DNA of 64,000 nucleotides from an uncultured Bacteroidota bacterium (GTDB lineage Bacteria > Bacteroidota > Bacteroidia > Chitinophagales > Chitinophagaceae): NCBI GenBank assembly GCA_903887415.1, contig CAISPO010000065.1, positions 1 to 64,000 on the forward strand, written 5' to 3'. This document shows positions 1 to 64,000 of the stretch, piece by piece. Position numbers and translations under genes: made by a program. The notes below the pieces were generated by a model. It made no database searches, was not told the origin of the DNA, and saw only the letters and a program-made list of their open reading frames with translations. Positions within the stretch are counted from its first letter, which is position 1; each line of letters begins with the position of its first letter.

Positions 1-53
1 ACTTTAAGCAGAAGGAAAAACAGGTATTTTTTACAGAAATTAACCCCTATCAC

Positions 54-84
54 TTGAAAACTAAAAAAAAATAATTTAACTTCG
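54..84 (+). promoter_or_regulatory. Candidate promoter for the beta-propeller gene
   Basis: A TTG at 54-56, a 20-base spacer and TAACTTCG at 77-84 resemble the Bacteroidota -33/-7 promoter, with one mismatch in the -7 box. It lies about 55 bases before the GTG at 139. The promoter seems kept although the start of the gene it served is damaged. Confidence 0.4.
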
Positions 85-138
85 TAAAATCAAGAAACAA
101 TATCTAACAATAAGTCCACTTTAGTTTGACTACATACA

Positions 139-1677
139 GTGGGCACGCAACGGTGCGATGCCGGTATTGCCAGCATTTCTACCGATGGTGCCGGCAATGT
201 TTATGTGCTGGGTGTGTATGACCATAGTGGCACTATCGGCAATTACCCCCTCTTGATCCTGCCAGGCAGTTATACACACAATGATGATGCTATGTACTTT
301 TTGGCAAAGATCGGCGCTGCTGGCAATGTGCTGTGGGCGAGAAATATTTTTGCTACAACTGCGGAAGAAGGATTGATAGAAAGCTATACCGGCGCAGACT
401 ATTTCGAAGAATTCTACCCCTATGGTGGCGTTGCAGTGGATACTGCCGGCAACTGCTATGTTGCCGGAGTATTCATAGATTCAGTGGTAACGATCGATGG
501 ATTTACCCTGCATAATCCAACTACCCCGCCAGCCTACTCTGTGAAAATGTTCGTGGCAAAATTCAATACCTCCGGCACGGCTATGTGGGCGAGCAGTTAT
601 GGCGGCAAGGGGTTTATGACACCGGTAGCTCCGGTTGTGTCGCAGCAAGGCGATATGTATTTAGCTGGCAGGTACAGCGGCGACTCCACCATCACTCTGG
701 GGCCATCTACGCTTATAGCGCCTTTAGGAAACCCCTCTATCCCCGGTGATTTTATTGGAGATTTCCTGATGAAGATAGATAATACAGGTGCATCGCAATG
801 GGCCGTGGCGCCAGACTCCTCTGCATTCCTTAACTCGGTGGCCGTGGACACTTCGGGCTATGTATATATCACCGGACAGTACGGCCGGGATTCCATAAAT
901 TTCGGCGGACATGAACTGGTGAACTACGAACAAACCTCCCGGCACGGCGATGTATTCCTGGTGAAGTATGATGGCGCCGGACATTCCATATGGGCCGTGG
1001 ATGGCGGCGGCGCTATATCTGCAAGCGCATCGTCGGTGGCCACAGATGAATGCGGACATGTTTTTATCGCGGGCAATTTAACCACTGACAGCAGCGGAGC
1101 TATTTATTTTAATGGCGGGGGATTGTATGCTCCTGTCCCCAATTCATACCCCATGTTCATCGCCTCATTTGATGCCGCAGGCAATTACCTCTCAGGACAG
1201 AGTGCGCCCGACGGCGGCTGGGGAGGGATAACCCCATTGAGTGTGGCAGCAGATAACCACGGCAACCTGCTGGTGGGCGGCCAATGGTCGTCTGCGAACT
1301 TTTCGTTTGGGCCAGATCATTTCACACCCGATTCAGGAGAAACCTTTATGTTCGTGGCAAAGCTTCAGTACGACTCTACGGGCTGCTTACCATATGCCGG
1401 TGAGCGTGTACCACCGCTGCCCGCACCCAATGCTGATATAGCGCTGTATCCCAACCCGGCTACCACACAGCTTACCATCTCCGCTCCGGAAAACATAACC
1501 AGCATCACTATCACCAACCTTCTGGGGCAGGTAGTTTACAGTTCTAAGTTGGCGGTTGGCTGCTTGCAGGCCAGTGTTGATGTTGCTGCATTGCCGAGCG
1601 GGGTTTATTTGGTAAGAGTGACTGGCCCTTCTGCTGGCTCAGAGCAGGTCGTCGTGAGGAAGTTTGTGAAGGATTAG
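139..1677 (+). CDS. T9SS-sorted beta-propeller (SBBP-like) protein, 5' end lost
   Basis: The body has at least five blade-like repeats marked by D-x-x-G-N/Y-V-Y-V/I strings (DGAGNVYV, DTAGNCYV, DTSGYVYI, DECGHVFI) and by WA dipeptides, as in SBBP-type propellers. The last ~80 residues (LYPNPATTQLTIS, GVYLVRV, ending KFVKD) are a type A sorting domain, so the ancestor was exported by the type IX system. No signal peptide is present. The only usable start is a GTG at 139, with an in-frame TGA at 127-129 just upstream. The neighbouring frame at 125-157 reads FDYIQWARNGA, which looks like the lost beginning of another repeat. It was therefore probably 5'-deleted and frameshifted, and may be a pseudogene. 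Family call is firm; function of the product is doubtful. Confidence 0.7.
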   Translation: MGTQRCDAGIASISTDGAGNVYVLGVYDHSGTIGNYPLLILPGSYTHNDDAMYFLAKIGAAGNVLWARNIFATTAEEGLIESYTGADYFEEFYPYGGVAVDTAGNCYVAGVFIDSVVTIDGFTLHNPTTPPAYSVKMFVAKFNTSGTAMWASSYGGKGFMTPVAPVVSQQGDMYLAGRYSGDSTITLGPSTLIAPLGNPSIPGDFIGDFLMKIDNTGASQWAVAPDSSAFLNSVAVDTSGYVYITGQYGRDSINFGGHELVNYEQTSRHGDVFLVKYDGAGHSIWAVDGGGAISASASSVATDECGHVFIAGNLTTDSSGAIYFNGGGLYAPVPNSYPMFIASFDAAGNYLSGQSAPDGGWGGITPLSVAADNHGNLLVGGQWSSANFSFGPDHFTPDSGETFMFVAKLQYDSTGCLPYAGERVPPLPAPNADIALYPNPATTQLTISAPENITSITITNLLGQVVYSSKLAVGCLQASVDVAALPSGVYLVRVTGPSAGSEQVVVRKFVKD

Positions 1678-1681
1678 AAGC

Positions 1682-3064
1682 CTACTTTTTCCACTCAAAG
1701 TAAAATATAGTTCCTTGCCCCGGTATGGAATCGTACCATATTTTTCCTCCCTGCTCTTCTACTATCAGCTTCACGATGTTCAGCCCGAAGCCGGTGCTGG
1801 AATCTGCGGTGGAAACATTAGCAGTGGTCTTCATTAGGGCGAATACGGCATCTTTATCGGTTTCTGAAATGCCCATTCCATTATCTTTTACATAGAAACG
1901 GTAATAATCTCCCGCATCGGTATATCCTATCTCGATGATCCCTTGCTCCTTGCCATTGTACTTTATGGCATTGCTGATCAGGTTTTGAAATACCTGCTGG
2001 ATCTTGAGGTTCCGGGTTTTGAATACCGGCATTTTGTCCGCGATAATTATTTTAATGTTTTTAGGCGGAAACAGCAACACGGCCAGTTGGTTCAGCATCT
2101 CCTTTGTATCCACAGTTTCACTGTGTAGCTCTGCGAGGCTGATCTTTGAAGATTCCAGTAAGGAGTTAACCATATCGGATAAGTGCAAAGCTGCAGAGGA
2201 AGAAAGATTGGCGATCTCGGTAAGCTCCGGATTAGCGATCACTGTCTCATCTGCCTGTAAGAGAGACAGCGCACCTATGATGCCGGACAGTGGCGATTTA
2301 ACATCATGGGCTACCGTGTACACAAATTTCTCGAGCTGCTTATTGATCTTACCCAGCTCTGCCTCTGATACCTGGAGGGTATGCGTTTGCTGCTGCAGTT
2401 CTTCTATCGTATCCCGTAACTGCAACTGCACTTTTCTTCGCGCACTGAATTCGCGGGAGATGATGACGATGAGCACAATGATTATTATTTCAGACAAAAC
2501 GCTGTCCAGGCTGGAAGATAAAGTACCATAGTGAACAAGGCGGTCGTGCTCTTCGCGTCGTTTAGCCAGTAGTTTGGTCTCGTCGGCTTGTAATGTTTTG
2601 CTGATCGTGCGGATATCGTCCATCTGCCTCTTCTCATTATCGGTCAGTTGGGTTATATAGTCGCGCGTATATGCCGATGCATTATTGCCGTTATGTTCCC
2701 AGAATGTCATTAACCGGAAAATATGATCTTCCAGTATGGCTTCTTTGCCTGAGAGTCCGGTATCGTCGGAACAAAGGTTTTTCAATTCGGCCAGTGTTGG
2801 CTTTATCTGCAGCAGGCCTGCATTGTAGGGCTCCAGGAACCGGGCCTGGTTGGTAGCCCGAAAGCCCCTCCTGCCGGTTTCCATATCAATAATTACGCCC
2901 TGCACCCTGTTGGTACTGTCGAGCATCCGGCGGGCCTTGCGCACCCAAACACGCTGGTTTTCAGTTTTGTTAAGGATGAAATAGGACGTGAGCCCACTCG
3001 CTGCGCATAAGATAATAGCGATAGAAAAACCGATGTATAATCTTGTTCTGAAAGTAATCTGCAT
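1682..3064 (-). CDS. CHASE3-domain sensor histidine kinase
   Basis: Membrane sensor kinase of 460 residues. A transmembrane helix near the start (LYIGFSIAIILCAASGLTSY) is followed by a CHASE3-like periplasmic helical domain (METGRRGFRATNQARFLEPY), a second helix (IIIIVLIVIIS), a coiled coil, HisKA with VAHDVKSPLSG (phospho-accepting His), and HATPase_c with NLISNAIKYN, DNGMGI and GFGLNIV. There is no receiver domain and no regulator gene next door, so it is an orphan kinase. The ATG at 3064 is chosen because a promoter -7 box lies at 3080-3087; a possible start at 3109 would lie upstream of the transcript. The signal sensed is unknown. Confidence 0.88.
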   Translation of the reverse strand: MQITFRTRLYIGFSIAIILCAASGLTSYFILNKTENQRVWVRKARRMLDSTNRVQGVIIDMETGRRGFRATNQARFLEPYNAGLLQIKPTLAELKNLCSDDTGLSGKEAILEDHIFRLMTFWEHNGNNASAYTRDYITQLTDNEKRQMDDIRTISKTLQADETKLLAKRREEHDRLVHYGTLSSSLDSVLSEIIIIVLIVIISREFSARRKVQLQLRDTIEELQQQTHTLQVSEAELGKINKQLEKFVYTVAHDVKSPLSGIIGALSLLQADETVIANPELTEIANLSSSAALHLSDMVNSLLESSKISLAELHSETVDTKEMLNQLAVLLFPPKNIKIIIADKMPVFKTRNLKIQQVFQNLISNAIKYNGKEQGIIEIGYTDAGDYYRFYVKDNGMGISETDKDAVFALMKTTANVSTADSSTGFGLNIVKLIVEEQGGKIWYDSIPGQGTIFYFEWKK

Positions 3065-3079
3065 GAAATAGACTCGGTG

Positions 3080-3109
3080 CAAAAGTATTTGGTAAGCGCT
3101 GATTATCAA
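3080..3109 (-). promoter_or_regulatory. Promoter of the histidine kinase gene
   Basis: On the minus strand TTG (3109-3107), 19 bases, then TACTTTTG (3087-3080) match the Bacteroidota promoter. The box ends 15 bases before the ATG at 3064, which fixes the start. Confidence 0.6.
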
Positions 3110-3280
3110 TCAATATTCGGATAAACGTTTTTTGTATGCGAAATATCCGAGGTGCGAAGATTCGGAAAAAGGGGGATGAATACCTTCGTAGTTTTGTGAA
3201 AATGATTTTGGATAAGGCTAAACTGCTTGCCAGTTTTTATTATATTTATACCCCACCATTTTTTATCTAAATAAAGAAGT

Positions 3281-4498
3281 ATGAAAAAAGCATTGTTTTT
3301 TATAGCCTGCCTCGCAGCAATAGCAAGCTGCAAGAACGAGGGAAGCAAGATCTTCGAGATAAGTGGAAATGAAAAGTATAATCACGCAAATTATAAAGGA
3401 GCAATTGCCGACTATACCGAAGCCATAAAAATAGAGCCTAACGATACTGTGGCTTACTATGGGCGCGCGAATGCGAAATATAGCCTGAAGGACTACAAGG
3501 GCGCTATTGCAGACTATACCAAAGTGCTGGATATGGACCCCAGGTATTCGCCGGCTTATGAAAGAAGGGGAGATGCTAAAACGGCAATTGATGATGATTC
3601 AAACGCTGTAATAGACTACAGCATGGCTATACAGATGAACCCAAAGGATGCAGACGCCTACGTAAAGATGGGCAATGTGGCGGCGAAACAGGGCAATGAT
3701 ACGGGGGCAATAAACGATTATAACAAGGCTATAGAAACTGACGCTAAAAATGCCGCGGCGTATAGCATCCGGGGCCTCGCAAAATACCGCCTAGGGGATA
3801 ACAAAGGCGCCTCGGCAGATTATGCAAAGGCAGTAGAACTGGATCCCAAAAACGCAGATGCTTACTATAACCGCGGACTTGCTGAATTTAATGATGAGGA
3901 ATACAGCGCAGCTATACGCGACTATGACAAAGCTATAGCGATAAACCCCGACAATGCAAATGCTTATATGAACCGCGGCCTGGCAAAAACCAAGAGTGGT
4001 GATTTTAAAGGGGCTTATGCCGACTATAGCAAGGCAATATCAATGGACCCTAAAAACGACGGAGCATATGTGAGCCTGGGAAATGCGAAGTTGGCTGCCG
4101 GAGACAATAAGGGAGCGATCGAAGATTATTCAAAGGCCCTGGCAATAAACCCACGGCATGGCCAGGTGTATTACAGCCGCGGCCTGGCCAAGGCCAGGCT
4201 GGAAGACTATGCCGGCGCAATAGCGGATTACGAAAGGGCGGTAAGGGTAAACCCAAAACTGGTTGGGGCCTATTATGAAAGCGCCAGGCTGCGGGTAAAA
4301 TGGGAGGACTACAAAGGTGCAATAGAAGACTACACGCATATAATAGCTATACGGCCGAATGATGCGGATGCCTACTACAACCGCGCTATGGAAAATTACC
4401 TGCTTGGCCGCAGGGATCAAGTATGTGCTGACCTGGCAAAAGCCAAAGAACTGGGCAATATGAACGCCTTTAAAAAGATGAAGGACCTGTGCCAATAA
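3281..4498 (+). CDS. TPR-repeat lipoprotein
   Basis: Lipoprotein of 405 residues built almost wholly of 34-residue tetratricopeptide repeats. The N-terminus is a lipoprotein signal with the lipobox AIASC, so it should be anchored by Cys17 facing the periplasm or outer membrane. From about residue 35 to the end there are roughly ten full repeats plus partial ones, each with the pattern AYxxRGxAK....G(A)xxDYxKAIxxxP. TPR arrays bind proteins; no partner can be named from context. It stands alone between the divergent kinase gene and the TMEM175-like gene. The function beyond a scaffold is unknown. Confidence 0.85.
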   Translation: MKKALFFIACLAAIASCKNEGSKIFEISGNEKYNHANYKGAIADYTEAIKIEPNDTVAYYGRANAKYSLKDYKGAIADYTKVLDMDPRYSPAYERRGDAKTAIDDDSNAVIDYSMAIQMNPKDADAYVKMGNVAAKQGNDTGAINDYNKAIETDAKNAAAYSIRGLAKYRLGDNKGASADYAKAVELDPKNADAYYNRGLAEFNDEEYSAAIRDYDKAIAINPDNANAYMNRGLAKTKSGDFKGAYADYSKAISMDPKNDGAYVSLGNAKLAAGDNKGAIEDYSKALAINPRHGQVYYSRGLAKARLEDYAGAIADYERAVRVNPKLVGAYYESARLRVKWEDYKGAIEDYTHIIAIRPNDADAYYNRAMENYLLGRRDQVCADLAKAKELGNMNAFKKMKDLCQ

Positions 4499-4581
4499 TA
4501 TTGAGAAATCCCAAAGAGAAAATTCCAAATTCCAAAAGAAGCGATATACTTTCCCGCGCAAATCGAAAATTTCAGGGAGGG

Positions 4582-5166
4582 TCACTCATGGTCCAGTGCT
4601 TTCTCTATGTCCTTGCTGGGGATGATCCACATCACAGATACACTGATGAACAGAACTGCTGAAACGGCGGGATGTATGTATATAGCTGCTGGGATCGCTG
4701 CAGCGTATAAAACTGTTGACCAGACGGCTTTCACATTGCCTTTCGCAATGGCCTTTGTAAGCGGCGTTTCCTCCTTATACGTGCGGCATATCTCATTGCT
4801 GAGTATTGTAAATGCAATACCGCTGAGAATGGGCACACAGCCATATACAGCAACCGTTATTTTATCGAAATTATTTACGCCCATCCACCCCGTGACAAAG
4901 GGAATTAAAGAGAGCCAGAAAAGCAGGTGCATGTTCGCCCACATCACACGGGAGTTCACCCGCCGTAATGTATGCACCAGGTGGTGATGGTTGACCCAGT
5001 ATATGGCTACGAATATAAAGCTAAGCACATAGCTTCCGAATACGGGTAGCAGCGGCTTTAATGCTGCCAAACTAGCGCCGTCCGGAACTTTTAGCTCCAG
5101 TACCATGATGGTGATGATAATAGCGAATACACCATCGCTGAATGCTTCGAGCCTCGATTTATTCAT
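4582..5166 (-). CDS. TMEM175-family potassium channel-like membrane protein
   Basis: Six-helix membrane protein of 194 residues (DUF1211/TMEM175 family). The signature FSDGVFAI in the first helix, which lines the pore in TMEM175 channels, follows RLEA at residues 5-8. A conserved HHH motif (YWVNHHH) follows the third helix. An upstream TTG at 5193 is possible, but the -7 box TATGTTTG at 5191-5198 overlaps it, so the ATG at 5166 is the start. Bacterial homologues conduct K+ as multimers; the physiological role here is inferred from the family only. Confidence 0.85.
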   Translation of the reverse strand: MNKSRLEAFSDGVFAIIITIMVLELKVPDGASLAALKPLLPVFGSYVLSFIFVAIYWVNHHHLVHTLRRVNSRVMWANMHLLFWLSLIPFVTGWMGVNNFDKITVAVYGCVPILSGIAFTILSNEICRTYKEETPLTKAIAKGNVKAVWSTVLYAAAIPAAIYIHPAVSAVLFISVSVMWIIPSKDIEKALDHE

Positions 5167-5243
5167 TAGTGTGTTCTGATAAGAGTAAGACAAACATAAG
5201 GTTTCCGGGGCATATTCACTATTTTTGTGGCTTATAAGAATCT

Positions 5244-5807
5244 ATGCACTCAATCGTTATTTTCGCATCAGGTGCCGGGACCAATGCGGCGGCAATCATT
5301 GCTTATTTTAAACAAAATGGCAAGGCCAAAGTATCGCTTATAGTGAGCAATAAAGCAGATGCCGGTGTGCTGCAGATAGCGGAAAGAGAAGAGATACCCT
5401 TCCTTATCATAAACAAACAAACGCTGAACGAAACAATGCTCATAGAGCAACTGCGCGATGTGAAACCTTCGCTGATAGTGCTTGCGGGCTTTATGTGGAA
5501 AGTACCTGCCGCTATGGTACATGCGTTCCCCGGCAAGATCATCAACATACACCCTGCACTGCTGCCCGGCTATGGCGGTAAGGGTATGTATGGCCACCAT
5601 GTGCATAATGCTGTGGTCTCGGCAAAAGAAAAAGAATCGGGCATTACGATACACTATGTGAACGAGGTGTATGATGATGGCAACATAATACTGCAGGCGC
5701 GCTGCCCGGTGCATGAAAATGATAGCGCCGATGTGCTAGCGAACCGCATCCACAAGCTGGAACATTTTTACTATCCCAGGGCTATTGAGTTTTTGCTGGA
5801 TGCGTGA
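5244..5807 (+). CDS. purN: Phosphoribosylglycinamide formyltransferase
   Basis: Cytosolic enzyme that transfers a formyl group from 10-formyltetrahydrofolate to GAR in purine synthesis. The 187-residue length is usual. Visible motifs are SGAGTN near the start (phosphate binding), INIHPALLPGYGGKGMYG carrying the catalytic Asn and His, and YDDGNII with the catalytic Asp. It is transcribed away from the TMEM175-like gene; TATTTTTG at 5220-5227 is a fair -7 box 16 bases before the ATG. No other purine genes are nearby. Confidence 0.95.
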   Translation: MHSIVIFASGAGTNAAAIIAYFKQNGKAKVSLIVSNKADAGVLQIAEREEIPFLIINKQTLNETMLIEQLRDVKPSLIVLAGFMWKVPAAMVHAFPGKIINIHPALLPGYGGKGMYGHHVHNAVVSAKEKESGITIHYVNEVYDDGNIILQARCPVHENDSADVLANRIHKLEHFYYPRAIEFLLDA

Positions 5808-5994
5808 TCTTTGGCTCAATAATATTTGGGAAGTAAAAGACATCACCGGGCTTTTATTCCTATTGATGCGCTTATCCTAATCCGTTATCCATTCCAAGTG
5901 ACGCAATTTGCATTAATTAAGTCAGCCCAGTGAGCTAATTGTCAAAAATGAAGATAATTGAGTGAGTATTTAATCTATTAAAGAACCCTTTTTC

Positions 5995-7377
5995 CTAAAC
6001 GTGGTAAAGGAAGATCTGCGGGAAAATACCTAGGAGGAACACCAATATGCTGGTAATAACCAGCATTACTTTATCGCCCATAGTTACCGGCGAGTTGAAC
6101 TCCGGTGTGCCGGTTTTGAAGTACATAGCAATGATGACGCGGAAATAGTAATAGACACTGATGGCAGCCATCAGCAATGCAAATATTACCAGCCACAGCA
6201 AATGGCCTTGCTGCACCACCGCAAGCAGTACATAGTACTTGGCCATAAACCCACCTGTAAGAGGAATACCTGCAAGAGAGAACAGGAATATAGAGGCGGT
6301 AAAAGCAAGGAGCGGCTCCTTCTTTGCAAGGCCATTAAAACCATCGTAAGTATAGTCTTTCAGCTTTACCAGCACAGAGAATATACCAATGGTGGCGACA
6401 CTATAAGCAACAGCATAAATGATAATGCCCTGCCATGCAAACTGGTTTACAGCCAGAACAGCAAAAAGCATAAAACCAGCCTGGGCAATAGAAGAGTAGG
6501 CAAGCATACGCTTCACACTCTGCTGGAAAACCGCAGTTACATTACCAACAAGCAGTGTGGCTGCGGTGATAATGGCCAATATGATGGTCCAGTGTTCACT
6601 GAGACTGTTGAAGGAGACCTGGAACAAGCGAAGGAATGCAAAGAATGCAGATGCCTTAACAATGGTAGCCATGTAGGCCGTAAACGGAGTTGGCGCACCA
6701 TCATAGACATCGGGTGTCCACATATGCATGGGTGCTGCAGACACTTTGAAGCACAGCGCGATCATGATGAACATGATGCCCGCGAGTGCCAGTGGGTTGA
6801 GCGCATCGCTGTGCAAAATACCCACCATATCCATAATATTAAAAGTGCGCGCGGCGCCGTAAAGCAAGGCTATGCCCATCAGTAATATGCCTGTAGAGAA
6901 GGCACCCATCAAAAAATACTTGAGTGAGGCTTCACTGCTTTTCAAATTGCGTTTATCACTGCCGGCAAGTATGTATTGCGGAATAGAGAGTATCTCTATG
7001 CCGATGAACAGCATGAGCAGGTTATTGTAAGTGGAAAGAATATACAGCCCGCAAAGTATAAAGAAGATAAGCGCAAAATACTCTGCCACATGTGACCCGA
7101 CCTTTTGAATCTCTTTGCCCATCAGTAGCACATAAAGCACGGAACAGCCAGTCATCAAAGTGTTAAACCATAATGAGTAATGCTCTACCCGCAACATGTT
7201 GCTGAACAGCAACTGGGGTGCATTGGCGGATGTAGTTAACAGATCCCAGATGTTTACACCCAGCAATGCAATGAAGAGCAGCGCGGCTACGGAAGCCACA
7301 CTTTTCTTATTGTTTACCACAATACCGGTAAACATCATAATAATCCCGAAAACAGTTGTAGCAATAATTGCCTTCAT
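5995..7377 (-). CDS. nuoN: NADH-quinone oxidoreductase subunit N
   Basis: Membrane-arm antiporter-like subunit of complex I, 460 residues and about 14 helices. The conserved region KVSAAPMHMWTPDVYDGAPTP and the discontinuous-helix lysines place it in the NuoN/M/L family; short length and position as last gene of the operon assign it to N. It starts 71 bases after nuoM; that spacer is made of AATTTTGA-like repeats. No clear factor-independent terminator was found between its stop and purN's stop, which face each other across 187 bases. Confidence 0.96.
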   Translation of the reverse strand: MKAIIATTVFGIIMMFTGIVVNNKKSVASVAALLFIALLGVNIWDLLTTSANAPQLLFSNMLRVEHYSLWFNTLMTGCSVLYVLLMGKEIQKVGSHVAEYFALIFFILCGLYILSTYNNLLMLFIGIEILSIPQYILAGSDKRNLKSSEASLKYFLMGAFSTGILLMGIALLYGAARTFNIMDMVGILHSDALNPLALAGIMFIMIALCFKVSAAPMHMWTPDVYDGAPTPFTAYMATIVKASAFFAFLRLFQVSFNSLSEHWTIILAIITAATLLVGNVTAVFQQSVKRMLAYSSIAQAGFMLFAVLAVNQFAWQGIIIYAVAYSVATIGIFSVLVKLKDYTYDGFNGLAKKEPLLAFTASIFLFSLAGIPLTGGFMAKYYVLLAVVQQGHLLWLVIFALLMAAISVYYYFRVIIAMYFKTGTPEFNSPVTMGDKVMLVITSILVFLLGIFPQIFLYHV

Positions 7378-7448
7378 GTTACAAATTCAAAATTCAAAAG
7401 TAAAAATTCAAAACCTCGACTCAATCCACACTCTTTTTTATTCAAAAA

Positions 7449-8891
7449 CTATTTTACGATCATACCCGCGATACCAGATGTCAGGTCCAAAAGAGGTTTT
7501 GGATAAACGCCCAGGAAAATGATCAGTATAATAATAATAGCCACACTTATAAATTCGTTTGCGCTCAGGTCTTTGGCAATTGTCATTTTCACCGTTGCTC
7601 CGTAAGCGGTTTTCTGGATCATGTTCAGCGTATAGACCGCACCCAATATTATTCCCAAGCCCGCGATGACCATCATCGTTATATGGTTTGATTCAGTGCC
7701 TAAGAACAGGCCATTGAACAGCATGAACTCGCCTATGAAGCCATTGGTGAGCGGTAAGGCAACGCTGGCAAGAGATATGATAACAAATGCAATCGCCATG
7801 TTTGGCGCTGAAGTGGCCATACCACCCAGCTTTGTCATATCGCGGGTACCCCAGCGGTTCTCCACCATGCTTATAATAAGCCACATTCCGGTTATAGTGA
7901 TACCGTGATTGAACATTTGTACCATAACACCATGCATACCAATATTGCTGTGTGAAAAAGCAACTGCACACATCAGGCCCATGTGCGCAATGGACGAATA
8001 GGCAACCAGGCGCTTCATGTCTGTCTGCACAATAGCAATACAGGAAGCGTAGATGATACCAATCACAGAAAGCACCACTATGGTATCAGACCAGTATGCT
8101 ACTCCCGCAGGCACTACCGGCAGCAACCAACGGATAACGGCATATAAACCCATTTTCACCATAAGTGCGCTAAGGATTATAGTTACCGGAGTTGGCGACT
8201 GCTCGTATGTGTCGGGTTGCCAGGTGTGGAATGGGAAGATGGGCATCTTAATGGCAAAAGCTATGAAGATGAGCCAGAACAACCATTGTTGTGTAGCCGG
8301 TGGCAATGATGCACCCGCCCGAACAATATCCGGCCAGGAGTAACTGCTCAGGCCTTGTGTCTGCATAGAGAGATAAATGAGGCCCGCCAGCATCATAAGG
8401 CTCCCGACAAATGTGTAAATGAAGAACTTGAACGTGACCTGGATGCGCTTTTCGCCACCCCAGCGTGAGCAGAGAAAATAAACAGGAATTAGCGCGAGCT
8501 CCCAGAATACATAAAAAACCAGGGCATCGTAAGCCAGGAAAACACCCATGAGCCCAGCCTGAGATAACAGCAGGAAACCATAAAATGCTCCGGGGCTCTC
8601 CACTTCTTTATTTACGTTAGAGATCATTACCACCATTACAACTATGCCGGTAAGCAGGCACAGCATACTGCTCATGCCATCTGCAACAAAACTGAGCTGT
8701 GTACCCAAAATAGGTATCCAGTCGTGATTGTACGTAATCGGCGCAGTATAGTTGGACCCGCTCACATAAGCCGATACCCCAAGCGTGAGTATAGAGCTTA
8801 TTAACGCAAGCGCCTTGGCCCCATCGCCTTTTACAGCAAAGGACATGATGCCTGTGATCAGCGGAATGAGTATAAGAAATAATAAAACCAT
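7449..8891 (-). CDS. nuoM: NADH-quinone oxidoreductase subunit M
   Basis: Proton-pumping membrane subunit of complex I, 480 residues. ELALIPVYFLCSRWGG contains the conserved Glu of helix 5, and KMPIFPFHTWQPDTYEQSPTP is the family signature. It lies between nuoL and nuoN in the usual order. The 48-base spacer from nuoL is filled with an AAAGTGAAAACC-type A-rich repeat also seen upstream of nuoG and korB. Confidence 0.97.
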   Translation of the reverse strand: MVLLFLILIPLITGIMSFAVKGDGAKALALISSILTLGVSAYVSGSNYTAPITYNHDWIPILGTQLSFVADGMSSMLCLLTGIVVMVVMISNVNKEVESPGAFYGFLLLSQAGLMGVFLAYDALVFYVFWELALIPVYFLCSRWGGEKRIQVTFKFFIYTFVGSLMMLAGLIYLSMQTQGLSSYSWPDIVRAGASLPPATQQWLFWLIFIAFAIKMPIFPFHTWQPDTYEQSPTPVTIILSALMVKMGLYAVIRWLLPVVPAGVAYWSDTIVVLSVIGIIYASCIAIVQTDMKRLVAYSSIAHMGLMCAVAFSHSNIGMHGVMVQMFNHGITITGMWLIISMVENRWGTRDMTKLGGMATSAPNMAIAFVIISLASVALPLTNGFIGEFMLFNGLFLGTESNHITMMVIAGLGIILGAVYTLNMIQKTAYGATVKMTIAKDLSANEFISVAIIIILIIFLGVYPKPLLDLTSGIAGMIVK

Positions 8892-8939
8892 ATTTTTCTA
8901 AGTCGAGAGTTAAAAGTGAAAACCAAAAAGTTTCCCCAA

Positions 8940-10844
8940 TTATTTGATCCAAAAAAAGCTAAGTGTAAACAACACCACGATGCCAAGTACCATAATAAAA
9001 ATGTAAAAACCAACCTGCCCGCTCTGCAGCAGCCTTAGGCGGTCACCACCCCATTTAACTGTTTTACCCACACCGTTCACCACACCATCAATGCCTTTTT
9101 TCTCAGCGAACTTATCAAGGAAGTTAGAGAGCGCTTCAATAGGCCTTACAAACACTGCGTCATACAGTTCATCCACATACCACTTATTAGCCAGCACTTT
9201 TCTGAAGCCGGTATAGTTGCCGTCAAATTGTTTAACTGCAAACAGCTTACGGGTAGCAATAAAGATGATCAGCAAGCCTAGCACAGTACCGCCAAACAAA
9301 GTCATTTCTTTCATGGCGGTTGATGCATCTTCATGCACGTACGCGGGTATTTTCGCTCCTGCCAAAAATTCATTCAGATAGTCATGTCCGCCAAACAAGT
9401 GCGGCAATTGCACAAATCCACCAACTAAAGATAAAACAGCAAGTATGATAAGCGGGATGGTAATCGCGGAGGGAGACTCATGTAAATGGTGCTCCTGCTC
9501 TTGCGTACCCCTGAATCCGCCCATAAAAACCAGCATGAACAGACGGAACATATATATTGCAGTAAGCACAGCTGCAAATGCTGCAAGGTAGAAATACAAT
9601 TTATTGTGCTCATACACCGCCATCAGTATCTCGTCTTTGGATACAAAACCGGAAGTGAACGGGAAGCCGGAAATGGCTAAAACACCAATGAGGAAAGTAA
9701 AATAAGTGACCGGCAATTTTTTCCGCAGGCCTCCCATACGGGTTATATCCTGCTCACCACCCATAGCGTGTATCACAGATCCGGCCCCAAGGAACAGCAG
9801 CGCCTTAAAAAAGGCGTGTGTCATGACATGGAAAACACCGGTAGTGTATGCGCCGACACCCAAGGCAAGGAACATAAAACCAAGCTGGCTCACGGTAGAA
9901 TATGCCAGCACTTTTTTAATATCGTTCTGATATAGTGCAATTGTTGCGGCAAGGAGGGCGGTAATTAAGCCTATTGTAGCTACAAGATCCAATGCCATAG
10001 GTGCAAGATCGTATAGCGCATTGCTGCGCACGATCATATAAATACCTGCAGTAACCATGGTTGCGGCATGTATAAGGGCTGACACCGGAGTGGGGCCTGC
10101 CATCGCATCGGGCAGCCAGGTGTATAATGGCACCTGCGCGCTCTTGCCCATCGCGCCTATGAACAGGCAGATAGCTATCCAATTGTAGGTGCTGGTAGGT
10201 ACTATTGTTTGTGAGTTATGCAGTTTATCGAAAAATTCATGATAGGAAAGCGTGTGAAAATTGAAAATAATGAGGAGCATCCCAACAAGGAAACCCAGGT
10301 CACCGATACGGTTCATGATAAATGCCTTCTTACCGGCGTTAGTATAATCCCGGTTCTTAAACCAAAAGCCGATCAACAGATAGGAACACAAGCCTACCCC
10401 TTCCCAGCCTATGAACATTACCACATAGTTGGCGCCGAGCACGAGGAGCAACATGAAAAAAACGAACAGGTTGAGGTAGGCGAAATACTTAACCATACCT
10501 TCATCATGATGCATATATGAGGTAGAGTAAACATGAATAAGGAAGCCGATGCCAGTGATAATAAGCAGGAAAAGAGACGAAAGCGCATCTACCTGGAACG
10601 CAAATGGAATATAGAAGTCGCCTGACTTGATAAAGTCAAAAAGAACTTTCGGTTCAACCTGAAAAGCGGGGTTTTTTACTTCAAAAAATATGCCGAGTGA
10701 AATGATAAAAGAAGCAAGAATGGCAACGCAGCCAATAATGCCGCCCATACTTTTAGGCATCCTCTTCCAAAACAAGCCGTTGATCAAAAATCCGATCAGC
10801 GGAAACAATGGCACTAAATAGACGAGTTGAGAAAAATTCCCCAT
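8940..10844 (-). CDS. nuoL: NADH-quinone oxidoreductase subunit L
   Basis: Largest membrane-arm pump subunit, 634 residues, with about 16 helices and the C-terminal lateral amphipathic helix that braces the arm. EGVGLCSYLLIGFW, KSAQVPLYTWLPDAMAGPTPVSALIHAATMV and HAFFKALLFLGAGSVIHA are hallmark stretches. The ATG at 10844 follows nuoK by 18 bases. Confidence 0.98.
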   Translation of the reverse strand: MGNFSQLVYLVPLFPLIGFLINGLFWKRMPKSMGGIIGCVAILASFIISLGIFFEVKNPAFQVEPKVLFDFIKSGDFYIPFAFQVDALSSLFLLIITGIGFLIHVYSTSYMHHDEGMVKYFAYLNLFVFFMLLLVLGANYVVMFIGWEGVGLCSYLLIGFWFKNRDYTNAGKKAFIMNRIGDLGFLVGMLLIIFNFHTLSYHEFFDKLHNSQTIVPTSTYNWIAICLFIGAMGKSAQVPLYTWLPDAMAGPTPVSALIHAATMVTAGIYMIVRSNALYDLAPMALDLVATIGLITALLAATIALYQNDIKKVLAYSTVSQLGFMFLALGVGAYTTGVFHVMTHAFFKALLFLGAGSVIHAMGGEQDITRMGGLRKKLPVTYFTFLIGVLAISGFPFTSGFVSKDEILMAVYEHNKLYFYLAAFAAVLTAIYMFRLFMLVFMGGFRGTQEQEHHLHESPSAITIPLIILAVLSLVGGFVQLPHLFGGHDYLNEFLAGAKIPAYVHEDASTAMKEMTLFGGTVLGLLIIFIATRKLFAVKQFDGNYTGFRKVLANKWYVDELYDAVFVRPIEALSNFLDKFAEKKGIDGVVNGVGKTVKWGGDRLRLLQSGQVGFYIFIMVLGIVVLFTLSFFWIK

Positions 10845-10862
10845 TTTAATTTTAAAATTATT

Positions 10863-11168
10863 TTAGTGTTTCAACCTGTTCAAAATATTAATATCCACTG
10901 AATGTACCTTTCGGTACATCATTACGATGATCGCCAGTCCAACAGCAACTTCAGCAGCAGCTACCACCATTATAAAAAATACAAATAATTGAGCATCGGC
11001 ATCGCCGTATATTTTCGAAAAAGCAACTAACAGTAAATTCACCGCATTGAGCATAAGCTCTATACACATAAAGATGATAATGGCATTGCGCCGCATCAGC
11101 GCTCCCATTATCCCAATAGAGAATAACAGGAGGCTTAAGAACAAATAATGTGTTGAATTTACCGGCAT
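10863..11168 (-). CDS. nuoK: NADH-quinone oxidoreductase subunit K
   Basis: Small three-helix membrane subunit of complex I, 101 residues, the normal size. The conserved glutamates in helices 2 and 3 are seen in MCIELMLNAVNLLLVAF and AAEVAVGLAI. It sits 29 bases after nuoJ and 18 before nuoL. Confidence 0.97.
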   Translation of the reverse strand: MPVNSTHYLFLSLLLFSIGIMGALMRRNAIIIFMCIELMLNAVNLLLVAFSKIYGDADAQLFVFFIMVVAAAEVAVGLAIIVMMYRKVHSVDINILNRLKH

Positions 11169-11197
11169 ATCTTAATCCGCAATTGCGGCACTTTAGT

Positions 11198-11743
11198 TTA
11201 TAAAAATTGTTTCATTTCCGCTTCATCTGCCTTAGAGGGCGGTTTTGCGTCTTCCTTCTTACCAATCACCACCGCTCCGATCATCGCACTAAGAAAGAGT
11301 ACACTGCTTATTTCAAAAGGCAATACATATTTTGTGAACAGCACCTTACCCAGGTTAGTTATCAAACCAATATCTGTAGCTGTCTTGTCCATATATTCTG
11401 TCTTCGCAGTTTTTATTGATGCCAGTATTACCAGGAACAGAACGCCTCCGGAAATAACCCCTGCCAGCTGCACCAGTTGCCCCTTCTGCGGTTCTACGTC
11501 CGCATTCAGGTTCATAAGCATGATCACAAACAAGAACAGAACCATGATTGCTCCAGCATACACTATGACGTTTACTATTGCCAGAAACTGGGCATTCATT
11601 AGTACATAGTGGCCGGATATGGCGAAAAACGTAACAATGAGGAACATAACGCTATTCACCGGGTTGCGGCTAAGTATAACACCCAGCGCGCACGCAACGG
11701 CTAAAGCAGACAGAAACCAAAATAATATATCGTATATGTCCAT
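11198..11743 (-). CDS. nuoJ: NADH-quinone oxidoreductase subunit J
   Basis: Five-helix membrane subunit of complex I, 181 residues. The family hallmark VIVYAGAIMVLFLFVIML contains the pi-bulge region of helix 3. It starts two bases after the nuoI stop, so the two are translationally close. The C-terminal tail (KEDAKPPSKADEAEMKQFL) is charged and cytoplasmic. Confidence 0.96.
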   Translation of the reverse strand: MDIYDILFWFLSALAVACALGVILSRNPVNSVMFLIVTFFAISGHYVLMNAQFLAIVNVIVYAGAIMVLFLFVIMLMNLNADVEPQKGQLVQLAGVISGGVLFLVILASIKTAKTEYMDKTATDIGLITNLGKVLFTKYVLPFEISSVLFLSAMIGAVVIGKKEDAKPPSKADEAEMKQFL

Positions 11744-11745
11744 AC

Positions 11746-12252
11746 TTATTTGCTCCCTTGTTTTTTGTCTGGAATGAGCAGATCTTCTTTTTTATAAATG
11801 AAACTGGCGCGTGTATAGTTAGCGGGCATTATAGTTTCTGTAAGATATATAGCATCCTTAGGGCAGGCTTCTTCGCAATAGCCACAGAAAATACAGCGCA
11901 GCATATTGATCTCGTACTTTGCAGCGTATTTCTCCTCGCGATACAGATGTTCTTCGCCGGGTTTGCGCTCGGCAGCTTCCATAGTTATGGCTTCTGCCGG
12001 GCAGGCCAAAGCGCACAGGCCACAGGCTGTGCATCGCTCAGCACCGTTCTCATCACGATTGAGTATATGCAGGCCGCGAAACACCGGGCTAAACGGGCGT
12101 TTCTCTTCCGGGTAACGGGTAGTGGCTTTCTTCTTGAATATGTGCCCGAGCGTAATCCCCAAGCCTTTTGCCAGTGAGGGCAGGTAAACCCGCTCCCCGA
12201 AAGTCATAGGGCTGCGATCTATCTGTACTGCTCTGTTAGTTAGTTTCTGCAT
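11746..12252 (-). CDS. nuoI: NADH-quinone oxidoreductase subunit I
   Basis: Peripheral-arm ferredoxin-like subunit of 168 residues that carries clusters N6a and N6b near the quinone end. Two full [4Fe-4S] motifs are visible: CTACGLCALACP and CIFCGYCEEACP. An amphipathic N-terminus anchors it to NuoH. The gene starts 24 bases after the nuoH stop. Confidence 0.97.
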   Translation of the reverse strand: MQKLTNRAVQIDRSPMTFGERVYLPSLAKGLGITLGHIFKKKATTRYPEEKRPFSPVFRGLHILNRDENGAERCTACGLCALACPAEAITMEAAERKPGEEHLYREEKYAAKYEINMLRCIFCGYCEEACPKDAIYLTETIMPANYTRASFIYKKEDLLIPDKKQGSK

Positions 12253-12276
12253 TATTTTCTTTTTCCAAAATCGCTA

Positions 12277-13356
12277 TTATTTCTTAAATACCCACAATAT
12301 CAGCACCCCGGTTATCAGCATATTCACCAATGCCAATGGTATCAGCGACCGCCATCCCAACTTCATAAGTTGATCGTAGCGGAAGCGCGGAAGCGTCCAC
12401 CTGACAAACATGAAGAATAGGATCATGCAGATAATCTTTGTTAAAAGAACCAATATACAAATAATGGTAAACAGTATAGGGTGTGCCAGTGTAGCATGTT
12501 GTACACTATCCATGAACGGAAAGTTGTAGCCGCCAAAGAATAGGGTAACAATGATAGCTGAGCTGATGAACATATTGATGTACTCGGCAAAAAGGTAAAA
12601 GCCCAGCTTCATGGATGAATACTCCTGGTGATAGCCCATGTTCAGTTCACTGTCACATTCCGGCAGGTCGAAAGGCGCTCGGCAAAGCTCGGCAAAGGAG
12701 CAGGTAAGGAAAATAATAAAGCCAATAGGCTGTTTAAAAAAGTTCCAGGAAAAATAGCCATCGTTCCAGAAGCCATGCTGCTGTGATACTATCTCCCGGA
12801 GGCTTAATGTACCGGTGAGCATAAGCAAGGCGATAAGGCTGATGCCCATGGCCAGTTCGTAAGAGATAGCCTGTGATGCCGCGCGAATACTGCTAAGCAA
12901 AGAGAATTTATTATTTGACGCCCAGCCGCCAAGCATCACTCCATATACACCAAGACTCACCGCACCGAATACGAACAAAATACCAATATTAATATCAGCC
13001 ACCTGGAAAGATATGACACGTCCGCTTTCTGTGATGTAATCAGGGCCCCACGGCACTACTGCACTGGTCATCAGTGCGGTAAGCATAGCCAGGCAAGGGC
13101 CAAGAACGAAAATAAAACCTGTGGAACGGTCGGGTATGATCTCTTCCTTAAAGAACAATTTCAAACCATCCGCCAAAGGCTGCAGCAAGCCAAATGGCCC
13201 TGCACGGTTTGGCCCGATGCGGTCCTGCATTACGGCAGACACCTTACGCTCACCCCACGTAGCATACATAGCAATGCCCAGCGACCCCATCAGTATTACC
13301 GAAATGAGGATGACTTTTTCTATTATCAGCGCTGTATCGATCTGAAGTAACAGCAT
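12277..13356 (-). CDS. nuoH: NADH-quinone oxidoreductase subunit H
   Basis: Eight-helix membrane subunit of 359 residues that forms the quinone chamber with NuoB and NuoD. Visible signatures are QDRIGPNRAGPFG and AELCRAPFDLPECDSELNMGYH, the conserved acidic loop. It follows the broken HEPN gene by 41 bases. TACTTTTG at 13371-13364 on the minus strand, 7 bases before the ATG, may be an internal promoter that secures expression of nuoH to nuoN downstream of the inserted toxin-antitoxin genes. Confidence 0.97.
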   Translation of the reverse strand: MLLLQIDTALIIEKVILISVILMGSLGIAMYATWGERKVSAVMQDRIGPNRAGPFGLLQPLADGLKLFFKEEIIPDRSTGFIFVLGPCLAMLTALMTSAVVPWGPDYITESGRVISFQVADINIGILFVFGAVSLGVYGVMLGGWASNNKFSLLSSIRAASQAISYELAMGISLIALLMLTGTLSLREIVSQQHGFWNDGYFSWNFFKQPIGFIIFLTCSFAELCRAPFDLPECDSELNMGYHQEYSSMKLGFYLFAEYINMFISSAIIVTLFFGGYNFPFMDSVQHATLAHPILFTIICILVLLTKIICMILFFMFVRWTLPRFRYDQLMKLGWRSLIPLALVNMLITGVLILWVFKK

Positions 13357-13363
13357 AGTGGCG

Positions 13364-13371
13364 CAAAAGTA
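13364..13371 (-). promoter_or_regulatory. Possible internal promoter (-7 box) before nuoH
   Basis: The minus strand reads TACTTTTG, matching TAnnTTTG, seven bases before the nuoH ATG. No clear TTTG lies at the expected -33 position, so the call rests on the -7 box and its placement. Confidence 0.4.
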
Positions 13372-13397
13372 GTTTTAGTTAGTTAAAAATTTACCGT

Positions 13398-13738
13398 TTA
13401 ATCAAGTTTTATTGTACCTATCTCTTTTTTCAATTGCAAAAGAAAAACTGTTGCAGCATCCCAAATAATCCCAAAGTCAATCCGAAAATATTCATGCACT
13501 ACAATGTTCCTCAACCCGATCATCTTATGCCATTCAACTCCGGAGTATTTATCTTTTGTTCATCAGTAATATTATTCGCCGCCTCACCAATAATTTCGAG
13601 CCACTTAACTACGGCAATTCTAAGAACATGATTACTGCAAAACGATTCAAAATTGACCCCTTCTATTGCTTTTTCAATTTCATTTATGTACTCTATGATA
13701 TGAGATATCCTTGCATCATCACCGATCCTACCTCTCAT
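13398..13738 (-). pseudogene. HEPN-domain toxin (DUF86 type), frameshifted
   Basis: From the ATG at 13738 the frame encodes MRGRIGDDARISHIIEYINEI and VVKWLEIIGEAANNI, typical of the HEPN partner of MNT antitoxins, but it stops at 13520. The neighbouring frame then continues with EWHKMIGLRNIVVHEY, containing the catalytic RNxxxH motif, and ends with TAA at 13400-13398. One missing base near 13534-13538 (TTGAATGG where TTGGAATGG is expected) explains both halves; the repaired protein would have 113 residues, normal for the family. The toxin should therefore be inactive as an RNase or AMP acceptor unless the base is a sequencing error. Its start overlaps the end of the MNT gene by 11 bases. Confidence 0.8.
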
Positions 13739-14024
13739 AAATAACAAATTTATCTTTGTCGATAAACGGCTTGATATATTTACTTTCCCATCCGGAGCTG
13801 ACAATATCCACTTTTTTGTTAAGTTTTTCAGCAAGCTGCTCACGCCATAAAATGTAATCCGAAGCAATCCCTTCCCTGTACTCTATATCAACCAACACAT
13901 CCACATCGCTACTTTCATCAGCTTCTCCACGTGCGTAGGAACCGAACAGCCACACTTTTTTCACCGGCTTTTTTTTGAAAAAGTCTGCTACAATTTGTTT
14001 TATATGTTCGGTCGTCAAAATCAT
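13728..14024 (-). CDS. MNT-type nucleotidyltransferase antitoxin
   Basis: Minimal nucleotidyltransferase of 98 residues. The signature GSYARGEADESSDVDVLVD holds the G-S-x10-D-x-D pattern of the active site. In characterised MNT/HEPN pairs the enzyme AMPylates a tyrosine near the HEPN active site to silence the toxin. Here it sits 27 bases after nuoG, same strand, and overlaps the HEPN gene. It appears intact while its toxin is broken. Confidence 0.88.
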   Translation of the reverse strand: MILTTEHIKQIVADFFKKKPVKKVWLFGSYARGEADESSDVDVLVDIEYREGIASDYILWREQLAEKLNKKVDIVSSGWESKYIKPFIDKDKFVIYER

Positions 14025-14051
14025 TTCACTCGATTGCTACCCGAAATATCT

Positions 14052-15134
14052 TTATGATTTGGCTTTAAAATCATCAGAATGTGCTGGCCCTTCTATTTCT
14101 GACAAATGAATTTCCGGCCTGTTCACATCACTGATACTATGAATATCCAGCAGGAATTTTGGTTCCTTACCGATTACTTTATCAATAACTACCGGTGGTT
14201 TCATTGTGCCCACATAGTGCCCTTGTGCAATAACGCTGCTGCGAGCAATTACCGAAGGCCCTTCTATGACCCAGTCCTTTGTTTCTTTTTTGTGGAAGCG
14301 GCACTCATTACAGATAAATTCTTCCACCTCGCCCCACTGGTCTTTGCGGGCTGTGACGCGGAAAACTTCCTCGCCACGCATCCACAAACGCACCTTGCCA
14401 CTACATGTAGGGCAGTCGCGGTGCGCATCGACTGGCTTCGTAAACCAAACGCGGTTCTTAAAACGGAATGTTTTATCAGTAAGTGCACCCACAGGGCAAA
14501 CATCTATTACATTACCGATAAAATCATGGTCGAGCGACTTATTGAGCATGGTGCTGATCTGTGCATGGTCGCCGCGCTCAAGTATTCCATGCTCACGCTT
14601 GTCGGTAAGCTGGTCGGCTGTATATACGCACCGGAAGCACATGATGCAGCGCGTCATGTGCAGGGAAATGTATGGGCCAATATCTTCTTTTTCAAAAGTG
14701 CGGCGCTTGAACTCGTAACGGGTAGCTTCGGCACCATGCTCATAGCTCAGGTTCTGCAGGTCGCATTCGCCGGCCTGGTCACATACCGGGCAATCGAGCG
14801 GGTGATTGAGGAGCAAAAATTCTACTACCCCTTTGCGTGCATCGATCACCTTGGGCGAAGTAATGTTCTTCACTTCCATACCGTCCATTACCGTAGTTCT
14901 GCAACTTGCCACCAGCTTGGGCATAGGGCGCGGGTCTTTTTCGGAGCCCTTGCTCACCTCTACCAGGCAGGTACGGCACTTGCCGCCGCTGTCCTTCAGC
15001 TTGCTGTAATAGCACATAGCCGGGGGGGTAACCTCACCACCTATCATACGCGCGGCATTCAGTATAGTAGTACCAGCAGGCACCTCTACAGTGATGTTAT
15101 CAATGGTTACTTTAAATTTTGGTTGTTCTGACAT
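14052..15134 (-). CDS. nuoG: NADH-quinone oxidoreductase subunit G, short form
   Basis: Iron-sulfur subunit of the electron-input arm. The N-terminus holds the [2Fe-2S] N1b ligands (CYYSKLKDSGGKCRTC and a later VASC), then the His-Cys3 cluster N3 (LNHPLDCPVCDQAGEC) and a [4Fe-4S] site (CIMCFRC ... DVCP). A further C-x2-C pair set (CPTC, CNEC) follows. At 360 residues it lacks the long molybdopterin-fold domain of NuoG from E. coli, which is usual for Bacteroidota. The start ATG is 59 bases after nuoF; the spacer contains a TTTTGACTTTT-type repeat. Confidence 0.93.
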   Translation of the reverse strand: MSEQPKFKVTIDNITVEVPAGTTILNAARMIGGEVTPPAMCYYSKLKDSGGKCRTCLVEVSKGSEKDPRPMPKLVASCRTTVMDGMEVKNITSPKVIDARKGVVEFLLLNHPLDCPVCDQAGECDLQNLSYEHGAEATRYEFKRRTFEKEDIGPYISLHMTRCIMCFRCVYTADQLTDKREHGILERGDHAQISTMLNKSLDHDFIGNVIDVCPVGALTDKTFRFKNRVWFTKPVDAHRDCPTCSGKVRLWMRGEEVFRVTARKDQWGEVEEFICNECRFHKKETKDWVIEGPSVIARSSVIAQGHYVGTMKPPVVIDKVIGKEPKFLLDIHSISDVNRPEIHLSEIEGPAHSDDFKAKS

Positions 15135-15193
15135 ACAAAGTCAAAAATTAAAAGTCAAAACCAAGGTTTTTCCTTTATTATTTAATACAAATT

Positions 15194-16549
15194 TTATGCT
15201 GTTGCAGCTACATGAATAGGATCGGCATAGTGCGCTAGACCGTAATTACGTTTCTGCGATTCATCGGGGTTCAATACATGCCATTCAAACTCATCGCGGA
15301 AATGGCGGATGGCAGCAGCTATCGGCCACGCAGCAGCATCACCCAGCGGGCAAATGGTGTTGCCCTCTATCTTGCGCTGTATATCCCAAAGCAGGTCTAT
15401 ATCGCTCATCTTGCCCTTACCGTATTCTATATTCTTCAGTATCTTATACATCCAGCCGGTACCTTCGCGGCAAGGACTGCATTGTCCGCAACTCTCGTGA
15501 TTGTAAAAGCGTGCGAGGGTCATAGTATGACGAACTACGCACTGGTCTTCGTCAAACACCTCAAACCCACCAGAACCGATCATAGAACCGGAGACAAAAC
15601 CACCGTCCGACATGCTTTCGTAGTTCATCAGTCGTGTTTCACCTTTCGCGGTTTTCAGCAACAAGTTTGCGGGCAGTATTGGCACGGAAGATCCGCCCGG
15701 GATACACGCTTTCAGTTTTTTCCCTTTCGGTATGCCACCGCAATATTCATCGCTGAAAATAAATTCTTCCACCGAAATTGTCATATCTATTTCATAAACA
15801 CCAGGCTTATTGATATTACCACAAGCCGACATCAGCTTTGTGCCGGTAGATTTGCCAATACCTATTTTGGCGTATTCGTCTCCGCCAATGTTTATTATCG
15901 GCACTACAGCCGCTATTGTTTCTACATTATTTACTACTGTGGGGCGCATCCAAACACCCTGTATAGCGGGAAATGGAGGCTTCATGCGAGGATTGCCACG
16001 CTTGCCTTCGAGTGATTCTATCAGCGCTGTTTCCTCACCGCATATATAGGCCCCGGCACCACGATGCACATATATCTCGCAATCGAAGCCGGAACCGAGA
16101 ATATTTTTACCAAGCCAGCCGTTATTTTTTGCCTCTGCAATCGCCTGTTCCAGTATATCTGGTATCCAGGCATACTCACCGCGTATATATATATAGGTTG
16201 CATTGCTGCCGAGGGCGAAACTGCTGATCAGCAATCCTTCAATAAAAAGATGCGGATGGAATTCCATCAGGTAGCGGTCCTTGAAAGTACCCGGCTCTGA
16301 TTCATCAGCGTTGCATACCAGGTGGCGCGGCACACCTTCCGGTTTTGCCAGGAAACTCCACTTCATGCCGGTAGGGAAACCCGCACCACCGCGGCCACGA
16401 AGGCCACTTTTCTTAACCTCTTCCACAATATCGGCCGGAGACATCTTGAACGCCTTCTCAGCCGCACGATAGCCGCCGTGCTTACGGTAGGCATCATAAT
16501 AACGGATGCCCTCAACCTTATCGTGTTCTAATAATAGTTTTATGCCCAT
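15194..16549 (-). CDS. nuoF: NADH-quinone oxidoreductase subunit F
   Basis: NADH-binding subunit with FMN and cluster N3, 451 residues. Visible are GLRGRGGAGFPTGMKWSF (NADH and FMN binding), CNADESEPGTFKDR, GAYICGEETALIESLEGK, and the cluster motif ESCGQCSPCREG with a later C (NTICPLGD). A hairpin repeat of the AAGCCCCTTTAGGGG type lies directly upstream of its ATG. Confidence 0.97.
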   Translation of the reverse strand: MGIKLLLEHDKVEGIRYYDAYRKHGGYRAAEKAFKMSPADIVEEVKKSGLRGRGGAGFPTGMKWSFLAKPEGVPRHLVCNADESEPGTFKDRYLMEFHPHLFIEGLLISSFALGSNATYIYIRGEYAWIPDILEQAIAEAKNNGWLGKNILGSGFDCEIYVHRGAGAYICGEETALIESLEGKRGNPRMKPPFPAIQGVWMRPTVVNNVETIAAVVPIINIGGDEYAKIGIGKSTGTKLMSACGNINKPGVYEIDMTISVEEFIFSDEYCGGIPKGKKLKACIPGGSSVPILPANLLLKTAKGETRLMNYESMSDGGFVSGSMIGSGGFEVFDEDQCVVRHTMTLARFYNHESCGQCSPCREGTGWMYKILKNIEYGKGKMSDIDLLWDIQRKIEGNTICPLGDAAAWPIAAAIRHFRDEFEWHVLNPDESQKRNYGLAHYADPIHVAATA

Positions 16550-16551
16550 AC

Positions 16552-16573
16552 CTCAAACCCCTAAAGGGGCTTT
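16552..16573. repeat. CCCCTAAAGGGG hairpin repeat before nuoF
   Basis: CTCAAACCCCTAAAGGGGCT lies directly upstream of the nuoF ATG, between it and the SRPBCC gene. The 5-bp stem (CCCCT/AGGGG) has a two-base loop. It belongs to the same family as 19345-19370 and 49670-49695. Confidence 0.65.
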
Positions 16574-16580
16574 ATTGTTG

Positions 16581-16985
16581 TTAACTCTTATCAATGATCA
16601 AAATAAAATCTTCCATCGGGTCGAAGAAGTAATCAGTCCATCCTGCGCGGTGGCTTTTCATTTCCGCCTCATCTTCGAAACCTGTATGATGCAATATCAC
16701 CTTCGTCCCCGCTTCGTCTTCTTTTAGTAAATAATGAACTTCCGTTGGCTTTGCTTCCTTGGGCCAGTCACTTGTTTTCCAGGTATAGGCCAATTCACAA
16801 TCGGTTATTTTTAGTACGCTACCTTTTACCCAACCGTCAAACATCTCAAATCGTCCACCTTCTTTCTTTTCCAGCACCGCCTCACCGCCACTCCACTTTC
16901 TTATCAGCACCGGGTCTGTGAGTAGTTGCATTACCCTTGCCGGCTTTCCTGACAATACAAACTCAAGCGCAAGATCGAAAACCAT
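16581..16985 (-). CDS. SRPBCC (AHSA1-like) domain protein inside the nuo operon
   Basis: Protein of 134 residues with a START-like helix-grip fold of the AHSA1 subfamily: an opening strand (LALEFVLSGKPARVMQLLTDP), IRKWSG, GGRFEMFDGWVKGSV and a C-terminal helix with GWTDYFFDPMEDF. It starts four bases after the nuoE stop and lies before nuoF, so it is co-transcribed with complex I. Such domains bind hydrophobic ligands or act as Hsp90 co-chaperones; a role in complex I assembly is only a guess from position. A second SRPBCC protein at 49181 is unrelated in context. Confidence 0.85.
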   Translation of the reverse strand: MVFDLALEFVLSGKPARVMQLLTDPVLIRKWSGGEAVLEKKEGGRFEMFDGWVKGSVLKITDCELAYTWKTSDWPKEAKPTEVHYLLKEDEAGTKVILHHTGFEDEAEMKSHRAGWTDYFFDPMEDFILIIDKS

Positions 16986-16989
16986 AGGT

Positions 16990-17484
16990 TTAGTTTTTGG
17001 CTTGCCCCCTCAATTCGTCGATTAACTTGTCCACTTTTTCTTTTGTCAGGTGCTCCCGGTATGTTTTGCCTAACTGCATCATTGGTGCGTACCCACAGGC
17101 GCCCAGGCATTCTGCGGGTTTCAGAGTAAACAAACCATCAGTAGTCGTTTCTCCTTCACTGATACCTAGTTTTTCTTTTATATAGTCTATGATCTGGTCG
17201 CTGCCATTCAGCATACATGGCCCCGTGCGGCACACCTCAAGCAGGTGTTTGCCCACTGGTTTAGTGTTGAACATGCTATAGAAAGTAGCTACCTCATATA
17301 CCTCAATAGGGAGTATCTGCAGCAACTCCGCTACATAATCCATTGCAGATGCGTCCAGCCAGCCGCCATTTTCGTCCTGCGCCAGGTGCAGCAATGGTAT
17401 CAACGCGCTCTTCTGCTTCCCTTCCGGATAGTGTGAAATAAGCTCTTTTATGTCTTTTAATTTTTCTTCTGAAAACTTTATCAT
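16990..17484 (-). CDS. nuoE: NADH-quinone oxidoreductase subunit E
   Basis: Thioredoxin-like [2Fe-2S] subunit (N1a) of 164 residues. Ligand cysteines are seen in CRTGPC and CLGAC. EVYEVATFYSMFNTKPVGKH is the conserved core. It follows nuoD by 18 bases and precedes the SRPBCC gene by four. Confidence 0.97.
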   Translation of the reverse strand: MIKFSEEKLKDIKELISHYPEGKQKSALIPLLHLAQDENGGWLDASAMDYVAELLQILPIEVYEVATFYSMFNTKPVGKHLLEVCRTGPCMLNGSDQIIDYIKEKLGISEGETTTDGLFTLKPAECLGACGYAPMMQLGKTYREHLTKEKVDKLIDELRGQAKN

Positions 17485-17502
17485 TAAATCTGATAATTAA
17501 AA

Positions 17503-18753
17503 TTAAGCATCCAATTCTCCCGCTATTACATTCAAACTACTCAAAGTAATAACCGCATCGCTAAGTAGCCCGCCTTCTACCATTTCAGGGTATGCCTGGT
17601 AGTAGATAAAGCATGGCCTGCGGAAATGCAATCGATAAGGGGTTCTGCCGCCATCACTTATTAAATAATAACCTACTTCTCCATTACCGCCCTCTACAGA
17701 GTGATATACCTCTCCGGCAGGTGCATCTATTTCACCCATTATTATTTTGAAATGCCAGATCAGTGCTTCCATTTTTGTATAAACATCTTCCTTTGCAGGA
17801 ATGTGAAAATGGTCGGCTTCCTTGGCATAAAATACTTCTTTCTGATCGGGAAACTCTTTTTCTATTTTTTCTATTTTCTCCAGCGCCTGGTGTATGATGC
17901 TCACACTTTCCCATATTTCACCGTTGCGAACCATGAACCGGTCATACACATCACCTACAGTACCCACTGGTATCTTAAAATCAAAATCCTCGTAAGATGA
18001 ATAGGGCATTGCCACACGTACATCATAATCAACGCCTGTCGCGCGGAGGTTAGGGCCGGTGAAACCATAATTTAATGCCCGCTCTGCACTTATCGGCCCA
18101 GCGCCTATACAGCGGTCCATAAACACACGGTTTCGGTTCAACAGCGATTCAAATTCCTTCATCACCTTAGGGAAGGTCTTCATAAAATCATGCAGCTTGG
18201 CAAAAGATGCAGGCGTAAAATTGCGCTCAAAACCGCCCACACGGCCTATATTGGTCGTAAGGCGGGAGCCGCATATCTCTTCAAATATTTCGTAAATTTT
18301 TTCCCGGTACTGGAATACGTAAGTAAATGGCGTAAGCGCACCGGTATCCACCGCGATAACCGAGTTACAAACCAGGTGGTCTGCAATTCTCGACAGTTCC
18401 ATTATTATCACGCGCAGGTATTCTACACGCTTAGGCAACTTCAAGCCCAGCAGCTTTTCTATGGTCATGTGCCAGCCCATATTGTTTATGGGTGATGAGC
18501 AATAGTTGAGCCTGTCTGTAAGCGGGGTGATCTGGTAATATGGGCGGCGCTCCGCGATTTTTTCAAATGCCCGGTGTATATAACCAATGGTGGGTACCGT
18601 TTCCAGTACACGCTCCCCGTCTATTTCCATGATATTCTGGAACACACCATGAGTAGCCGGATGTGTGGGGCCCAGGTTAAGCGTAGTTGTTTGCTTCTGG
18701 AGCGATTCTTCAGATAGCTTTATATGATGCTGCGTATGTGGCTGTAGTTCCAT
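17503..18753 (-). CDS. nuoD: NADH-quinone oxidoreductase subunit D
   Basis: 49-kDa-type subunit, 416 residues, which forms the quinone site with NuoB. LNLGPTHPATHGVF carries the quinone-site His, and RADHLVCN-like text appears as RIADHLVCNSVIAVDTGA. The ATG at 18753 (MELQPHTQHH) is preferred over a TTG at 18777, which lies inside a GC-rich hairpin repeat in the nuoC-nuoD spacer. NuoC and NuoD are separate proteins here, not fused. Confidence 0.97.
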   Translation of the reverse strand: MELQPHTQHHIKLSEESLQKQTTTLNLGPTHPATHGVFQNIMEIDGERVLETVPTIGYIHRAFEKIAERRPYYQITPLTDRLNYCSSPINNMGWHMTIEKLLGLKLPKRVEYLRVIIMELSRIADHLVCNSVIAVDTGALTPFTYVFQYREKIYEIFEEICGSRLTTNIGRVGGFERNFTPASFAKLHDFMKTFPKVMKEFESLLNRNRVFMDRCIGAGPISAERALNYGFTGPNLRATGVDYDVRVAMPYSSYEDFDFKIPVGTVGDVYDRFMVRNGEIWESVSIIHQALEKIEKIEKEFPDQKEVFYAKEADHFHIPAKEDVYTKMEALIWHFKIIMGEIDAPAGEVYHSVEGGNGEVGYYLISDGGRTPYRLHFRRPCFIYYQAYPEMVEGGLLSDAVITLSSLNVIAGELDA

Positions 18754-18844
18754 GCTGCCCCCTCCATCTCCCCCCAAAGGGGAGGGTTGTGTTTTAAATT
18801 ATTTATTCATTACATCACCTCCCCTTGGGGAGGCCGGGAGGGGA
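18754..18844. repeat. GC-rich hairpin repeats in the nuoC-nuoD spacer
   Basis: Two near-palindromes, CCCCCCAAAGGGGAGGG (about 18770-18786) and CCTCCCCTTGGGGAGG (18818-18833), flank an AT-rich core. They are related in style to the CCCCTAAAGGGG repeats at 16558, 19345 and 49670, and will fold in the nuo mRNA between two co-transcribed genes. Confidence 0.6.
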
Positions 18845-19342
18845 TTACCTCCCAAACATTTCATCATCTTTATCTCTCCTTGTCGGGTCTTCCATCTCAT
18901 ATTCTTTGCGCATCGGGAAATAGTCCATCTCGTCCACATTGAGAATACGTATGAGGTTCGGATGACCAACAAAATTAACTCCGAAGAAATCATAAGTTTC
19001 CCGCTCCATCCAGTTGGCGCCAGAGAATAAACGAGATGCAGTATATACATCCGGCTTTTCAACAGGCACATATACTTTAAGGCGCAGACGGATTCCTGCA
19101 GACATATTGTGCAAATGATAAACGACGCAAAGTTCTTCTCCTTTTTTGTTTGGATAATGCACAGCAGTAAGGTCGGTCAAAAACCGGAACTGCAATTCTT
19201 CATCATCAAATAAAAACTGCATCACCTTCAGGTTCATTTCAGCCGCCGCTCTGAACTCAAGTAAACCATACGGCATACTCCATTCTGTGAGGCACTCACC
19301 AAACTTTTCCGTTAAACGCTGTTGTATTATTTCGTTTGTCAT
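18845..19342 (-). CDS. nuoC: NADH-quinone oxidoreductase subunit C
   Basis: 30-kDa-type subunit of 165 residues in the connecting module. The signature region WMERETYDFFGVNFVGHPNLIRIL followed by DYFPMRKEYEMEDPTR is present at the C-terminus. The ATG at 19342 is immediately preceded on its mRNA by an AAGCCCCTTTAGGGG hairpin repeat. Confidence 0.96.
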   Translation of the reverse strand: MTNEIIQQRLTEKFGECLTEWSMPYGLLEFRAAAEMNLKVMQFLFDDEELQFRFLTDLTAVHYPNKKGEELCVVYHLHNMSAGIRLRLKVYVPVEKPDVYTASRLFSGANWMERETYDFFGVNFVGHPNLIRILNVDEMDYFPMRKEYEMEDPTRRDKDDEMFGR

Positions 19343-19344
19343 AA

Positions 19345-19370
19345 CCCCAAACCCCTAAAGGGGCTTCCTC
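19345..19370. repeat. CCCCTAAAGGGG hairpin repeat before nuoC
   Basis: The element CCCCAAACCCCTAAAGGGGC ends just before the nuoC ATG when read on the mRNA. Close copies lie at 16552-16573 (before nuoF) and 49670-49695 (before an SRPBCC gene), all in the same orientation to the following gene. A separate GC-rich inverted repeat (CCGCCGCGGCGG, about 19449-19460) lies in the same nuoB-nuoC spacer. Confidence 0.65.
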
Positions 19371-19468
19371 ATGTTGTTTAAAACATTATTAGTATGCACC
19401 TGCCAAATTAATAACTAATGCTCAACGAAAATATCCTCCAGCACTCCCGCCGCGGCGGGGCTGGGGGT

Positions 19469-20032
19469 TTATTGTATCGCGTAGCTCTCCATCAACGCTT
19501 TATACACATCACTATTCCGCCGGCGGAGGCTCTCATTTTGTACCAGGTCCTGCAATTTCAGGATACCATCCAGTATGCCTTCAGGCCGTGGTGGGCAACC
19601 GGGGACATACACATCTACGGGTATTACCTGGTCTATCCCTTGCAATACGGGATAAGAATCAAAAATTCCACCCGTACACGCACACGCACCAATAGCAATA
19701 ACCCAACGTGGCTCTGCCATCTGCAGGTAAACCTGCCGAAGAATAGGCCCCATTTTTTTAGCAATAGTTCCGGCTACCAGCAGCATATCGCACTGGCGCG
19801 GGGTGAACCCCATGCGCTCAGCGCCAAAACGGCCAAGGTCATAGTTAGAACCCATTGTGGCCATAAACTCGATACCGCAGCATGATGTTGCGAAAGGCAA
19901 GGGCCACAGAGAATTTTTACGGGCAAGCCCAACAACCTTATCAAATGAAGTAGCATGAAACCCTGCACCGGAGTACCCTTCAGGTATCTCCACCATCTTT
20001 ATCTTCGTATTATATTGAACAGGACGTGACAT
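19469..20032 (-). CDS. nuoB: NADH-quinone oxidoreductase subunit B
   Basis: Subunit of 187 residues that binds cluster N2, the last electron donor to quinone. ATSCCGIEFMA gives the tandem cysteines, GACACTGG and YVPGCPPRPE the other two ligands. The N-terminal extension with GFHATSFDKVVGLARKNSLWP is typical for Bacteroidota. It follows nuoA after a 40-base A-rich spacer. Confidence 0.97.
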   Translation of the reverse strand: MSRPVQYNTKIKMVEIPEGYSGAGFHATSFDKVVGLARKNSLWPLPFATSCCGIEFMATMGSNYDLGRFGAERMGFTPRQCDMLLVAGTIAKKMGPILRQVYLQMAEPRWVIAIGACACTGGIFDSYPVLQGIDQVIPVDVYVPGCPPRPEGILDGILKLQDLVQNESLRRRNSDVYKALMESYAIQ

Positions 20033-20072
20033 AAAAAAAATTAAAAATTAAACACTCAACGCTCTCGCACAA

Positions 20073-20465
20073 TTAATCTTCCCAGTCAAGGGCGCCTTTC
20101 TTAACTATATATATAAACCCACACAAAAAGAAAGCTACAAACAACACCACCTCCATGAATCCACCCTTACCCAGGAAACGAAAATTTACCGCATAAGGAT
20201 AAAAGAAGATCACTTCCACATCAAAAAGCACAAATAATATTGCTACAAGGAAATATTTGATACCCATTGGCTGGCGTGCATTCCCTACGGATGGTATGCC
20301 GCTCTCAAAATTGATGAGCTTATCCTGTGTTTTTCTCCTGGGGCCCAGCAGGTGAGTGGCACCCATCATCACCACGACAAATCCTATTGCAATAACCAGT
20401 TGCAGGGCTATCGGAAAATAATTAAAAGGCGTATTGTGGTCCACCGCCAGCAATAAAAGATTCAT
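20073..20465 (-). CDS. nuoA: NADH-quinone oxidoreductase subunit A, first gene of the nuo operon
   Basis: Three-helix membrane subunit of 130 residues. NFESGIPSVGNARQPMGIKYFLVAI and LFDVEVIFFYPYA are diagnostic, the acidic helix being near the quinone cavity. It opens the operon and has the best promoter seen in the window 40 bases upstream. Confidence 0.97.
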   Translation of the reverse strand: MNLLLLAVDHNTPFNYFPIALQLVIAIGFVVVMMGATHLLGPRRKTQDKLINFESGIPSVGNARQPMGIKYFLVAILFVLFDVEVIFFYPYAVNFRFLGKGGFMEVVLFVAFFLCGFIYIVKKGALDWED

Positions 20466-20504
20466 ATTTAGTCCCCCTACTTAGAAAGCGTGTTACGGAA
20501 TATA

Positions 20505-20535
20505 CAAAGTTACAGTTATACAGCGAATTTGCAAA
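20505..20535 (-). promoter_or_regulatory. Promoter of the nuo operon
   Basis: On the minus strand TTTG (20535-20532), exactly 19 bases, then TAACTTTG (20512-20505). This matches the Bacteroidota consensus at both boxes and spacing, 40 bases before the nuoA ATG. Confidence 0.72.
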
Positions 20536-20575
20536 CGCCGTTTAACAAATAAATAAGAACTATACCTGTTGGATA

Positions 20576-21454
20576 TTACGGTTTGTAAACAAGTGCGAAA
20601 TGCTTCCATGTTTTTGTACTTTCATAGAGGTGCTGCAGCGGGTTTTCCGCAGGGCGTGCGCCACCGCCACCATGACCACCACGGCCACCGCCGTGGCCGC
20701 CGCCTCCTATATTTGCACCGGTACCTCCCGTATTATTGCTCATCCCATTTCCATTGTCGGCTCCTTTTGCCGCCGGATTTTTGAATCCTTTGATGGCAAA
20801 GCAAACACTGATCGGCCTATCTGCATCTTTTGGGGCTATCGCCGATTCATTATAAATTGTCTTTAACGGCACTACAGCCTCCCATACCAGCTCCTTATAT
20901 TCGTCTATTCGCGCTATTACTTTTATACCGCAAGGTATGTTTTGAGACACCATGTAACCACCACTGCAACTAATAAAGCCTTCCAGCGAATATTGGTTAG
21001 CATCTTTTGCGCTTTTGCTCAGTTTCACGTCCAGTTGTTTACCCTGCATGGATCCGGGGTCTTGTTTGTGCGCGCCCTGCGGAAGGTCTATAGGATCATT
21101 GTCATTAGGCAAAGGGAAATTAATATGAAAGTCGGCATTTTTGCCGCCGGATGTGTCTATGGACACGATCATTCCCTGTTTTAGTATTTTCATCTGGGTC
21201 ATTTCATCGCCCGTTTCCATAGTGATGTACAGGTTTTCTTTATCGTTAGATGTAGCATAGGCAATCTCCGCCTTGGCGTCAAAATTTGGGTATGGCGAAG
21301 GCCAGTCTTTGCTATCACCATCAATACTAATAGGTGTAGATTGCCAGGTCCCAGGCATAGCGTCTTTCGACTTCCCCGAATGTTTCGAGCTGCTGCAAGA
21401 CAATGAAAACAAAAAAATAGCGGGAACGATACCACGTATATATTTATGGGACAT
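20576..21454 (-). CDS. Lipoprotein with a CBM9-like domain and a Gly/His-rich tail
   Basis: Lipoprotein of 292 residues; the signal ends in a lipobox FSLSC, so Cys20 should be lipidated. The body from about residue 38 (TWQSTPISIDGDSKDWPSPYP) to 225 resembles the DOMON/CBM9-like sandwich used in bacterial surface proteins. It is followed by a low-complexity GGGGHGGGRGGHGGGG tail (about 250-267) that may bind metal, then ENPLQHLYESTKTWKHF. Nothing nearby points to a substrate. The Gly/His tail matches GC-rich DNA at about 20660-20715. Confidence 0.65.
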   Translation of the reverse strand: MSHKYIRGIVPAIFLFSLSCSSSKHSGKSKDAMPGTWQSTPISIDGDSKDWPSPYPNFDAKAEIAYATSNDKENLYITMETGDEMTQMKILKQGMIVSIDTSGGKNADFHINFPLPNDNDPIDLPQGAHKQDPGSMQGKQLDVKLSKSAKDANQYSLEGFISCSGGYMVSQNIPCGIKVIARIDEYKELVWEAVVPLKTIYNESAIAPKDADRPISVCFAIKGFKNPAAKGADNGNGMSNNTGGTGANIGGGGHGGGRGGHGGGGARPAENPLQHLYESTKTWKHFALVYKP

Positions 21455-21542
21455 GCTTTTTATTTGAGCGCAAAGTAAAGAAGTATCTGATGAATATAAA
21501 CGTTAAAGGTTTAATGGAATGGCAGATACCATGGCGCAAGGA

Positions 21543-21847
21543 TTAGTAGGGAAGTGGCTCCATACTGCTATGGCGAACATGGATGATTTTGATTTTGCCA
21601 GGTAAAACACAATAGCTGATTCGCAAATGATGTTTTTCGAAAGCCCTGAAGTACCATCATTATCCAACTTGTACTTATCCAATGGATGTTTCTCAGGTTG
21701 AAATGCTAATGAATCAGCCATTTCAAAAATATCTTTTCTCACTTTTTGCGCGTTCTTTAAAGAGTCTTGCATGATATAATTACATGCTACTCTGAGCTGT
21801 CGTTTAGCTGTGTCGTCCCAGTTTACAGTGAGCCCTTTTCTTACCAC
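21543..21847 (-). pseudogene. RelE/ParE-family toxin, frameshifted
   Basis: From a GTG at 21847 the frame reads LTVNWDDTAKRQLRVACNYI and FQPEKHPLDKYKLDNDGT, the first two thirds of a ParE toxin. The original frame then loses all similarity and runs on to 21503. The next frame continues at once with FRAFEKHHLRISYCV and IKIIHVRHSSMEPLPY and stops at 21545-21543, the expected end of the family. A single missing base near 21649-21652 (ACTTCAGG for ACTTTCAGG) joins them into a 101-residue protein. It overlaps the antitoxin gene's last codons. Without repair the toxin lacks the conserved C-terminal strands and should be dead. Confidence 0.82.
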
Positions 21848-22089
21848 GACTCAGATTCTTTTAGGACATCTTCGTGCGAAGTAAAAAATCCGGCATCTAT
21901 TCTGGCTTCTGCGTCCTCCAATTCTTTATTATATTGTTCAATAGTAAGTCTTTGCCCATGTGGCTGAGGAATATCCGCTTCCTTCAGTTTCATAAATGAT
22001 TTTATCACACTCAATAATGATCGTTTTTCCTCTTTTCCCAAGAATGGCAAATAATTTTCAATTTGCTTATCCAATGACATCGTTGCCAT
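21841..22089 (-). CDS. Antitoxin of a ParE-type toxin-antitoxin pair
   Basis: Small protein of 82 residues with an N-terminal helical part (LDKQIENYLPFLGKEEKRSLLSVI) and a C-terminal toxin-wrapping segment (LTIEQYNKELEDAEARIDAG), the usual form of Bacteroidota ParE partners. TAACTTTG (22116-22109, minus) is a -7 box 20 bases before the ATG, so it is not simply read through from pepF. The partner toxin gene overlaps its stop and is frameshifted. Confidence 0.75.
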   Translation of the reverse strand: MATMSLDKQIENYLPFLGKEEKRSLLSVIKSFMKLKEADIPQPHGQRLTIEQYNKELEDAEARIDAGFFTSHEDVLKESESW

Positions 22090-22130
22090 AACATCAATTT
22101 TTGTATTACAAAGTTAAGAAATTTCTTTAC

Positions 22131-23861
22131 CTACTCCACTCCCATCTCCTTCAAAACCGGCGTCACAAAATCAGCCAGCTCCTTTATATATGCTGGTGAA
22201 AAATCGAATTTAATGCCTGCTGTGGAATATAATTCTTTGAGCGTTTTTGTATAGCCCAGGCTGAGGGCTTTCATGTAGTTGCCCAGCGCCTGCTCTTTAT
22301 TTTGCCGGTACTGCCGCCACATTGCCATGGCGCCAAGCTGTGCAATACCATACTCTATATAATAGAACGGCACTTCAAACAGGTGCAGTTGCTTTTGCCA
22401 GAAATTGGTGCGGTATTCTTCAAAACCACTCCAATCGGTGATGCCTGTGGAAAACTCTGTGAGGATGGCCATCCAGTTTTCCTCCCGCTCCTTCACCGTA
22501 TGGCCCGGATGCGAATATATCCAATGCTGGTATTTATCTATAGTCGCTATCCACGGCAGCACGCTGATCACGCGCTCCATTTCTTCCAGTTTCGCTCGCT
22601 TCAGTTCTTTCTCATCTTTAAAAAATACATCCCAATGCTCCATAGAAAACAGCTCCATACTCATGCTTGCCAGCTCGGCTATTTCCATCGGGTATTCTTT
22701 AAACGCAGAAAGCGGTAACGGATCAGAAAGGAAGGAGTGAACCGCGTGGCCCCCTTCGTGCATCATGGTGATCACATCGCCCATAGTGCCGGCCGCATTC
22801 ATAAATATAAAAGGCACTCCGGTTTCCGCCAGCGGGCAGTTATAGCCCCCCGGCGCTTTTCCCTTCCTACTGTCCAGATCCAGGCGGTGCATTTGCTGCA
22901 TGGTCTCAAGGCAACCGCTGAAATAGGGGCTAAGACTGTTGAATACTTCCACCGCTTTTTGGCTCAGCTCAGCGCCATCTTTAAAGGGGTGCAATGGAGT
23001 CGTACCTGCGGGCTCGGCATCACCATCCCAGGGGCGCATTACATCCAGTCCCAATCTTTGCTGCCTGTGTTTTATCAGCATTGCCTGCAGCGGGAGGATA
23101 TGCTCCCGCACTGCTTGATGAAATTCAAAACAATCGGCAACTGTATAATCGAAGCGGCCCAGCTCGCGGAATTTATAATCGCGGTAGTTTTCAAAACCAG
23201 CGTTAACAGCTATCTTCTGGCGTATCGCCAGCAACTTATCAAAAAGCTCATTCAGCTTGTCCTTATCCTCCATGCGGCGGGTGGCTACTTTGTTATACAC
23301 CGCTTCGCGCAAACTACGGTCGGGGCTTTGCAATAGTTTTGCCGCCTGCTGCAATGTGTACTCCTTACCGTCCACTTCCACGCTCATTGCCCCGGATATT
23401 ATACCATACTGCTGGGCCAGGAGGTTGGCATCTGCTTGCAGCGGCACATTTTCATCGCGGTATAATTTCGCTGCATTGTCCACACTGCGCAGGTAGGGGA
23501 AAAATAAACTGCTGTCCAGCTCTTTTGTAAACGGACTTGCCAGCAGTTTTTTGTTCAATTCGAAATTGTATGGCTTCATCTTCGGTTCTATCTCCATGCA
23601 GAAATAAGTGAAGGCCTCTTCAAATTCTTTGTTCGTTGTATCGCACGTCATTTTTATCTGGCGCCAGCAAGCGTCTTCGCTTACCACCGCTTCCAGCTCG
23701 CTCACATCACTTAGCCATTGCTCCAATTTCTCCTTGCTGTTAATATCCCTCGTTTTCAGCTCTTCAAAATAAGGCAGCAGGGCTTCCCAATCTGTGAGCT
23801 TAAAATCTTTGGGCAAAAAATGCCTGTGTTTTTCTTTTAGCGGAACAAATGCCTGGTTCAT
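22131..23861 (-). CDS. pepF: M3-family oligoendopeptidase
   Basis: Cytosolic zinc oligopeptidase of 576 residues, typical for PepF-like M3 enzymes. The catalytic HExxH appears as MMHEGGHAVHSF, with the third ligand Glu in EIAELASMSMELFS. Fully helical, no signal peptide. It likely degrades short peptides. It is the first gene on this strand after a nearly 1-kb gene-poor stretch. Confidence 0.93.
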   Translation of the reverse strand: MNQAFVPLKEKHRHFLPKDFKLTDWEALLPYFEELKTRDINSKEKLEQWLSDVSELEAVVSEDACWRQIKMTCDTTNKEFEEAFTYFCMEIEPKMKPYNFELNKKLLASPFTKELDSSLFFPYLRSVDNAAKLYRDENVPLQADANLLAQQYGIISGAMSVEVDGKEYTLQQAAKLLQSPDRSLREAVYNKVATRRMEDKDKLNELFDKLLAIRQKIAVNAGFENYRDYKFRELGRFDYTVADCFEFHQAVREHILPLQAMLIKHRQQRLGLDVMRPWDGDAEPAGTTPLHPFKDGAELSQKAVEVFNSLSPYFSGCLETMQQMHRLDLDSRKGKAPGGYNCPLAETGVPFIFMNAAGTMGDVITMMHEGGHAVHSFLSDPLPLSAFKEYPMEIAELASMSMELFSMEHWDVFFKDEKELKRAKLEEMERVISVLPWIATIDKYQHWIYSHPGHTVKEREENWMAILTEFSTGITDWSGFEEYRTNFWQKQLHLFEVPFYYIEYGIAQLGAMAMWRQYRQNKEQALGNYMKALSLGYTKTLKELYSTAGIKFDFSPAYIKELADFVTPVLKEMGVE

Positions 23862-24172
23862 GATCTGTGTTTTTCTCCCTGCAATTTACGGGTAACCAGC
23901 AAATGAACATTTACAAAATAATCCGAATGCGTTATTTTGAATTAATAAATTGTTTATTTAAAGACATCCATAAAAACAAATTGTTAACACTTAAAAAATG
24001 TTTTGTTTTTTAATGTTTGCAAATGTGAAAGAAAATAACTCTTTTTAATCATTTTGTGGCAAAAATCTTGTTTTTAGCAAGGCAAATAGATGTGGGATAT
24101 GATTTAGCGTTATATCTATAAAAGTGATTGCCTGTCAGCATAATTCCATTTTTTTCCTACCGTTGCTAACAC

Positions 24173-24249
24173 TACATTTGTGTCAAGTTGTGAATTTAAT
24201 GGGTTAGTAAGTGAGAGCTGCCGGATTCCTCCAGCGGCTCTTTTTTTTC
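24173..24249 (+). ncRNA. Candidate small RNA with its own promoter and terminator
   Basis: TACATTTG at 24173-24180 is a perfect -7 box with no gene behind it. About 30 bases on, GAGCTGCCGGA (24215-24225), a TTCC loop and TCCAGCGGCTC (24230-24240) form an 11-bp stem with one wobble and one mismatch, followed by eight T (24241-24248): a factor-independent terminator. A transcript of roughly 60 bases starting near 24184 would result. No clear -33 box is present and no open reading frame fits. A longer RNA starting upstream, such as a 6S-like RNA, cannot be excluded. Confidence 0.35.
24215..24248 (+). terminator. Factor-independent terminator
   Basis: Stem of 11 bp with one wobble and one mismatch, four-base loop, then eight T. 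It points away from pepF and no annotated gene on this strand lies before it, so it ends either a small RNA or antisense transcription. Confidence 0.6.
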
Positions 24250-24251
24250 CT

Positions 24252-24291
24252 GGCCCCTCCCGATAAAAATCGGGACCTTGTTCCGGGGACC
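24252..24291. repeat. CCCGAT hairpin repeat, copy 1 (inverted)
   Basis: Contains CTCCCGATAAAAATCGGGAC, a hairpin with CCCGAT/ATCGGG arms. Its reverse complement matches ACAAGGTCCCGATTTT...GAGGGG at 24509 and 49760. Confidence 0.6.
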
Positions 24292-24508
24292 ATGAATTTA
24301 GCTTTGGGAAAATTCTCTGCTTCCGAATACGATTCAACAAATTTTATTCTGAACATTTTGGATAGTCGAAAATGATTACATCATTTTCATTTTATCAACC
24401 CATGCTTTTTAGTACAAAGTTTTATCGCGTACTTTTATCGAGGTTATTTAGAACAATACTTTTTTTACAAAAAATAAGTTCCTAAATTTTTAAGCAACAA
24501 AAGAAAGC

Positions 24509-24544
24509 GCCGGCACAAGGTCCCAATTTTATCGGGAGGGGTGT
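24509..24544. repeat. CCCGAT hairpin repeat, copy 2
   Basis: GCCGGCACAAGGTCCCAATT followed by TTATCGGGAGGGGTGT. Same orientation as 49760-49793 and inverted relative to 24252-24291. It ends ten bases before the first radA-like repeat unit. Confidence 0.6.
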
Positions 24545-24553
24545 AATAATAAA

Positions 24554-24610
24554 ATGGCAAAAATAAAAAGTGCTTTCTTCTCTGCGGTGTGGATGCGAAA
24601 CTCACTTTAG
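24554..24610 (+). CDS. Micro-ORF 1, truncated copy of the RadA N-terminus
   Basis: Eighteen codons, MAKIKSAFFSAVWMRNSL. The first nine residues equal those of RadA but use other codons for Ile and Ser (ATA, AGT instead of ATT, TCA). After FF it diverges because of a small deletion relative to radA. It may be translated but is too short to fold; a leader role is conjecture. Copies 2 (24643-24705) and 3 (24733-24777) are frameshifted or stop earlier. Confidence 0.35.
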   Translation: MAKIKSAFFSAVWMRNSL

Positions 24611-24821
24611 TATAATTAAGTCTGCCGTATCTTTAATATCGAATGGCAAAAAATCAAATCAGCTTTCTTCTCTGCGGTGTGGATGCGAAACTCACTTTAG
24701 TATAATTAAGTCTGCTGTATCTTTAATATCGAATGGCAAAAATTAAATCAGCTTTCTTCTCTGCGGTGTGGATGTGAAACTCACTTTAGTATAATTAAGT
24801 CTGCTGTATCTTTAATATCGA
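24554..24821 (+). repeat. Three tandem copies of the radA promoter and start region
   Basis: Three units (24554-24642, 24643-24732, 24733-24821; 89, 90 and 89 bases) stand head to tail directly before radA. Each begins with ATGGCAAAAA, a degenerate copy of about the first 17 radA codons, and ends with TATAATTAAGTCTG and the -7-like box TATCTTTA (24628, 24718, 24807) seven bases before the next ATG. The units differ from each other at few positions. Unit 1 encodes MAKIKSAFFSAVWMRNSL then stop; unit 2 has an extra A and changes frame; unit 3 stops early at TGA (24775-24777). Homology to the real gene covers the radA sequence up to about 24872. Confidence 0.9.
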
Positions 24822-26195
24822 ATGGCAAAAATTAAATCAGCTTTCTTCTGCCAGCAGTGTGGCTACGAAACTCCGAAGTGGACTGGCAAGTGTCCGTCAT
24901 GCGGGGCATGGAATTCTTTTGTGGAGGAAGTGGTGCAGCGGGAAGACAAGTCGAAACCGGAAGTAATAAACTGGGACGAGGACAATAAAGAACAACGCAA
25001 GGCGCACAAGCTGGACGAAGTAGTACAAACACACCAGGCCCGTATGCAGGCCCCCGATGGTGAACTGAACCGTGTGCTTGGTGGCGGCATGGTACCCGGC
25101 TCTGTAATACTTATAGCAGGTGATCCAGGTATAGGCAAGAGCACATTGTTCCTGCAACTGGCGCTTCACTGGCGCAGCATTACCACACTCTACGTGTCTG
25201 GTGAAGAAAGCGCACAACAAATAAAACTACGTGCCGACCGCATAGGGGTAAAAAATCCAAACCTGTACTTGCTCACGGCTACCGATACCAACTCCCTCTT
25301 CCAGGAAGTGAAGAAGGTGCGGCCGCAGTTACTCATTATTGATTCTATACAGACCCTTGAATCACCCTATGTAGAATCTGCCGCAGGCAGTGTATCGCAG
25401 GTACGCGAGTGCGCAGCGGAATTGCAGCGGTTTGCAAAAGCCAGCAATATACCCGTCTGCATCATAGGACATATCACCAAGGACGGAGCAATAGCAGGGC
25501 CAAAGGTGCTGGAGCATATGGTGGACACCGTGCTGCAGTTTGAAGGTGACCGCCACTATGCCTACCGCATACTCCGCACACTTAAAAACCGTTTCGGTTC
25601 CACTTCAGAACTCGGGATCTATGAAATGGTGACGCAGGGTATGCGCCCGGTGAGCAATCCATCTGAGATATTATTGTCGCAGCACGATGAGCCGCTGAGC
25701 GGTATAGCTATTGCGGCAACTATGGAAGCATCCCGCCCACTGATGATAGAAGTGCAGGCACTGGTAACCACTGCGGTCTATGGCACCCCCCAGCGCACCG
25801 TAAGCGGACTAGACCTGCGCCGCCTGCAACTGCTGCTAGCCGTGCTGGAAAAACGCGGTGGTTTTCACTTCGGCGCAAAGGATGTATTTGTAAATATTGC
25901 CGGCGGCCTGAAAATAGAAGACCCCTCCATAGAACTGGCGCTGGTGTGCTCCCTCCTCTCCTCATACGAAGACAAGGCCCTCCCCTCCAACATTTGCCTG
26001 GTAGGCGAAATAGGCCTGAGCGGAGAGATACGCGCCGTAAACCGTATAGACCAACGCATAGCCGAAGCCGACAAACTAGGCATGGACGTGATCTTCATCC
26101 CCAAAGCAAACGCCAAAGGCCTGCAGGAGAAAAATTATAAGATCAACATAAAGACCGTGAATAAAGTGGAGGATGTGTATAAGATGCTGTTTTAA
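24822..26195 (+). CDS. radA: DNA repair protein RadA (Sms)
   Basis: RecA-like branch-migration helicase of 457 residues acting in recombinational repair. Order: C4 zinc finger (CQQCGYETPKWTGKCPSCGAW, 10-30), RecA core with Walker A GDPGIGKST, the KNRFG motif (KNRFGSTSELGIYEM), and a Lon-protease-like C-terminus (KDVFVNIAGGLKIEDPS ... LPSNICLVGEIGLSGEIR). The ATG at 24822 lies seven bases after the -7-like box of the last tandem unit, giving a nearly leaderless mRNA. Confidence 0.97.
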   Translation: MAKIKSAFFCQQCGYETPKWTGKCPSCGAWNSFVEEVVQREDKSKPEVINWDEDNKEQRKAHKLDEVVQTHQARMQAPDGELNRVLGGGMVPGSVILIAGDPGIGKSTLFLQLALHWRSITTLYVSGEESAQQIKLRADRIGVKNPNLYLLTATDTNSLFQEVKKVRPQLLIIDSIQTLESPYVESAAGSVSQVRECAAELQRFAKASNIPVCIIGHITKDGAIAGPKVLEHMVDTVLQFEGDRHYAYRILRTLKNRFGSTSELGIYEMVTQGMRPVSNPSEILLSQHDEPLSGIAIAATMEASRPLMIEVQALVTTAVYGTPQRTVSGLDLRRLQLLLAVLEKRGGFHFGAKDVFVNIAGGLKIEDPSIELALVCSLLSSYEDKALPSNICLVGEIGLSGEIRAVNRIDQRIAEADKLGMDVIFIPKANAKGLQEKNYKINIKTVNKVEDVYKMLF

Positions 26196-26206
26196 ACAAA
26201 TAACCT

Positions 26207-26826
26207 ATGACCACAAAAGAGCTTTATGAATTAATCGGATCGCAAAAAGATAAAAGGAAAGACGATTTATTTTAAAAAAAGTTGAGGAGAATATGGCTGT
26301 CATTGATCACGACATAGTCTATAATAATGACGAAACATACCTTTTTACAACAATGATCATTTCTGTATATGCAGAAATATTGTTTAATAAAGATAGATAT
26401 ACAAAGGCTTTACCATTCTTAGATAAAGCAATTTCCCTTTAGGTAAATAATTCCGGATTTGAAGATATTAACTTATCAAGTGATTGGTACATAGCCCTTG
26501 TTTTCCATAGAGGCATTGCTAATTCCCGAAAGTTTAATATTGGCAAAGCAAAAGAAGATTTTACCTGGCTTACGGAATATGACCCTGCAAATGAAAAGTA
26601 TAGAATGTGGTTAATGAGCCTTAAAAATCGGCAACTTGATTTATTAGGAAATGTGCTGGCTTTTATTTTAATAGCAGCAATATGCGCTGACATTTTTTTA
26701 TCCAGAGAGCAGCATTCAATAAAGAATACTATTCATTTCGCTGTTATTTATCCATGCTATTTCATTTTTTTAATCACAATGATTCTCGTTGCTATAAGAA
26801 AAAGAAAAATGAAAAAAATGAGATGA
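26207..26826 (+). pseudogene. Decayed gene for a small membrane protein of unknown function
   Basis: An ATG at 26207 opens MTTKELYELIGSQKDKRKDDLF and stops at 26273. With one base shift in the T4A7 run near 26270-26280 the text continues (KKVEENMAVIDHDIVYNNDE, RYTKALPFLDKAISL), meets a stop at 26440-26442, and then goes on in the same frame (NNSGFEDINLSSDWYIALVF ... WLMSLKNRQLDLLGN) to two hydrophobic helices and a basic end at 26826. One frameshift and one nonsense codon in about 205 codons suggest decay. The middle resembles a TPR-like pair; the family was not recognised. Confidence 0.6.
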
Positions 26827-27017
26827 TTTCCGTCCCAGCCAAGCCTCCCCCTTTTGCTGAAACTGACGGCAATCAAGGCAAAGAAGCTAAAGTCAGTTAA
26901 TCAGCCCACATCAATGATTTCACCAGCCTAGCAATACTCTTTTTAGGTGCAGTATTTATTTTGCTCTTTTCCTTGCCGCCGCTGCCTCATCGCAGATGCC
27001 AGGCATCTATATAAGGA

Positions 27018-27045
27018 TGTCCCGATAACTATTAGCTATCGGGAC
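27018..27045. repeat. Hairpin GTCCCGATA/TATCGGGAC
   Basis: Stem of about 12-13 bp with one mismatch and an ATT loop, 40 bases downstream of the stop of the minus-strand gene at 27085. No T-run follows. Its arms share CCCGATA with the repeats at 24252, 24509 and 49760. Confidence 0.5.
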
Positions 27046-27084
27046 ACGTTGATATTTGAACTTTATCTTTTGGAATTTCCTAGC

Positions 27085-27546
27085 TTATTTCTTTTTCTTC
27101 GGCGTCTCTTTAACTATTGGCTTTGGCTCAATAGAGAGGTATGAAAATATAGTGTCTGTTGTAGGCCGCTCTGCCTTGAAGAAGCTGATCTCTGTGATTG
27201 TTTCTCTTACTATTGGCACACCGGTTATGGTAACCGCAGTAGTTGGGTAGGGGTAAACTATCTTCAGGGTGTACATCCCGGGCAGTATATTATTGGTCTC
27301 GTAGTAGCCGGAAGAGTCGGTAAATCCGGAAGCGCCGATCGTGGAATCAGGCAAATAGATAAAGGCTTGTACGCCGCGAATTGGGTGCTTGTGGACATCT
27401 GTGAAATACCCGCCTATAGCGCTTTTATGCACGCCATGGGGTTTTTGCGGTATCACCGAAATATTGGGGTGCGATTCTTTCTTTTTTTGTGCAGATGCTG
27501 TGCCAAAAATAAAGAGGCAAATTGCCAACGTTGCGATTCGTGTCAT
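27085..27546 (-). CDS. Secreted protein with a carboxypeptidase-regulatory-like domain
   Basis: Protein of 153 residues with a signal peptide ending TASAQ (about residue 20). Residues 40-125 form a CarboxypepD_reg/CNA-B type beta-sandwich: GGYFTDVHKHPIRGVQAFIY, ASGFTDSSGYYETNNILPGM, YTLKIVYPY. The C-terminus is basic (KETPKKKK). Such domains usually occur at the front of larger proteins; here it stands alone. TACTTTTA at 27570-27577 (minus) may be its -7 box. Confidence 0.75.
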   Translation of the reverse strand: MTRIATLAICLFIFGTASAQKKKESHPNISVIPQKPHGVHKSAIGGYFTDVHKHPIRGVQAFIYLPDSTIGASGFTDSSGYYETNNILPGMYTLKIVYPYPTTAVTITGVPIVRETITEISFFKAERPTTDTIFSYLSIEPKPIVKETPKKKK

Positions 27547-27711
27547 GTTATTAGTTTCTGGTTTGGCCTTTAAAAGTAAACAATATTCTAAAATTCTAAT
27601 AAAATCATGGTTAAGGTTTTATAGCCTGCTTGTAAAGGCGTAATTTTGCTGTTTCTTTATTACCAGATAAGTTAATAAGATAGATCTGAAATCCGCATTG
27701 CTCATCTTGCA

Positions 27712-27746
27712 CTTTTTAGTTTTGACTTTTGACTTTTGACTTTGAT
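27712..27746 (+). repeat. TTTTGAC tandem repeat in the korB leader
   Basis: The words TTTTGAC, TTTTGAC and TTTTGACTTT follow each other immediately before the korB ATG. Related text is seen (as reverse complement) before nuoG (15135-15175), nuoM (8892-8935) and nuoN (7378-7410). Confidence 0.6.
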
Positions 27747-27750
27747 TAAC

Positions 27751-28785
27751 ATGAGTGATATTGCAATAACAAAGACGCCGCTTACGGCAAAGGATTTCGC
27801 CACGGACCAGGAAGTGCGCTGGTGCCCCGGCTGCGGCGACTATTCTATTTTGAAGCAGGTGCAGACGATACTGCCGCAAACAGGCATACCCCGCGAGGAT
27901 ATAGTGATCATTTCCGGGATAGGCTGTAGTTCACGTTTTCCTTACTATATGAATACCTATGGCATGCACTCCATACACGGACGTGCCACAGCCATAGCAA
28001 GCGGCCTGAAGGCTACCCGCCCGGAGCTGAGCGTATGGATAGTGACCGGCGACGGAGACGGGCTGAGCATAGGCGGCAATCACACCATTCACCTCCTGCG
28101 CAGGAATTTTGATGTGAACATATTGCTGTTCAATAACCAGATATACGGGCTTACCAAGGGCCAATACTCACCTACATCAGAAGTAAACAAGATCACCAAG
28201 AGTACGCCAATGGGAAGTATAGACCATCCATTCAACCCGCTGGCGCTGGCACTGGGCGCAGATGCCTCATTCATAGCCCGCAGCATGGACCGCGACCCAA
28301 AACACCTGCAGGCAATGCTGCTGCGTGCGAACGGCCACCACGGCTCCTCATTCCTGGAGATCTACCAGAATTGCAACATTTTTAATGACGGCGCTTTCGA
28401 GATATTTACCGAGAAAAGCTCCAGGGCAGCGGAAACGCTGATGCTGGAACATGGTCAGCCGCTTATTTACGGCGCTGCTAAAGACAAAGGTGTGCGCCTG
28501 AACGGACACCTGCCGGAACTGGTGGACCTGGGCGCTGAATACAGCACCAGCGATCTATGGATACACGATGAACACGATTTTTACAAGGCGCAGATACTCA
28601 CCCGTTTCTTTGATGACCCGTCTGTGCCTGGCCATGCGCCAAGGCCGTTCGGGGTATTTTATGCTGCTGAGCGCCCGACCTACGAAGATGAAATGAGGCT
28701 GCAAATAGAGGAAGTAATTGCCGCCAGGGGAAAGGGCAACCTGGATAAATTGCTGGAAGGGAAGGAGACGTGGACGATAGAATAG
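27751..28785 (+). CDS. korB: 2-oxoacid:ferredoxin oxidoreductase, beta subunit
   Basis: Thiamine-diphosphate subunit of a 2-oxoacid (probably 2-oxoglutarate) ferredoxin oxidoreductase, 344 residues from the ATG. RWCPGCGDYSIL and the TPP/Mg motif GDGDGLSIGGNH ... LFNNQIYGLTKGQ are clear; GIGCSSRFPYYM and HGRATAIASGLK are also conserved. The alpha subunit gene, normally adjacent, is absent on both sides, so it must lie elsewhere. TAATTTTG at 27641-27648 is a plausible promoter box; the ~100-base leader holds a TTTTGAC tandem repeat. Confidence 0.92.
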   Translation: MSDIAITKTPLTAKDFATDQEVRWCPGCGDYSILKQVQTILPQTGIPREDIVIISGIGCSSRFPYYMNTYGMHSIHGRATAIASGLKATRPELSVWIVTGDGDGLSIGGNHTIHLLRRNFDVNILLFNNQIYGLTKGQYSPTSEVNKITKSTPMGSIDHPFNPLALALGADASFIARSMDRDPKHLQAMLLRANGHHGSSFLEIYQNCNIFNDGAFEIFTEKSSRAAETLMLEHGQPLIYGAAKDKGVRLNGHLPELVDLGAEYSTSDLWIHDEHDFYKAQILTRFFDDPSVPGHAPRPFGVFYAAERPTYEDEMRLQIEEVIAARGKGNLDKLLEGKETWTIE

Positions 28786-28790
28786 GTTTG

Positions 28791-28943
28791 AACCTTGATT
28801 TGCCTGATTAATGGATTATTAGGATGCAGGTTAAATAGTTATTTTTGCGAAAGCATAACTCCAGGAATCAGGGAAATCTTTTAATTAGGAAAATCAAGGT
28901 TTCAGACAATCAGGGAAATCTTTTAATCAGGCAAATCAAGGTT
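28791..28943. repeat. GATT-periodic repeats forming a perfect 20-bp inverted repeat
   Basis: AACCTTGATTTGCCTGATTA at 28791-28810 is repeated as its exact reverse complement at 28924-28943. A third copy lies inverted at 28861-28902. Each copy carries GATT every 8-9 bases. The inverted pair encloses the -7 box (28840-28847) of the flippase gene that follows; the two inverted copies lie in its leader. A fourth copy is at 54386-54421. Confidence 0.75.
28840..28847 (+). promoter_or_regulatory. -7 box of the flippase gene
   Basis: TATTTTTG fits TAnnTTTG. A leader of about 98 bases would precede the GTG at 28949, almost all of it repeat sequence. Confidence 0.45.
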
Positions 28944-28948
28944 CGGAA

Positions 28949-30451
28949 GTGTCTATAAAAAAACTCGCAGGGCAAACAGCATGGTATGGCATCAGCTCTA
29001 TTGCTGCGCGGTTTATTAATTATCTGCTCACCCCATACCTTACTTATAAACTCTCTGAGGCTACTTACGGCGAGCAAAGCATAGTCTATGCCGCTATTCC
29101 ATTCCTGAATGTCGTCTTCACTTATGGCATGGAGACGGCCTATTTTCGTTTTGGCAATAAGGATGGTGCTGATGAGGAAAAAGTATTCAGCACTGCAAGT
29201 TTTTCTCTCATTGCATCAACCGTATTTCTTACCGGGCTTTTATTGGTGCTGCGGCAGCCTGTAGCCACATTACTGAGCCTAAGTACCCATCCCGAATTCA
29301 TTACCTGGGCAGCATGTGTGATCGCGCTTGATACACTCACAACACTGCCATTTGCCAAATTGCGGTTTGAAGGCAGGCCCCGGAAGTATGCATTTATCAG
29401 GGTGGTGAGCATCTTTATCAACGTAGGGATGGTCTATTTTTTCTATAGTAAGCTGCCCGGCCTTGCTACTGCCAACCCCACTTCTGTTTTTGCGAAATGG
29501 TACGACCCCAATATTGGTGCGGGCTACTATATCATCGCTGGTATTATTTCGTCTGGTTTCACATTCCTGATGTTGCTGCCGGAGTTTTTATCTATCCGCC
29601 TCATATGGAGCCACGACCTGTGGGTGGAAATGATGATCTACTCATTGCCATTGATGGTGGCCGGCTTTGGCGGTATGATCAATGAAACCTTCGACCGTAT
29701 AATGTTGGGCTGGTGGGCTCCTGTAGCTACGCAAAAGGAGAAACTACAGCAGGTAGGTATCTACGCGGCATGTTATAAGCTGTCTATACTGATAACCCTG
29801 TTCATCCAGGCATTCCGCATGGGTGCCGAGCCGTTTTTCTTCCAGCAATCAAAGGGGGAAAATGCACCAAAAACCTATGCCCGTGTAATGAAATTTTTCG
29901 TGATCACCATTTGTGTTATGTTTCTTGTAGTGACTTTATACATCGATGTGTGGAAGCAGCTTATCCGCAACCGGCACATGTGGGAGGGCTTGAAAGTGGT
30001 GCCGATACTGCTTGTGGCCAATATGTCACTGGGGGTTTATTACAACCTTTCCATCTGGTACAAGCTGTCGCACAATACCCGTGCTGGCGCCACTATTACT
30101 ATTATAGGTGCAGTTATCACGCTGGTCATTAACTACCTTTTTATCCCGCACTACGGCTATATGGCCTGTGCGTGGGCAACACTTATCTGTTATGCCAGTA
30201 TGATGGTGATCTCCTACATATGGGGGCAGAAAGTTTATAAAGTGCCCTATGCAACGAAAAAGCTGCTTGGCTATTTTTCAGTGATGCTCCTGTTTTACTA
30301 TGTGAATATGGTTGTTTGCTGGTTTTTGCCTGGGCTATGGCTACACATATGCTCCGGTACTGTGTTTCTGTTATTGTATCTCCGGTTTGTGTACGGGATT
30401 GAGAAAAATGAGCTACGAGGTTTACCGGTGGTAGGGAAGTACATAAGATAG
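28949..30451 (+). CDS. Wzx-like polysaccharide flippase (MOP superfamily)
   Basis: Inner-membrane protein of 500 residues with 12-14 helices. The N-terminus KKLAGQTAWYGISSIAARFINYLLTPYLT is typical of the Wzx/RfbX branch of MOP exporters, which flip lipid-linked sugars. The start is GTG at 28949; no ATG is close in frame. No glycosyltransferases are nearby, so the substrate is unknown. A second, distant member lies at 60606. Confidence 0.85.
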   Translation: MSIKKLAGQTAWYGISSIAARFINYLLTPYLTYKLSEATYGEQSIVYAAIPFLNVVFTYGMETAYFRFGNKDGADEEKVFSTASFSLIASTVFLTGLLLVLRQPVATLLSLSTHPEFITWAACVIALDTLTTLPFAKLRFEGRPRKYAFIRVVSIFINVGMVYFFYSKLPGLATANPTSVFAKWYDPNIGAGYYIIAGIISSGFTFLMLLPEFLSIRLIWSHDLWVEMMIYSLPLMVAGFGGMINETFDRIMLGWWAPVATQKEKLQQVGIYAACYKLSILITLFIQAFRMGAEPFFFQQSKGENAPKTYARVMKFFVITICVMFLVVTLYIDVWKQLIRNRHMWEGLKVVPILLVANMSLGVYYNLSIWYKLSHNTRAGATITIIGAVITLVINYLFIPHYGYMACAWATLICYASMMVISYIWGQKVYKVPYATKKLLGYFSVMLLFYYVNMVVCWFLPGLWLHICSGTVFLLLYLRFVYGIEKNELRGLPVVGKYIR

Positions 30452-30463
30452 GGTCTTGCTAAA

Positions 30464-31507
30464 TCAAGTTCTCCTCACCACATACAAATTCACCACCAGC
30501 GACATCAGCAGGAACATAGCTACAAGCTGATGCAGCTCTGCCAGTATCTCAAACGTACCAAACTTTCCAGGAACGATCATTGGTGCACAAAGAACCGTAG
30601 CGATACCTAACGTAACCTGCAATCCAACCAATAAAAACGGCCACCATCTTGTAGTTTTGAGCATGCTGGCCGGGTATTTTGCTGCGCTGCGGGTAGCTGA
30701 AAGAAACCAGAAGATCGATAGTGTGAGTAAAACATACGCTATCCCCCTGTGCATAAAATGCACGGCTATCTTATCGTGTGTGAAACTGCGCCCTATCAGG
30801 CCATCCGGCCACCACATACCATTGATAGTGGGCCAGGTAGCAGCCGCCATTGCGGCCTTCAGGCCAGCCATAAAGGCTCCGTAAGTGAGTTGTACAAATA
30901 GCAGCAATATAATAACGGTGGTAAAAGTGTTCAGTTTTTTATCGGTGGTTCTTTTTTCCGGTGGTATCAGCAGGATCAATGCAAACCAGAGTGTATAACA
31001 CGCCAGTATCATTGCAGATACAAAATGGGCTGCCAGCTTAATATGGTCCACATACAAGTGGCTGTCGTTGAGGCCGCTGGCCACCATGATCCAGCCTATA
31101 AGCCCCTGCAGGCCGCCCAGCAGAAACAGGATAATGAATGGCCGCACCATTGAGGCCTCAAAGTATTTTTTCACCAAAAAGTAAACGAACCCTGCAACAA
31201 ATACAATACCTAACAAACGTGCCCAAAACCTGTGCAGCCACTCCCAGAAAAAAATAGATTTAAAATCTTCCAGGGTATAGCCACTGTTCATATACTTGAA
31301 TTGGCATATTTGTTTATAGCCATCAAACGCATCATTCCATTGTTTTGCATTCAGTGGCGGCAATATCCCAAACAGTGGGTTCCACTTAGTAATTGATAGG
31401 CCGGAGCCGGTGAGCCTTGTCACCCCGCCCAGTAACGTCTGGATAATGATCATTACGACACCTGCCAATAACCAATATGCTACAGCATGGCGCTTCTTTT
31501 TGTCCAC
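30464..31507 (-). CDS. ctaA: Heme A synthase (COX15/CtaA family)
   Basis: Inner-membrane enzyme of 347 residues that oxidises heme O to heme A for cytochrome oxidase. Eight helices; heme-ligand histidines are seen in EWLHRFWAR, IKLAAHFVSA, VHFMHRGIAY and LAELHQLVA. GGVTRLTGSGLSITKWNPL is the family signature. The start is GTG at 31507, 18 bases after a good promoter. It converges with the flippase gene. Confidence 0.93.
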   Translation of the reverse strand: MDKKKRHAVAYWLLAGVVMIIIQTLLGGVTRLTGSGLSITKWNPLFGILPPLNAKQWNDAFDGYKQICQFKYMNSGYTLEDFKSIFFWEWLHRFWARLLGIVFVAGFVYFLVKKYFEASMVRPFIILFLLGGLQGLIGWIMVASGLNDSHLYVDHIKLAAHFVSAMILACYTLWFALILLIPPEKRTTDKKLNTFTTVIILLLFVQLTYGAFMAGLKAAMAAATWPTINGMWWPDGLIGRSFTHDKIAVHFMHRGIAYVLLTLSIFWFLSATRSAAKYPASMLKTTRWWPFLLVGLQVTLGIATVLCAPMIVPGKFGTFEILAELHQLVAMFLLMSLVVNLYVVRRT

Positions 31508-31525
31508 TAAAAGGAATATTTACTA

Positions 31526-31558
31526 CAAAAGTAGTTTATCTATACCATCACGACCAAA
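31526..31558 (-). promoter_or_regulatory. Promoter of ctaA
   Basis: Minus strand TTTG (31558-31555), 21 bases, TACTTTTG (31533-31526). Spacing is slightly long but both boxes match. Confidence 0.55.
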
Positions 31559-31728
31559 GCAACGGTACAAAATTAATTAGTTGTTATTCTCATTCTACAC
31601 ATTTTTAATAATAAAATATATAAAACGAATTGGGTAATTGTTAGAAATAAAGTGGGGAATATTTTCCTCAGCAATTCCCCACATTTTGTGGTGATTATAC
31701 ATTTTGTGTGGGTGAATAATTTTTTCAT

Positions 31729-31922
31729 TATCTTTGTAAAAAAATAATTAAAAGTAGTGTACTCGTTGCTAATAGCTGATAATCAATATTTTGCCTATAA
31801 AATATACTATGGAACATCACCTGAAATGGAATATTTTTATGCTAATGCATAAAAATGGTCTGATTATTGATTTATCAACGCCAACAAGAGATGCCTGGTA
31901 TTTCATGCAGGTTCATTATTAA
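31729..31922 (+). promoter_or_regulatory. Promoter and long leader of the HU-like gene, with hairpin
   Basis: The 435 bases between ctaA and the HU-like gene hold TATCTTTG at 31729-31736 with a TTTG 22 bases upstream (31703-31706). The resulting leader is about 200 bases, unusual in this window. It contains a perfect 10-bp hairpin (ATTTTTATGC-TAAT-GCATAAAAAT, 31833-31856) and a 37-codon open frame (31809-31922). The part 31534-31700 is AT-rich and shows nothing else. Confidence 0.45.
31809..31922 (+). CDS. Possible 37-residue leader peptide upstream of the HU-like gene
   Basis: ATG at 31809, stop TAA at 31920-31922, 20 bases before the HU-like ATG. The peptide begins MEHHLKWNIFMLMHKNG and ends MQVHY. 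It spans the hairpin at 31833-31856. No family recognised; it could be a chance frame. Confidence 0.2.
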   Translation: MEHHLKWNIFMLMHKNGLIIDLSTPTRDAWYFMQVHY

Positions 31923-31942
31923 TAAACCAATATATAGTAGAC

Positions 31943-32269
31943 ATGAGAAAAGCAGATGTGGTAGGCAGCATTGCCGAAAAGACGGGAATACCAAAGGTAG
32001 ATATCCTTGTTGCGCTCGAGACATTCTTCAAAGAGGTCAGGACATCATTGGTTGAAGGTGAGCCCGTGTACGTGCGTGGGTTCGGCAGTTTTATTCTTAA
32101 GAAACGCGCTGCAAAAATCGGCCGTAACATTAAGAAAAATGTAGCGGTAGAAATACCTGAGCATTTTATTCCAGCTTTCAAACCAGCAAAAGAATTTGTA
32201 CAGGCAGTAAAGGAGTCAAAGCATGAACTTGCTGAACATACCGATGCTGATCTCGTGGAACACGCTTAA
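31943..32269 (+). CDS. HU/IHF-family DNA-binding protein
   Basis: Nucleoid protein of 108 residues. The fold signature is complete: MRKADVVGSIAEKTGIPK, then VEGEPVYVRGFGSFILKKRAAKIGRNIKKN, the arm that bends DNA, and FKPAKEFVQAV. It is longer than a 90-residue HU, with an acidic tail (SKHELAEHTDADLVEHA). Whether it works as HU or IHF cannot be told. Confidence 0.93.
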   Translation: MRKADVVGSIAEKTGIPKVDILVALETFFKEVRTSLVEGEPVYVRGFGSFILKKRAAKIGRNIKKNVAVEIPEHFIPAFKPAKEFVQAVKESKHELAEHTDADLVEHA

Positions 32270-32323
32270 TTAAATGAAGGCAAGTACGATTTCGCTACCT
32301 TTGCACTGAAAAATTAAAATTCC

Positions 32324-33184
32324 TTGCGGGCAGCACATTATATCACACTTGCAGTAGCAATAACATTGATCGCTCTTTTATACTGGGGAGGTAATACGGT
32401 TCCTCCGGCCAAGAAGCAGGGTGCAGCAATGCAACCCACAGCCGGAGCGATGACCCAGGGCCCTAACACCATGAAGCCCGCCTCTTTCGACTCTATAGTA
32501 ACCGCATCGCGCAGGCAGCTCCCGAAAACAGTTGCTGATACGGTACTGACCATCGAAAATGAACTTACAGCCATGCACGATTCGTCGCGCATGGCTTCTG
32601 TTTTTATACGCCTTTCCAGGGTATGGGAGCGCAGCGGTGTAAATACAGTTGCGGCTTATTATATCGCAAAAGCAGCTAAATTGGAAAATTCCGAAAAAAA
32701 GCTGACCTTTGCAGGCCGAAACTTTTTGCAGCTCATGGAAAACGGGGGTTCACCGTCAGTTTTAGCATGGGAAGCACAAGAAGCAGTGAGTTGCCTGGAG
32801 CAATCTTTAAAGATAGCACCGGATAATGAAGATACAAAGCTGGGGCTGGCTACTGGTTATATAGAAGGTACCGGCGAGCCGATGAGAGGGGTGCAGATAT
32901 TGCTTGGCATTACCCGGGAAAAGCCGGACGATATACCAGCCAACCTGCTTTTAGGAAGAATGTCGATACAGTCGGGGCAGTTTGATAAAGCGGTAGGACG
33001 ATTTGAGACAATATTAAAGCAGGAGCCGGAAAATAAAGAAGCGCTTTACTACCTGGCAACCGCATACGAAGGAAAAGGAGATAAGAAAAAGGCAATAGAA
33101 CTGCTGGAGCGGTTGAAGCAACTGGTGGCAGATAATAAGGATTTCAGCAAAGAAATTGACCAACATATAAATTCATTAAAGTAA
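32324..33184 (+). CDS. Membrane-anchored TPR protein
   Basis: Protein of 286 residues, with an N-terminal membrane anchor (YITLAVAITLIALLYWGG), a Pro/Gln/Thr-rich linker (to ~55) and helical TPR-like repeats (about 150-285) including KAVGRFETILKQEPENKEAL and YYLATAYEGKGDKKKAIELLE. The start is TTG at 32324: a perfect -7 box TACCTTTG (32296-32303) ends 20 bases before it and no ATG lies near. It heads a tight cluster with the COX24-like gene. Confidence 0.8.
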   Translation: MRAAHYITLAVAITLIALLYWGGNTVPPAKKQGAAMQPTAGAMTQGPNTMKPASFDSIVTASRRQLPKTVADTVLTIENELTAMHDSSRMASVFIRLSRVWERSGVNTVAAYYIAKAAKLENSEKKLTFAGRNFLQLMENGGSPSVLAWEAQEAVSCLEQSLKIAPDNEDTKLGLATGYIEGTGEPMRGVQILLGITREKPDDIPANLLLGRMSIQSGQFDKAVGRFETILKQEPENKEALYYLATAYEGKGDKKKAIELLERLKQLVADNKDFSKEIDQHINSLK

Positions 33185-33205
33185 CTTTTTAAAAAATTAC
33201 AGATT

Positions 33206-33298
33206 ATGCCTTGCGGTAAAAAAAGAAAACGTCATAAGATAGCCACTCACAAACGTAAAAAACGTTTGAGAAAGAACCGTCATAAGAAGAACAAGTAG
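33206..33298 (+). CDS. 30-residue basic AURKAIP1/COX24-like protein
   Basis: MPCGKKRKRHKIATHKRKKR and the rest give a 30-residue, Lys/Arg/His-rich peptide matching the AURKAIP1/COX24 C-terminal domain family (mitochondrial mS38 relatives), found as tiny stand-alone proteins in Bacteroidota and presumed ribosome-associated. It starts 21 bases after the TPR gene and precedes rng. Confidence 0.82.
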   Translation: MPCGKKRKRHKIATHKRKKRLRKNRHKKNK

Positions 33299-33308
33299 GC
33301 TTTCACCA

Positions 33309-33429
33309 CTGCTTCCTTTCAAAAACGCTGCTGTTAAACCATGCACATCATCTGCTGCCCCGCATAGAGGAAGCAGCGATGTGCAAGGTTCATTATTATA
33401 GCCTATAGGGCTCCATTGAAATATGGAGC
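33309..33429 (+). promoter_or_regulatory. Structured leader of the RNase E/G gene
   Basis: Three elements lie in the 206-base gap before rng. Hairpin A pairs TGCACATC (33342-33349) plus CTGCT (33352-33356) with AGCAG (33372-33376) plus GATGTGCA (33378-33385). An alternative helix pairs CTGCTTCCT (33309-33317) with AGGAAGCAG (33368-33376), nine perfect pairs that use the same AGCAG, so the two cannot coexist. Hairpin B is GCTCCAT (33410-33416) with ATGGAGC (33423-33429). RNase E of E. coli controls its own mRNA through leader hairpins; a like role here is inference. Confidence 0.45.
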
Positions 33430-33504
33430 TCATTTCAGTAGCACCAGAGATCCCACGGCATTAAACAACGCCGGATTTTTCAAGGGGAGCGAAATGGTAC
33501 ACCA

Positions 33505-35064
33505 ATGAACAAAGAACTTATTATAAACTCCTCAGCCGAAGGTGTGGAGCTGGCTTTATTAGAAGATAAGAAGCTGGTAGAACTGCATTATGAGCGTGGA
33601 CAAGACCAGTTTGCCGTAGGCGACCTGTACCTTGGCAAAGTGAAGAAACTGATGCCCGGCCTCAACGCCGTGTTTGTGGATGTAGGGTATGAAAAAGACG
33701 CCTTCCTTCATTATACAGACTTAAGCCCATATTTAAAATCACTGGTAAAATTCAGCACACAATCTGTAGCTGGCAGCACTACATGGGGCGATGATTTTGG
33801 CAAGTTCAAGAACGAGGCCGAGATCCAGAAGAACGGTAAGATAACAGAAGTTTTCACTGGTAAGCCGGAAATAATCGTCCAGATACTGAAAGAACCTATT
33901 TCTTCCAAAGGCCCGCGCCTGAGCTGCGAAATCTCATTGCCTGGGCGTTTTGTAGTGATGACACCGTTTAACGACGTGGTGGCTATAAGCCGGAAGATAC
34001 ATAGTGCAGATGAGCGCAAGCGCCTCCAGAAGCTGGTGGAAGGTATCAAGCCGAAAAATTTTGGAGTGATCGTGCGGACTGCGGCAGAAGGCAAAAATAC
34101 TGCTGAGCTGCATGCCGACCTGCTGGAACTGGAAAAAACATGGATCTCACTGCAGCACAACCTGAAAGGAGCTAAAGCTCCACAGATGGTGCTGAGCGAG
34201 CAAGACAAGACCACATCCATACTCCGCGACCTGCTGAGCGTAAGTTTTCAGAAGGTAGTGGTAAACGATAAGAAAATACAAGGTATAGCCAAAGACTACA
34301 TCTCCCGCGTATCTCCGGGGCAGGAAGATATTGTGAGCCTGCATACGGGCACACAGTCCATATTTGAAACCTATGGCGTGGCAAAGCAGGTAAAGGCTGC
34401 TTTTGGCAAAACTGTGAACCTCAATAGCGGCGCCTACCTCATCATAGAGCATACCGAAGCACTCCACGTAATAGATGTGAACAGCGGCACCCGCCACGCA
34501 GAAGTAGGACAGGAGGCAAATGCACTGGCCACTAATCTGGAAGCGGCGCAGGAAGTGGTGCGGCAGATGCGCCTGCGTGACCTGGGCGGTATTATCATCA
34601 TAGACTTTATAGACATGAAGCTGCCGGAAAACCGGAAGCAGCTTTACGAAGCGGTAGAGGACATGATGGTCAATGATCGCGCCCGCCATACCGTGCTGCC
34701 CATCTCCAAGTTTGGGCTGATGCAGATAACCCGCCAACGCCTGCGCCCGGAGCTGAACATAAACACCAGTGAAGTATGCCCTACCTGTAAAGGAACCGGC
34801 ATGATAGGCCCGAGCATACTGCTGGGTGATGATATAGAAAAAGACGTAAAATACATAGCCAATCAGGGCATCCGGAATATGAACCTTCACGTTCACCCGA
34901 TAGTAGAAGCCTACCTCACCAAGGGCAGCTTCTTCAAACCATCGATAGTGAAGAAGTGGGCTAAAGCGCTAAAAGTAAAAGTGAAGGTGGTGGCCGATAA
35001 TAACTCGCCGCTTACTGAGTATAACTTTTATGATGCCCAAACGGATGATTTGATCAAGTTATAA
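33505..35064 (+). CDS. rng: Ribonuclease E/G
   Basis: Endoribonuclease of 519 residues. The N-terminal S1 domain (GDLYLGKVKKLMPGLNAVFVDVG) is followed by the RNase H-like/5' sensor part and the DNase I-like catalytic core (LHVIDVNSGTRH, GGIIIIDFIDM with metal-binding Asp residues). CPTCKGTG is the zinc-link motif. There is no long C-terminal scaffold, so it is of RNase G size with RNase E-like activity expected. A strong terminator follows. Confidence 0.95.
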   Translation: MNKELIINSSAEGVELALLEDKKLVELHYERGQDQFAVGDLYLGKVKKLMPGLNAVFVDVGYEKDAFLHYTDLSPYLKSLVKFSTQSVAGSTTWGDDFGKFKNEAEIQKNGKITEVFTGKPEIIVQILKEPISSKGPRLSCEISLPGRFVVMTPFNDVVAISRKIHSADERKRLQKLVEGIKPKNFGVIVRTAAEGKNTAELHADLLELEKTWISLQHNLKGAKAPQMVLSEQDKTTSILRDLLSVSFQKVVVNDKKIQGIAKDYISRVSPGQEDIVSLHTGTQSIFETYGVAKQVKAAFGKTVNLNSGAYLIIEHTEALHVIDVNSGTRHAEVGQEANALATNLEAAQEVVRQMRLRDLGGIIIIDFIDMKLPENRKQLYEAVEDMMVNDRARHTVLPISKFGLMQITRQRLRPELNINTSEVCPTCKGTGMIGPSILLGDDIEKDVKYIANQGIRNMNLHVHPIVEAYLTKGSFFKPSIVKKWAKALKVKVKVVADNNSPLTEYNFYDAQTDDLIKL

Positions 35065-35077
35065 GGGTAATGGCATT

Positions 35078-35106
35078 TACCGGTGCGTGTGCGCCGGTAT
35101 TTTTTT
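35078..35106 (+). terminator. Terminator after rng
   Basis: TACCGGTGC (35078-35086), GTGT loop and GCGCCGGTA (35091-35099) form a 9-bp stem with one wobble, followed by seven T. Confidence 0.8.
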
Positions 35107-35147
35107 GTTTTGTACACACGCATTTAATGTGCTTTTAGTAAAAGAAT

Positions 35148-35594
35148 ATGAAGAAGATAATCGGGTACCGGAAATTGCTGGGAGTGCATGAGAAGACAGA
35201 ATTGGCGGAATTAAAAACAATATACCGGAACCTGATGAAGGACTGGCACCCGGATAAATTCCACGACGACCATGAGCAAAAGGAGCTGGCAGAAGCGAAG
35301 AGCAAGCACATTATTGAAGCCTATCACTTCCTGGTAAGCATAGCGCCGGAAACACGGGCACAGACTTTAGCCGAATATACACTTACTACCACCAGCTCAG
35401 GAATAACAGATTTTGAGTACAAAGCAGAAACGCTGCAGATAAAATTTGCTGACGGCACCAGCTACGAATACTTCGGTGTGCCTAAAGCGATCTATGTAAA
35501 ACTGGTAAACGCTCCCGCGCCGGCTAGATTTGCCCGCAGGCATATTTGCAATTCGTTTGCCTACAGAAGTGCTAGCAAAGAAATGGCGGTGTAA
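35148..35594 (+). CDS. J-domain/KTSC fusion protein
   Basis: Protein of 148 residues. Residues about 5-65 are a J-domain with WHPDKF (the HPD motif that stimulates DnaK). Residues about 85-145 are a KTSC domain (GITDFEYKAETLQIKFADGT, YEYFGVP, ending FAYRSASKEMAV). KTSC domains occur with lysyl-tRNA synthetase or nuclease proteins; the role is unknown. The gene lies between two terminators, so it is a single-gene unit. Confidence 0.85.
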   Translation: MKKIIGYRKLLGVHEKTELAELKTIYRNLMKDWHPDKFHDDHEQKELAEAKSKHIIEAYHFLVSIAPETRAQTLAEYTLTTTSSGITDFEYKAETLQIKFADGTSYEYFGVPKAIYVKLVNAPAPARFARRHICNSFAYRSASKEMAV

Positions 35595-35687
35595 ACGGAC
35601 ATACGTCAATGAATGCGTATAATTGCTGTGATAGGCACAAGAACGACTTGATTAAATTATACGGGTAAAATCGGATAAAAAGCATTT

Positions 35688-35716
35688 GCCGGATTGCTTT
35701 GCGATCCGGTTTTTTT
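35688..35716 (+). terminator. Terminator after the J/KTSC gene
   Basis: CCGGATTGC (35689-35697), TTT loop and GCGATCCGG (35701-35709), one wobble in nine pairs, followed by seven T (35710-35716). Confidence 0.85.
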
Positions 35717-37046
35717 GTACGTTGTTGGCAGAAAAATTATTCTCAACTTTATATTTTTAACAAATCGCCGTTTTAATTCACTTATTACTATTAGACAGGT
35801 AATTAAATTCATCGTTCTAGTATGCTGTCCATTCTTTTATTGTCCTGCATTTTCGCAGGCCAAATGGAAAGACGGCTACGTTGTAAATATGGCGGGCGAT
35901 ACTTTAAGGGGAAAGATATTTTATCGGGCTAAAATGAAATCGCCAACCCGTGTCATTCTTAGGGATAGCAGTTCGGCTCTAAGGATATTTCTGGTATCAG
36001 AAGTTAACTGTTACAAAATCCGAACAAATGGTCGGGACGAATATTTCAAATCTCTTTCTACAAAGATTGATATGTCGGAGCGGGGTTTTAACCCTTATAA
36101 TCGATCGTCACAACGATATCTCGAAAATCAGACATTTTTTGCGCAACTATTATTGGCTGGAGCTAATAGTCTTTATTTATATACAGACACTATACTAGAT
36201 AAAAAACACTTTCTGATCGAATTGCCTAACGACACCTTGATTGAATTTTTTTTCAAGCGTAGCTACCTTGATACCAATAATGTAAGAGTCTGTGATGACG
36301 ACTATATATCCCAGCTTCAGCAGTTGTGTAAAGGCTGCTCTTCAATAACTGACAAAAAAATACAAAGTACACGGTTTAACGCCATAAGTTTTATAAAGCT
36401 GGCAAATGAATATAATAAATGCCAAAACCCAAACTCTGCCAATAATTATGAGTACAGGCCAGAAAAGACAAAAGCAATATTTGGAATAGACGTAAGCTTA
36501 AGGCACACCAATATTACTATTAGTGGATTGCCGGTTGGGGCGATAAATTTTAAGCCATCCTACTCGATGGGTGCAGGTGTATTCCTGAATCTGGTATGTC
36601 CGCATACACAAAAACGGTTTGCCGTATATAATGAACTTTTGTTCTCGCGGTACGATATTAACTCAGATCCATATTATCCCGGAAGTTTTGAACTTAAACA
36701 AACGGAGTTGAAGGCAAGCTACTTGAAATTATCTAACGCAGTGCGATATCAGCTTCCGTTGCGTCTCGCCACACCCTATGTTCAAATTGGCTTAGTTAAC
36801 GGGTATGCAATGACCGGGTATGCAAACACTACTGTAAAGTCAATTTTGTTCCACCAACCAGCGACCACGGAACAACTAATGCCTTTCGGAAAATACCAAA
36901 GAAGTATCACTGGGGGACTCGGTGTTTGTCTAGGGAAATTCGAGGCCGAGTGCCGTTATGAAATTGGCAGTGGATTTTCTACTTATAATTACGTATCTAC
37001 AACGTCTAAGACTCTTCTTTTTCTGCTAAAACGGGCCATTTTTTGA
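35694..37046 (+). CDS. Predicted secreted or outer-membrane protein, unknown function
   Basis: Open frame of 450 codons. A signal peptide (VIKFIVLVCCPFFYCPAFSQ, about residues 37-56) is followed by a mixed domain (WKDGYVVNMAGDTLRGKIFY) and a C-terminal region of alternating strands resembling an outer-membrane barrel (residues ~260-450: GIDVSLRHTNITISG, AVYNELLFSRYD, YVQIGLVNGYAMTGY). The start is unclear: the first TTG (35694) lies inside the upstream terminator, and no ATG or GTG lies between it and the signal peptide. The DNA is more AT-rich than its neighbours, which may mean transfer. Real 5' end likely near 35750-35800. Confidence 0.6.
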   Translation: MLCDPVFLYVVGRKIILNFIFLTNRRFNSLITIRQVIKFIVLVCCPFFYCPAFSQAKWKDGYVVNMAGDTLRGKIFYRAKMKSPTRVILRDSSSALRIFLVSEVNCYKIRTNGRDEYFKSLSTKIDMSERGFNPYNRSSQRYLENQTFFAQLLLAGANSLYLYTDTILDKKHFLIELPNDTLIEFFFKRSYLDTNNVRVCDDDYISQLQQLCKGCSSITDKKIQSTRFNAISFIKLANEYNKCQNPNSANNYEYRPEKTKAIFGIDVSLRHTNITISGLPVGAINFKPSYSMGAGVFLNLVCPHTQKRFAVYNELLFSRYDINSDPYYPGSFELKQTELKASYLKLSNAVRYQLPLRLATPYVQIGLVNGYAMTGYANTTVKSILFHQPATTEQLMPFGKYQRSITGGLGVCLGKFEAECRYEIGSGFSTYNYVSTTSKTLLFLLKRAIF

Positions 37047-37196
37047 AATACGATGTCTCCAATACCTAATGGCGCGAACAACAAAGCAATTAACGTAGTT
37101 GACTCGTGATGCTATAATTTAGCCTCCCGATAGCAAAAAGCGTCGCAAGCGTGAAAATATTCTTTCTTCCCACGCAGGGATACAAATCCAAACTTA

Positions 37197-37204
37197 TACC
37201 TTTG
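37197..37204 (+). promoter_or_regulatory. -7 box before the PLP enzyme gene
   Basis: TACCTTTG, a perfect TAnnTTTG, ends 21 bases before the ATG at 37226 and rules out the upstream GTG at 37151. Confidence 0.5.
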
Positions 37205-37225
37205 CTGCTGCAAAAAGAAGCGAAA

Positions 37226-38380
37226 ATGGCCCAAAAGCAACACAAGCTCGATACAAAAATGATACATGCCGGTGTAGCCCCTGATCCTACTACGGGAGCT
37301 ATTATGACCCCTATATACCAGACCTCTACCTACGTGCAGGCTGGCCCCGGCGACCATAAAGGTTATGAGTATGCCCGTACACAAAACCCTACGCGCGATG
37401 CTTTGCAGGCGTCGCTGGCAGCAATTGAGAATGCCAAATACGGTCTTTGCTTCGGCAGCGGCATGGCGGCTACAGATGCTGTAATAAAGTTATTGAAACC
37501 AGGCGATGAAGTGATCGTCTCCAACGATCTGTATGGTGGCACCTACCGCATTATGACAAAGGTATTTGCCAATTACGGTATCAAATTTCATTTCATAGGT
37601 ATGCAGGATGCGCAGGCAATAACACAGCACATCAACAGCAATACCAAAATGATATGGATAGAAACGCCTACCAATCCGCTGCTGAATGTAATAGACATTG
37701 AAGCCTGCGGCGCAATAGCAAAAAAACACAGCCTCATATTGGTGTGCGATAACACGTTCGCATCGCCATACCTGCAAAACCCAATGGATTTGGGTGCAAA
37801 TATAGTGTTGCACTCAGCTACCAAGTACCTTGGCGGCCACAGCGATGTAGTGCATGGCGCCCTTGTGATGAATGACGCCGGCATGGAAGAGCGCCTGCGT
37901 TTTATACAGAACAGTTGCGGCGCAGTACCGGGCCCCCAAGACTGCTGGCTGGTGCTTCGGGGAATTAAAACATTGCATGTGCGTATGCAACGCCATTGCG
38001 AAAATGGCGAGAAAATAGCCCGCTACCTGAAATCTCATTCCAAGGTGAAAAAAGTGCTTTGGGTAGGCTTTGAAGACCACCCTAATCACGACATTGCTAA
38101 AAAACAGATGCGCGGCTTTGGCGGTATGATCTCCTTTACACTAAAAAACGATAGTATAGAAGAGGCGGTAAAGGTGCTTAAATCAACAAAGTTATTTGCG
38201 TTGGCAGAATCACTTGGCGGTGTCGAGTCGCTCATTGGCCACCCCGCTACAATGACCCATGCATCGATTCCCCGTGAAGAAAGGTTGAAAAATGGCCTGG
38301 TCGATTCACTCATAAGGCTCAGCGTAGGTATAGAAGATGCAGACGACCTGATAGACGACTTAAAACACGCTATAGGTTAG
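37226..38380 (+). CDS. Cystathionine gamma-synthase/lyase family PLP enzyme
   Basis: Cys/Met-metabolism enzyme of 384 residues. PIYQTSTYVQ, YARTQNPTRDALQ and FGSGMAA are conserved; the PLP lysine is in SATKYLGGHSD. Substrate (cystathionine synthesis, cystathionine cleavage or homocysteine formation) cannot be told from sequence alone; MetB/MetC-type is likely. It stands alone. Confidence 0.9.
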   Translation: MAQKQHKLDTKMIHAGVAPDPTTGAIMTPIYQTSTYVQAGPGDHKGYEYARTQNPTRDALQASLAAIENAKYGLCFGSGMAATDAVIKLLKPGDEVIVSNDLYGGTYRIMTKVFANYGIKFHFIGMQDAQAITQHINSNTKMIWIETPTNPLLNVIDIEACGAIAKKHSLILVCDNTFASPYLQNPMDLGANIVLHSATKYLGGHSDVVHGALVMNDAGMEERLRFIQNSCGAVPGPQDCWLVLRGIKTLHVRMQRHCENGEKIARYLKSHSKVKKVLWVGFEDHPNHDIAKKQMRGFGGMISFTLKNDSIEEAVKVLKSTKLFALAESLGGVESLIGHPATMTHASIPREERLKNGLVDSLIRLSVGIEDADDLIDDLKHAIG

Positions 38381-38388
38381 TATTGTTT

Positions 38389-38763
38389 CTATTGTAAAGG
38401 CACTGAGGAAGAAGGCTTCTTGCCGGAAAGGATAATGGTGTGTAGGGAGTGCATGATCTCCTCCAGCTTTTTCATCAGGTTTTTATCAACGCCATAGCCT
38501 GCCGCCTGGTCGCACAAGTAGATCCAATACGAGGTGTTGTGTGCTTTTCTGTCTGCAGCATTCAATTTTTCAAAGTATTGTGTAGTACTGTCGGTGCTTT
38601 GGGCCTCCATGATGTACGCGCCAATAGCTGTCCCGTTTTTTAAAACCTGGTTGGCAATAACATGTTTGTTGTTGGCTTCAAGTTGCTCTGCATATTTAAT
38701 GACCATCAAAGAAAATTCTATCGAAAGCTGAATTATGGGAGTTTTGGAATGGCCATTCTGCAT
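38389..38763 (-). CDS. Four-helix-bundle protein (23S rRNA intervening-sequence family)
   Basis: Protein of 124 residues, all-helical, of the S23/four-helix-bundle family: LSIEFSLMVIKYAEQL, NQVLKNGTAIGAYIMEAQ, YFEKLNAADRKAHNTSYWIY. Members were first found inside 23S rRNA insertions but are widely single genes of unknown function. TACATTTG (38790-38783, minus) is its likely -7 box. Confidence 0.85.
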   Translation of the reverse strand: MQNGHSKTPIIQLSIEFSLMVIKYAEQLEANNKHVIANQVLKNGTAIGAYIMEAQSTDSTTQYFEKLNAADRKAHNTSYWIYLCDQAAGYGVDKNLMKKLEEIMHSLHTIILSGKKPSSSVPLQ

Positions 38764-38964
38764 GTATGCTGTTTTTATTTGCCAAATGTAATGACAATAC
38801 GCAAGACGATGAAATAATACCCTGGCTGTAAAAACCTTATTTTTTCACACAGTGCACATAACCTTTATAGACATTCACTTTATATATTAAATCCCTATTA
38901 AACAATCTGTTGGAGGGCGCTTTAATCCATATTTAATAGTATTTTTACGGCTCAATTCCTGATT

Positions 38965-39963
38965 GTGAAAGCGATAATCCCAGTTGCAGGCGCCGGTACA
39001 AAGTTGCGCCCGCTTACATACACCCAGCCCAAGGCATTGATCCCTATTGCAGGGAAAACCATCCTTGGCGTTATAGTAGATCAGTTACTGGACGCCGGAG
39101 TTACTGAGTTTGTTTTTGTTATTGGCTACCTGGGCGAGAAGATCCAGCGGTACATTGATAAGACCTACCCGCATATGAAGCATACGTTCGTCACCCAAAA
39201 CGACCGGCGGGGCACAGGTCATGCCATATGGCTTACCAAAGACTTTGTGAACTCTGACGAAGTGATGATCGTGCTGGGTGACACTGTTTGCGATTACAAC
39301 GTTAAGGACATCCTCAACAGCAGTGTATCCCAGATAGGGGTACGCAAAGTTGACGATCCACGTAGTTTTGGCGTAGCCGAACTTAACGACAAAGACATGG
39401 TGGTCCGCATGGTGGAGAAGCCACTGATACCTAAGTCGAATATGGCTATGGTAGGCATCTACTATATAAAAGAGACGACTGCCATGTATGCTGCCCTCGA
39501 AAAACACCTGCACAATAAAGCAGATGAAAACGGGGAGTACCACCTTACAAATGCCCTGCAGCATATGATAGAAGATGGCATCACCTTTCATGCCTTCCGT
39601 GTCAATAACTGGTTCGACTGCGGGAAGAAAGAAACCTTGCTCTCTACAAATGCAATACTCCTGAAGCAAATGGAAGATGAGCATCCCGATAAGGAGCCGC
39701 TTTCTTTCGATACGACGGTAATAATTCCCCCGGTGAATATTGCCGAGGGTTGCACCATTCGCCATTGCATTATTGGTCCTAATGTCACCATTGGAGAGTA
39801 CACCAAAATGGAATCATCCATTGTTAAAGACTCGATCATCGGCTCCTATGCCGAGCTGCAGCAGGTAGTGCTCAACTCTTCGATCATAGGCAACGATGCC
39901 TACGTACGCGGCCTAAGCCAAAGCTTGAATATAGGCGACAACACAGAAATTGACCTGGGGTAG
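38965..39963 (+). CDS. Sugar-phosphate nucleotidyltransferase
   Basis: Protein of 332 residues. The N-terminal nucleotidyltransferase shows AGAGTKLRPLTYTQPKALIPI (nucleotide binding, lysine) and LGDTVCDYN; a left-handed beta-helix of hexapeptides follows (about 250-325: IAEGCTIRHCIIGPNVTIG). It resembles glucose-1-phosphate thymidylyl- or uridylyltransferases; the exact sugar is unknown. Start is GTG at 38965 with TATTTTTA at 38940-38947 as a weak -7 box. No pathway genes adjoin. Confidence 0.88.
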   Translation: MKAIIPVAGAGTKLRPLTYTQPKALIPIAGKTILGVIVDQLLDAGVTEFVFVIGYLGEKIQRYIDKTYPHMKHTFVTQNDRRGTGHAIWLTKDFVNSDEVMIVLGDTVCDYNVKDILNSSVSQIGVRKVDDPRSFGVAELNDKDMVVRMVEKPLIPKSNMAMVGIYYIKETTAMYAALEKHLHNKADENGEYHLTNALQHMIEDGITFHAFRVNNWFDCGKKETLLSTNAILLKQMEDEHPDKEPLSFDTTVIIPPVNIAEGCTIRHCIIGPNVTIGEYTKMESSIVKDSIIGSYAELQQVVLNSSIIGNDAYVRGLSQSLNIGDNTEIDLG

Positions 39964-40001
39964 CTAATAAATTTGTTTCATTTTCAGAGGTAACTGATAA
40001 T

Positions 40002-40051
40002 TTATTATTCGCCGTAACTATCTTTTATAGACCACTTACGGCGACTAATAA
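40002..40051. repeat. 50-bp palindrome, left copy
   Basis: TTATTATTCGCCGTAA (40002-40017), an 18-base loop, TTACGGCGACTAATAA (40036-40051): arms pair at 15 of 16 positions. It is a direct copy of the element at 41556-41605. The right arm also pairs perfectly over 13 bases with TCGCCGTAAGTGG at 40062-40074, so an additional half-element lies inside the cassette. Confidence 0.85.
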
Positions 40052-40111
40052 TTTTTATTGCTCGCCGTAAGTGGTATATTTTTACTACTTTTGGCAGGTA
40101 ATAATGCCATA

Positions 40112-41542
40112 ATGAATACACAAATCATAGGCAGGGAAGAAGAAATAAACATCCTTGAAAAACTCCTGAAATCTCGTGAGCCGGAGTTGCTCGCTATCTA
40201 TGGCCGCAGAAGGGTAGGCAAAACCTTCCTGGTGAAAACCTACTACAAACCGAATCTTATCTTTAGTTGCAGCGGGCAGTATAACGGCAAGACCAATGAG
40301 CAGCTCATCAATTTTTCAGAGCAGCTGAATATTTCTTTTCCGGCAAAGAAAATAACCTCACCAGCCGCCACATGGCAGGAAGCATTCAGCCGGTTGAGAG
40401 ATAGTATAGAGGCTATAAAGCACAAAAGGAAAAAAGTAATTTTTTTTGATGAGCTACCCTGGCTGGACAGTCACAAATCAGGGTTTCTTTCTTCATTCAG
40501 CTATTTCTGGAACATGTTTGCCGCTCAGCGGCCCGATATACTGGTTGTGATCTGCGGATCGGCTGCATCATGGATAATAGATAAAGTGGTAAATAATAAA
40601 GGCGGGCTGCACAACCGTATCACCCAGCGTATCAGGCTGCAGCCGTTCACACTAAAAGAGACCGAAAGCTACCTGCAGCACAAAAACATAAACCTGGACC
40701 ACTACCAGCTGTTGCAGCTATATATGGTGATGGGCGGTGTACCCGCATACTTAAATGCAATAGAACGGGGGAAAAGCACAGCACAGAATATTGAAAAGAT
40801 ATGTTTTTCAAAAGATGGAGTGCTGGCGAATGAATTTGATAACCTTTATACAGCATTATTTAGCGTACCCGAAAAACATATACAGGTAATACAAGCGCTT
40901 GCCCGGAAAAACAAAGGCCTTACACGGCTGGAGCTGCTTAAAGCAGGTAAATTCCCGACAGGAGGAGGTATGACGTCAGTTTTAAAGGAGCTTACCGAGA
41001 GCGGTTTTATTGACAAGGCCTACCCTTTTGGAAAAAAGGAGCGGGACAGCCTGTATCGCCTTACGGATGAATTTTCGCTGTTCTACTTCAAATTCATGCA
41101 AAACCAGAAAGGCAATGAAAAGGGACAATGGCTGAGCCGGCAATCAACCCCAGCCTATATAAGCTGGTGCGGGTATGCATTTGAGAACATTTGTCTGAAG
41201 CATATCGTGCAAATAAAGAAAAGCCTGCAAATAGGAGGGGTGCAATCCACATCATCTTCATGGGTCAGTGCCGGAAGCGAAAATGGTGCGCAGATAGATC
41301 TCCTGATAGACCGTGCAGATCATTGCATTAATATCTGTGAAATAAAATTCAGCGTCAAGCCATTCAGCATAGACAAAAAATACGCTGCTGCCCTCGAAAA
41401 TAAACTGATGGTTTTCCGCAGGCAAACGGATACGCGCAAAACACTGTTACTTACATTTATTACAGTCTATGGCCTTGCAGATAATACTTACAAACAGCAG
41501 CTTGCCGATAATGAAGTAACGATGGATGTGTTGTTTTTATAA
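40112..41542 (+). CDS. ATPase_2/DUF234 ATPase with nuclease-like C-terminus, palindrome-flanked
   Basis: Protein of 476 residues from the ATG. STAND-like ATPase: Walker A GRRRVGKT (about 31-38), Walker B KVIFFDELPWL, sensor ICGSAASW, then a winged-helix part (ARKNKGLTRLELLKAG) and DUF234 (FSLFYFKFM, YAFENICLKHI). The C-terminal AQIDLLIDR ... CEIKFS gives D and ExK spacing of the PD-(D/E)XK fold. Function of this family in Bacteroidota is unknown. It lies alone between two near-identical 50-bp palindromes. The ATG at 40112 is preferred to the TTG at 40058, which lies inside the left repeat zone. Confidence 0.88.
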   Translation: MNTQIIGREEEINILEKLLKSREPELLAIYGRRRVGKTFLVKTYYKPNLIFSCSGQYNGKTNEQLINFSEQLNISFPAKKITSPAATWQEAFSRLRDSIEAIKHKRKKVIFFDELPWLDSHKSGFLSSFSYFWNMFAAQRPDILVVICGSAASWIIDKVVNNKGGLHNRITQRIRLQPFTLKETESYLQHKNINLDHYQLLQLYMVMGGVPAYLNAIERGKSTAQNIEKICFSKDGVLANEFDNLYTALFSVPEKHIQVIQALARKNKGLTRLELLKAGKFPTGGGMTSVLKELTESGFIDKAYPFGKKERDSLYRLTDEFSLFYFKFMQNQKGNEKGQWLSRQSTPAYISWCGYAFENICLKHIVQIKKSLQIGGVQSTSSSWVSAGSENGAQIDLLIDRADHCINICEIKFSVKPFSIDKKYAAALENKLMVFRRQTDTRKTLLLTFITVYGLADNTYKQQLADNEVTMDVLFL

Positions 41543-41555
41543 AGGCTGTATTTAA

Positions 41556-41605
41556 TTATTACTCGCCGTAACTATACTTTTTTAACCACTTACGGCGAGT
41601 AATAA
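41556..41605. repeat. 50-bp palindrome, right copy
   Basis: TTATTACTCGCCGTAA (41556-41571), 18-base loop, TTACGGCGAGTAATAA (41590-41605): a perfect 16-bp inverted repeat. The loop (CTATACTTTTTTAACCAC) resembles that of the left copy (CTATCTTTTATAGACCAC). It begins 14 bases after the ATPase stop. Confidence 0.88.
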
Positions 41606-41707
41606 TTTTAAGCACAGGCATTCAAGGAGGTACACATGCGCTGCTTGCTTGAGAATAAATAACACCAATTTCTTTATAGAATGCAGGCGGGGTAAGGGGT
41701 TTTAGAT

Positions 41708-41715
41708 TATATTTG
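41708..41715 (+). promoter_or_regulatory. -7 box of serS
   Basis: TATATTTG, a perfect -7 box, 20 bases before the serS ATG. No -33 box is evident. Confidence 0.5.
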
Positions 41716-41735
41716 CGACCAATAATTTACTATTT

Positions 41736-43007
41736 ATGTTGCCCATACATTTATTCAGGCAGAACAAGGAACTGGTACTGGAAGGACTGAAGAAAAAAAA
41801 CTTCAAAGAACTGGAGCTGGTAGATAAGATCGCTAATATCGATGAGCGTCGCCGTGCGCTGCAGGTAGAAAACGATGCACTGGCTTCATCACAAAATGCG
41901 GCTGCCAAAAGCATAGGCCAGCTAATGGCCAAGGGCGATAAAGAAGGTGCCGAACTCCTGAAAGAAAAAGTTGGGCTGCATAAAGAGCAAGCCAAAGACA
42001 TAGCGCAAAAGCTCAGCGACCTGGAAACCGAAATGCAGGATATGCTGGTGCGCCTGCCAAACCTGCCGCACAGCAGTGTGCCGGCCGGCAAAACCCCGGA
42101 GGACAACGAGGTAGTGCGCGAAAGCGGAACCTTTCCCGATTTGTCGGCACAAAAACTGCCGCACTGGGATCTGGCAGCTAAATACGGCCTTATTGATTTT
42201 GAGCTGGGCAATAAAATTACCGGGAGCGGGTTTCCGGTTTTTATGGGGCAGGGCGCCCGGCTGCAGCGCTCGTTGATAAACTATTTCCTGAACTACAATA
42301 TGGACGCTGGCTACAAGGAATATTGCCCTCCCTTTATGGTTAATGAAGCATCAGCTTATGGCACAGGGCAGCTTCCCGATAAAGAAGGACAGATGTACCA
42401 TGCTGTGGCAGATAATTTTTACCTGATACCTACCGCCGAAGTACCGGTAACGAATCTGTACCGCGATACGATAATACAGGAAAACGAATTGCCTGTGAAA
42501 ATGACGGCCTATTCACCTTGCTTCAGGCGCGAGGCAGGCTCTTATGGCAAGGATGTGCGCGGCCTGAACCGCGTACACCAGTTTGATAAAGTGGAAATAG
42601 TGCAGCTATCGAACCCCGCTACCAGCTACGATGCGCTTGAGGATATGGTGAAACATGTGGAACTGCTTGTGCAGTCGCTGGGCCTGCCCTACCGCATACT
42701 CAGGCTTTGCGGCGGAGATATGAGCTTTGCATCAGCGCTTACCTACGACTTTGAAGTGTATAGCGCAGCACAGGAACGCTGGCTGGAAGTAAGTTCTGTT
42801 TCCAACTTTGAGACTTTCCAGACCAACAGGATGAAGATCCGTTATAAAGACGGCTCTGGCAAGACGCAACTGGTGCACTCACTGAATGGCAGCTCTCTTG
42901 CGTTACCACGCATTATGGCCTGCCTGCTGGAGAATAACCAAACCCCGGAAGGCATAAAAATACCCGCAGCATTGCAACCATATTTTGGAAAAGAAATGAT
43001 CTCTTAA
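41736..43007 (+). CDS. serS: Seryl-tRNA synthetase
   Basis: Class II aminoacyl-tRNA synthetase, 423 residues. The N-terminal coiled-coil arm (about 25-105) binds the long tRNA-Ser arm. Motif 2 is CFRREAGSYGKDVRGLNRVHQF and motif 3 is NGSSLALPRIMACLLEN. Single-gene unit with its own promoter. Confidence 0.97.
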   Translation: MLPIHLFRQNKELVLEGLKKKNFKELELVDKIANIDERRRALQVENDALASSQNAAAKSIGQLMAKGDKEGAELLKEKVGLHKEQAKDIAQKLSDLETEMQDMLVRLPNLPHSSVPAGKTPEDNEVVRESGTFPDLSAQKLPHWDLAAKYGLIDFELGNKITGSGFPVFMGQGARLQRSLINYFLNYNMDAGYKEYCPPFMVNEASAYGTGQLPDKEGQMYHAVADNFYLIPTAEVPVTNLYRDTIIQENELPVKMTAYSPCFRREAGSYGKDVRGLNRVHQFDKVEIVQLSNPATSYDALEDMVKHVELLVQSLGLPYRILRLCGGDMSFASALTYDFEVYSAAQERWLEVSSVSNFETFQTNRMKIRYKDGSGKTQLVHSLNGSSLALPRIMACLLENNQTPEGIKIPAALQPYFGKEMIS

Positions 43008-43133
43008 GTATGTAATTGGGAATTGGTAGTTTGGATTGGGATTGTTTCCGGTAGATATTGTTGTATTTTTAACTACGCAGCCCACTTTCGCAACAATTCA
43101 AATTACAAATTCCTAATCCCAAATTCCACAAGA

Positions 43134-43571
43134 ATGATACAACGCAAACAATCTATATGGCTTTTCATCGCAGCACTTATGGGTGCAGGGGTGTTTTATT
43201 TCGGCTTATACCAGTACCACGTTACCGAAAATGGAGTTGATACCGTAAAGATGCTCCGGGTGAATGATCATTTCCCATCATTCCTCAATGCATTGGTCAT
43301 TACGTTGCTGCCATTAGTTACCATCTTTATGTATGGTAACCGCAAAAGGCAGTCAGCTATGGCGTTTGTGAATGTTCTTGGCCTCTGCTCATTTATTCCA
43401 ATGGTGCTGTCCCGCGTGAATACGCTGGACAAAATGGTACCTCCGCCAACCAATGGCAGTTACTGGATAGGTGCGGTATTGCCGGTAATTGCCCTTGTCT
43501 TTACTATTCTTGCAATTTTCAACATCCGCAGGGACGAGAAGCTGGTAAAATCTATGGACAGGCTTAGATAA
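43134..43571 (+). CDS. DUF4293 membrane protein
   Basis: Four-helix membrane protein of 145 residues, DUF4293 family, found mainly in Bacteroidota. MIQRKQSIWLFIAAL opens helix 1; YGNRKRQ follows helix 2. The ATG at 43134 is chosen since the upstream frame is repeat-like AATTCC text. Function unknown. Its stop is two bases from the convergent barrel pseudogene. Confidence 0.85.
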   Translation: MIQRKQSIWLFIAALMGAGVFYFGLYQYHVTENGVDTVKMLRVNDHFPSFLNALVITLLPLVTIFMYGNRKRQSAMAFVNVLGLCSFIPMVLSRVNTLDKMVPPPTNGSYWIGAVLPVIALVFTILAIFNIRRDEKLVKSMDRLR

Positions 43572-43573
43572 AG

Positions 43574-44484
43574 TTACCGCCTCCGGAATGGCTTTTTGTT
43601 GTCGTCAATATCTTCACTATCACGGCGGGATGTGTGCTGTCTCTTCTCGCCAAGATAAAATTTTATGCCCACATGTATGCCTACATTGCTGAATGGCTGC
43701 GAATAGGTAGGCTGCACGGCGCCGTTACTATCCACTGTTGCATTCTTGCTATACTTCACAACCTGCGGACCGCTAACCTGCGACAAGGAAATACTTTGTC
43801 CATTAGAAGTTACCGCAGTAAGGTCTGCTTCTTTGATATAACAGACATAGACAACATACTTATTTCGCCCCATAAACTCATCTTGTCGCTAAGTTTATAT
43901 TGAATACCGGCAGCAGCCGAAAGGCCCAATGAAAAACTGTTCTTAATATTAAATGTGAAATCGTCCACCTCAACAGCTCCGGTACCCGGAAGATTTGACA
44001 GCACCTGGTCCTGTGTAATTTTAGTGCTGAGCGGTAACGCAGGGCCAACACGGGTATAGAGGTTTAACTTGTCGCCTCCCGTTTGCAGCACTAATGAGGG
44101 AATTACAATGAACGGCCCTTTTGCCCGCGTTTCGATCTCAACATTGCTGGCCACACCACTTACCTGTACGTTATCTATCGCGAATGTATATTTTTTCATC
44201 GAGAGGCCGGCATCACCATCAAGCTGTACTCCTACATGATCGCTGAACATATAGCCAATGCCCAGAATACCATGTACACCAGTAGTGAAAGAAACCGGCT
44301 TTACGTTGTAAATCTGTGTATAGGTAGTATAAGTTTGCGAGCCATTGTACCCCTGGCCAGTACCATCAAAGGTTTGCCCGGCCTGTGGCATTGCATAGCC
44401 CAAACCTGCATTTATATAGAACTGCGCGGAAGCGGTGTACACAACTGCTGATAATGCTAATACTAAACAACTTATCTTTTTCAT
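43574..44484 (-). pseudogene. Outer-membrane beta-barrel protein, frameshifted
   Basis: A signal peptide (MKKISCLVLALSAVVYTASA) starts a barrel of OMP_b-brl/OmpW style: FYINAGLGYAMPQAG, LGIGYMFSDHVGVQLDGDAG, AAGIQYKLSDKMSLWGEISM. The frame ends at 43810, but the overlapping next frame continues with EADLTAVTSNGQSIS and ends FSNVGIHVGIKFYLG, the expected last strand. One missing A in CAAAG near 43828-43834 would restore a 303-residue protein. Without it the last strands are lost and assembly should fail. A sequencing error is possible. Confidence 0.75.
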
Positions 44485-44494
44485 ACTTCTTATT

Positions 44495-45784
44495 TTATTT
44501 TTTCATCGTGGCCTCTATCTCTTCCACGGTTATGGGTATGTTCTTGAAAAGATCAATGTTGCCATTCTTAGTGATCCAGATATTATTCTCTATGCGTATG
44601 CCGATTTGCTCTTCTTCTATGTAGATACCCGGCTCTATGGTGAACAGCATACCTTCCTTTACCTCATCTGTATAGGATCCTACGTCATGCACCACTATAC
44701 CAAGGTAGTGGGTAACTCCATGATAAAAATACTTGCGAAATGCAGGGTTATCCGGGTCTTGCTTTTTAATATCTTCCTTGGTGATAAGCCCTATCTTCAG
44801 CAACTGCTTCTCCATTTCTGCGTTTATGCTTTTCACATAATCCTGGAACTGCAGGCCGGGCTTAAGTATCTTCTTACCGTGATTGTGCACGGCCAGGCAG
44901 GCATTATATACTTCCTTTTGCCGCTTGGTGAATTTACCATTTACAGGAATAGTGCGGGTAAGGTCGGCATTATAATTACCGTACTCTGCGCCAAAGTCCA
45001 TCAGCAGCAGCTCACCGTCTTTGCATTCCTGGTTGTTCTCTTCGTAGTGCAATGTACGTGCCCTGTCGCCGGAGGCGATGATGCAGCCATAGGCATGGCC
45101 GGTTGCCCGGTTGCGCAGGAACTCGTGAGTTATCTCCGCTTCTATTTCGTATTCCATCACACCTGGCTTCACAAATTTCAGCACGCGGTCCAGCGCCTTT
45201 GCAGTAATGTCAATAGCTGCCTGTGTTACTTCTATCTCCTCCTTGGTTTTTATGTTGCGCAGCTCCTTCATGATACGCGCAGCCCTGTCGTAAGTATGCA
45301 CGGGGTATTTCTTCATCAGCTCGCGCACGAATACAAGGTCGGTGCGGTAGAGGTCGGTATCCAGGCGGTTATGTTCGTTTGTGTTAAGATATACGGTATC
45401 TGCGCTGTTCATCATCACCTGCAGCATAGTGCGAAAACCATCCAGGAACTGTACGTTCTTAATGCCTGATATTTCAGTGGCTTCGTCTTTGCGCAGCTTG
45501 TGGCCCACCCATTTCTCCATCAGCTCATTGGGGCGCAGCAGCACGAGCACCTCGCGCATGGCCTTATCCGGGTTGTCCGGGTATAGCAGCACGATCGTTT
45601 TTTCCTGTGTTATGCCCGTCAGCCAAAGCACATCTGCATCCGGCTTATAACCGTAAGTGCCGTCGCCGCTTTTAGGAAATACCGGGCTGGCAGGGAATAT
45701 AGCCAAGGAATTAGGCTTCATTTTTTTTATAAAGCGTTGCCTGTTCTGCTCGTATAACTTTGATGGTATTGGTAGATATTTCAT
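44495..45784 (-). CDS. pepP: Xaa-Pro aminopeptidase (M24B)
   Basis: Dinuclear-metal aminopeptidase P, 429 residues, cytosolic. Metal ligands and active-site residues are seen in LLMDFGAEYGNYNADLTRT (two Asp), HGVTHYLGIVVHDVG (His), TIEPGIYI (Glu) and GIRIENN (Glu). The N-terminal third is the creatinase-N domain. It lies ten bases from the barrel pseudogene on the same strand and may be co-transcribed. Confidence 0.94.
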   Translation of the reverse strand: MKYLPIPSKLYEQNRQRFIKKMKPNSLAIFPASPVFPKSGDGTYGYKPDADVLWLTGITQEKTIVLLYPDNPDKAMREVLVLLRPNELMEKWVGHKLRKDEATEISGIKNVQFLDGFRTMLQVMMNSADTVYLNTNEHNRLDTDLYRTDLVFVRELMKKYPVHTYDRAARIMKELRNIKTKEEIEVTQAAIDITAKALDRVLKFVKPGVMEYEIEAEITHEFLRNRATGHAYGCIIASGDRARTLHYEENNQECKDGELLLMDFGAEYGNYNADLTRTIPVNGKFTKRQKEVYNACLAVHNHGKKILKPGLQFQDYVKSINAEMEKQLLKIGLITKEDIKKQDPDNPAFRKYFYHGVTHYLGIVVHDVGSYTDEVKEGMLFTIEPGIYIEEEQIGIRIENNIWITKNGNIDLFKNIPITVEEIEATMKK

Positions 45785-45908
45785 TGTGTGTTCGATAATG
45801 CAGGTGCTAAGTTAAAGCAAATAGCTTTTTCACCGCTATATAATTACCGTTTACCGACCTGCCGGAATAATTAGCCGAAATAAATTTTCATATCTTTTAC
45901 CGAGCGCA

Positions 45909-45916
45909 TAGCTTTG
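45909..45916 (+). promoter_or_regulatory. -7 box of the TonB receptor gene
   Basis: TAGCTTTG, 22 bases before the ATG, with a TTTTC about 20 bases upstream as a weak -33. Confidence 0.5.
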
Positions 45917-45938
45917 CACCCATTAACAGACACATCTG

Positions 45939-48227
45939 ATGCAGCTAAATATACGCTTACGTTTTCCCCGGGCATTTACTATTATATCATCTTTTCTGAT
46001 GCTTACTGCGTTAGCAGCCAATGCGCAGTACAAGATCAGCGGCACCGTAATAGATGATAAGAACCGTCCGGTAAAGGGCGCCAATGTTTACCTCGACAAC
46101 ACCCTGGACGGCGGTACAACCGACAGCCTGGGCATTTTCAGGTTTACTACCTCTGAGAAGGGCAACCAAACCATCGTTGCATCTGAAGTAAGCCATGAAA
46201 ATGCCGGACTGCCCATTGTTATTGCAGGCGATATGAGTGGTATTGTTTTGCACATGAAAGCAAATAAAGTCCGTGACCTGGATGTGGTTACCATAACTGC
46301 CGGGTCATTTGATGCGTCGAACGACAAATCTAAAACTGTATTAAAGCCACTGGATATTGTCACCACTGCGGGCGCCAATGCCGATGTGGTAAAAGCCATA
46401 GAAATGCTGCCGGGCACCCAGCAAACAGGCACCGATAACGGATTGTTTGTAAGGGGCGGCGATGCCAGTGAGCTTGCTATACTGGTGGACGAAATGGTGG
46501 TGCAGAATGCTTTTTTCAGCGGCCCTCCCGGCGTAGCTACACGCAGCCGTTTCGGCGCATTTCAGTATCAAGGTGTATCATTCAGCAGTGGCGGTTACAG
46601 CGCTCGCTACGGGCAGGCATTATCCGGCGTACTTGAGCTCAACACCACCGACATGCCGGATAAGAGCACGGTGAACATGGGGATAAACATGGCGGGTATA
46701 TATGCATCAGGCACCAAAAAATGGAAGAACAGCGCGCTCGATTTCGGTGGAGGATATAATAACCTTACTCCATTCTATGGCCTTGCCACTACCAACTTCA
46801 AGTTTTATGACGTGCCGGTAGGTTATACCGGCAATCTTCGTTACGTATGGAAACCAAACAAAGATGGTATATTGAAAGTAAGCGCCAACGGCTCCTATAC
46901 TACAAGTGGCATAGCCATTCCGAACCCGTACAGAGGTATTGTGGATACAGGCATAAACACGCTTAACCCCTTCGCCCGTTTTGGTACGGACTCCGCCATA
47001 GATTTTCAAACCAGGGACCAGTACTATTATACTAACGCCTCCTACCGGCAGATGTTTAAATCCAAATACAGCCTATATACAGCTGCATCTTACAGCCTGG
47101 ACTCTACCAGAAACTCATTTGGTGCTAACACAACAAACCCTGTACCCATCGATGAAAAAGACCAGCGGGCGCAATTCAGGATAGAGGGTAAAGATTACTT
47201 TACCAGCCGTCTTAACCTTATGGTTGGCGGGGAAGTGCAGAACTTTAGTATAAGCAAGGAATTCACCGATACCCTGCGCGAACATTTTAGCGAGACACAA
47301 CTTGCGGGTTATACAGAACTCGAGTGGACGCCCATAAATATACTGGCTATACGTCCCGGGCTTCGCTATGAGCATAGTGCATTACTGAATACAGATCATA
47401 TAGCGCCGCGTATCTCAATGGCTGTAAAAACGAGCAGTTATAGCCAGGTTTCATTGGCCAGCGGTATTTTTTATCAGAACCCCGATAATCTGTATCTTCT
47501 TGCTGGTCTGCGCCCCGGACAACAGGAAGCAATTCATTATATCGCGAACTGGCAGTACTCGAGAAATGACCGAATTTTGCGTATAGAGGGTTATTATAAA
47601 CAATACAAAGACCTGGTACTGGAAAAAAACGACAGCATTTTTGACCCAAATACCTACCGGATCATTACTCCATATACAGTAGTGGACAACAGCGGGTATG
47701 GTCATGCCGAAGGGCTTGAATTGTTTTACCGCGACAAAAAAACAGTCAAAAACCTGGACTACTGGATCTCCTATAGCTACATAGACACCAAGAGAAAGTA
47801 TGCCAACTATCCGTATGAAGCGACCCCTACCTTCATAGCAAACCATAACCTGAACCTGGTAGCCAAGTATTTTGTGGATAAATGGCAGACAAATTTCAGC
47901 GCTACGTATAGTTTTGCGAGCGGCAGACCTTATTATAATCCTGAGGTGCCGCTCAATTCCCAGACCTTTCTGAACGACCGCACCCCCGATTTTAATAATC
48001 TCGCGCTTACAGTCGCTTACCTGCATAGCTTTGGCAAATGGTTCACCGTATTTTACCTAAGCATTGACAATATTACCAACCAGCACAATATCTTTGGGTA
48101 CAGGTATAATTATGACGCAACAGGTGCGGCCTACGGATCACCCAACCCTATAGTGCCAGCCCTATACAGGTCTATATTTTTGGGCGTGAATATGTCGCTG
48201 ACGCAGTTTAAAAAGGACGAGCTGTAG
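45939..48227 (+). CDS. TonB-dependent receptor with carboxypeptidase-regulatory N-domain
   Basis: Outer-membrane receptor of 762 residues. Signal peptide to about residue 29 (LTALAANAQ), a CarboxypepD_reg-like domain (YKISGTVIDDKNRPVKGANVYL), then the plug (DVVKAIEMLPGTQQTG, GLFVRGGDASELAILVDEM) and a ~22-strand barrel. It lacks a SusD partner, so it is not a SusC-type polysaccharide receptor. The ligand is unknown. The next gene is 77 bases downstream on the same strand. Confidence 0.92.
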   Translation: MQLNIRLRFPRAFTIISSFLMLTALAANAQYKISGTVIDDKNRPVKGANVYLDNTLDGGTTDSLGIFRFTTSEKGNQTIVASEVSHENAGLPIVIAGDMSGIVLHMKANKVRDLDVVTITAGSFDASNDKSKTVLKPLDIVTTAGANADVVKAIEMLPGTQQTGTDNGLFVRGGDASELAILVDEMVVQNAFFSGPPGVATRSRFGAFQYQGVSFSSGGYSARYGQALSGVLELNTTDMPDKSTVNMGINMAGIYASGTKKWKNSALDFGGGYNNLTPFYGLATTNFKFYDVPVGYTGNLRYVWKPNKDGILKVSANGSYTTSGIAIPNPYRGIVDTGINTLNPFARFGTDSAIDFQTRDQYYYTNASYRQMFKSKYSLYTAASYSLDSTRNSFGANTTNPVPIDEKDQRAQFRIEGKDYFTSRLNLMVGGEVQNFSISKEFTDTLREHFSETQLAGYTELEWTPINILAIRPGLRYEHSALLNTDHIAPRISMAVKTSSYSQVSLASGIFYQNPDNLYLLAGLRPGQQEAIHYIANWQYSRNDRILRIEGYYKQYKDLVLEKNDSIFDPNTYRIITPYTVVDNSGYGHAEGLELFYRDKKTVKNLDYWISYSYIDTKRKYANYPYEATPTFIANHNLNLVAKYFVDKWQTNFSATYSFASGRPYYNPEVPLNSQTFLNDRTPDFNNLALTVAYLHSFGKWFTVFYLSIDNITNQHNIFGYRYNYDATGAAYGSPNPIVPALYRSIFLGVNMSLTQFKKDEL

Positions 48228-48304
48228 TTTCGGGAATTTGGAATTTGGATTGTATTGTACTTAAATCAATTACTCAAAAAGATAACCACGTAAAAACATA
48301 AACA

Positions 48305-48967
48305 ATGAAAAAAATGATTTTAATGGGTGCAATGGCGCTCACAGTTTTAGGCGCCAAGGCGCAGGATTTCAAGGCTCCGCTGGAAAAGACGTTTACAATA
48401 TTTGATACGTCGCAGGCGCTGGATGCAAAAGTAGAACAGGCCAATAAACTGGCGCTGATCGCAAAAAAGTGGGATGGAGAATGGGTAACGCACTACTATG
48501 TAGCGTTTGCCAAAACCGTACTGGCGTATATGGAAAAAGATGCTAACAAGCGTGATGCCTACCTGGATGACGCAGACAAAGAAAGGGAAGATGCCGTGAG
48601 CATCCTCAAAAAAGACAACGACGAAACCTACGTGCTGGCAGCTATGATAGCTAACTCGCGCATGGCAGTGGACCCCATGAACCGTTGGCAGAAATACGGC
48701 CAGTTATTCACACAGAACCTGGAAAGCGCGAAGGAATTGAACCCAGACAACCCAAGGATGTATTATCTGCAGGGCACTAGCAAGTTATTTACACCAAAGG
48801 CTTACGGTGGTGGGAAAAAAATCGCTTTACCGTACTTCGAGAAAGCAGAGGCATTGTTTGAAAAAGAAGCGGCTACTCCGGCTGGCCATGATATAACAAA
48901 GCCACATTGGGGGAAAAATCACAACGAAATGTTCATGGCACAATGCAAGCAGGAAGACAAGGAGTAA
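48305..48967 (+). CDS. Periplasmic helical-repeat protein, partner of the TonB receptor
   Basis: Protein of 220 residues with a signal peptide (MKKMILMGAMALTVLGAKAQ). The rest is helical with TPR-like spacing: LALIAKKWDGEWVTHYYVAF, ELNPDNPRMYYLQGTSKLF, ALPYFEKAEALFEKE. Position right after the receptor suggests co-expression, but no function is known. An AATTTGG repeat fills the spacer (48234-48255). Confidence 0.7.
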   Translation: MKKMILMGAMALTVLGAKAQDFKAPLEKTFTIFDTSQALDAKVEQANKLALIAKKWDGEWVTHYYVAFAKTVLAYMEKDANKRDAYLDDADKEREDAVSILKKDNDETYVLAAMIANSRMAVDPMNRWQKYGQLFTQNLESAKELNPDNPRMYYLQGTSKLFTPKAYGGGKKIALPYFEKAEALFEKEAATPAGHDITKPHWGKNHNEMFMAQCKQEDKE

Positions 48968-49065
48968 TTGATAATCAAGGGATTCAGTTGCTGGCACGAT
49001 GATTTTAAGTACGTAGGCAGCAAATTAATTTTCCCTCCTGATACATCTTCTAAATATTCCTTCCT

Positions 49066-49098
49066 CAAGGGCCAGCACAAAAAAAGTGCTGGCCCTTG
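49066..49098. terminator. Perfect 13-bp hairpin with poly-A loop
   Basis: CAAGGGCCAGCAC, seven A, GTGCTGGCCCTTG. No clear T-run follows on either strand, but the stem is very stable and sits between a plus-strand gene end and a minus-strand gene end, fitting a two-way transcription stop. Confidence 0.6.
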
Positions 49099-49180
49099 TA
49101 TATTGTAGCCGTTAAAAATGTGGTTATATACAAAACTGCCCAGCCTTCTTAAGGTCGGGGCAGAGTAAACAATAACGCGC

Positions 49181-49615
49181 CTATTTTTCTTGTTCCAGCA
49201 GGTCTTTCAGGCTTTTAAGTACTTTCCGCCAGTTCTCGGCAGAATGGTCTTTCATTTTCTCAGATTCGATATTGTCCTGGCTGATGGTGATAAGCGTGTG
49301 ATCTTCTCTTTCATTGAGTTCATAAGTCACATCCACATAATTTTCCGGCAGGTCTTCTATACCTGACATGGAGCTCCAGTAGCTGTATTTCAGTCTTCTG
49401 CCCGGATCATTTTCCAATATTGTGGCTTTGTCTTCGTAGGTCTTTCCATCCCATTCGCCGGTGAATGTCAACGGACTCCCCACTTTCCAGTCAGATTTGG
49501 CATCGGTACCGAAAAAGTATTTTTTAATGATCTCTGGTGTCACCAGGGCCTCCCACACTTCCCACAATGGGGCATTGATAGTTTCTGAGACCTGGGCGCT
49601 ATATTCGTATTTCAT
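49181..49615 (-). CDS. SRPBCC (AHSA1-like) domain protein
   Basis: Protein of 144 residues of the helix-grip fold: ETINAPLWEVWEALVTPEII, DWKVGSPLTFTGEWDGKTYE, and a C-terminal helix (SAENWRKVLKSLKDLLEQE). Often annotated as activator of Hsp90-type. It shares fold, not close sequence, with the protein in the nuo operon. A CCCCTAAAGGGG-like repeat lies about 55 bases upstream of its ATG. Confidence 0.88.
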   Translation of the reverse strand: MKYEYSAQVSETINAPLWEVWEALVTPEIIKKYFFGTDAKSDWKVGSPLTFTGEWDGKTYEDKATILENDPGRRLKYSYWSSMSGIEDLPENYVDVTYELNEREDHTLITISQDNIESEKMKDHSAENWRKVLKSLKDLLEQEK

Positions 49616-49669
49616 AAATGAAGTTTTTTAGAAAGCCTAAAATCCATGCCAAAACCACCCCAAATCATG

Positions 49670-49695
49670 CCCCAAAACCTCTAAAGGGGCTTCGC
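49670..49695. repeat. CCCCTAAAGGGG-type repeat
   Basis: CCCCAAAACCTCTAAAGGGG then CTTCGC, third member of the family at 16552 and 19345, in the same orientation to the gene downstream on the minus strand. Confidence 0.6.
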
Positions 49696-49759
49696 TATAT
49701 TATCTCTATATGATATAGCTAAATATTGCACTGATGCCGGATATATTCGCAAGTGAAGA

Positions 49760-49793
49760 GCCGGCACAAGGTCCCGATTTTCATCGGAAGGGG
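49760..49793. repeat. CCCGAT hairpin repeat, copy 3
   Basis: GCCGGCACAAGGTCCCGATT followed by TTCATCGGAAGGGG, nearly identical to 24509-24544. It ends 20 bases before the dgt promoter box. Confidence 0.65.
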
Positions 49794-49813
49794 TTGGGGT
49801 GTGAATTGGGGTG

Positions 49814-49821
49814 TATATTTA
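49814..49821 (+). promoter_or_regulatory. -7-like box four bases before the dgt start
   Basis: TATATTTA ends four bases before the ATG at 49826. With a start site about three bases after the box, the mRNA would be nearly leaderless. Confidence 0.35.
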
Positions 49822-49825
49822 CACC

Positions 49826-51217
49826 ATGAACTGGGCATCGCTCTATACTACACAACGCACGGGCGACCGGCATGGAAAAACAACCGGCGACTTTGTACGT
49901 AATTCTTTTCTCCGGGATTATGACCGCATCATATTCTCATCGGCATTCAGGCGCCTGCAGAATAAAACACAGGTATTCCCGCTGCCGGGGGCTATATTCG
50001 TGCACAATCGGCTCACGCACAGCCTTGAGGTAGCATCAGTAGGCCGTTCGTTGGGCATGGCTGCCGGGGCGCGCATAGCAGAAAAGTACCGTAATGAGGG
50101 CGAAAACTTCCGGGAATTTTACCGTTATGAACTGGCTTCTGTAATTGCCTCTGCCTGCCTGGCGCACGATATTGGCAACCCGCCGTTCGGCCATTCGGGA
50201 GAGGACGCTATACGGGCATTCTTCAGCAGTCTTGATGGTGATGCGCGCAAAGTGATACATGATTCCATGAGCGCTAATCAGCTTAAGGACTTTGAATATT
50301 TTGAAGGCAACTCAAATGCGCTGCGGGTGCTAACCAATAGCTTTAATGAGCCAGAGCCCGGTGGCTACAAACTCACTTACACCACACTTGCATCTCTGGT
50401 AAAATATCCTTGTTCATCTTCAGAAGGGTTTAATAAAAAAACTGGACTGATAGCTACGAAGAAATCTGGTTTTTTTGACTCGGAGCTAGAAACTTATAAA
50501 CAGATCGCCGGCTTGTTACAAATACCTGTGAAAGATGGCTACAGCAATGTATATGCCCGGCATCCGTTCGTGTATCTCACCGAGGCAGCGGATGACATCT
50601 GTTACCGGGTAATAGACCTGGAAGATGCACACAGGCTGCACATCATCAGCCTCGAAACTTTTAAGGATATGTTCCTGCCGTTCTTTGATAATGAAAAAGC
50701 GGAACACAATACCCGCGGTTATATCGAAAAAAAACTGGCGAACATTAATGACGATAACCAGAAGGTGCAGTATATACGTGCCCGGTGGATAGGGCTGATG
50801 ATAGAGAAAATGTCGGATATATTTATGGCGCACGAGGAAGAACTGCTTGCCGGCACACTGGAAAAAGACCTGCTGAAATGTCTGCCTGCAACCGACCATG
50901 CGCTCATAGAGCGTATCAATGAGTTTTCCGTAAAGCATGTATATAACTATAAGGCCGTAGTGGAAATAGAGATTGCCGGTTACAATGTCATTGGCGGACT
51001 ACTGAAAGAGTTTGTACATGCAGTGCTCCATCCCAATTTGCCTAAATCTGCTAAGCTGATAAAGCTGGTATCATCACAGTTTCCCCTTTCCCACGATGAG
51101 AAAGATGTGTACCATAACATACAATCGCTTGTGGACTATATATCCGGAATGACAGACCTTTATGCGATTGATATTTACCGGAAGATAACCGGAATTACTA
51201 TACCTGAAATTCGCTAA
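49826..51217 (+). CDS. dgt: dGTP triphosphohydrolase
   Basis: HD-domain enzyme of 463 residues that cleaves dGTP (or other dNTPs) to the nucleoside and triphosphate. The metal site is in NRLTHSLEV and CLAHDIGNPPFGHSGEDA, with a later Asp in AADDICYRVIDLED. FRRLQNKTQVF is a family signature. The ATG at 49826 is preferred over GTG at 49811, which precedes the promoter box. queA follows with no gap. Confidence 0.94.
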   Translation: MNWASLYTTQRTGDRHGKTTGDFVRNSFLRDYDRIIFSSAFRRLQNKTQVFPLPGAIFVHNRLTHSLEVASVGRSLGMAAGARIAEKYRNEGENFREFYRYELASVIASACLAHDIGNPPFGHSGEDAIRAFFSSLDGDARKVIHDSMSANQLKDFEYFEGNSNALRVLTNSFNEPEPGGYKLTYTTLASLVKYPCSSSEGFNKKTGLIATKKSGFFDSELETYKQIAGLLQIPVKDGYSNVYARHPFVYLTEAADDICYRVIDLEDAHRLHIISLETFKDMFLPFFDNEKAEHNTRGYIEKKLANINDDNQKVQYIRARWIGLMIEKMSDIFMAHEEELLAGTLEKDLLKCLPATDHALIERINEFSVKHVYNYKAVVEIEIAGYNVIGGLLKEFVHAVLHPNLPKSAKLIKLVSSQFPLSHDEKDVYHNIQSLVDYISGMTDLYAIDIYRKITGITIPEIR

Positions 51218-52447
51218 ATGATACATCCCAAAGATCTGCGAATAGACGACTATACCTATGATCTTCCCGATGAGCGGATAGCTAAATACCCGTTGCCGGA
51301 CCGAGATGCGTCTAAACTACTCATTTATAAGGAAGGTAAGATTGTGGAAGATAATTACCGGAATCTGGCGTCATGCATTCCGGCTAATAGTTTTATGGTC
51401 TTCAACCAGACAAAAGTGGTGAATGCACGGCTGTTGTTCATAAAGCCATCGGGCGGTACAATAGAAGTATTTTGCCTGGCGCCCGCAGACACTTATGCAG
51501 ACATACAAAGCGCTATGCTGCAAAAGGGTAAGGTGCAATGGGAATGCCTTGTTGGTGGTGCCAGTAAGTGGAAGCATGGAATGGTGTTGCAGCTTAGCAA
51601 CCAGATGCCGGAGTTCGTACTCTCCGCAAAGATCATAAGCCGGACTGCTGCTTCATTTGTGCTGGAACTGGCATGGGACGATACGGCACTGACTTTCGCG
51701 GAAGTGTTGCATTTCACCGGTAAAGTCCCCTTACCACCCTATCTGCATCGTAACGCCGAGGCCAGTGATGAAGAACGCTACCAAACCCTGTTTGCTAAAG
51801 AAGAAGGCAGTGTAGCCGCGCCCACTGCCGGGCTGCATTTTACAAAAGAAGTATTTCAAAGCCTCACGGAAAAAAGTGTAGGTACAGGATATGTCACACT
51901 TCACGTAGGTGCTGGCACCTTTAAGCCAGTGAAAAGTGAAACGATGGCGGAGCATGAAATGCATGCTGAGTGGATAGAGGTAAGCAGGGCGTTCATCAAA
52001 CAATTGGAAGCCCATCTGAAAGGAAACATAGTAGCGGTTGGCACCACGTCGCTCCGCACACTGGAAAGCCTCTACTGGATAGGCAATAAATTGGTGAATG
52101 GAGAAAAAATAGATCTTGATGGCACCGCTGTTAGCCAGTGGGACCCGTATGAACGATCCTTGACCTGTACCGCTGAAGATGCGCTCCGCGCTATACTCAC
52201 GTTTCTTGAGACCAGCAAAATCGGCAAACTGGTAACCCGCACACAAATATTAATAGCACCGGGATATACATTCAGGATTGTAAAAGGACTGGTCACGAAT
52301 TTTCATCAGCCGAAAAGCACGCTGTTGTTGTTGGTATCGGCTTTTATAGGTGAAGACTGGCTGAGGGTCTATGAGTATGCGATGGAGCATGATTTCCGGT
52401 TTCTGAGCTATGGGGATGGGAGCTTGTTGTGGCGAGCCACGCCATAA
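51218..52447 (+). CDS. queA: tRNA ribosyltransferase-isomerase QueA
   Basis: Uses S-adenosylmethionine to build epoxyqueuosine on tRNA. Conserved: YDLPDERIAKYPLPDRDASKLL, NQTKVVNARL, APTAGLHFT, HVGAGTFKPV and HQPKSTLLLLVSAF. At 409 residues it is longer than the ~350 usual; typical of Bacteroidota forms. The ATG touches the dgt stop, so both form one transcript. Confidence 0.95.
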   Translation: MIHPKDLRIDDYTYDLPDERIAKYPLPDRDASKLLIYKEGKIVEDNYRNLASCIPANSFMVFNQTKVVNARLLFIKPSGGTIEVFCLAPADTYADIQSAMLQKGKVQWECLVGGASKWKHGMVLQLSNQMPEFVLSAKIISRTAASFVLELAWDDTALTFAEVLHFTGKVPLPPYLHRNAEASDEERYQTLFAKEEGSVAAPTAGLHFTKEVFQSLTEKSVGTGYVTLHVGAGTFKPVKSETMAEHEMHAEWIEVSRAFIKQLEAHLKGNIVAVGTTSLRTLESLYWIGNKLVNGEKIDLDGTAVSQWDPYERSLTCTAEDALRAILTFLETSKIGKLVTRTQILIAPGYTFRIVKGLVTNFHQPKSTLLLLVSAFIGEDWLRVYEYAMEHDFRFLSYGDGSLLWRATP

Positions 52448-52519
52448 TCCGCATCAACCGGAAAGGAAACTGCAGCGGTTTGAGTTTCAATATTTAACAT
52501 TAACCTAATCTCCATTTTG

Positions 52520-52527
52520 TAATTTTG
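52520..52527 (+). promoter_or_regulatory. -7 box of nadC
   Basis: TAATTTTG, 22 bases before the TTG start codon at 52550; this supports a start at that TTG, since no ATG lies between. Confidence 0.5.
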
Positions 52528-52549
52528 CAAACCATTTAATACTTATATT

Positions 52550-53389
52550 TTGAACACACGCGAATTTATTGAGGCCGCTTTACAAGAGGATGTACAGAAT
52601 GGAGACTACTCTACGCTGGCCAGCATACCAGCAGACGCAAAGGGTAAAGCGGTACTGAAAATAAAAGAAAATGGCGTAATAGCCGGCATAGACCTTGCCG
52701 CAGAAATATTTCGTTTCCTGGAGCCGGGCGTGGTCTTCACTTTTTTCAAAAGGGATGGTGATAAAGTTGCCAATGGCGAGATAGCTTTTGAAGTTACTGC
52801 CAGCGTTCATACCATTCTGAAAGCCGAGCGGCTGACGCTCAACTGTATGCAGCGCATGAGCGGTATAGCCACACTTACCAGCCAATATGTAAATGCCATA
52901 AAAGGCTATCCCACCAAAATTCTTGATACCCGCAAAACCACCCCTTTATTCAGAGCATATGAGAAAGAAGCCGTGCGCATAGGCGGCGGCGTAAACCACC
53001 GCATGGGCCTGTATGACATGGTGATGCTGAAGGATAACCACATTGATTTTTGCGGCGGTATCAGGCAGGCTATTGAGAACACCTGCGATTATCTCAAAAA
53101 GAACAGCCTCAATCTTAAGATAGAAGTGGAGACACGAAATATAGATGATGTGAAACAGGTTTTGGCTGTGGGTAAAATAGACCGGATAATGCTGGACAAC
53201 TATACGCCCGACCAGATTGAAGAAGCAGTAACCCTTATAGGCGGTAAGTACGAGACAGAAGCATCCGGAGGTATAACGCTGGATAACATCATAGCCTATG
53301 CCCGCACCGGTGTTGATTTTATATCGGTTGGGGCCATAATCCACCACGCAGTAAGCCTGGACTTAAGCCTAAAAGCGCAGATACTATGA
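52550..53389 (+). CDS. nadC: Quinolinate phosphoribosyltransferase
   Basis: Forms nicotinate mononucleotide from quinolinate and PRPP in NAD synthesis, 279 residues. LDTRKTTPLFRAYEKEAVRIGGGVNHRMGL and MLKDNHI are diagnostic, as are EVETRN and SGGITLDNI. Start is TTG at 52550. The stop overlaps the ATG of the lipid kinase gene by four bases. nadA and nadB are not in the window. Confidence 0.95.
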   Translation: MNTREFIEAALQEDVQNGDYSTLASIPADAKGKAVLKIKENGVIAGIDLAAEIFRFLEPGVVFTFFKRDGDKVANGEIAFEVTASVHTILKAERLTLNCMQRMSGIATLTSQYVNAIKGYPTKILDTRKTTPLFRAYEKEAVRIGGGVNHRMGLYDMVMLKDNHIDFCGGIRQAIENTCDYLKKNSLNLKIEVETRNIDDVKQVLAVGKIDRIMLDNYTPDQIEEAVTLIGGKYETEASGGITLDNIIAYARTGVDFISVGAIIHHAVSLDLSLKAQIL

Positions 53390-54264
53390 GCAAAAAACAT
53401 GTGGTGTTTATCATCAACCCTAAATCAGGAGTGGAGCGCCAAAAGGAAATTAATGCGGCTATTTTAGCCCACCTTGATGAGAAAAGGCATACACATGAAA
53501 TATGGAATACTGAATATGCCAAACACGGCATAGCGTTGGCAAGAGAGGCGGCTGAAAAAGGCGCTTATGCAGTAGTCGCTGTTGGCGGAGACGGCTCTGT
53601 AAATGATATTGTGCAGGGGCTTATGGGCACCAATACTTTGCTTGCTATAATACCTAAAGGTTCTGGCAACGGCATGGCCCGCACCATGCGCATACCGCTG
53701 GATGTATCGGAAGCAATAAAGGTGATCAATAAGGGGAACGTTTGCGAAATGGATGTGGCCTTTGCAAATGGCGCTCCGTTCATTAGTAACGCAGGTGTGG
53801 CTTTTGACGCGCTTATTTCCAAGAAGTTTGCAAAGAGCGAAAAACGCGGCCTCATGGTCTATAGCTGGCTGGTAACCAAATATATGTGGCTATACAAGGT
53901 ACGCGACTTCAGAATAGTTGTTGATGGTGTGGAGCATAAGTCGAAGGCATTTATGATCAATGTGGCCAATGGCCAGCAGTTTGGATATAACTTCAAGATA
54001 GCCCCGATGGCCAGTTACAGCGATGGCATACTTGATGTTATCATCATCCGGAAATTCCCTAAGATACTTGGCGGCATGCTGGTGGTACGTGCTATGACCG
54101 GTACTATAGCAAAAAGCCCTTTTGTAAAACATATCACCGGAAAAGAGATAACCATTTCCAACCCATTGCTGAAGCTGATGCAAACAGACGGAGATGCCCA
54201 TGCGTGTGAGAGCGAGATAAAATTTACGGTGCAGAAAGGTGCACAGAAAGTGATCGTACCCTAG
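53386..54264 (+). CDS. Diacylglycerol/lipid kinase (YegS/DagK family)
   Basis: Kinase of 292 residues. IINPKSG and the nucleotide motif VVAVGGDGSVNDIVQGL with PKGSGNGMART are the DAGK catalytic domain signatures; the C-terminal half is the usual sandwich (DGDAHACESEIKFTV). It may phosphorylate diacylglycerol or a sphingoid base; substrate open. Translationally coupled to nadC by an ATGA overlap, with no evident functional link. Confidence 0.9.
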   Translation: MSKKHVVFIINPKSGVERQKEINAAILAHLDEKRHTHEIWNTEYAKHGIALAREAAEKGAYAVVAVGGDGSVNDIVQGLMGTNTLLAIIPKGSGNGMARTMRIPLDVSEAIKVINKGNVCEMDVAFANGAPFISNAGVAFDALISKKFAKSEKRGLMVYSWLVTKYMWLYKVRDFRIVVDGVEHKSKAFMINVANGQQFGYNFKIAPMASYSDGILDVIIIRKFPKILGGMLVVRAMTGTIAKSPFVKHITGKEITISNPLLKLMQTDGDAHACESEIKFTVQKGAQKVIVP

Positions 54265-54385
54265 ATAACGAGCTTGTCTTCGATACATAAACCGGATCGC
54301 TCTAAAAATATCAGCGCTTGTTTCTCAGCTTATTAGCGCATACACTTTTTTTGCTAGGCCTTTTTTTCATGGTGACACTTTGCAT

Positions 54386-54421
54386 CATGAAAATCCTTTA
54401 ATCAACTGAATCAAGGTTCAG
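54386..54421. repeat. GATT-periodic repeat overlapping the 3' end of the GNAT gene
   Basis: AATCCTTTAATCAACTGAAT then CAAGGTTCAG. Read as the reverse complement it matches 28791-28830 in layout. It supplies the last codons (LNLDSVD) and the stop of the acetyltransferase gene. Confidence 0.6.
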
Positions 54422-54850
54422 GGCCTTCTCCATATGGTAGTGCGGTATCCCCACCTCCACAAATTCCTCTCCCACCTGCTGGTAGTCCATACTTTTATAA
54501 AAGCCCAGCACCACTTTACGGGCATGGAGAATTATCTTTTTGTACCCAGACCTTGCGGCATGTTGTTCCAGCGCCTGCACCAGTAGGCGGCCCACACCCT
54601 TACCCTGTTGTTCGTTATATACCGCCATGGCGCGTAGCTGCACCGTTTCTGCATTCTTGGGTTCCATAAGCACACAACCTACTACCTTTTCGTCCAGCTC
54701 GGCGATAAAAACCGTATTGATATTATCACGGCTCAGGTCTTCATTTTTTAATGAGAGCCCGAGCGGTGTTCGCAGCATAGCTTCGCGCAGGTCCCACACC
54801 TGTTGATACTTGGGAGAAGATTGGTCCATTATGGAAACAGAGACGCCCAT
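54398..54850 (-). CDS. GNAT-family acetyltransferase
   Basis: Protein of 150 residues. The acetyl-CoA loop QLRAMAVYNEQQGKGVGRLL (Q/R-x-x-G-x-G/A as QGKGVG) and a downstream YKKIILHARKVVLGFYKSMDY are typical; similar to ElaA/YjcF-like proteins. Substrate unknown. It starts one base after the stop of the von Willebrand protein and is co-transcribed. Its final residues derive from an intergenic repeat. Confidence 0.88.
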   Translation of the reverse strand: MGVSVSIMDQSSPKYQQVWDLREAMLRTPLGLSLKNEDLSRDNINTVFIAELDEKVVGCVLMEPKNAETVQLRAMAVYNEQQGKGVGRLLVQALEQHAARSGYKKIILHARKVVLGFYKSMDYQQVGEEFVEVGIPHYHMEKALNLDSVD

Positions 54851-54851
54851 G

Positions 54852-57224
54852 CTATTTGATTTCTATGATTTGTTCTACCGTTGTCTTAATGATGAAAGTA
54901 ATAACTGTCTCCTTTTGCAGTGGCCCGGCTGGCCCCTTCCTGAAATGGACCTCGTATATCCCAGGCAGTATGCTCCTGTGCTTGTTTATAGGGTCGCTGA
55001 GATTCAGTGTAACGTATTTGAGCATTTTGTCGCCTTCCTGCTTATACAGGTCGGCTGTTTTTATATTTCCGTCGGTAACAAAAGTAACAAAGCCCGGCTG
55101 CGGTATCGAGATGACGGTCTCGTTAAAGTCCAGATCCACGTTGCGGTCTGTCTGCGGGAAGGTGTTGATCATAATATGGTAATTGCCGGGTTCATACATC
55201 AGCCGCTCCGTGCATTTCTGGTCCTGCACACGGCCCTGCGATTTGTTGCGCTCTATGACCCGTGCCATAAATTCAGTCACCGGCCTGTTCGGCGCTTTTT
55301 CATATTCAAAGCTCAGCGAAGCCGGATGCACGATCACCATTATCTTGTTTTTTTTGTTCGGCTCAATTTTCACATTGCTCACCTCCAGGCTCCTGCGCGC
55401 AGAGAGGGCTATGTTGAACGTACCGTTCGGCAATGTGGTGATCGGATCAGGGTTGCCGCTGGCGTCAACGGTACGGTAAAAAGTTTTTACTATATTCTTA
55501 GTGGCGGGGTCTAAGAGCAGCATTTGCGGCGTGCTGCTGAAGAATTTCCCTTTACCATCGGTAAGATAGACCTCTACGGTTGTCTCTTTTGCGTCTTCAT
55601 GCGAATCCACGGTATATTCGGCTCTCTTGGGCTGGCCGGGTATTTCCTTTTCAGGAGCTTTTATGGCCACCTTAGGGAGATCTATCTTAAGCGGCGGCAA
55701 TGGCGGCAGCTTCACCGGCACAATAGATTTCTCTTCTATAACTATTAATATCTGTAGATGCCGGAAAGGCGCAAGCGGCAGGCGGGCGATGTTCTCGGTT
55801 TTGTTTTTAGGCGCTTTGGGTGTATCAATAACTACGGGCGGTAGTTTTATGTCAGGCTGTAGTTGGTGTGGCTTCGCCAAATTCGGAGTTCCTGTAGCAA
55901 ACGAGGTTGGCTGTGACAGGGCGAGGCGGGCAGTGCTTTCCTCAGCTAATGTCGGCGGGATCTTTATTTCCGGCACAGGTAAAGGGGAAACTGGTTTAAT
56001 ATTTTGAGAAGGATGCGGCTCAACGGCATATTGCCTGGGAATTGCCAGGGTAATGCCGGAGATATGTTCCTGCTCGGTTGGCACCACAATATTTACTGTT
56101 GGCAGGTCAACAGCTTTTATGTTTTTCATTGCGGGTGTTCCTATACTAAATGGCTTCCCTTCCGCCAGCGGCATGTAGTCGATATTATCAGCAGTTGCCG
56201 GCGCTACAATGTTCACTGGCGGCAATGCAGCCTCGTTAAGTGTTTTGGGTGTGGGTATAGCGGTGTAAAAGGGCTTGTATCCATTCACCGGCAGGCGGGC
56301 AATGTTTTCCGAAGGCAATTTCGCAGGCGGCAGGTCCACTTTTATTTTGGTGACAGGCTTGGCTACCGTGTCTTTCGGTTTTGTAGCCACGGTCACGGCA
56401 GTATCTGCGATAGTTTTTACTGGCTTAGGCTGCGGCGATTCGGTGGGCGCTTTTTTTACCTCTGGTTCGGGAACTTTTATTTCAGGGATAGTTACTTTCA
56501 GCACACTGGGGGCAGTCGCGGCTATGGTTTGTATCTCCTTATAGTCCGTCTTTGTGATCTTCAGCAACGGGCGAAATGCGGTCACAATAGTGCTTACTGC
56601 CTTTGGCATGTCCGCATCTTTCGTTACCTGCAGATAGTCGCCCATGCATGAATAGGTAACTTTTAAAGACGGGTCATCCTCCAGGCTTACAATATAGGGC
56701 TTGAAGTATATCTTGTACTTCATCAATTTTTTCATCACCTCACATATATCCCCGCCGCAGCTTTCACCCCCGTCTGTTAACAGGATGATGCTGTAGGCAT
56801 TATGGTCTTCGTCCACAAGGTCATACTTGGCAGCCTGCATGAGGGCATAGGCTATCGGCGTAACGCCCAGGGGGTGTATATCCTCCAGCCTCAGTGACAT
56901 TTGTGTCCGGTTATCTTTACTGAAGGGAACTTCGTTTTTAGTATCGTAGCAGTTGTTTTGCTCTACGGTATATTGATGCCCGAACACACGCAGTGAAAAC
57001 TCCACCTGGCTGTTAATGGCATAGATACTGTCCATCAGGCGCATAATGAGCTCATCGGCGGCCTTATATTTTTCTTTACCGCTGGGCCATTTCTGGATCA
57101 TGCTCGATGATTCATCGAGCAGTATGAGTATGCGTGACTGTGTCAGGTCGCTCTTTGGCTGGGCGAACGAAATATAAGTACAAAAAAGACTTAATAAGAA
57201 TACTAAATAACCCTTTAAACGCAT
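54852..57224 (-). CDS. Secreted von Willebrand A protein with proline-rich repeats
   Basis: Exported protein of 790 residues. Signal peptide (MRLKGYLVFLLSLFCTYISFAQ), then a vWA domain (about 28-217) with MIDAS residues D37-E-S39-S-S41, T122 (LGVTP) and TDGGES. Residues ~230-530 are proline-rich and built of about four or five degenerate units of ~45-50 residues with LPPVNIV/LPTVNIV, KPF and TP spaced alike. The C-terminus (~540-790) has two beta-rich parts, each shaped like a tube domain. The ATG at 57224 is chosen since a -7-like TATCTTAG (57240-57233) covers the GTG at 57233. Ligand unknown. Confidence 0.82.
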   Translation of the reverse strand: MRLKGYLVFLLSLFCTYISFAQPKSDLTQSRILILLDESSSMIQKWPSGKEKYKAADELIMRLMDSIYAINSQVEFSLRVFGHQYTVEQNNCYDTKNEVPFSKDNRTQMSLRLEDIHPLGVTPIAYALMQAAKYDLVDEDHNAYSIILLTDGGESCGGDICEVMKKLMKYKIYFKPYIVSLEDDPSLKVTYSCMGDYLQVTKDADMPKAVSTIVTAFRPLLKITKTDYKEIQTIAATAPSVLKVTIPEIKVPEPEVKKAPTESPQPKPVKTIADTAVTVATKPKDTVAKPVTKIKVDLPPAKLPSENIARLPVNGYKPFYTAIPTPKTLNEAALPPVNIVAPATADNIDYMPLAEGKPFSIGTPAMKNIKAVDLPTVNIVVPTEQEHISGITLAIPRQYAVEPHPSQNIKPVSPLPVPEIKIPPTLAEESTARLALSQPTSFATGTPNLAKPHQLQPDIKLPPVVIDTPKAPKNKTENIARLPLAPFRHLQILIVIEEKSIVPVKLPPLPPLKIDLPKVAIKAPEKEIPGQPKRAEYTVDSHEDAKETTVEVYLTDGKGKFFSSTPQMLLLDPATKNIVKTFYRTVDASGNPDPITTLPNGTFNIALSARRSLEVSNVKIEPNKKNKIMVIVHPASLSFEYEKAPNRPVTEFMARVIERNKSQGRVQDQKCTERLMYEPGNYHIMINTFPQTDRNVDLDFNETVISIPQPGFVTFVTDGNIKTADLYKQEGDKMLKYVTLNLSDPINKHRSILPGIYEVHFRKGPAGPLQKETVITFIIKTTVEQIIEIK

Positions 57225-57449
57225 GAAACGCACTAAGATACGCTGAAACGAATGAAAACGAACTCCAAAAATACGGTGAAATAAGGGAAATGGGATTATG
57301 ATTATTCCGCTTACCTATAATAAAATGGTAAATCTGGTTTATCGCGACCTGGAAGTAAAAATCGCTCACAGGTCGAAGGTTCTTTCGTCAAGGTCTCGAA
57401 AATAATCAGGATTAAATAATTAGTACCTTTATTCCCGCAGATTTACGAC

Positions 57450-57469
57450 CCTGCCTACCGGCAGGCAGG
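57450..57469. repeat. Palindrome CCTGCCTACCGGCAGGCAGG in the folA leader
   Basis: Near-perfect 20-bp palindrome, of the CCTGCCGGCAGG type often scattered in Bacteroidota genomes. It lies 28 bases before the folA ATG, after TACCTTTA (57424-57431), a weak -7 box. The rest of the 273-base gap to the von Willebrand gene shows nothing else. Confidence 0.5.
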
Positions 57470-57497
57470 TTATAACTCACAACTTACGACTAAGCAA

Positions 57498-58001
57498 ATG
57501 ATTCTTTCCTTTATAGTAGCTGTTTCTGAAAACAATGTCATAGGCAAGCACAATACATTGCCCTGGCACCTGCCGGAAGACCTGAAGTTTTTTAAGCGCA
57601 CTACGATGGGTAAGCCCGTGTTAATGGGCCGCAAAACGTTTGAATCGCTGGGAAGGGCGCTGCCGGGAAGGCTCAACATTGTTATATCCGGGAACAAAGA
57701 CCTGAAGCTACCCGAAGGCGTGCTGCTGTATGATAATATAACGGCTGCAACGGAAAGGCTGCAACAGGAAAATGCAGAGGAAGGCTTTATTATTGGCGGC
57801 GGGCAGATATTTGAAGCAACTATGCCATTAGCCGACCGGATGTACATAACACGGGTACATACTGTTATTCATGATGCTGACGCTTTTTTCCCAAATATCG
57901 ACCACACACACTGGAAACTGGTTTGGGAAGAAAAACACCATGTTGATGATTTCCATCAATATCCTTTTACCTTTCAGAAATATGAGCGGGTGGAAATGTA
58001 A
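57498..58001 (+). CDS. folA: Dihydrofolate reductase
   Basis: 167-residue NADPH-dependent enzyme making tetrahydrofolate. VAVSENNVIGKHNTLPWHLPEDLKFFK includes the Met20-type loop and catalytic Asp/Glu; GRKTFESLGRALPGRLNIV and FIIGGGQIF bind NADPH. No thyA neighbour. Confidence 0.97.
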   Translation: MILSFIVAVSENNVIGKHNTLPWHLPEDLKFFKRTTMGKPVLMGRKTFESLGRALPGRLNIVISGNKDLKLPEGVLLYDNITAATERLQQENAEEGFIIGGGQIFEATMPLADRMYITRVHTVIHDADAFFPNIDHTHWKLVWEEKHHVDDFHQYPFTFQKYERVEM

Positions 58002-58089
58002 ATGAATACCACTCAAAAAACATTTTATCATTCGCGGGTAAAGAAAATGCATTGCGTCTTTACATACTACTAGATAGAACCTGCTGCTC

Positions 58090-58593
58090 ATGCCTTTTCA
58101 TTCCTTCACTGAATATCTGATATACAAATGGAAAGCTATGGGCCGCCACGGCACACATTCTCCGTTTGTGTATGACTTTGTAGAGCGTGTGCTACTGGAT
58201 AAAGAGCTGCTGCATAAAGAATACCTTGTAAAATGCCCCTGGCTGCCGCTGAAGTATGAGAACCTCATTTGCCGCATCGCTACCTACTACAACTACAAGG
58301 ACACTTTATTTCTACCCCCGGCCGCTGCAGTTGAGCACAGAGCAGATATATTATTGCTCCCCGAAAAAGAACCGGGTAAATGGATAACCCTGATGGATGA
58401 GCATCTGCACCTGCTGCGAAATAACGGCGTTGTAATAATGACTGGCATTCATAAAACACCATTGCATAGCAAGGCATGGCGTGGCGCGACGAAGCGTGCG
58501 CAAGTGCGCATGAGCATTGATCTGTTTGGCATAGGCTTGTTATTGTTCCGGGAAGAGTTTAAGGAGCAGCAGCATTTTATACTGAAATACTAA
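58090..58593 (+). CDS. Shortened relative of a class I methyltransferase family
   Basis: Protein of 167 residues. The start (YKWKAMGRHGTHSPFVYDFV) and the end (MSIDLFGIGLLLFREEF) match the two ends of a Bacteroidota SAM-dependent methyltransferase family of ~240 residues. The middle, where the glycine-rich SAM-binding strand and the acidic turn should lie, is only ~75 residues and has no GxGxG-type motif (ICRIATYYNYKDTLFLPPAA). It is probably not a methyltransferase. Its stop overlaps the convergent small gene by four bases. Confidence 0.65.
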   Translation: MPFHSFTEYLIYKWKAMGRHGTHSPFVYDFVERVLLDKELLHKEYLVKCPWLPLKYENLICRIATYYNYKDTLFLPPAAAVEHRADILLLPEKEPGKWITLMDEHLHLLRNNGVVIMTGIHKTPLHSKAWRGATKRAQVRMSIDLFGIGLLLFREEFKEQQHFILKY

Positions 58594-58772
58594 GCCAGCG
58601 GATCTTCTTCTGCGGATGCATTGCTTCCTTTTGCAAAAAAGCCTTCCACGAAGCCGTTGAACATAGGCGGCACTTTGCCCATCAGGTAATCCTTCATGAC
58701 CCCCAGTGCCTTATGGGCCTGCTCTTCACTAAGCCCTGCTTTTTCTTTTAATTGCTGTACTAAGTCGTCCAT
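58590..58772 (-). CDS. Small helical protein downstream of clpX
   Basis: 60 residues: MDDLVQQLKEKAGLSEEQAH, then KALGVMKDYLMGKVPPMFNG and an acidic end. Looks like small soluble proteins of related Bacteroidota; no function known. It lies 34 bases after clpX, same strand, and may share its transcript. Confidence 0.65.
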   Translation of the reverse strand: MDDLVQQLKEKAGLSEEQAHKALGVMKDYLMGKVPPMFNGFVEGFFAKGSNASAEEDPLA

Positions 58773-58806
58773 TTTGGATATTGACTTTTGGGATTTTGGA
58801 TTTTGT

Positions 58807-60060
<1,254 letters not shown>

Positions 60061-60087
60061 TAACGGTTACACTAAATTATTGAGGTG

Positions 60088-60095
60088 CAAAGGTA
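60088..60095 (-). promoter_or_regulatory. -7 box of clpX
   Basis: Minus strand TACCTTTG followed by GCACC, a common Bacteroidota form. Confidence 0.55.
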
Positions 60096-60191
60096 CGGGA
60101 AAAACCGGGAACCGGTGCGGATGGTCTCGTTATGAATAACACGATAATAGGAATAACAGAACTGCGTTATTCAATTTCATATCTTTGTTAT

Positions 60192-60572
60192 ATGGGACTT
60201 ATATATGCCGACCTGCTGATAACGAATCCAGCCAAAGAGGAATTAGCTGGAATCAAAGCTAAAGCGCTGGTTGATACCGGGGCTTTGTTTCTTTGCATAC
60301 CTGCCCATATCGCTACCCAATTGAAACTGAAGGAGTATGAGCAGCGGGAGGTGACCATCGCCGACGGCTCAAGGAAGCTGTGCAGCTATGTTGGCCCAGT
60401 GCACGTAAAATATGCAAACCGCCAGTGTGTTACCGGTGCAATGGTGATTGGAGAAGAGGTTTTACTGGGAGCGATACCTATTGAAGATATGGATCTTATT
60501 ATTCATCCGGCGCAATTAAAATTGATGGCAAATCCGGAGAATCCCAATATACCCGGCGCAATTGTAAAATAG
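60192..60572 (+). CDS. Retropepsin-like (clan AA) aspartic protease
   Basis: Protein of 126 residues; the DTG motif is in ALVDTGALFLCIP near residue 34, followed by beta-strand text (VTIADGSRKLCSYVGPVHV) and ALLG-type EEVLLGAIPIEDMDLIIHP, the second turn of retropepsin folds. Such single-domain proteins dimerise and are of unknown role in bacteria. An ATG at 60132 lies before the -7 box TATCTTTG (60180-60187), so the start is the ATG at 60192, only four bases after the box. Confidence 0.8.
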   Translation: MGLIYADLLITNPAKEELAGIKAKALVDTGALFLCIPAHIATQLKLKEYEQREVTIADGSRKLCSYVGPVHVKYANRQCVTGAMVIGEEVLLGAIPIEDMDLIIHPAQLKLMANPENPNIPGAIVK

Positions 60573-60592
60573 TAGCCTGTTTATTAAACAAT

Positions 60593-60600
60593 TACCTTTG
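60593..60600 (+). promoter_or_regulatory. -7 box five bases before the second flippase gene
   Basis: TACCTTTG is a perfect box and ends five bases before the ATG at 60606; the mRNA would have almost no leader. Confidence 0.45.
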
Positions 60601-60605
60601 CGCAC

Positions 60606-62117
60606 ATGGGTGTTGTCTTCCGGCAATCTGCAAAAAATTCTATAGTCGTAATTCTTGGGGCCATACTTGGCGCGCTTATCATTTGGCTGTCCACCACCTA
60701 TCTCACCAAGCCGCAACTAGGCTTTACCCGAAACCTTACCAACTATGCCGTTGCCCTCTCGCAGATATTGCTGCTGGGACTCAACAATACACTCGCGGTA
60801 TATATACACAGGTATGCGAATGACGAACGCAAAAAGAGGTCGTTAATCACTATTTGCCTTGCCTTGCCGGTGGTTATTGCAGCGATATTTTCCGCAGTGT
60901 ATATATCGCTGCACGCCTGGATACTGCCTCATTTTCAGCCTGCCGATATTCCATATATGCAGCGGTATTTCTACTGGCTGCCCGTTTATACCCTGCTTTT
61001 TATTTATATGGTGATCCTGGAGCAATACCTGGGCTCGCAAATGAGAGTAGCTGTATCAGCATTTATGCGGGAGGTGGTGATAAGGGTAGCCAGCATTGCG
61101 CTGATACTGCTGTTTGGGTTTGGGTATATAGCGTTTAACGTTTTTGTTATCGGCTCTATACTCATCTACTGCCTGCCGGTCTTGATCTTCTTATTCCTTT
61201 CTGCACTTACCAAGGGTTTTGGCATTTCTTTTCATAAGGACGATTTTACAAAAGGCGAATACAAGGAGATGCTTCATTTCTCGTGGTATCACTTCCTGCT
61301 AACAGTCTCTGTATTGCTGATGGGTTATATGGATGCACTCTCACTGCCTTTTTATGACCGCAACGGTTTTAGCTCCGTAGCTATCTATTCGGTAGCTGTT
61401 TTCTTTATTTCATTTCTGCAATTGCCACTAAAAGCCATGATGCCGGCCAGCTTCACCGTGCTGGCAAAGGCATTTGCGGATGGTGACATGCCAAAGGCGA
61501 GAGACATTTTTTCCCGGTCGTCCATCAATATACTTATCCCTACGGTAGGCATAGCTGTGCTGCTCTGCTGTAACCTGGAAAACGCGATCACGGTCATAAA
61601 AAATGGCTATACCGAGATCATACCTGTTTTTGCCATCTTATTTATTGGCAATATTGTGAACATTGCTACCGGCATGAACGACCAGGTGCTGTCAATAGCC
61701 AACTACTATAAGTTCAATTTTTACCTCTCGCTTTTCCTGATGGGTGTGCTGTTTCTCCTTATACGTGTACTGGTGCCACGCTACGGCATATATGGCGCAG
61801 CCTGGAGCACAACCACAATACTTATGGCGTTCAATATCCTGAAGTTTCTCTTTGTCTGGAAAAAACTGGATATGCAGCCTTTTTCAAAGGGGACGGTGTT
61901 AGTGGTGGTGGCCGCTACCGCTGCGCTTGCCGGCGGGTATTTTTTCCCGCATTTTTTCGACCAGGCACATCATATCTATGTGCGCACATTTGCCGATGTA
62001 GCCATGCGCAGTACGGTTATTGTGATCGTTTATGCAATGATGCTTTTGTGGCTCAAGCCCTCGCCCGACCTGCAGGAATATATAGCTACGATAAAGAAAA
62101 ACAAGCGGCTATTCTGA
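60606..62117 (+). CDS. Second polysaccharide flippase-like protein (MOP superfamily)
   Basis: Inner-membrane protein of 503 residues with about 14 helices. The N-terminus VFRQSAKNSIVVILGAILGA and repeated YxxxLxLLxxN motifs indicate the oligosaccharide flippase branch. It resembles the protein at 28949 only in fold. Its stop overlaps the convergent DUF3108 gene by nine bases. Substrate unknown. Confidence 0.85.
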   Translation: MGVVFRQSAKNSIVVILGAILGALIIWLSTTYLTKPQLGFTRNLTNYAVALSQILLLGLNNTLAVYIHRYANDERKKRSLITICLALPVVIAAIFSAVYISLHAWILPHFQPADIPYMQRYFYWLPVYTLLFIYMVILEQYLGSQMRVAVSAFMREVVIRVASIALILLFGFGYIAFNVFVIGSILIYCLPVLIFLFLSALTKGFGISFHKDDFTKGEYKEMLHFSWYHFLLTVSVLLMGYMDALSLPFYDRNGFSSVAIYSVAVFFISFLQLPLKAMMPASFTVLAKAFADGDMPKARDIFSRSSINILIPTVGIAVLLCCNLENAITVIKNGYTEIIPVFAILFIGNIVNIATGMNDQVLSIANYYKFNFYLSLFLMGVLFLLIRVLVPRYGIYGAAWSTTTILMAFNILKFLFVWKKLDMQPFSKGTVLVVVAATAALAGGYFFPHFFDQAHHIYVRTFADVAMRSTVIVIVYAMMLLWLKPSPDLQEYIATIKKNKRLF

Positions 62118-62930
62118 TTCTGAATGCCCGTTCTTTTCTTTTATTATGGAGGTAAAAGGGTTGCGCAGTTTGCTATAATCAATAAGGTCCACCTTGATGC
62201 TGCCTACCAGTATAGGGCTGTTGATGCGCAGCGGCACATGGTTGGAGTCATCGCTTACCCAAACGGTCATCTTTTCGCCGCCGCTGAATATGGTACCCTC
62301 TATAAGCAAGGGCACTATTTTGAGGGAATTGAAAGTGCCCATCTTGGTTTTTATTTTTTCTTTGCCCTCGTACTTGATATAGAGATTATACACCTTATCA
62401 TCCAGGAACATACTGAAAGGGATCTTATCTCCTGGCTTGCTTTTGGAATAATCAATGTTTCGAGCGAAAAATATGGCGGAAAGCACATCCTGAGTGCATT
62501 TTGGTATATCGTACACTTTCTTGTTTGAAGTAGCCTTTCTCTTCTTTTGGTCGAAAGCAATATCCTGGTTTATTTTAAAGCCACCCTCGTTTACATTTCT
62601 CACAAACCGTAATGGCAGCATTGTTTCCTTATCTATATAGGTTTCATACTTGTCATTTACCTTATAGACCCATTCATAGGATTTCGTCGTTTTGCCATCG
62701 CCGGTGACGTGGTAAACCTTATGGCCGTCCAGCTCTTCCTGCTTTGTATTGAAGTACGCATTACCGGCATTTATCCATACAAAGTTCAGATTGTAATATA
62801 CCTTGAAGGTGAGTTTCTCGCCATCTTTAAAGCTGGTGTTCTTTGTACTGCAAAAATCATTTTGGGCAAATGCCGCTGCCGGAAACCCGATAATACAGGC
62901 GCATGCGATCATTTTTATTAAGCTATTCAT
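62109..62930 (-). CDS. DUF3108 secreted protein
   Basis: Protein of 273 residues from the ATG with a signal peptide (MNSLIKMIACACIIGFPAAA). The body GEKLTFKVYYNLNFVWINAGNAY ... GTFNSLKIVPLLIEGTIFSGGEKMTVWVSDD is typical DUF3108. An upstream start at 63038 would overlap the next gene by 73 bases and is rejected; 62954 is possible. Role unknown. Confidence 0.8.
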   Translation of the reverse strand: MNSLIKMIACACIIGFPAAAFAQNDFCSTKNTSFKDGEKLTFKVYYNLNFVWINAGNAYFNTKQEELDGHKVYHVTGDGKTTKSYEWVYKVNDKYETYIDKETMLPLRFVRNVNEGGFKINQDIAFDQKKRKATSNKKVYDIPKCTQDVLSAIFFARNIDYSKSKPGDKIPFSMFLDDKVYNLYIKYEGKEKIKTKMGTFNSLKIVPLLIEGTIFSGGEKMTVWVSDDSNHVPLRINSPILVGSIKVDLIDYSKLRNPFTSIIKEKNGHSESE

Positions 62931-62965
62931 CTTCTCTCTTCTTAACACTGCCATAAATCTACATA

Positions 62966-63907
62966 CTAACGTAATAACCTCATTCTCATTATTAATATAC
63001 TGCCAAAAATTGACGGTAAAATAAGATTGAGTAGCCATATCCCCATAGTTGCCGCAAGCACACCAATCGTATTCGGCGAAAAATTATGGAAAAGAAACAC
63101 ACTAATACTTCCCCGCAAGCCAAGCTCTGAAAGGGCCACAGATGGTATTACCGCCATCACCCAGAAAAATAATGCAACCATAATAAATCCTTCACCAAGC
63201 GGCATGTCCACATTCATCCACCGGAGCAAAAACAAATACTGTGCCGTAAACACACCAAACCGCAATATGGAGAGCCCTAACACAATTATTTGCCTTTGGG
63301 TTGCGACTCTGCTCAACGACCTGCCATATACCAGGTACTTCTTCAGCCATTTTATTTGATTCAATGCCGGAAGCCAGTTTTCAAACCGCCAGTAAATAAT
63401 GGCAATACTGATATTTGCGGCAACACATAACCCAAGTGCCAGCCGGGCCAATGGCGCAGGGAAGGCGATATTATAATATATAAGCCCGCATAACCCAAAA
63501 AGAAATATGGCCGACAATTGTGACATAATGCCCAGTACCGAAACATTTATGTACCGGAAGGTGTTGCTCCTTCCTAAATAAAGGATCCGGCCGGGATAAT
63601 CGCCAATGCGGTTTGGCGTAATAATAGAGAAGGCCACACCCGCCAGGTAGCTGGCAAGCGCCCTCGGATAACTCACACGCTCCACCGAATTGGTAAGCAG
63701 GTGCCATTTGCCGCTTTCCAATAACACATTAACAAACAGTAACGAAATGCACAGCACTAAAAAAAGATCCGGGCCAGTCTGTTTCCATACATGGGCATCC
63801 ATCCCGGCCAGTTGCTTATTTACCTGGTGGTAAATATTCCAGAGCAGCAGCAATGAAATAGCTGCGCCAACCAGATAGTTAAGCCATATTTTGGTATTTT
63901 TGTTCAC
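62966..63907 (-). CDS. LPG-synthase-type transmembrane protein (UPF0104)
   Basis: Membrane protein of 313 residues and about 8 helices, resembling the flippase half of lysylphosphatidylglycerol synthases: LASYLAGVAFSIITPNRIGDYPGRILYLG and AVIPSVALSELGLRGSISVF. The synthase half is absent. Such proteins may move lipids; substrate unknown. It may share a transcript with the DUF3108 gene, 35 bases on. It diverges from ruvC. Confidence 0.8.
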   Translation of the reverse strand: MNKNTKIWLNYLVGAAISLLLLWNIYHQVNKQLAGMDAHVWKQTGPDLFLVLCISLLFVNVLLESGKWHLLTNSVERVSYPRALASYLAGVAFSIITPNRIGDYPGRILYLGRSNTFRYINVSVLGIMSQLSAIFLFGLCGLIYYNIAFPAPLARLALGLCVAANISIAIIYWRFENWLPALNQIKWLKKYLVYGRSLSRVATQRQIIVLGLSILRFGVFTAQYLFLLRWMNVDMPLGEGFIMVALFFWVMAVIPSVALSELGLRGSISVFLFHNFSPNTIGVLAATMGIWLLNLILPSIFGSILIMRMRLLR

Positions 63908-63928
63908 TATACGTTAATACTTACTTTT

Positions 63929-64000
63929 TTGAAAGACAGCCAGATAATTCTTGGAATTGACCCCGGTACTATAGTAATGGGATATGGGCTCATCCTTGTT
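63929..64000 (+). CDS. ruvC: Crossover junction endonuclease RuvC, 5' part only
   Basis: The last 72 bases read IILGIDPGTIVMGYGLI after a TTG at 63929; this is the start of RuvC with the first catalytic Asp (GIDPGT). The gene continues beyond the window. The exact start is uncertain: a TACTTTTT just before could be a promoter box overlapping the TTG. Confidence 0.85.
   Translation, partial: MKDSQIILGIDPGTIVMGYGLILV

Follow-up and report, generated by a model that had tools for sequence, protein, structure and literature searches.

In the available part of PMC12988326, PDC-S27 is described as an ATPase fused to PD-(D/E)XK, validation is said to be pending for most such defence candidates, and many of them are said to lie without association to known defence islands. 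PDC-S27 and PDC-S01, the latter an ATPase with DUF4143, number in the thousands in two defence surveys as far as their available parts go (PMC12988326, PMC13356809), and in the available part of the second they are only counted. The words palindrom, inverted repeat, promoter and operator are absent from the available part of PMC12988326, and in that of PMC13356809 palindrom occurs only within the name of CRISPR. Searching the openly licensed PMC literature, we found no paper on the mechanism of PDC-S27 or PDC-S01, nor on palindromes at these genes.

Cdc6/Orc1 initiators bind origin repeats, and RAYT transposases are encoded by single-copy genes next to REP palindromes. The locus analyzed here has features in common with each of these systems. 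It lies in the window, by which we mean the whole stretch of 64,000 nt that was analyzed, from an uncultured Bacteroidota bacterium of the Chitinophagaceae (GCA_903887415.1, contig CAISPO010000065.1, positions 1-64,000, forward strand). Its features are as follows.

40002-40051, + strand: palindromic unit 1 (distal upstream); 16-bp arms, 15/16 paired, 18-base loop
40055-40104, + strand: palindromic unit 2 (proximal, decayed); 11/16 paired, overlaps the likely promoter
40086-40093, + strand: putative -7 box TACTTTTG, fitting TAnnTTTG, in the right half of unit 2; start codon 26 bases further on
40112-41542, + strand: ATPase-nuclease gene of the PDC-S27 family, 476 aa
40202-40225, + strand: Walker A, residues 31-38 GRRRVGKT; core invariant in 24 aligned proteins
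40868-41062, + strand: winged-helix-like region (putative domain), residues 253-317, from predicted secondary structure and fold matches
41150-41521, + strand: predicted PD-(D/E)XK-type nuclease domain, with invariant E358, D396, E410 and K412
41556-41605, + strand: palindromic unit 3 (downstream); 16/16 paired, 18-base loop, orientation as unit 1

An earlier note on this DNA had described two 50-bp palindromes around the gene, and both lie where it placed them, with the arms and loop that it gave; the right one begins 14 bases past the stop as claimed, so that 13 bases lie between. The half-element that it had noted at 40062-40074 is the kept left part of something larger, a full third unit at 40055-40104, in which the left arm is kept and the right half has diverged. 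The axis of this unit 2 is 53 bp from that of unit 1, and it is the most decayed of the three. TAnnTTTG is the consensus of the Bacteroidota -7 box, and within the window's units it is found in unit 2 and is absent from units 1 and 3. The 16-base arm, with at most three mismatches, matched the window seven times, five of them at this locus; the shuffle mean was 0.61, and none of 100 window shuffles reached seven. The gene start was read directly as the ATG, the ORF list opening the same frame at an upstream TTG, and the names of the neighbours, a sugar nucleotidyltransferase and serS, are labels given by the earlier note.

The gene product matched the PADLOC PDC-S27 profile PDLC04984 over its full length (E 9.5e-201, residues 1-475 on profile positions 1-473 of 474), and it shares with that family the union of ATPase and PD-(D/E)XK in a single gene. 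Members of PDC-S27 combine PF01637 with a C-terminus that is DUF234-like. The family had been said to have no assigned role; it is in fact a phage-defence candidate, as yet unvalidated, and its PADLOC assignment is what suggests a defence role for the window gene. In Pfam, PF01637 (ATPase_2) scored above the cut-off, and DUF234 (PF03008) fell below it with 20 bits vs 22.5 needed. NCBIfam and PHROGs scans gave nothing strong, and no transposase or recombinase family matched the gene in Pfam, PADLOC, NCBIfam or PHROGs. We aligned the window protein with 23 of 28 relatives (n=24; L009, L027, L030, L031 and L033 were dropped as partial). G31, R33, R34, G36, K37 and T38 of Walker A, D113/E114, and the C-terminal E358, D396, E410 and K412 were invariant, bearing out the ATPase motifs and the D...ExK reported before; we take the four C-terminal residues to be the PD-(D/E)XK site.

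An AlphaFold2 model of the window protein had a mean pLDDT of 87.6. Its best Foldseek match, at a query-length TM-score of 0.50, was 2qen, a Pyrococcus ATPase; a STAND protein came next, and then Cdc6/Orc1 and ORC chains, including one in complex with origin DNA. The archaeal ATPase SSO1545 is likewise grouped with Cdc6/Orc1-like structures in the available part of PMC4599002. Judging from these matches, the core of the modelled protein is likely a DNA-binding AAA+ and winged-helix unit. The window protein would thus combine an ORC-like AAA+ ATPase, a winged helix and a PD-(D/E)XK domain of presumed nuclease activity; in the model it shares the AAA+ and winged-helix fold with Cdc6/Orc1 initiators but adds the nuclease domain.

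We then looked at how regularly palindromes accompany the gene family. Among 35 non-redundant loci examined first, one of them the window's, 30 had a palindrome upstream and 12 had one downstream, against 5/193 control windows and 4/105 shuffles. A larger set of 61 consisted of the window and 60 further loci, with near-identical copies collapsed and cut-off starts dropped; 13 of 14 plasmid and phage regions, hand-picked from 139 plasmid and 8 phage matching records, were among them. Since this set contains some loci that are close relatives of one another, its counts should be read with that in mind: at 40% identity or more, 42 of 49 loci had an upstream palindrome within 330 bp, compared with 11/324 control windows and 5/245 shuffles, and 14/46 had a downstream hairpin of any kind. 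Below 40% identity there was no clear excess (5/12 loci vs 8/80 control windows). Three of the 42 positive loci have terminator-like hairpins alone; when such hairpins were excluded, 39/49 loci kept an upstream palindrome, 37/49 within 110 bp. The upstream regions of other genes had palindromes in 18/148 cases (7/64 ORFs near the ATPases and 11/84 serS, nucleotidyltransferase and ispE loci of the genus, five serS loci beside a cassette or scar being left out), and those of the window's mechanical ORFs in 0/32. Within 110 bp the figure was 39/49 for the ATPase loci, 6/84 for the serS, nucleotidyltransferase and ispE loci, and 0/32 and 3/64 for the window and neighbour ORFs, two controls weakened by the use of the most upstream ORF starts.

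A unit profile built from 50 of the units, which for that reason tests where else units occur and not their presence, gave 74 matches within the 42.7 kb that adjoin the genes. The other 283 kb of these sequences, with the window counted in, yielded 3, all from one extended array that precedes the L016 gene. By this profile a unit lies upstream in 35/61 loci and downstream in 12/61, the remainder having other palindromes or none. Palindromes accompany the gene in Bacteroidota, in Pirellulaceae and on a Butyrivibrio plasmid. The extended upstream arrays of L016 (-922 to 0) and L040 (-680 to 0) have units mostly 135-157 bases apart, with spacers that are partly repeated, and the L106 gene is preceded, at -118, by a palindrome whose 20-base arms pair perfectly around a 14-base loop and whose axis is shifted from the usual one.

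As a negative control we took DUF4143 ATPases of the genus (30 loci from 68 matches, 26 usable and four too short or cut), but they turned out to have palindromes as well: 23/26 upstream, 21/26 within 110 bp, or 21/26 and 19/26 without terminator-like hairpins. All eight of the DUF4143 proteins tested against PADLOC matched PDC-S01, with best-match E values no weaker than 2.5e-87. As far as the available descriptions of that family go, the two have in common a single gene for an ATPase with PD-(D/E)XK, and upstream palindromes, but differ in arm sequence: the window's unit profile had no match in the 30 DUF4143 loci, whose arms are quite different. Distant PDC-S01 copies on plasmids (6, from 25 listed of 530) had a palindrome within 330 bp in two cases and within 110 bp in none. 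The PDC-S01 palindromes (L189-L218; L201 in the window's own genome) are sometimes tandem, with a period of 32 in L209.

The arrangement of the units is regular. Successive upstream units, usually in tandem, had axes 52-56 bp apart in 22/27 cases, and in 74 units the arms paired at 1006/1184 positions, the axis of each unit having been picked for best pairing. Arm identity was 0.84 within a locus and 0.67 between loci, and the loops were often T-rich on the gene strand. Among mispairs in the arms, 41 were G-T, 50 A-C and 87 other; G-T is not above A-C, so the arms have no RNA wobble bias. TAnnTTTG was found in the right half of the proximal unit in 29/35 loci (window included) vs 17/700 shuffled units, a count partly built in because the unit profile favours TTTTGG; two of the 29 box-bearing units are Pirellulaceae-type and lie about 110 bp upstream. 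The palindrome thus overlaps what looks like the gene's own promoter box, as an autoregulated operator would.

If the protein reads the arms, the two might be expected to vary together. Over 28 loci the correlation between arm distance and protein distance was weak (rho 0.19; 9/500 permutations as high), 7 of 35 loci having been removed by hand (L052, L108, L146, L145, L111, L114 and L100: one broken copy, one partial, the rest in another arm register). Partial correlations with the arms were 0.28 for the ATPase part, 0.06 for residues 251-320, the winged-helix window, and -0.24 for the nuclease part. Coevolution of arm and protein was rejected as an argument: the signal is weak and peaks in the ATPase part, not in the winged helix, and this is unhelpful to a reading in which the protein recognizes its own arms.

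Next, we analyzed where the gene occurs. In the genus, 17/35 genomes had a match, at several different sites; 15 of these 17 carriers had a single match, G014 had two, and G026 had one and two pieces of a broken copy. In a sample of the phylum, 16/296 genomes matched. The window genome (G000) has one PF01637 match, so that the description of the family as multi-copy fails for this genome, and it has the exact palindrome core at two places. Nor is the palindrome widespread without the gene: the exact core occurs in 3/149 genomes, namely the window's own, G001, where it stands beside the same gene, and G099, where the match (L005) sits inside an open frame. A GCCAAAACT-type pattern was found at 15 distinct places in the 35 genus genomes, 11 of them beside ATPase genes, all with a span of 32 bases, and four elsewhere with spans of 27, 28, 37 and 37; these four and the G099 place (L005, L086, L090, L091, L092) have no adjoining S27 or S01 gene. 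The pattern CGCCAAAACT...ACTTTTGGCG had no match in 395 class genomes, a result which is uninformative because the window's arms fall outside the pattern and the sampled gene carriers were unmatched too. A scan of IMG/VR with the window protein gave nine stretches that fit a pattern, with no relative among them.

At the nucleotidyltransferase-serS site the gene is present in four genomes, but not in all relatives: in G015 the two flanking genes are direct neighbours, the gap that separates them holds one decayed unit, and the genome has no gene match anywhere. Of the other loci lacking the neighbouring gene, 26 with nucleotidyltransferase had no unit on the downstream side and 25 with serS had none on the upstream side, although a few unrelated hairpins occur there; these loci are not empty sites, because the two genes are mostly non-adjacent there. 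A second site is flanked by what we take to be ispE and recG. Here the cassette is present between flanking units in G009, G021 and G034, and G002 has a short gap with neither gene nor palindrome, the sole such case among 30 loci examined, so the units seem to arrive with the gene. No target-site duplication was recognizable at the gene-less sites of G015 and G002, whose flanks are too diverged to show one. Compared in this way, the sites suggest that gene and units arrive together and that the gene can be lost, leaving one unit; for the G015 scar, recombination between units is a simpler reading than an earlier solo unit.

Sequence identities argue for horizontal spread. The ATPase of L008 is 72% identical to the window's and the serS of its genome 67%; twelve genus members have serS at 74-85% but ATPases at 48-53%; and the Pirellulaceae locus L018 has 46% for the ATPase and 34% for serS. 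Because the two sets of values are discordant, horizontal spread is supported, by a comparison of identities and not by a tree. Direct repeats bracket the gene in L018 (306 bp), L024 (69 bp) and L025 (45 bp). In L010, the 40-180 bases after the stop hold a downstream unit and then the gene's first codons once more in decayed form, apparently from a second copy that was truncated; an initial assignment of this remnant as a C-terminal piece was dropped, since by eye it matches the gene's 5' end.

The units, the family association, the promoter-like box, the two gene-less sites and the tree-discordant identities are all read from DNA and protein sequence. The palindromes lie in the promoter region, vary with lineage, are symmetric and are linked to the gene across phyla, so their binder most likely travels with them; the sole gene that travels is the ATPase-nuclease, whose fold is suited to DNA binding, and this favours an operator array recognized by its own product. 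We therefore give slightly better than even chances to the reading that the palindromes form a self-recognized, probably autoregulatory operator array on a horizontally acquired single-gene PDC-S27 cassette. The tandem palindromes would enclose the promoter, and the encoded protein would most likely bind them as a dimer or higher oligomer. By occupying the proximal unit, the protein would mask the -7 box and keep expression low, and further units could provide cooperativity or a tether for the nuclease; the downstream units are unexplained by simple repression. After its horizontal gain the cassette would have been inherited at a single site. Since units can flank the gene as direct repeats, homologous recombination could delete the gene and leave one unit.

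The earlier note had proposed a mobile or self-regulated cassette whose protein may recognize its own palindromes. Its view of an ATPase-nuclease cassette whose protein may do so gains from palindromes that go with the gene in several phyla and are rare elsewhere and from the Cdc6/Orc1-like model, and self-regulation gains from the promoter-like box inside the proximal unit. As to mobility, support extends to horizontal acquisition and probable loss and no further: there was no recognizable target-site duplication, neither a transposase domain nor multi-copy spread was seen, and across several species the copies keep one site. A recurrent DNA tag at the promoter would offer a concrete ligand for binding and reporter tests and a hint of how a potentially harmful nuclease may be restrained without a partner gene. 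The palindromes also give a sequence handle for locating intact copies and the scars of lost ones.

A more specific and rather speculative idea, which we hold to be unlikely, is that the lineage-specific arrays of PDC-S27 and PDC-S01 are docking sites that keep the nuclease bound, scarce and harmless, and that an invader which disturbs their occupancy or the promoter releases the nuclease. The array would then be operator and sensor in one, and would also permit clean deletion of the cassette.

TnsA and TnsC act together, the one a nuclease and the other a target-selecting ATPase. By analogy the palindromes could be the ends of a self-mobile element, cut by the nuclease domain while the ATPase selects targets. 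Direct repeats on both sides of the gene in the window and in other loci (up to the 306 bp of L018, with L024 and L025), a weak phmmer match to TnsC (E 0.011), the horizontal spread and the gene-less sites of G015 and G002 would all suit such an element. But downstream units are found by profile in 12/61 loci against 35/61 upstream, one copy is the rule (15/17 genus carriers) with no dispersed palindromes, the site is kept across species, no target-site duplication was recognizable in the diverged flanks, and none of the transposase or recombinase families searched matched. The window gene resembles RAYT genes in being single-copy beside palindromes at one site, and differs from them in the same two respects, transposase match and dispersed palindromes. 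Because downstream units are optional, copies mostly single and sites stable, we rank a self-transposing element below the operator array and consider it unlikely; independent transposition is not supported.

Alternatively, a host factor could be the binder, or the units could work through structure alone, as cruciform, terminator or insulator. Gapped palindromes could indeed form cruciforms or terminate transcription, and the T-rich loops and a few terminator-like hairpins (the 3/42 loci with such alone) would fit this, but the arms vary between lineages while being common to the units within a locus. As the palindromes stay with the gene in Bacteroidota, Pirellulaceae and the Butyrivibrio plasmid, their binding partner should travel with the gene, and we regard this explanation as distinctly unlikely. 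That the units are repeats only, passively duplicated and without function beyond the promoter, seems improbable to us: duplication and decay are visible in the 5'-end copy of L010 and the 306-bp repeat of L018, but the arms stay paired despite differing between loci, even if best-pairing axes were picked. Finally, repeats acting as RNA, by analogy with type III toxin-antitoxin systems, whose tandem repeats function as RNA, would account for tandem repeats before a nuclease gene and for the extended arrays of L016 and L040, but this is highly improbable given that the arms lack wobble bias, that units also lie downstream, that Rfam gave no match above threshold in 39900-41760, and that a proximal unit with the promoter-like box inside it would not be transcribed from that box.

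Other sequence motifs were noticed upstream of further homologues. A record of the Wolbachia phage WO (L152) has a PDC-S27 relative among portal and head-tail genes, and upstream of position 3001 there are two tandem repeats with ACCACGGT or ACCGCGGT and GCCGCGGT around TATAAT. The haloarchaeal homologues L150, L155, L157 and L158 have in common a motif close to AAGTCATTATCGNNNTAATCATTA in the last 40 bases before the start codon.
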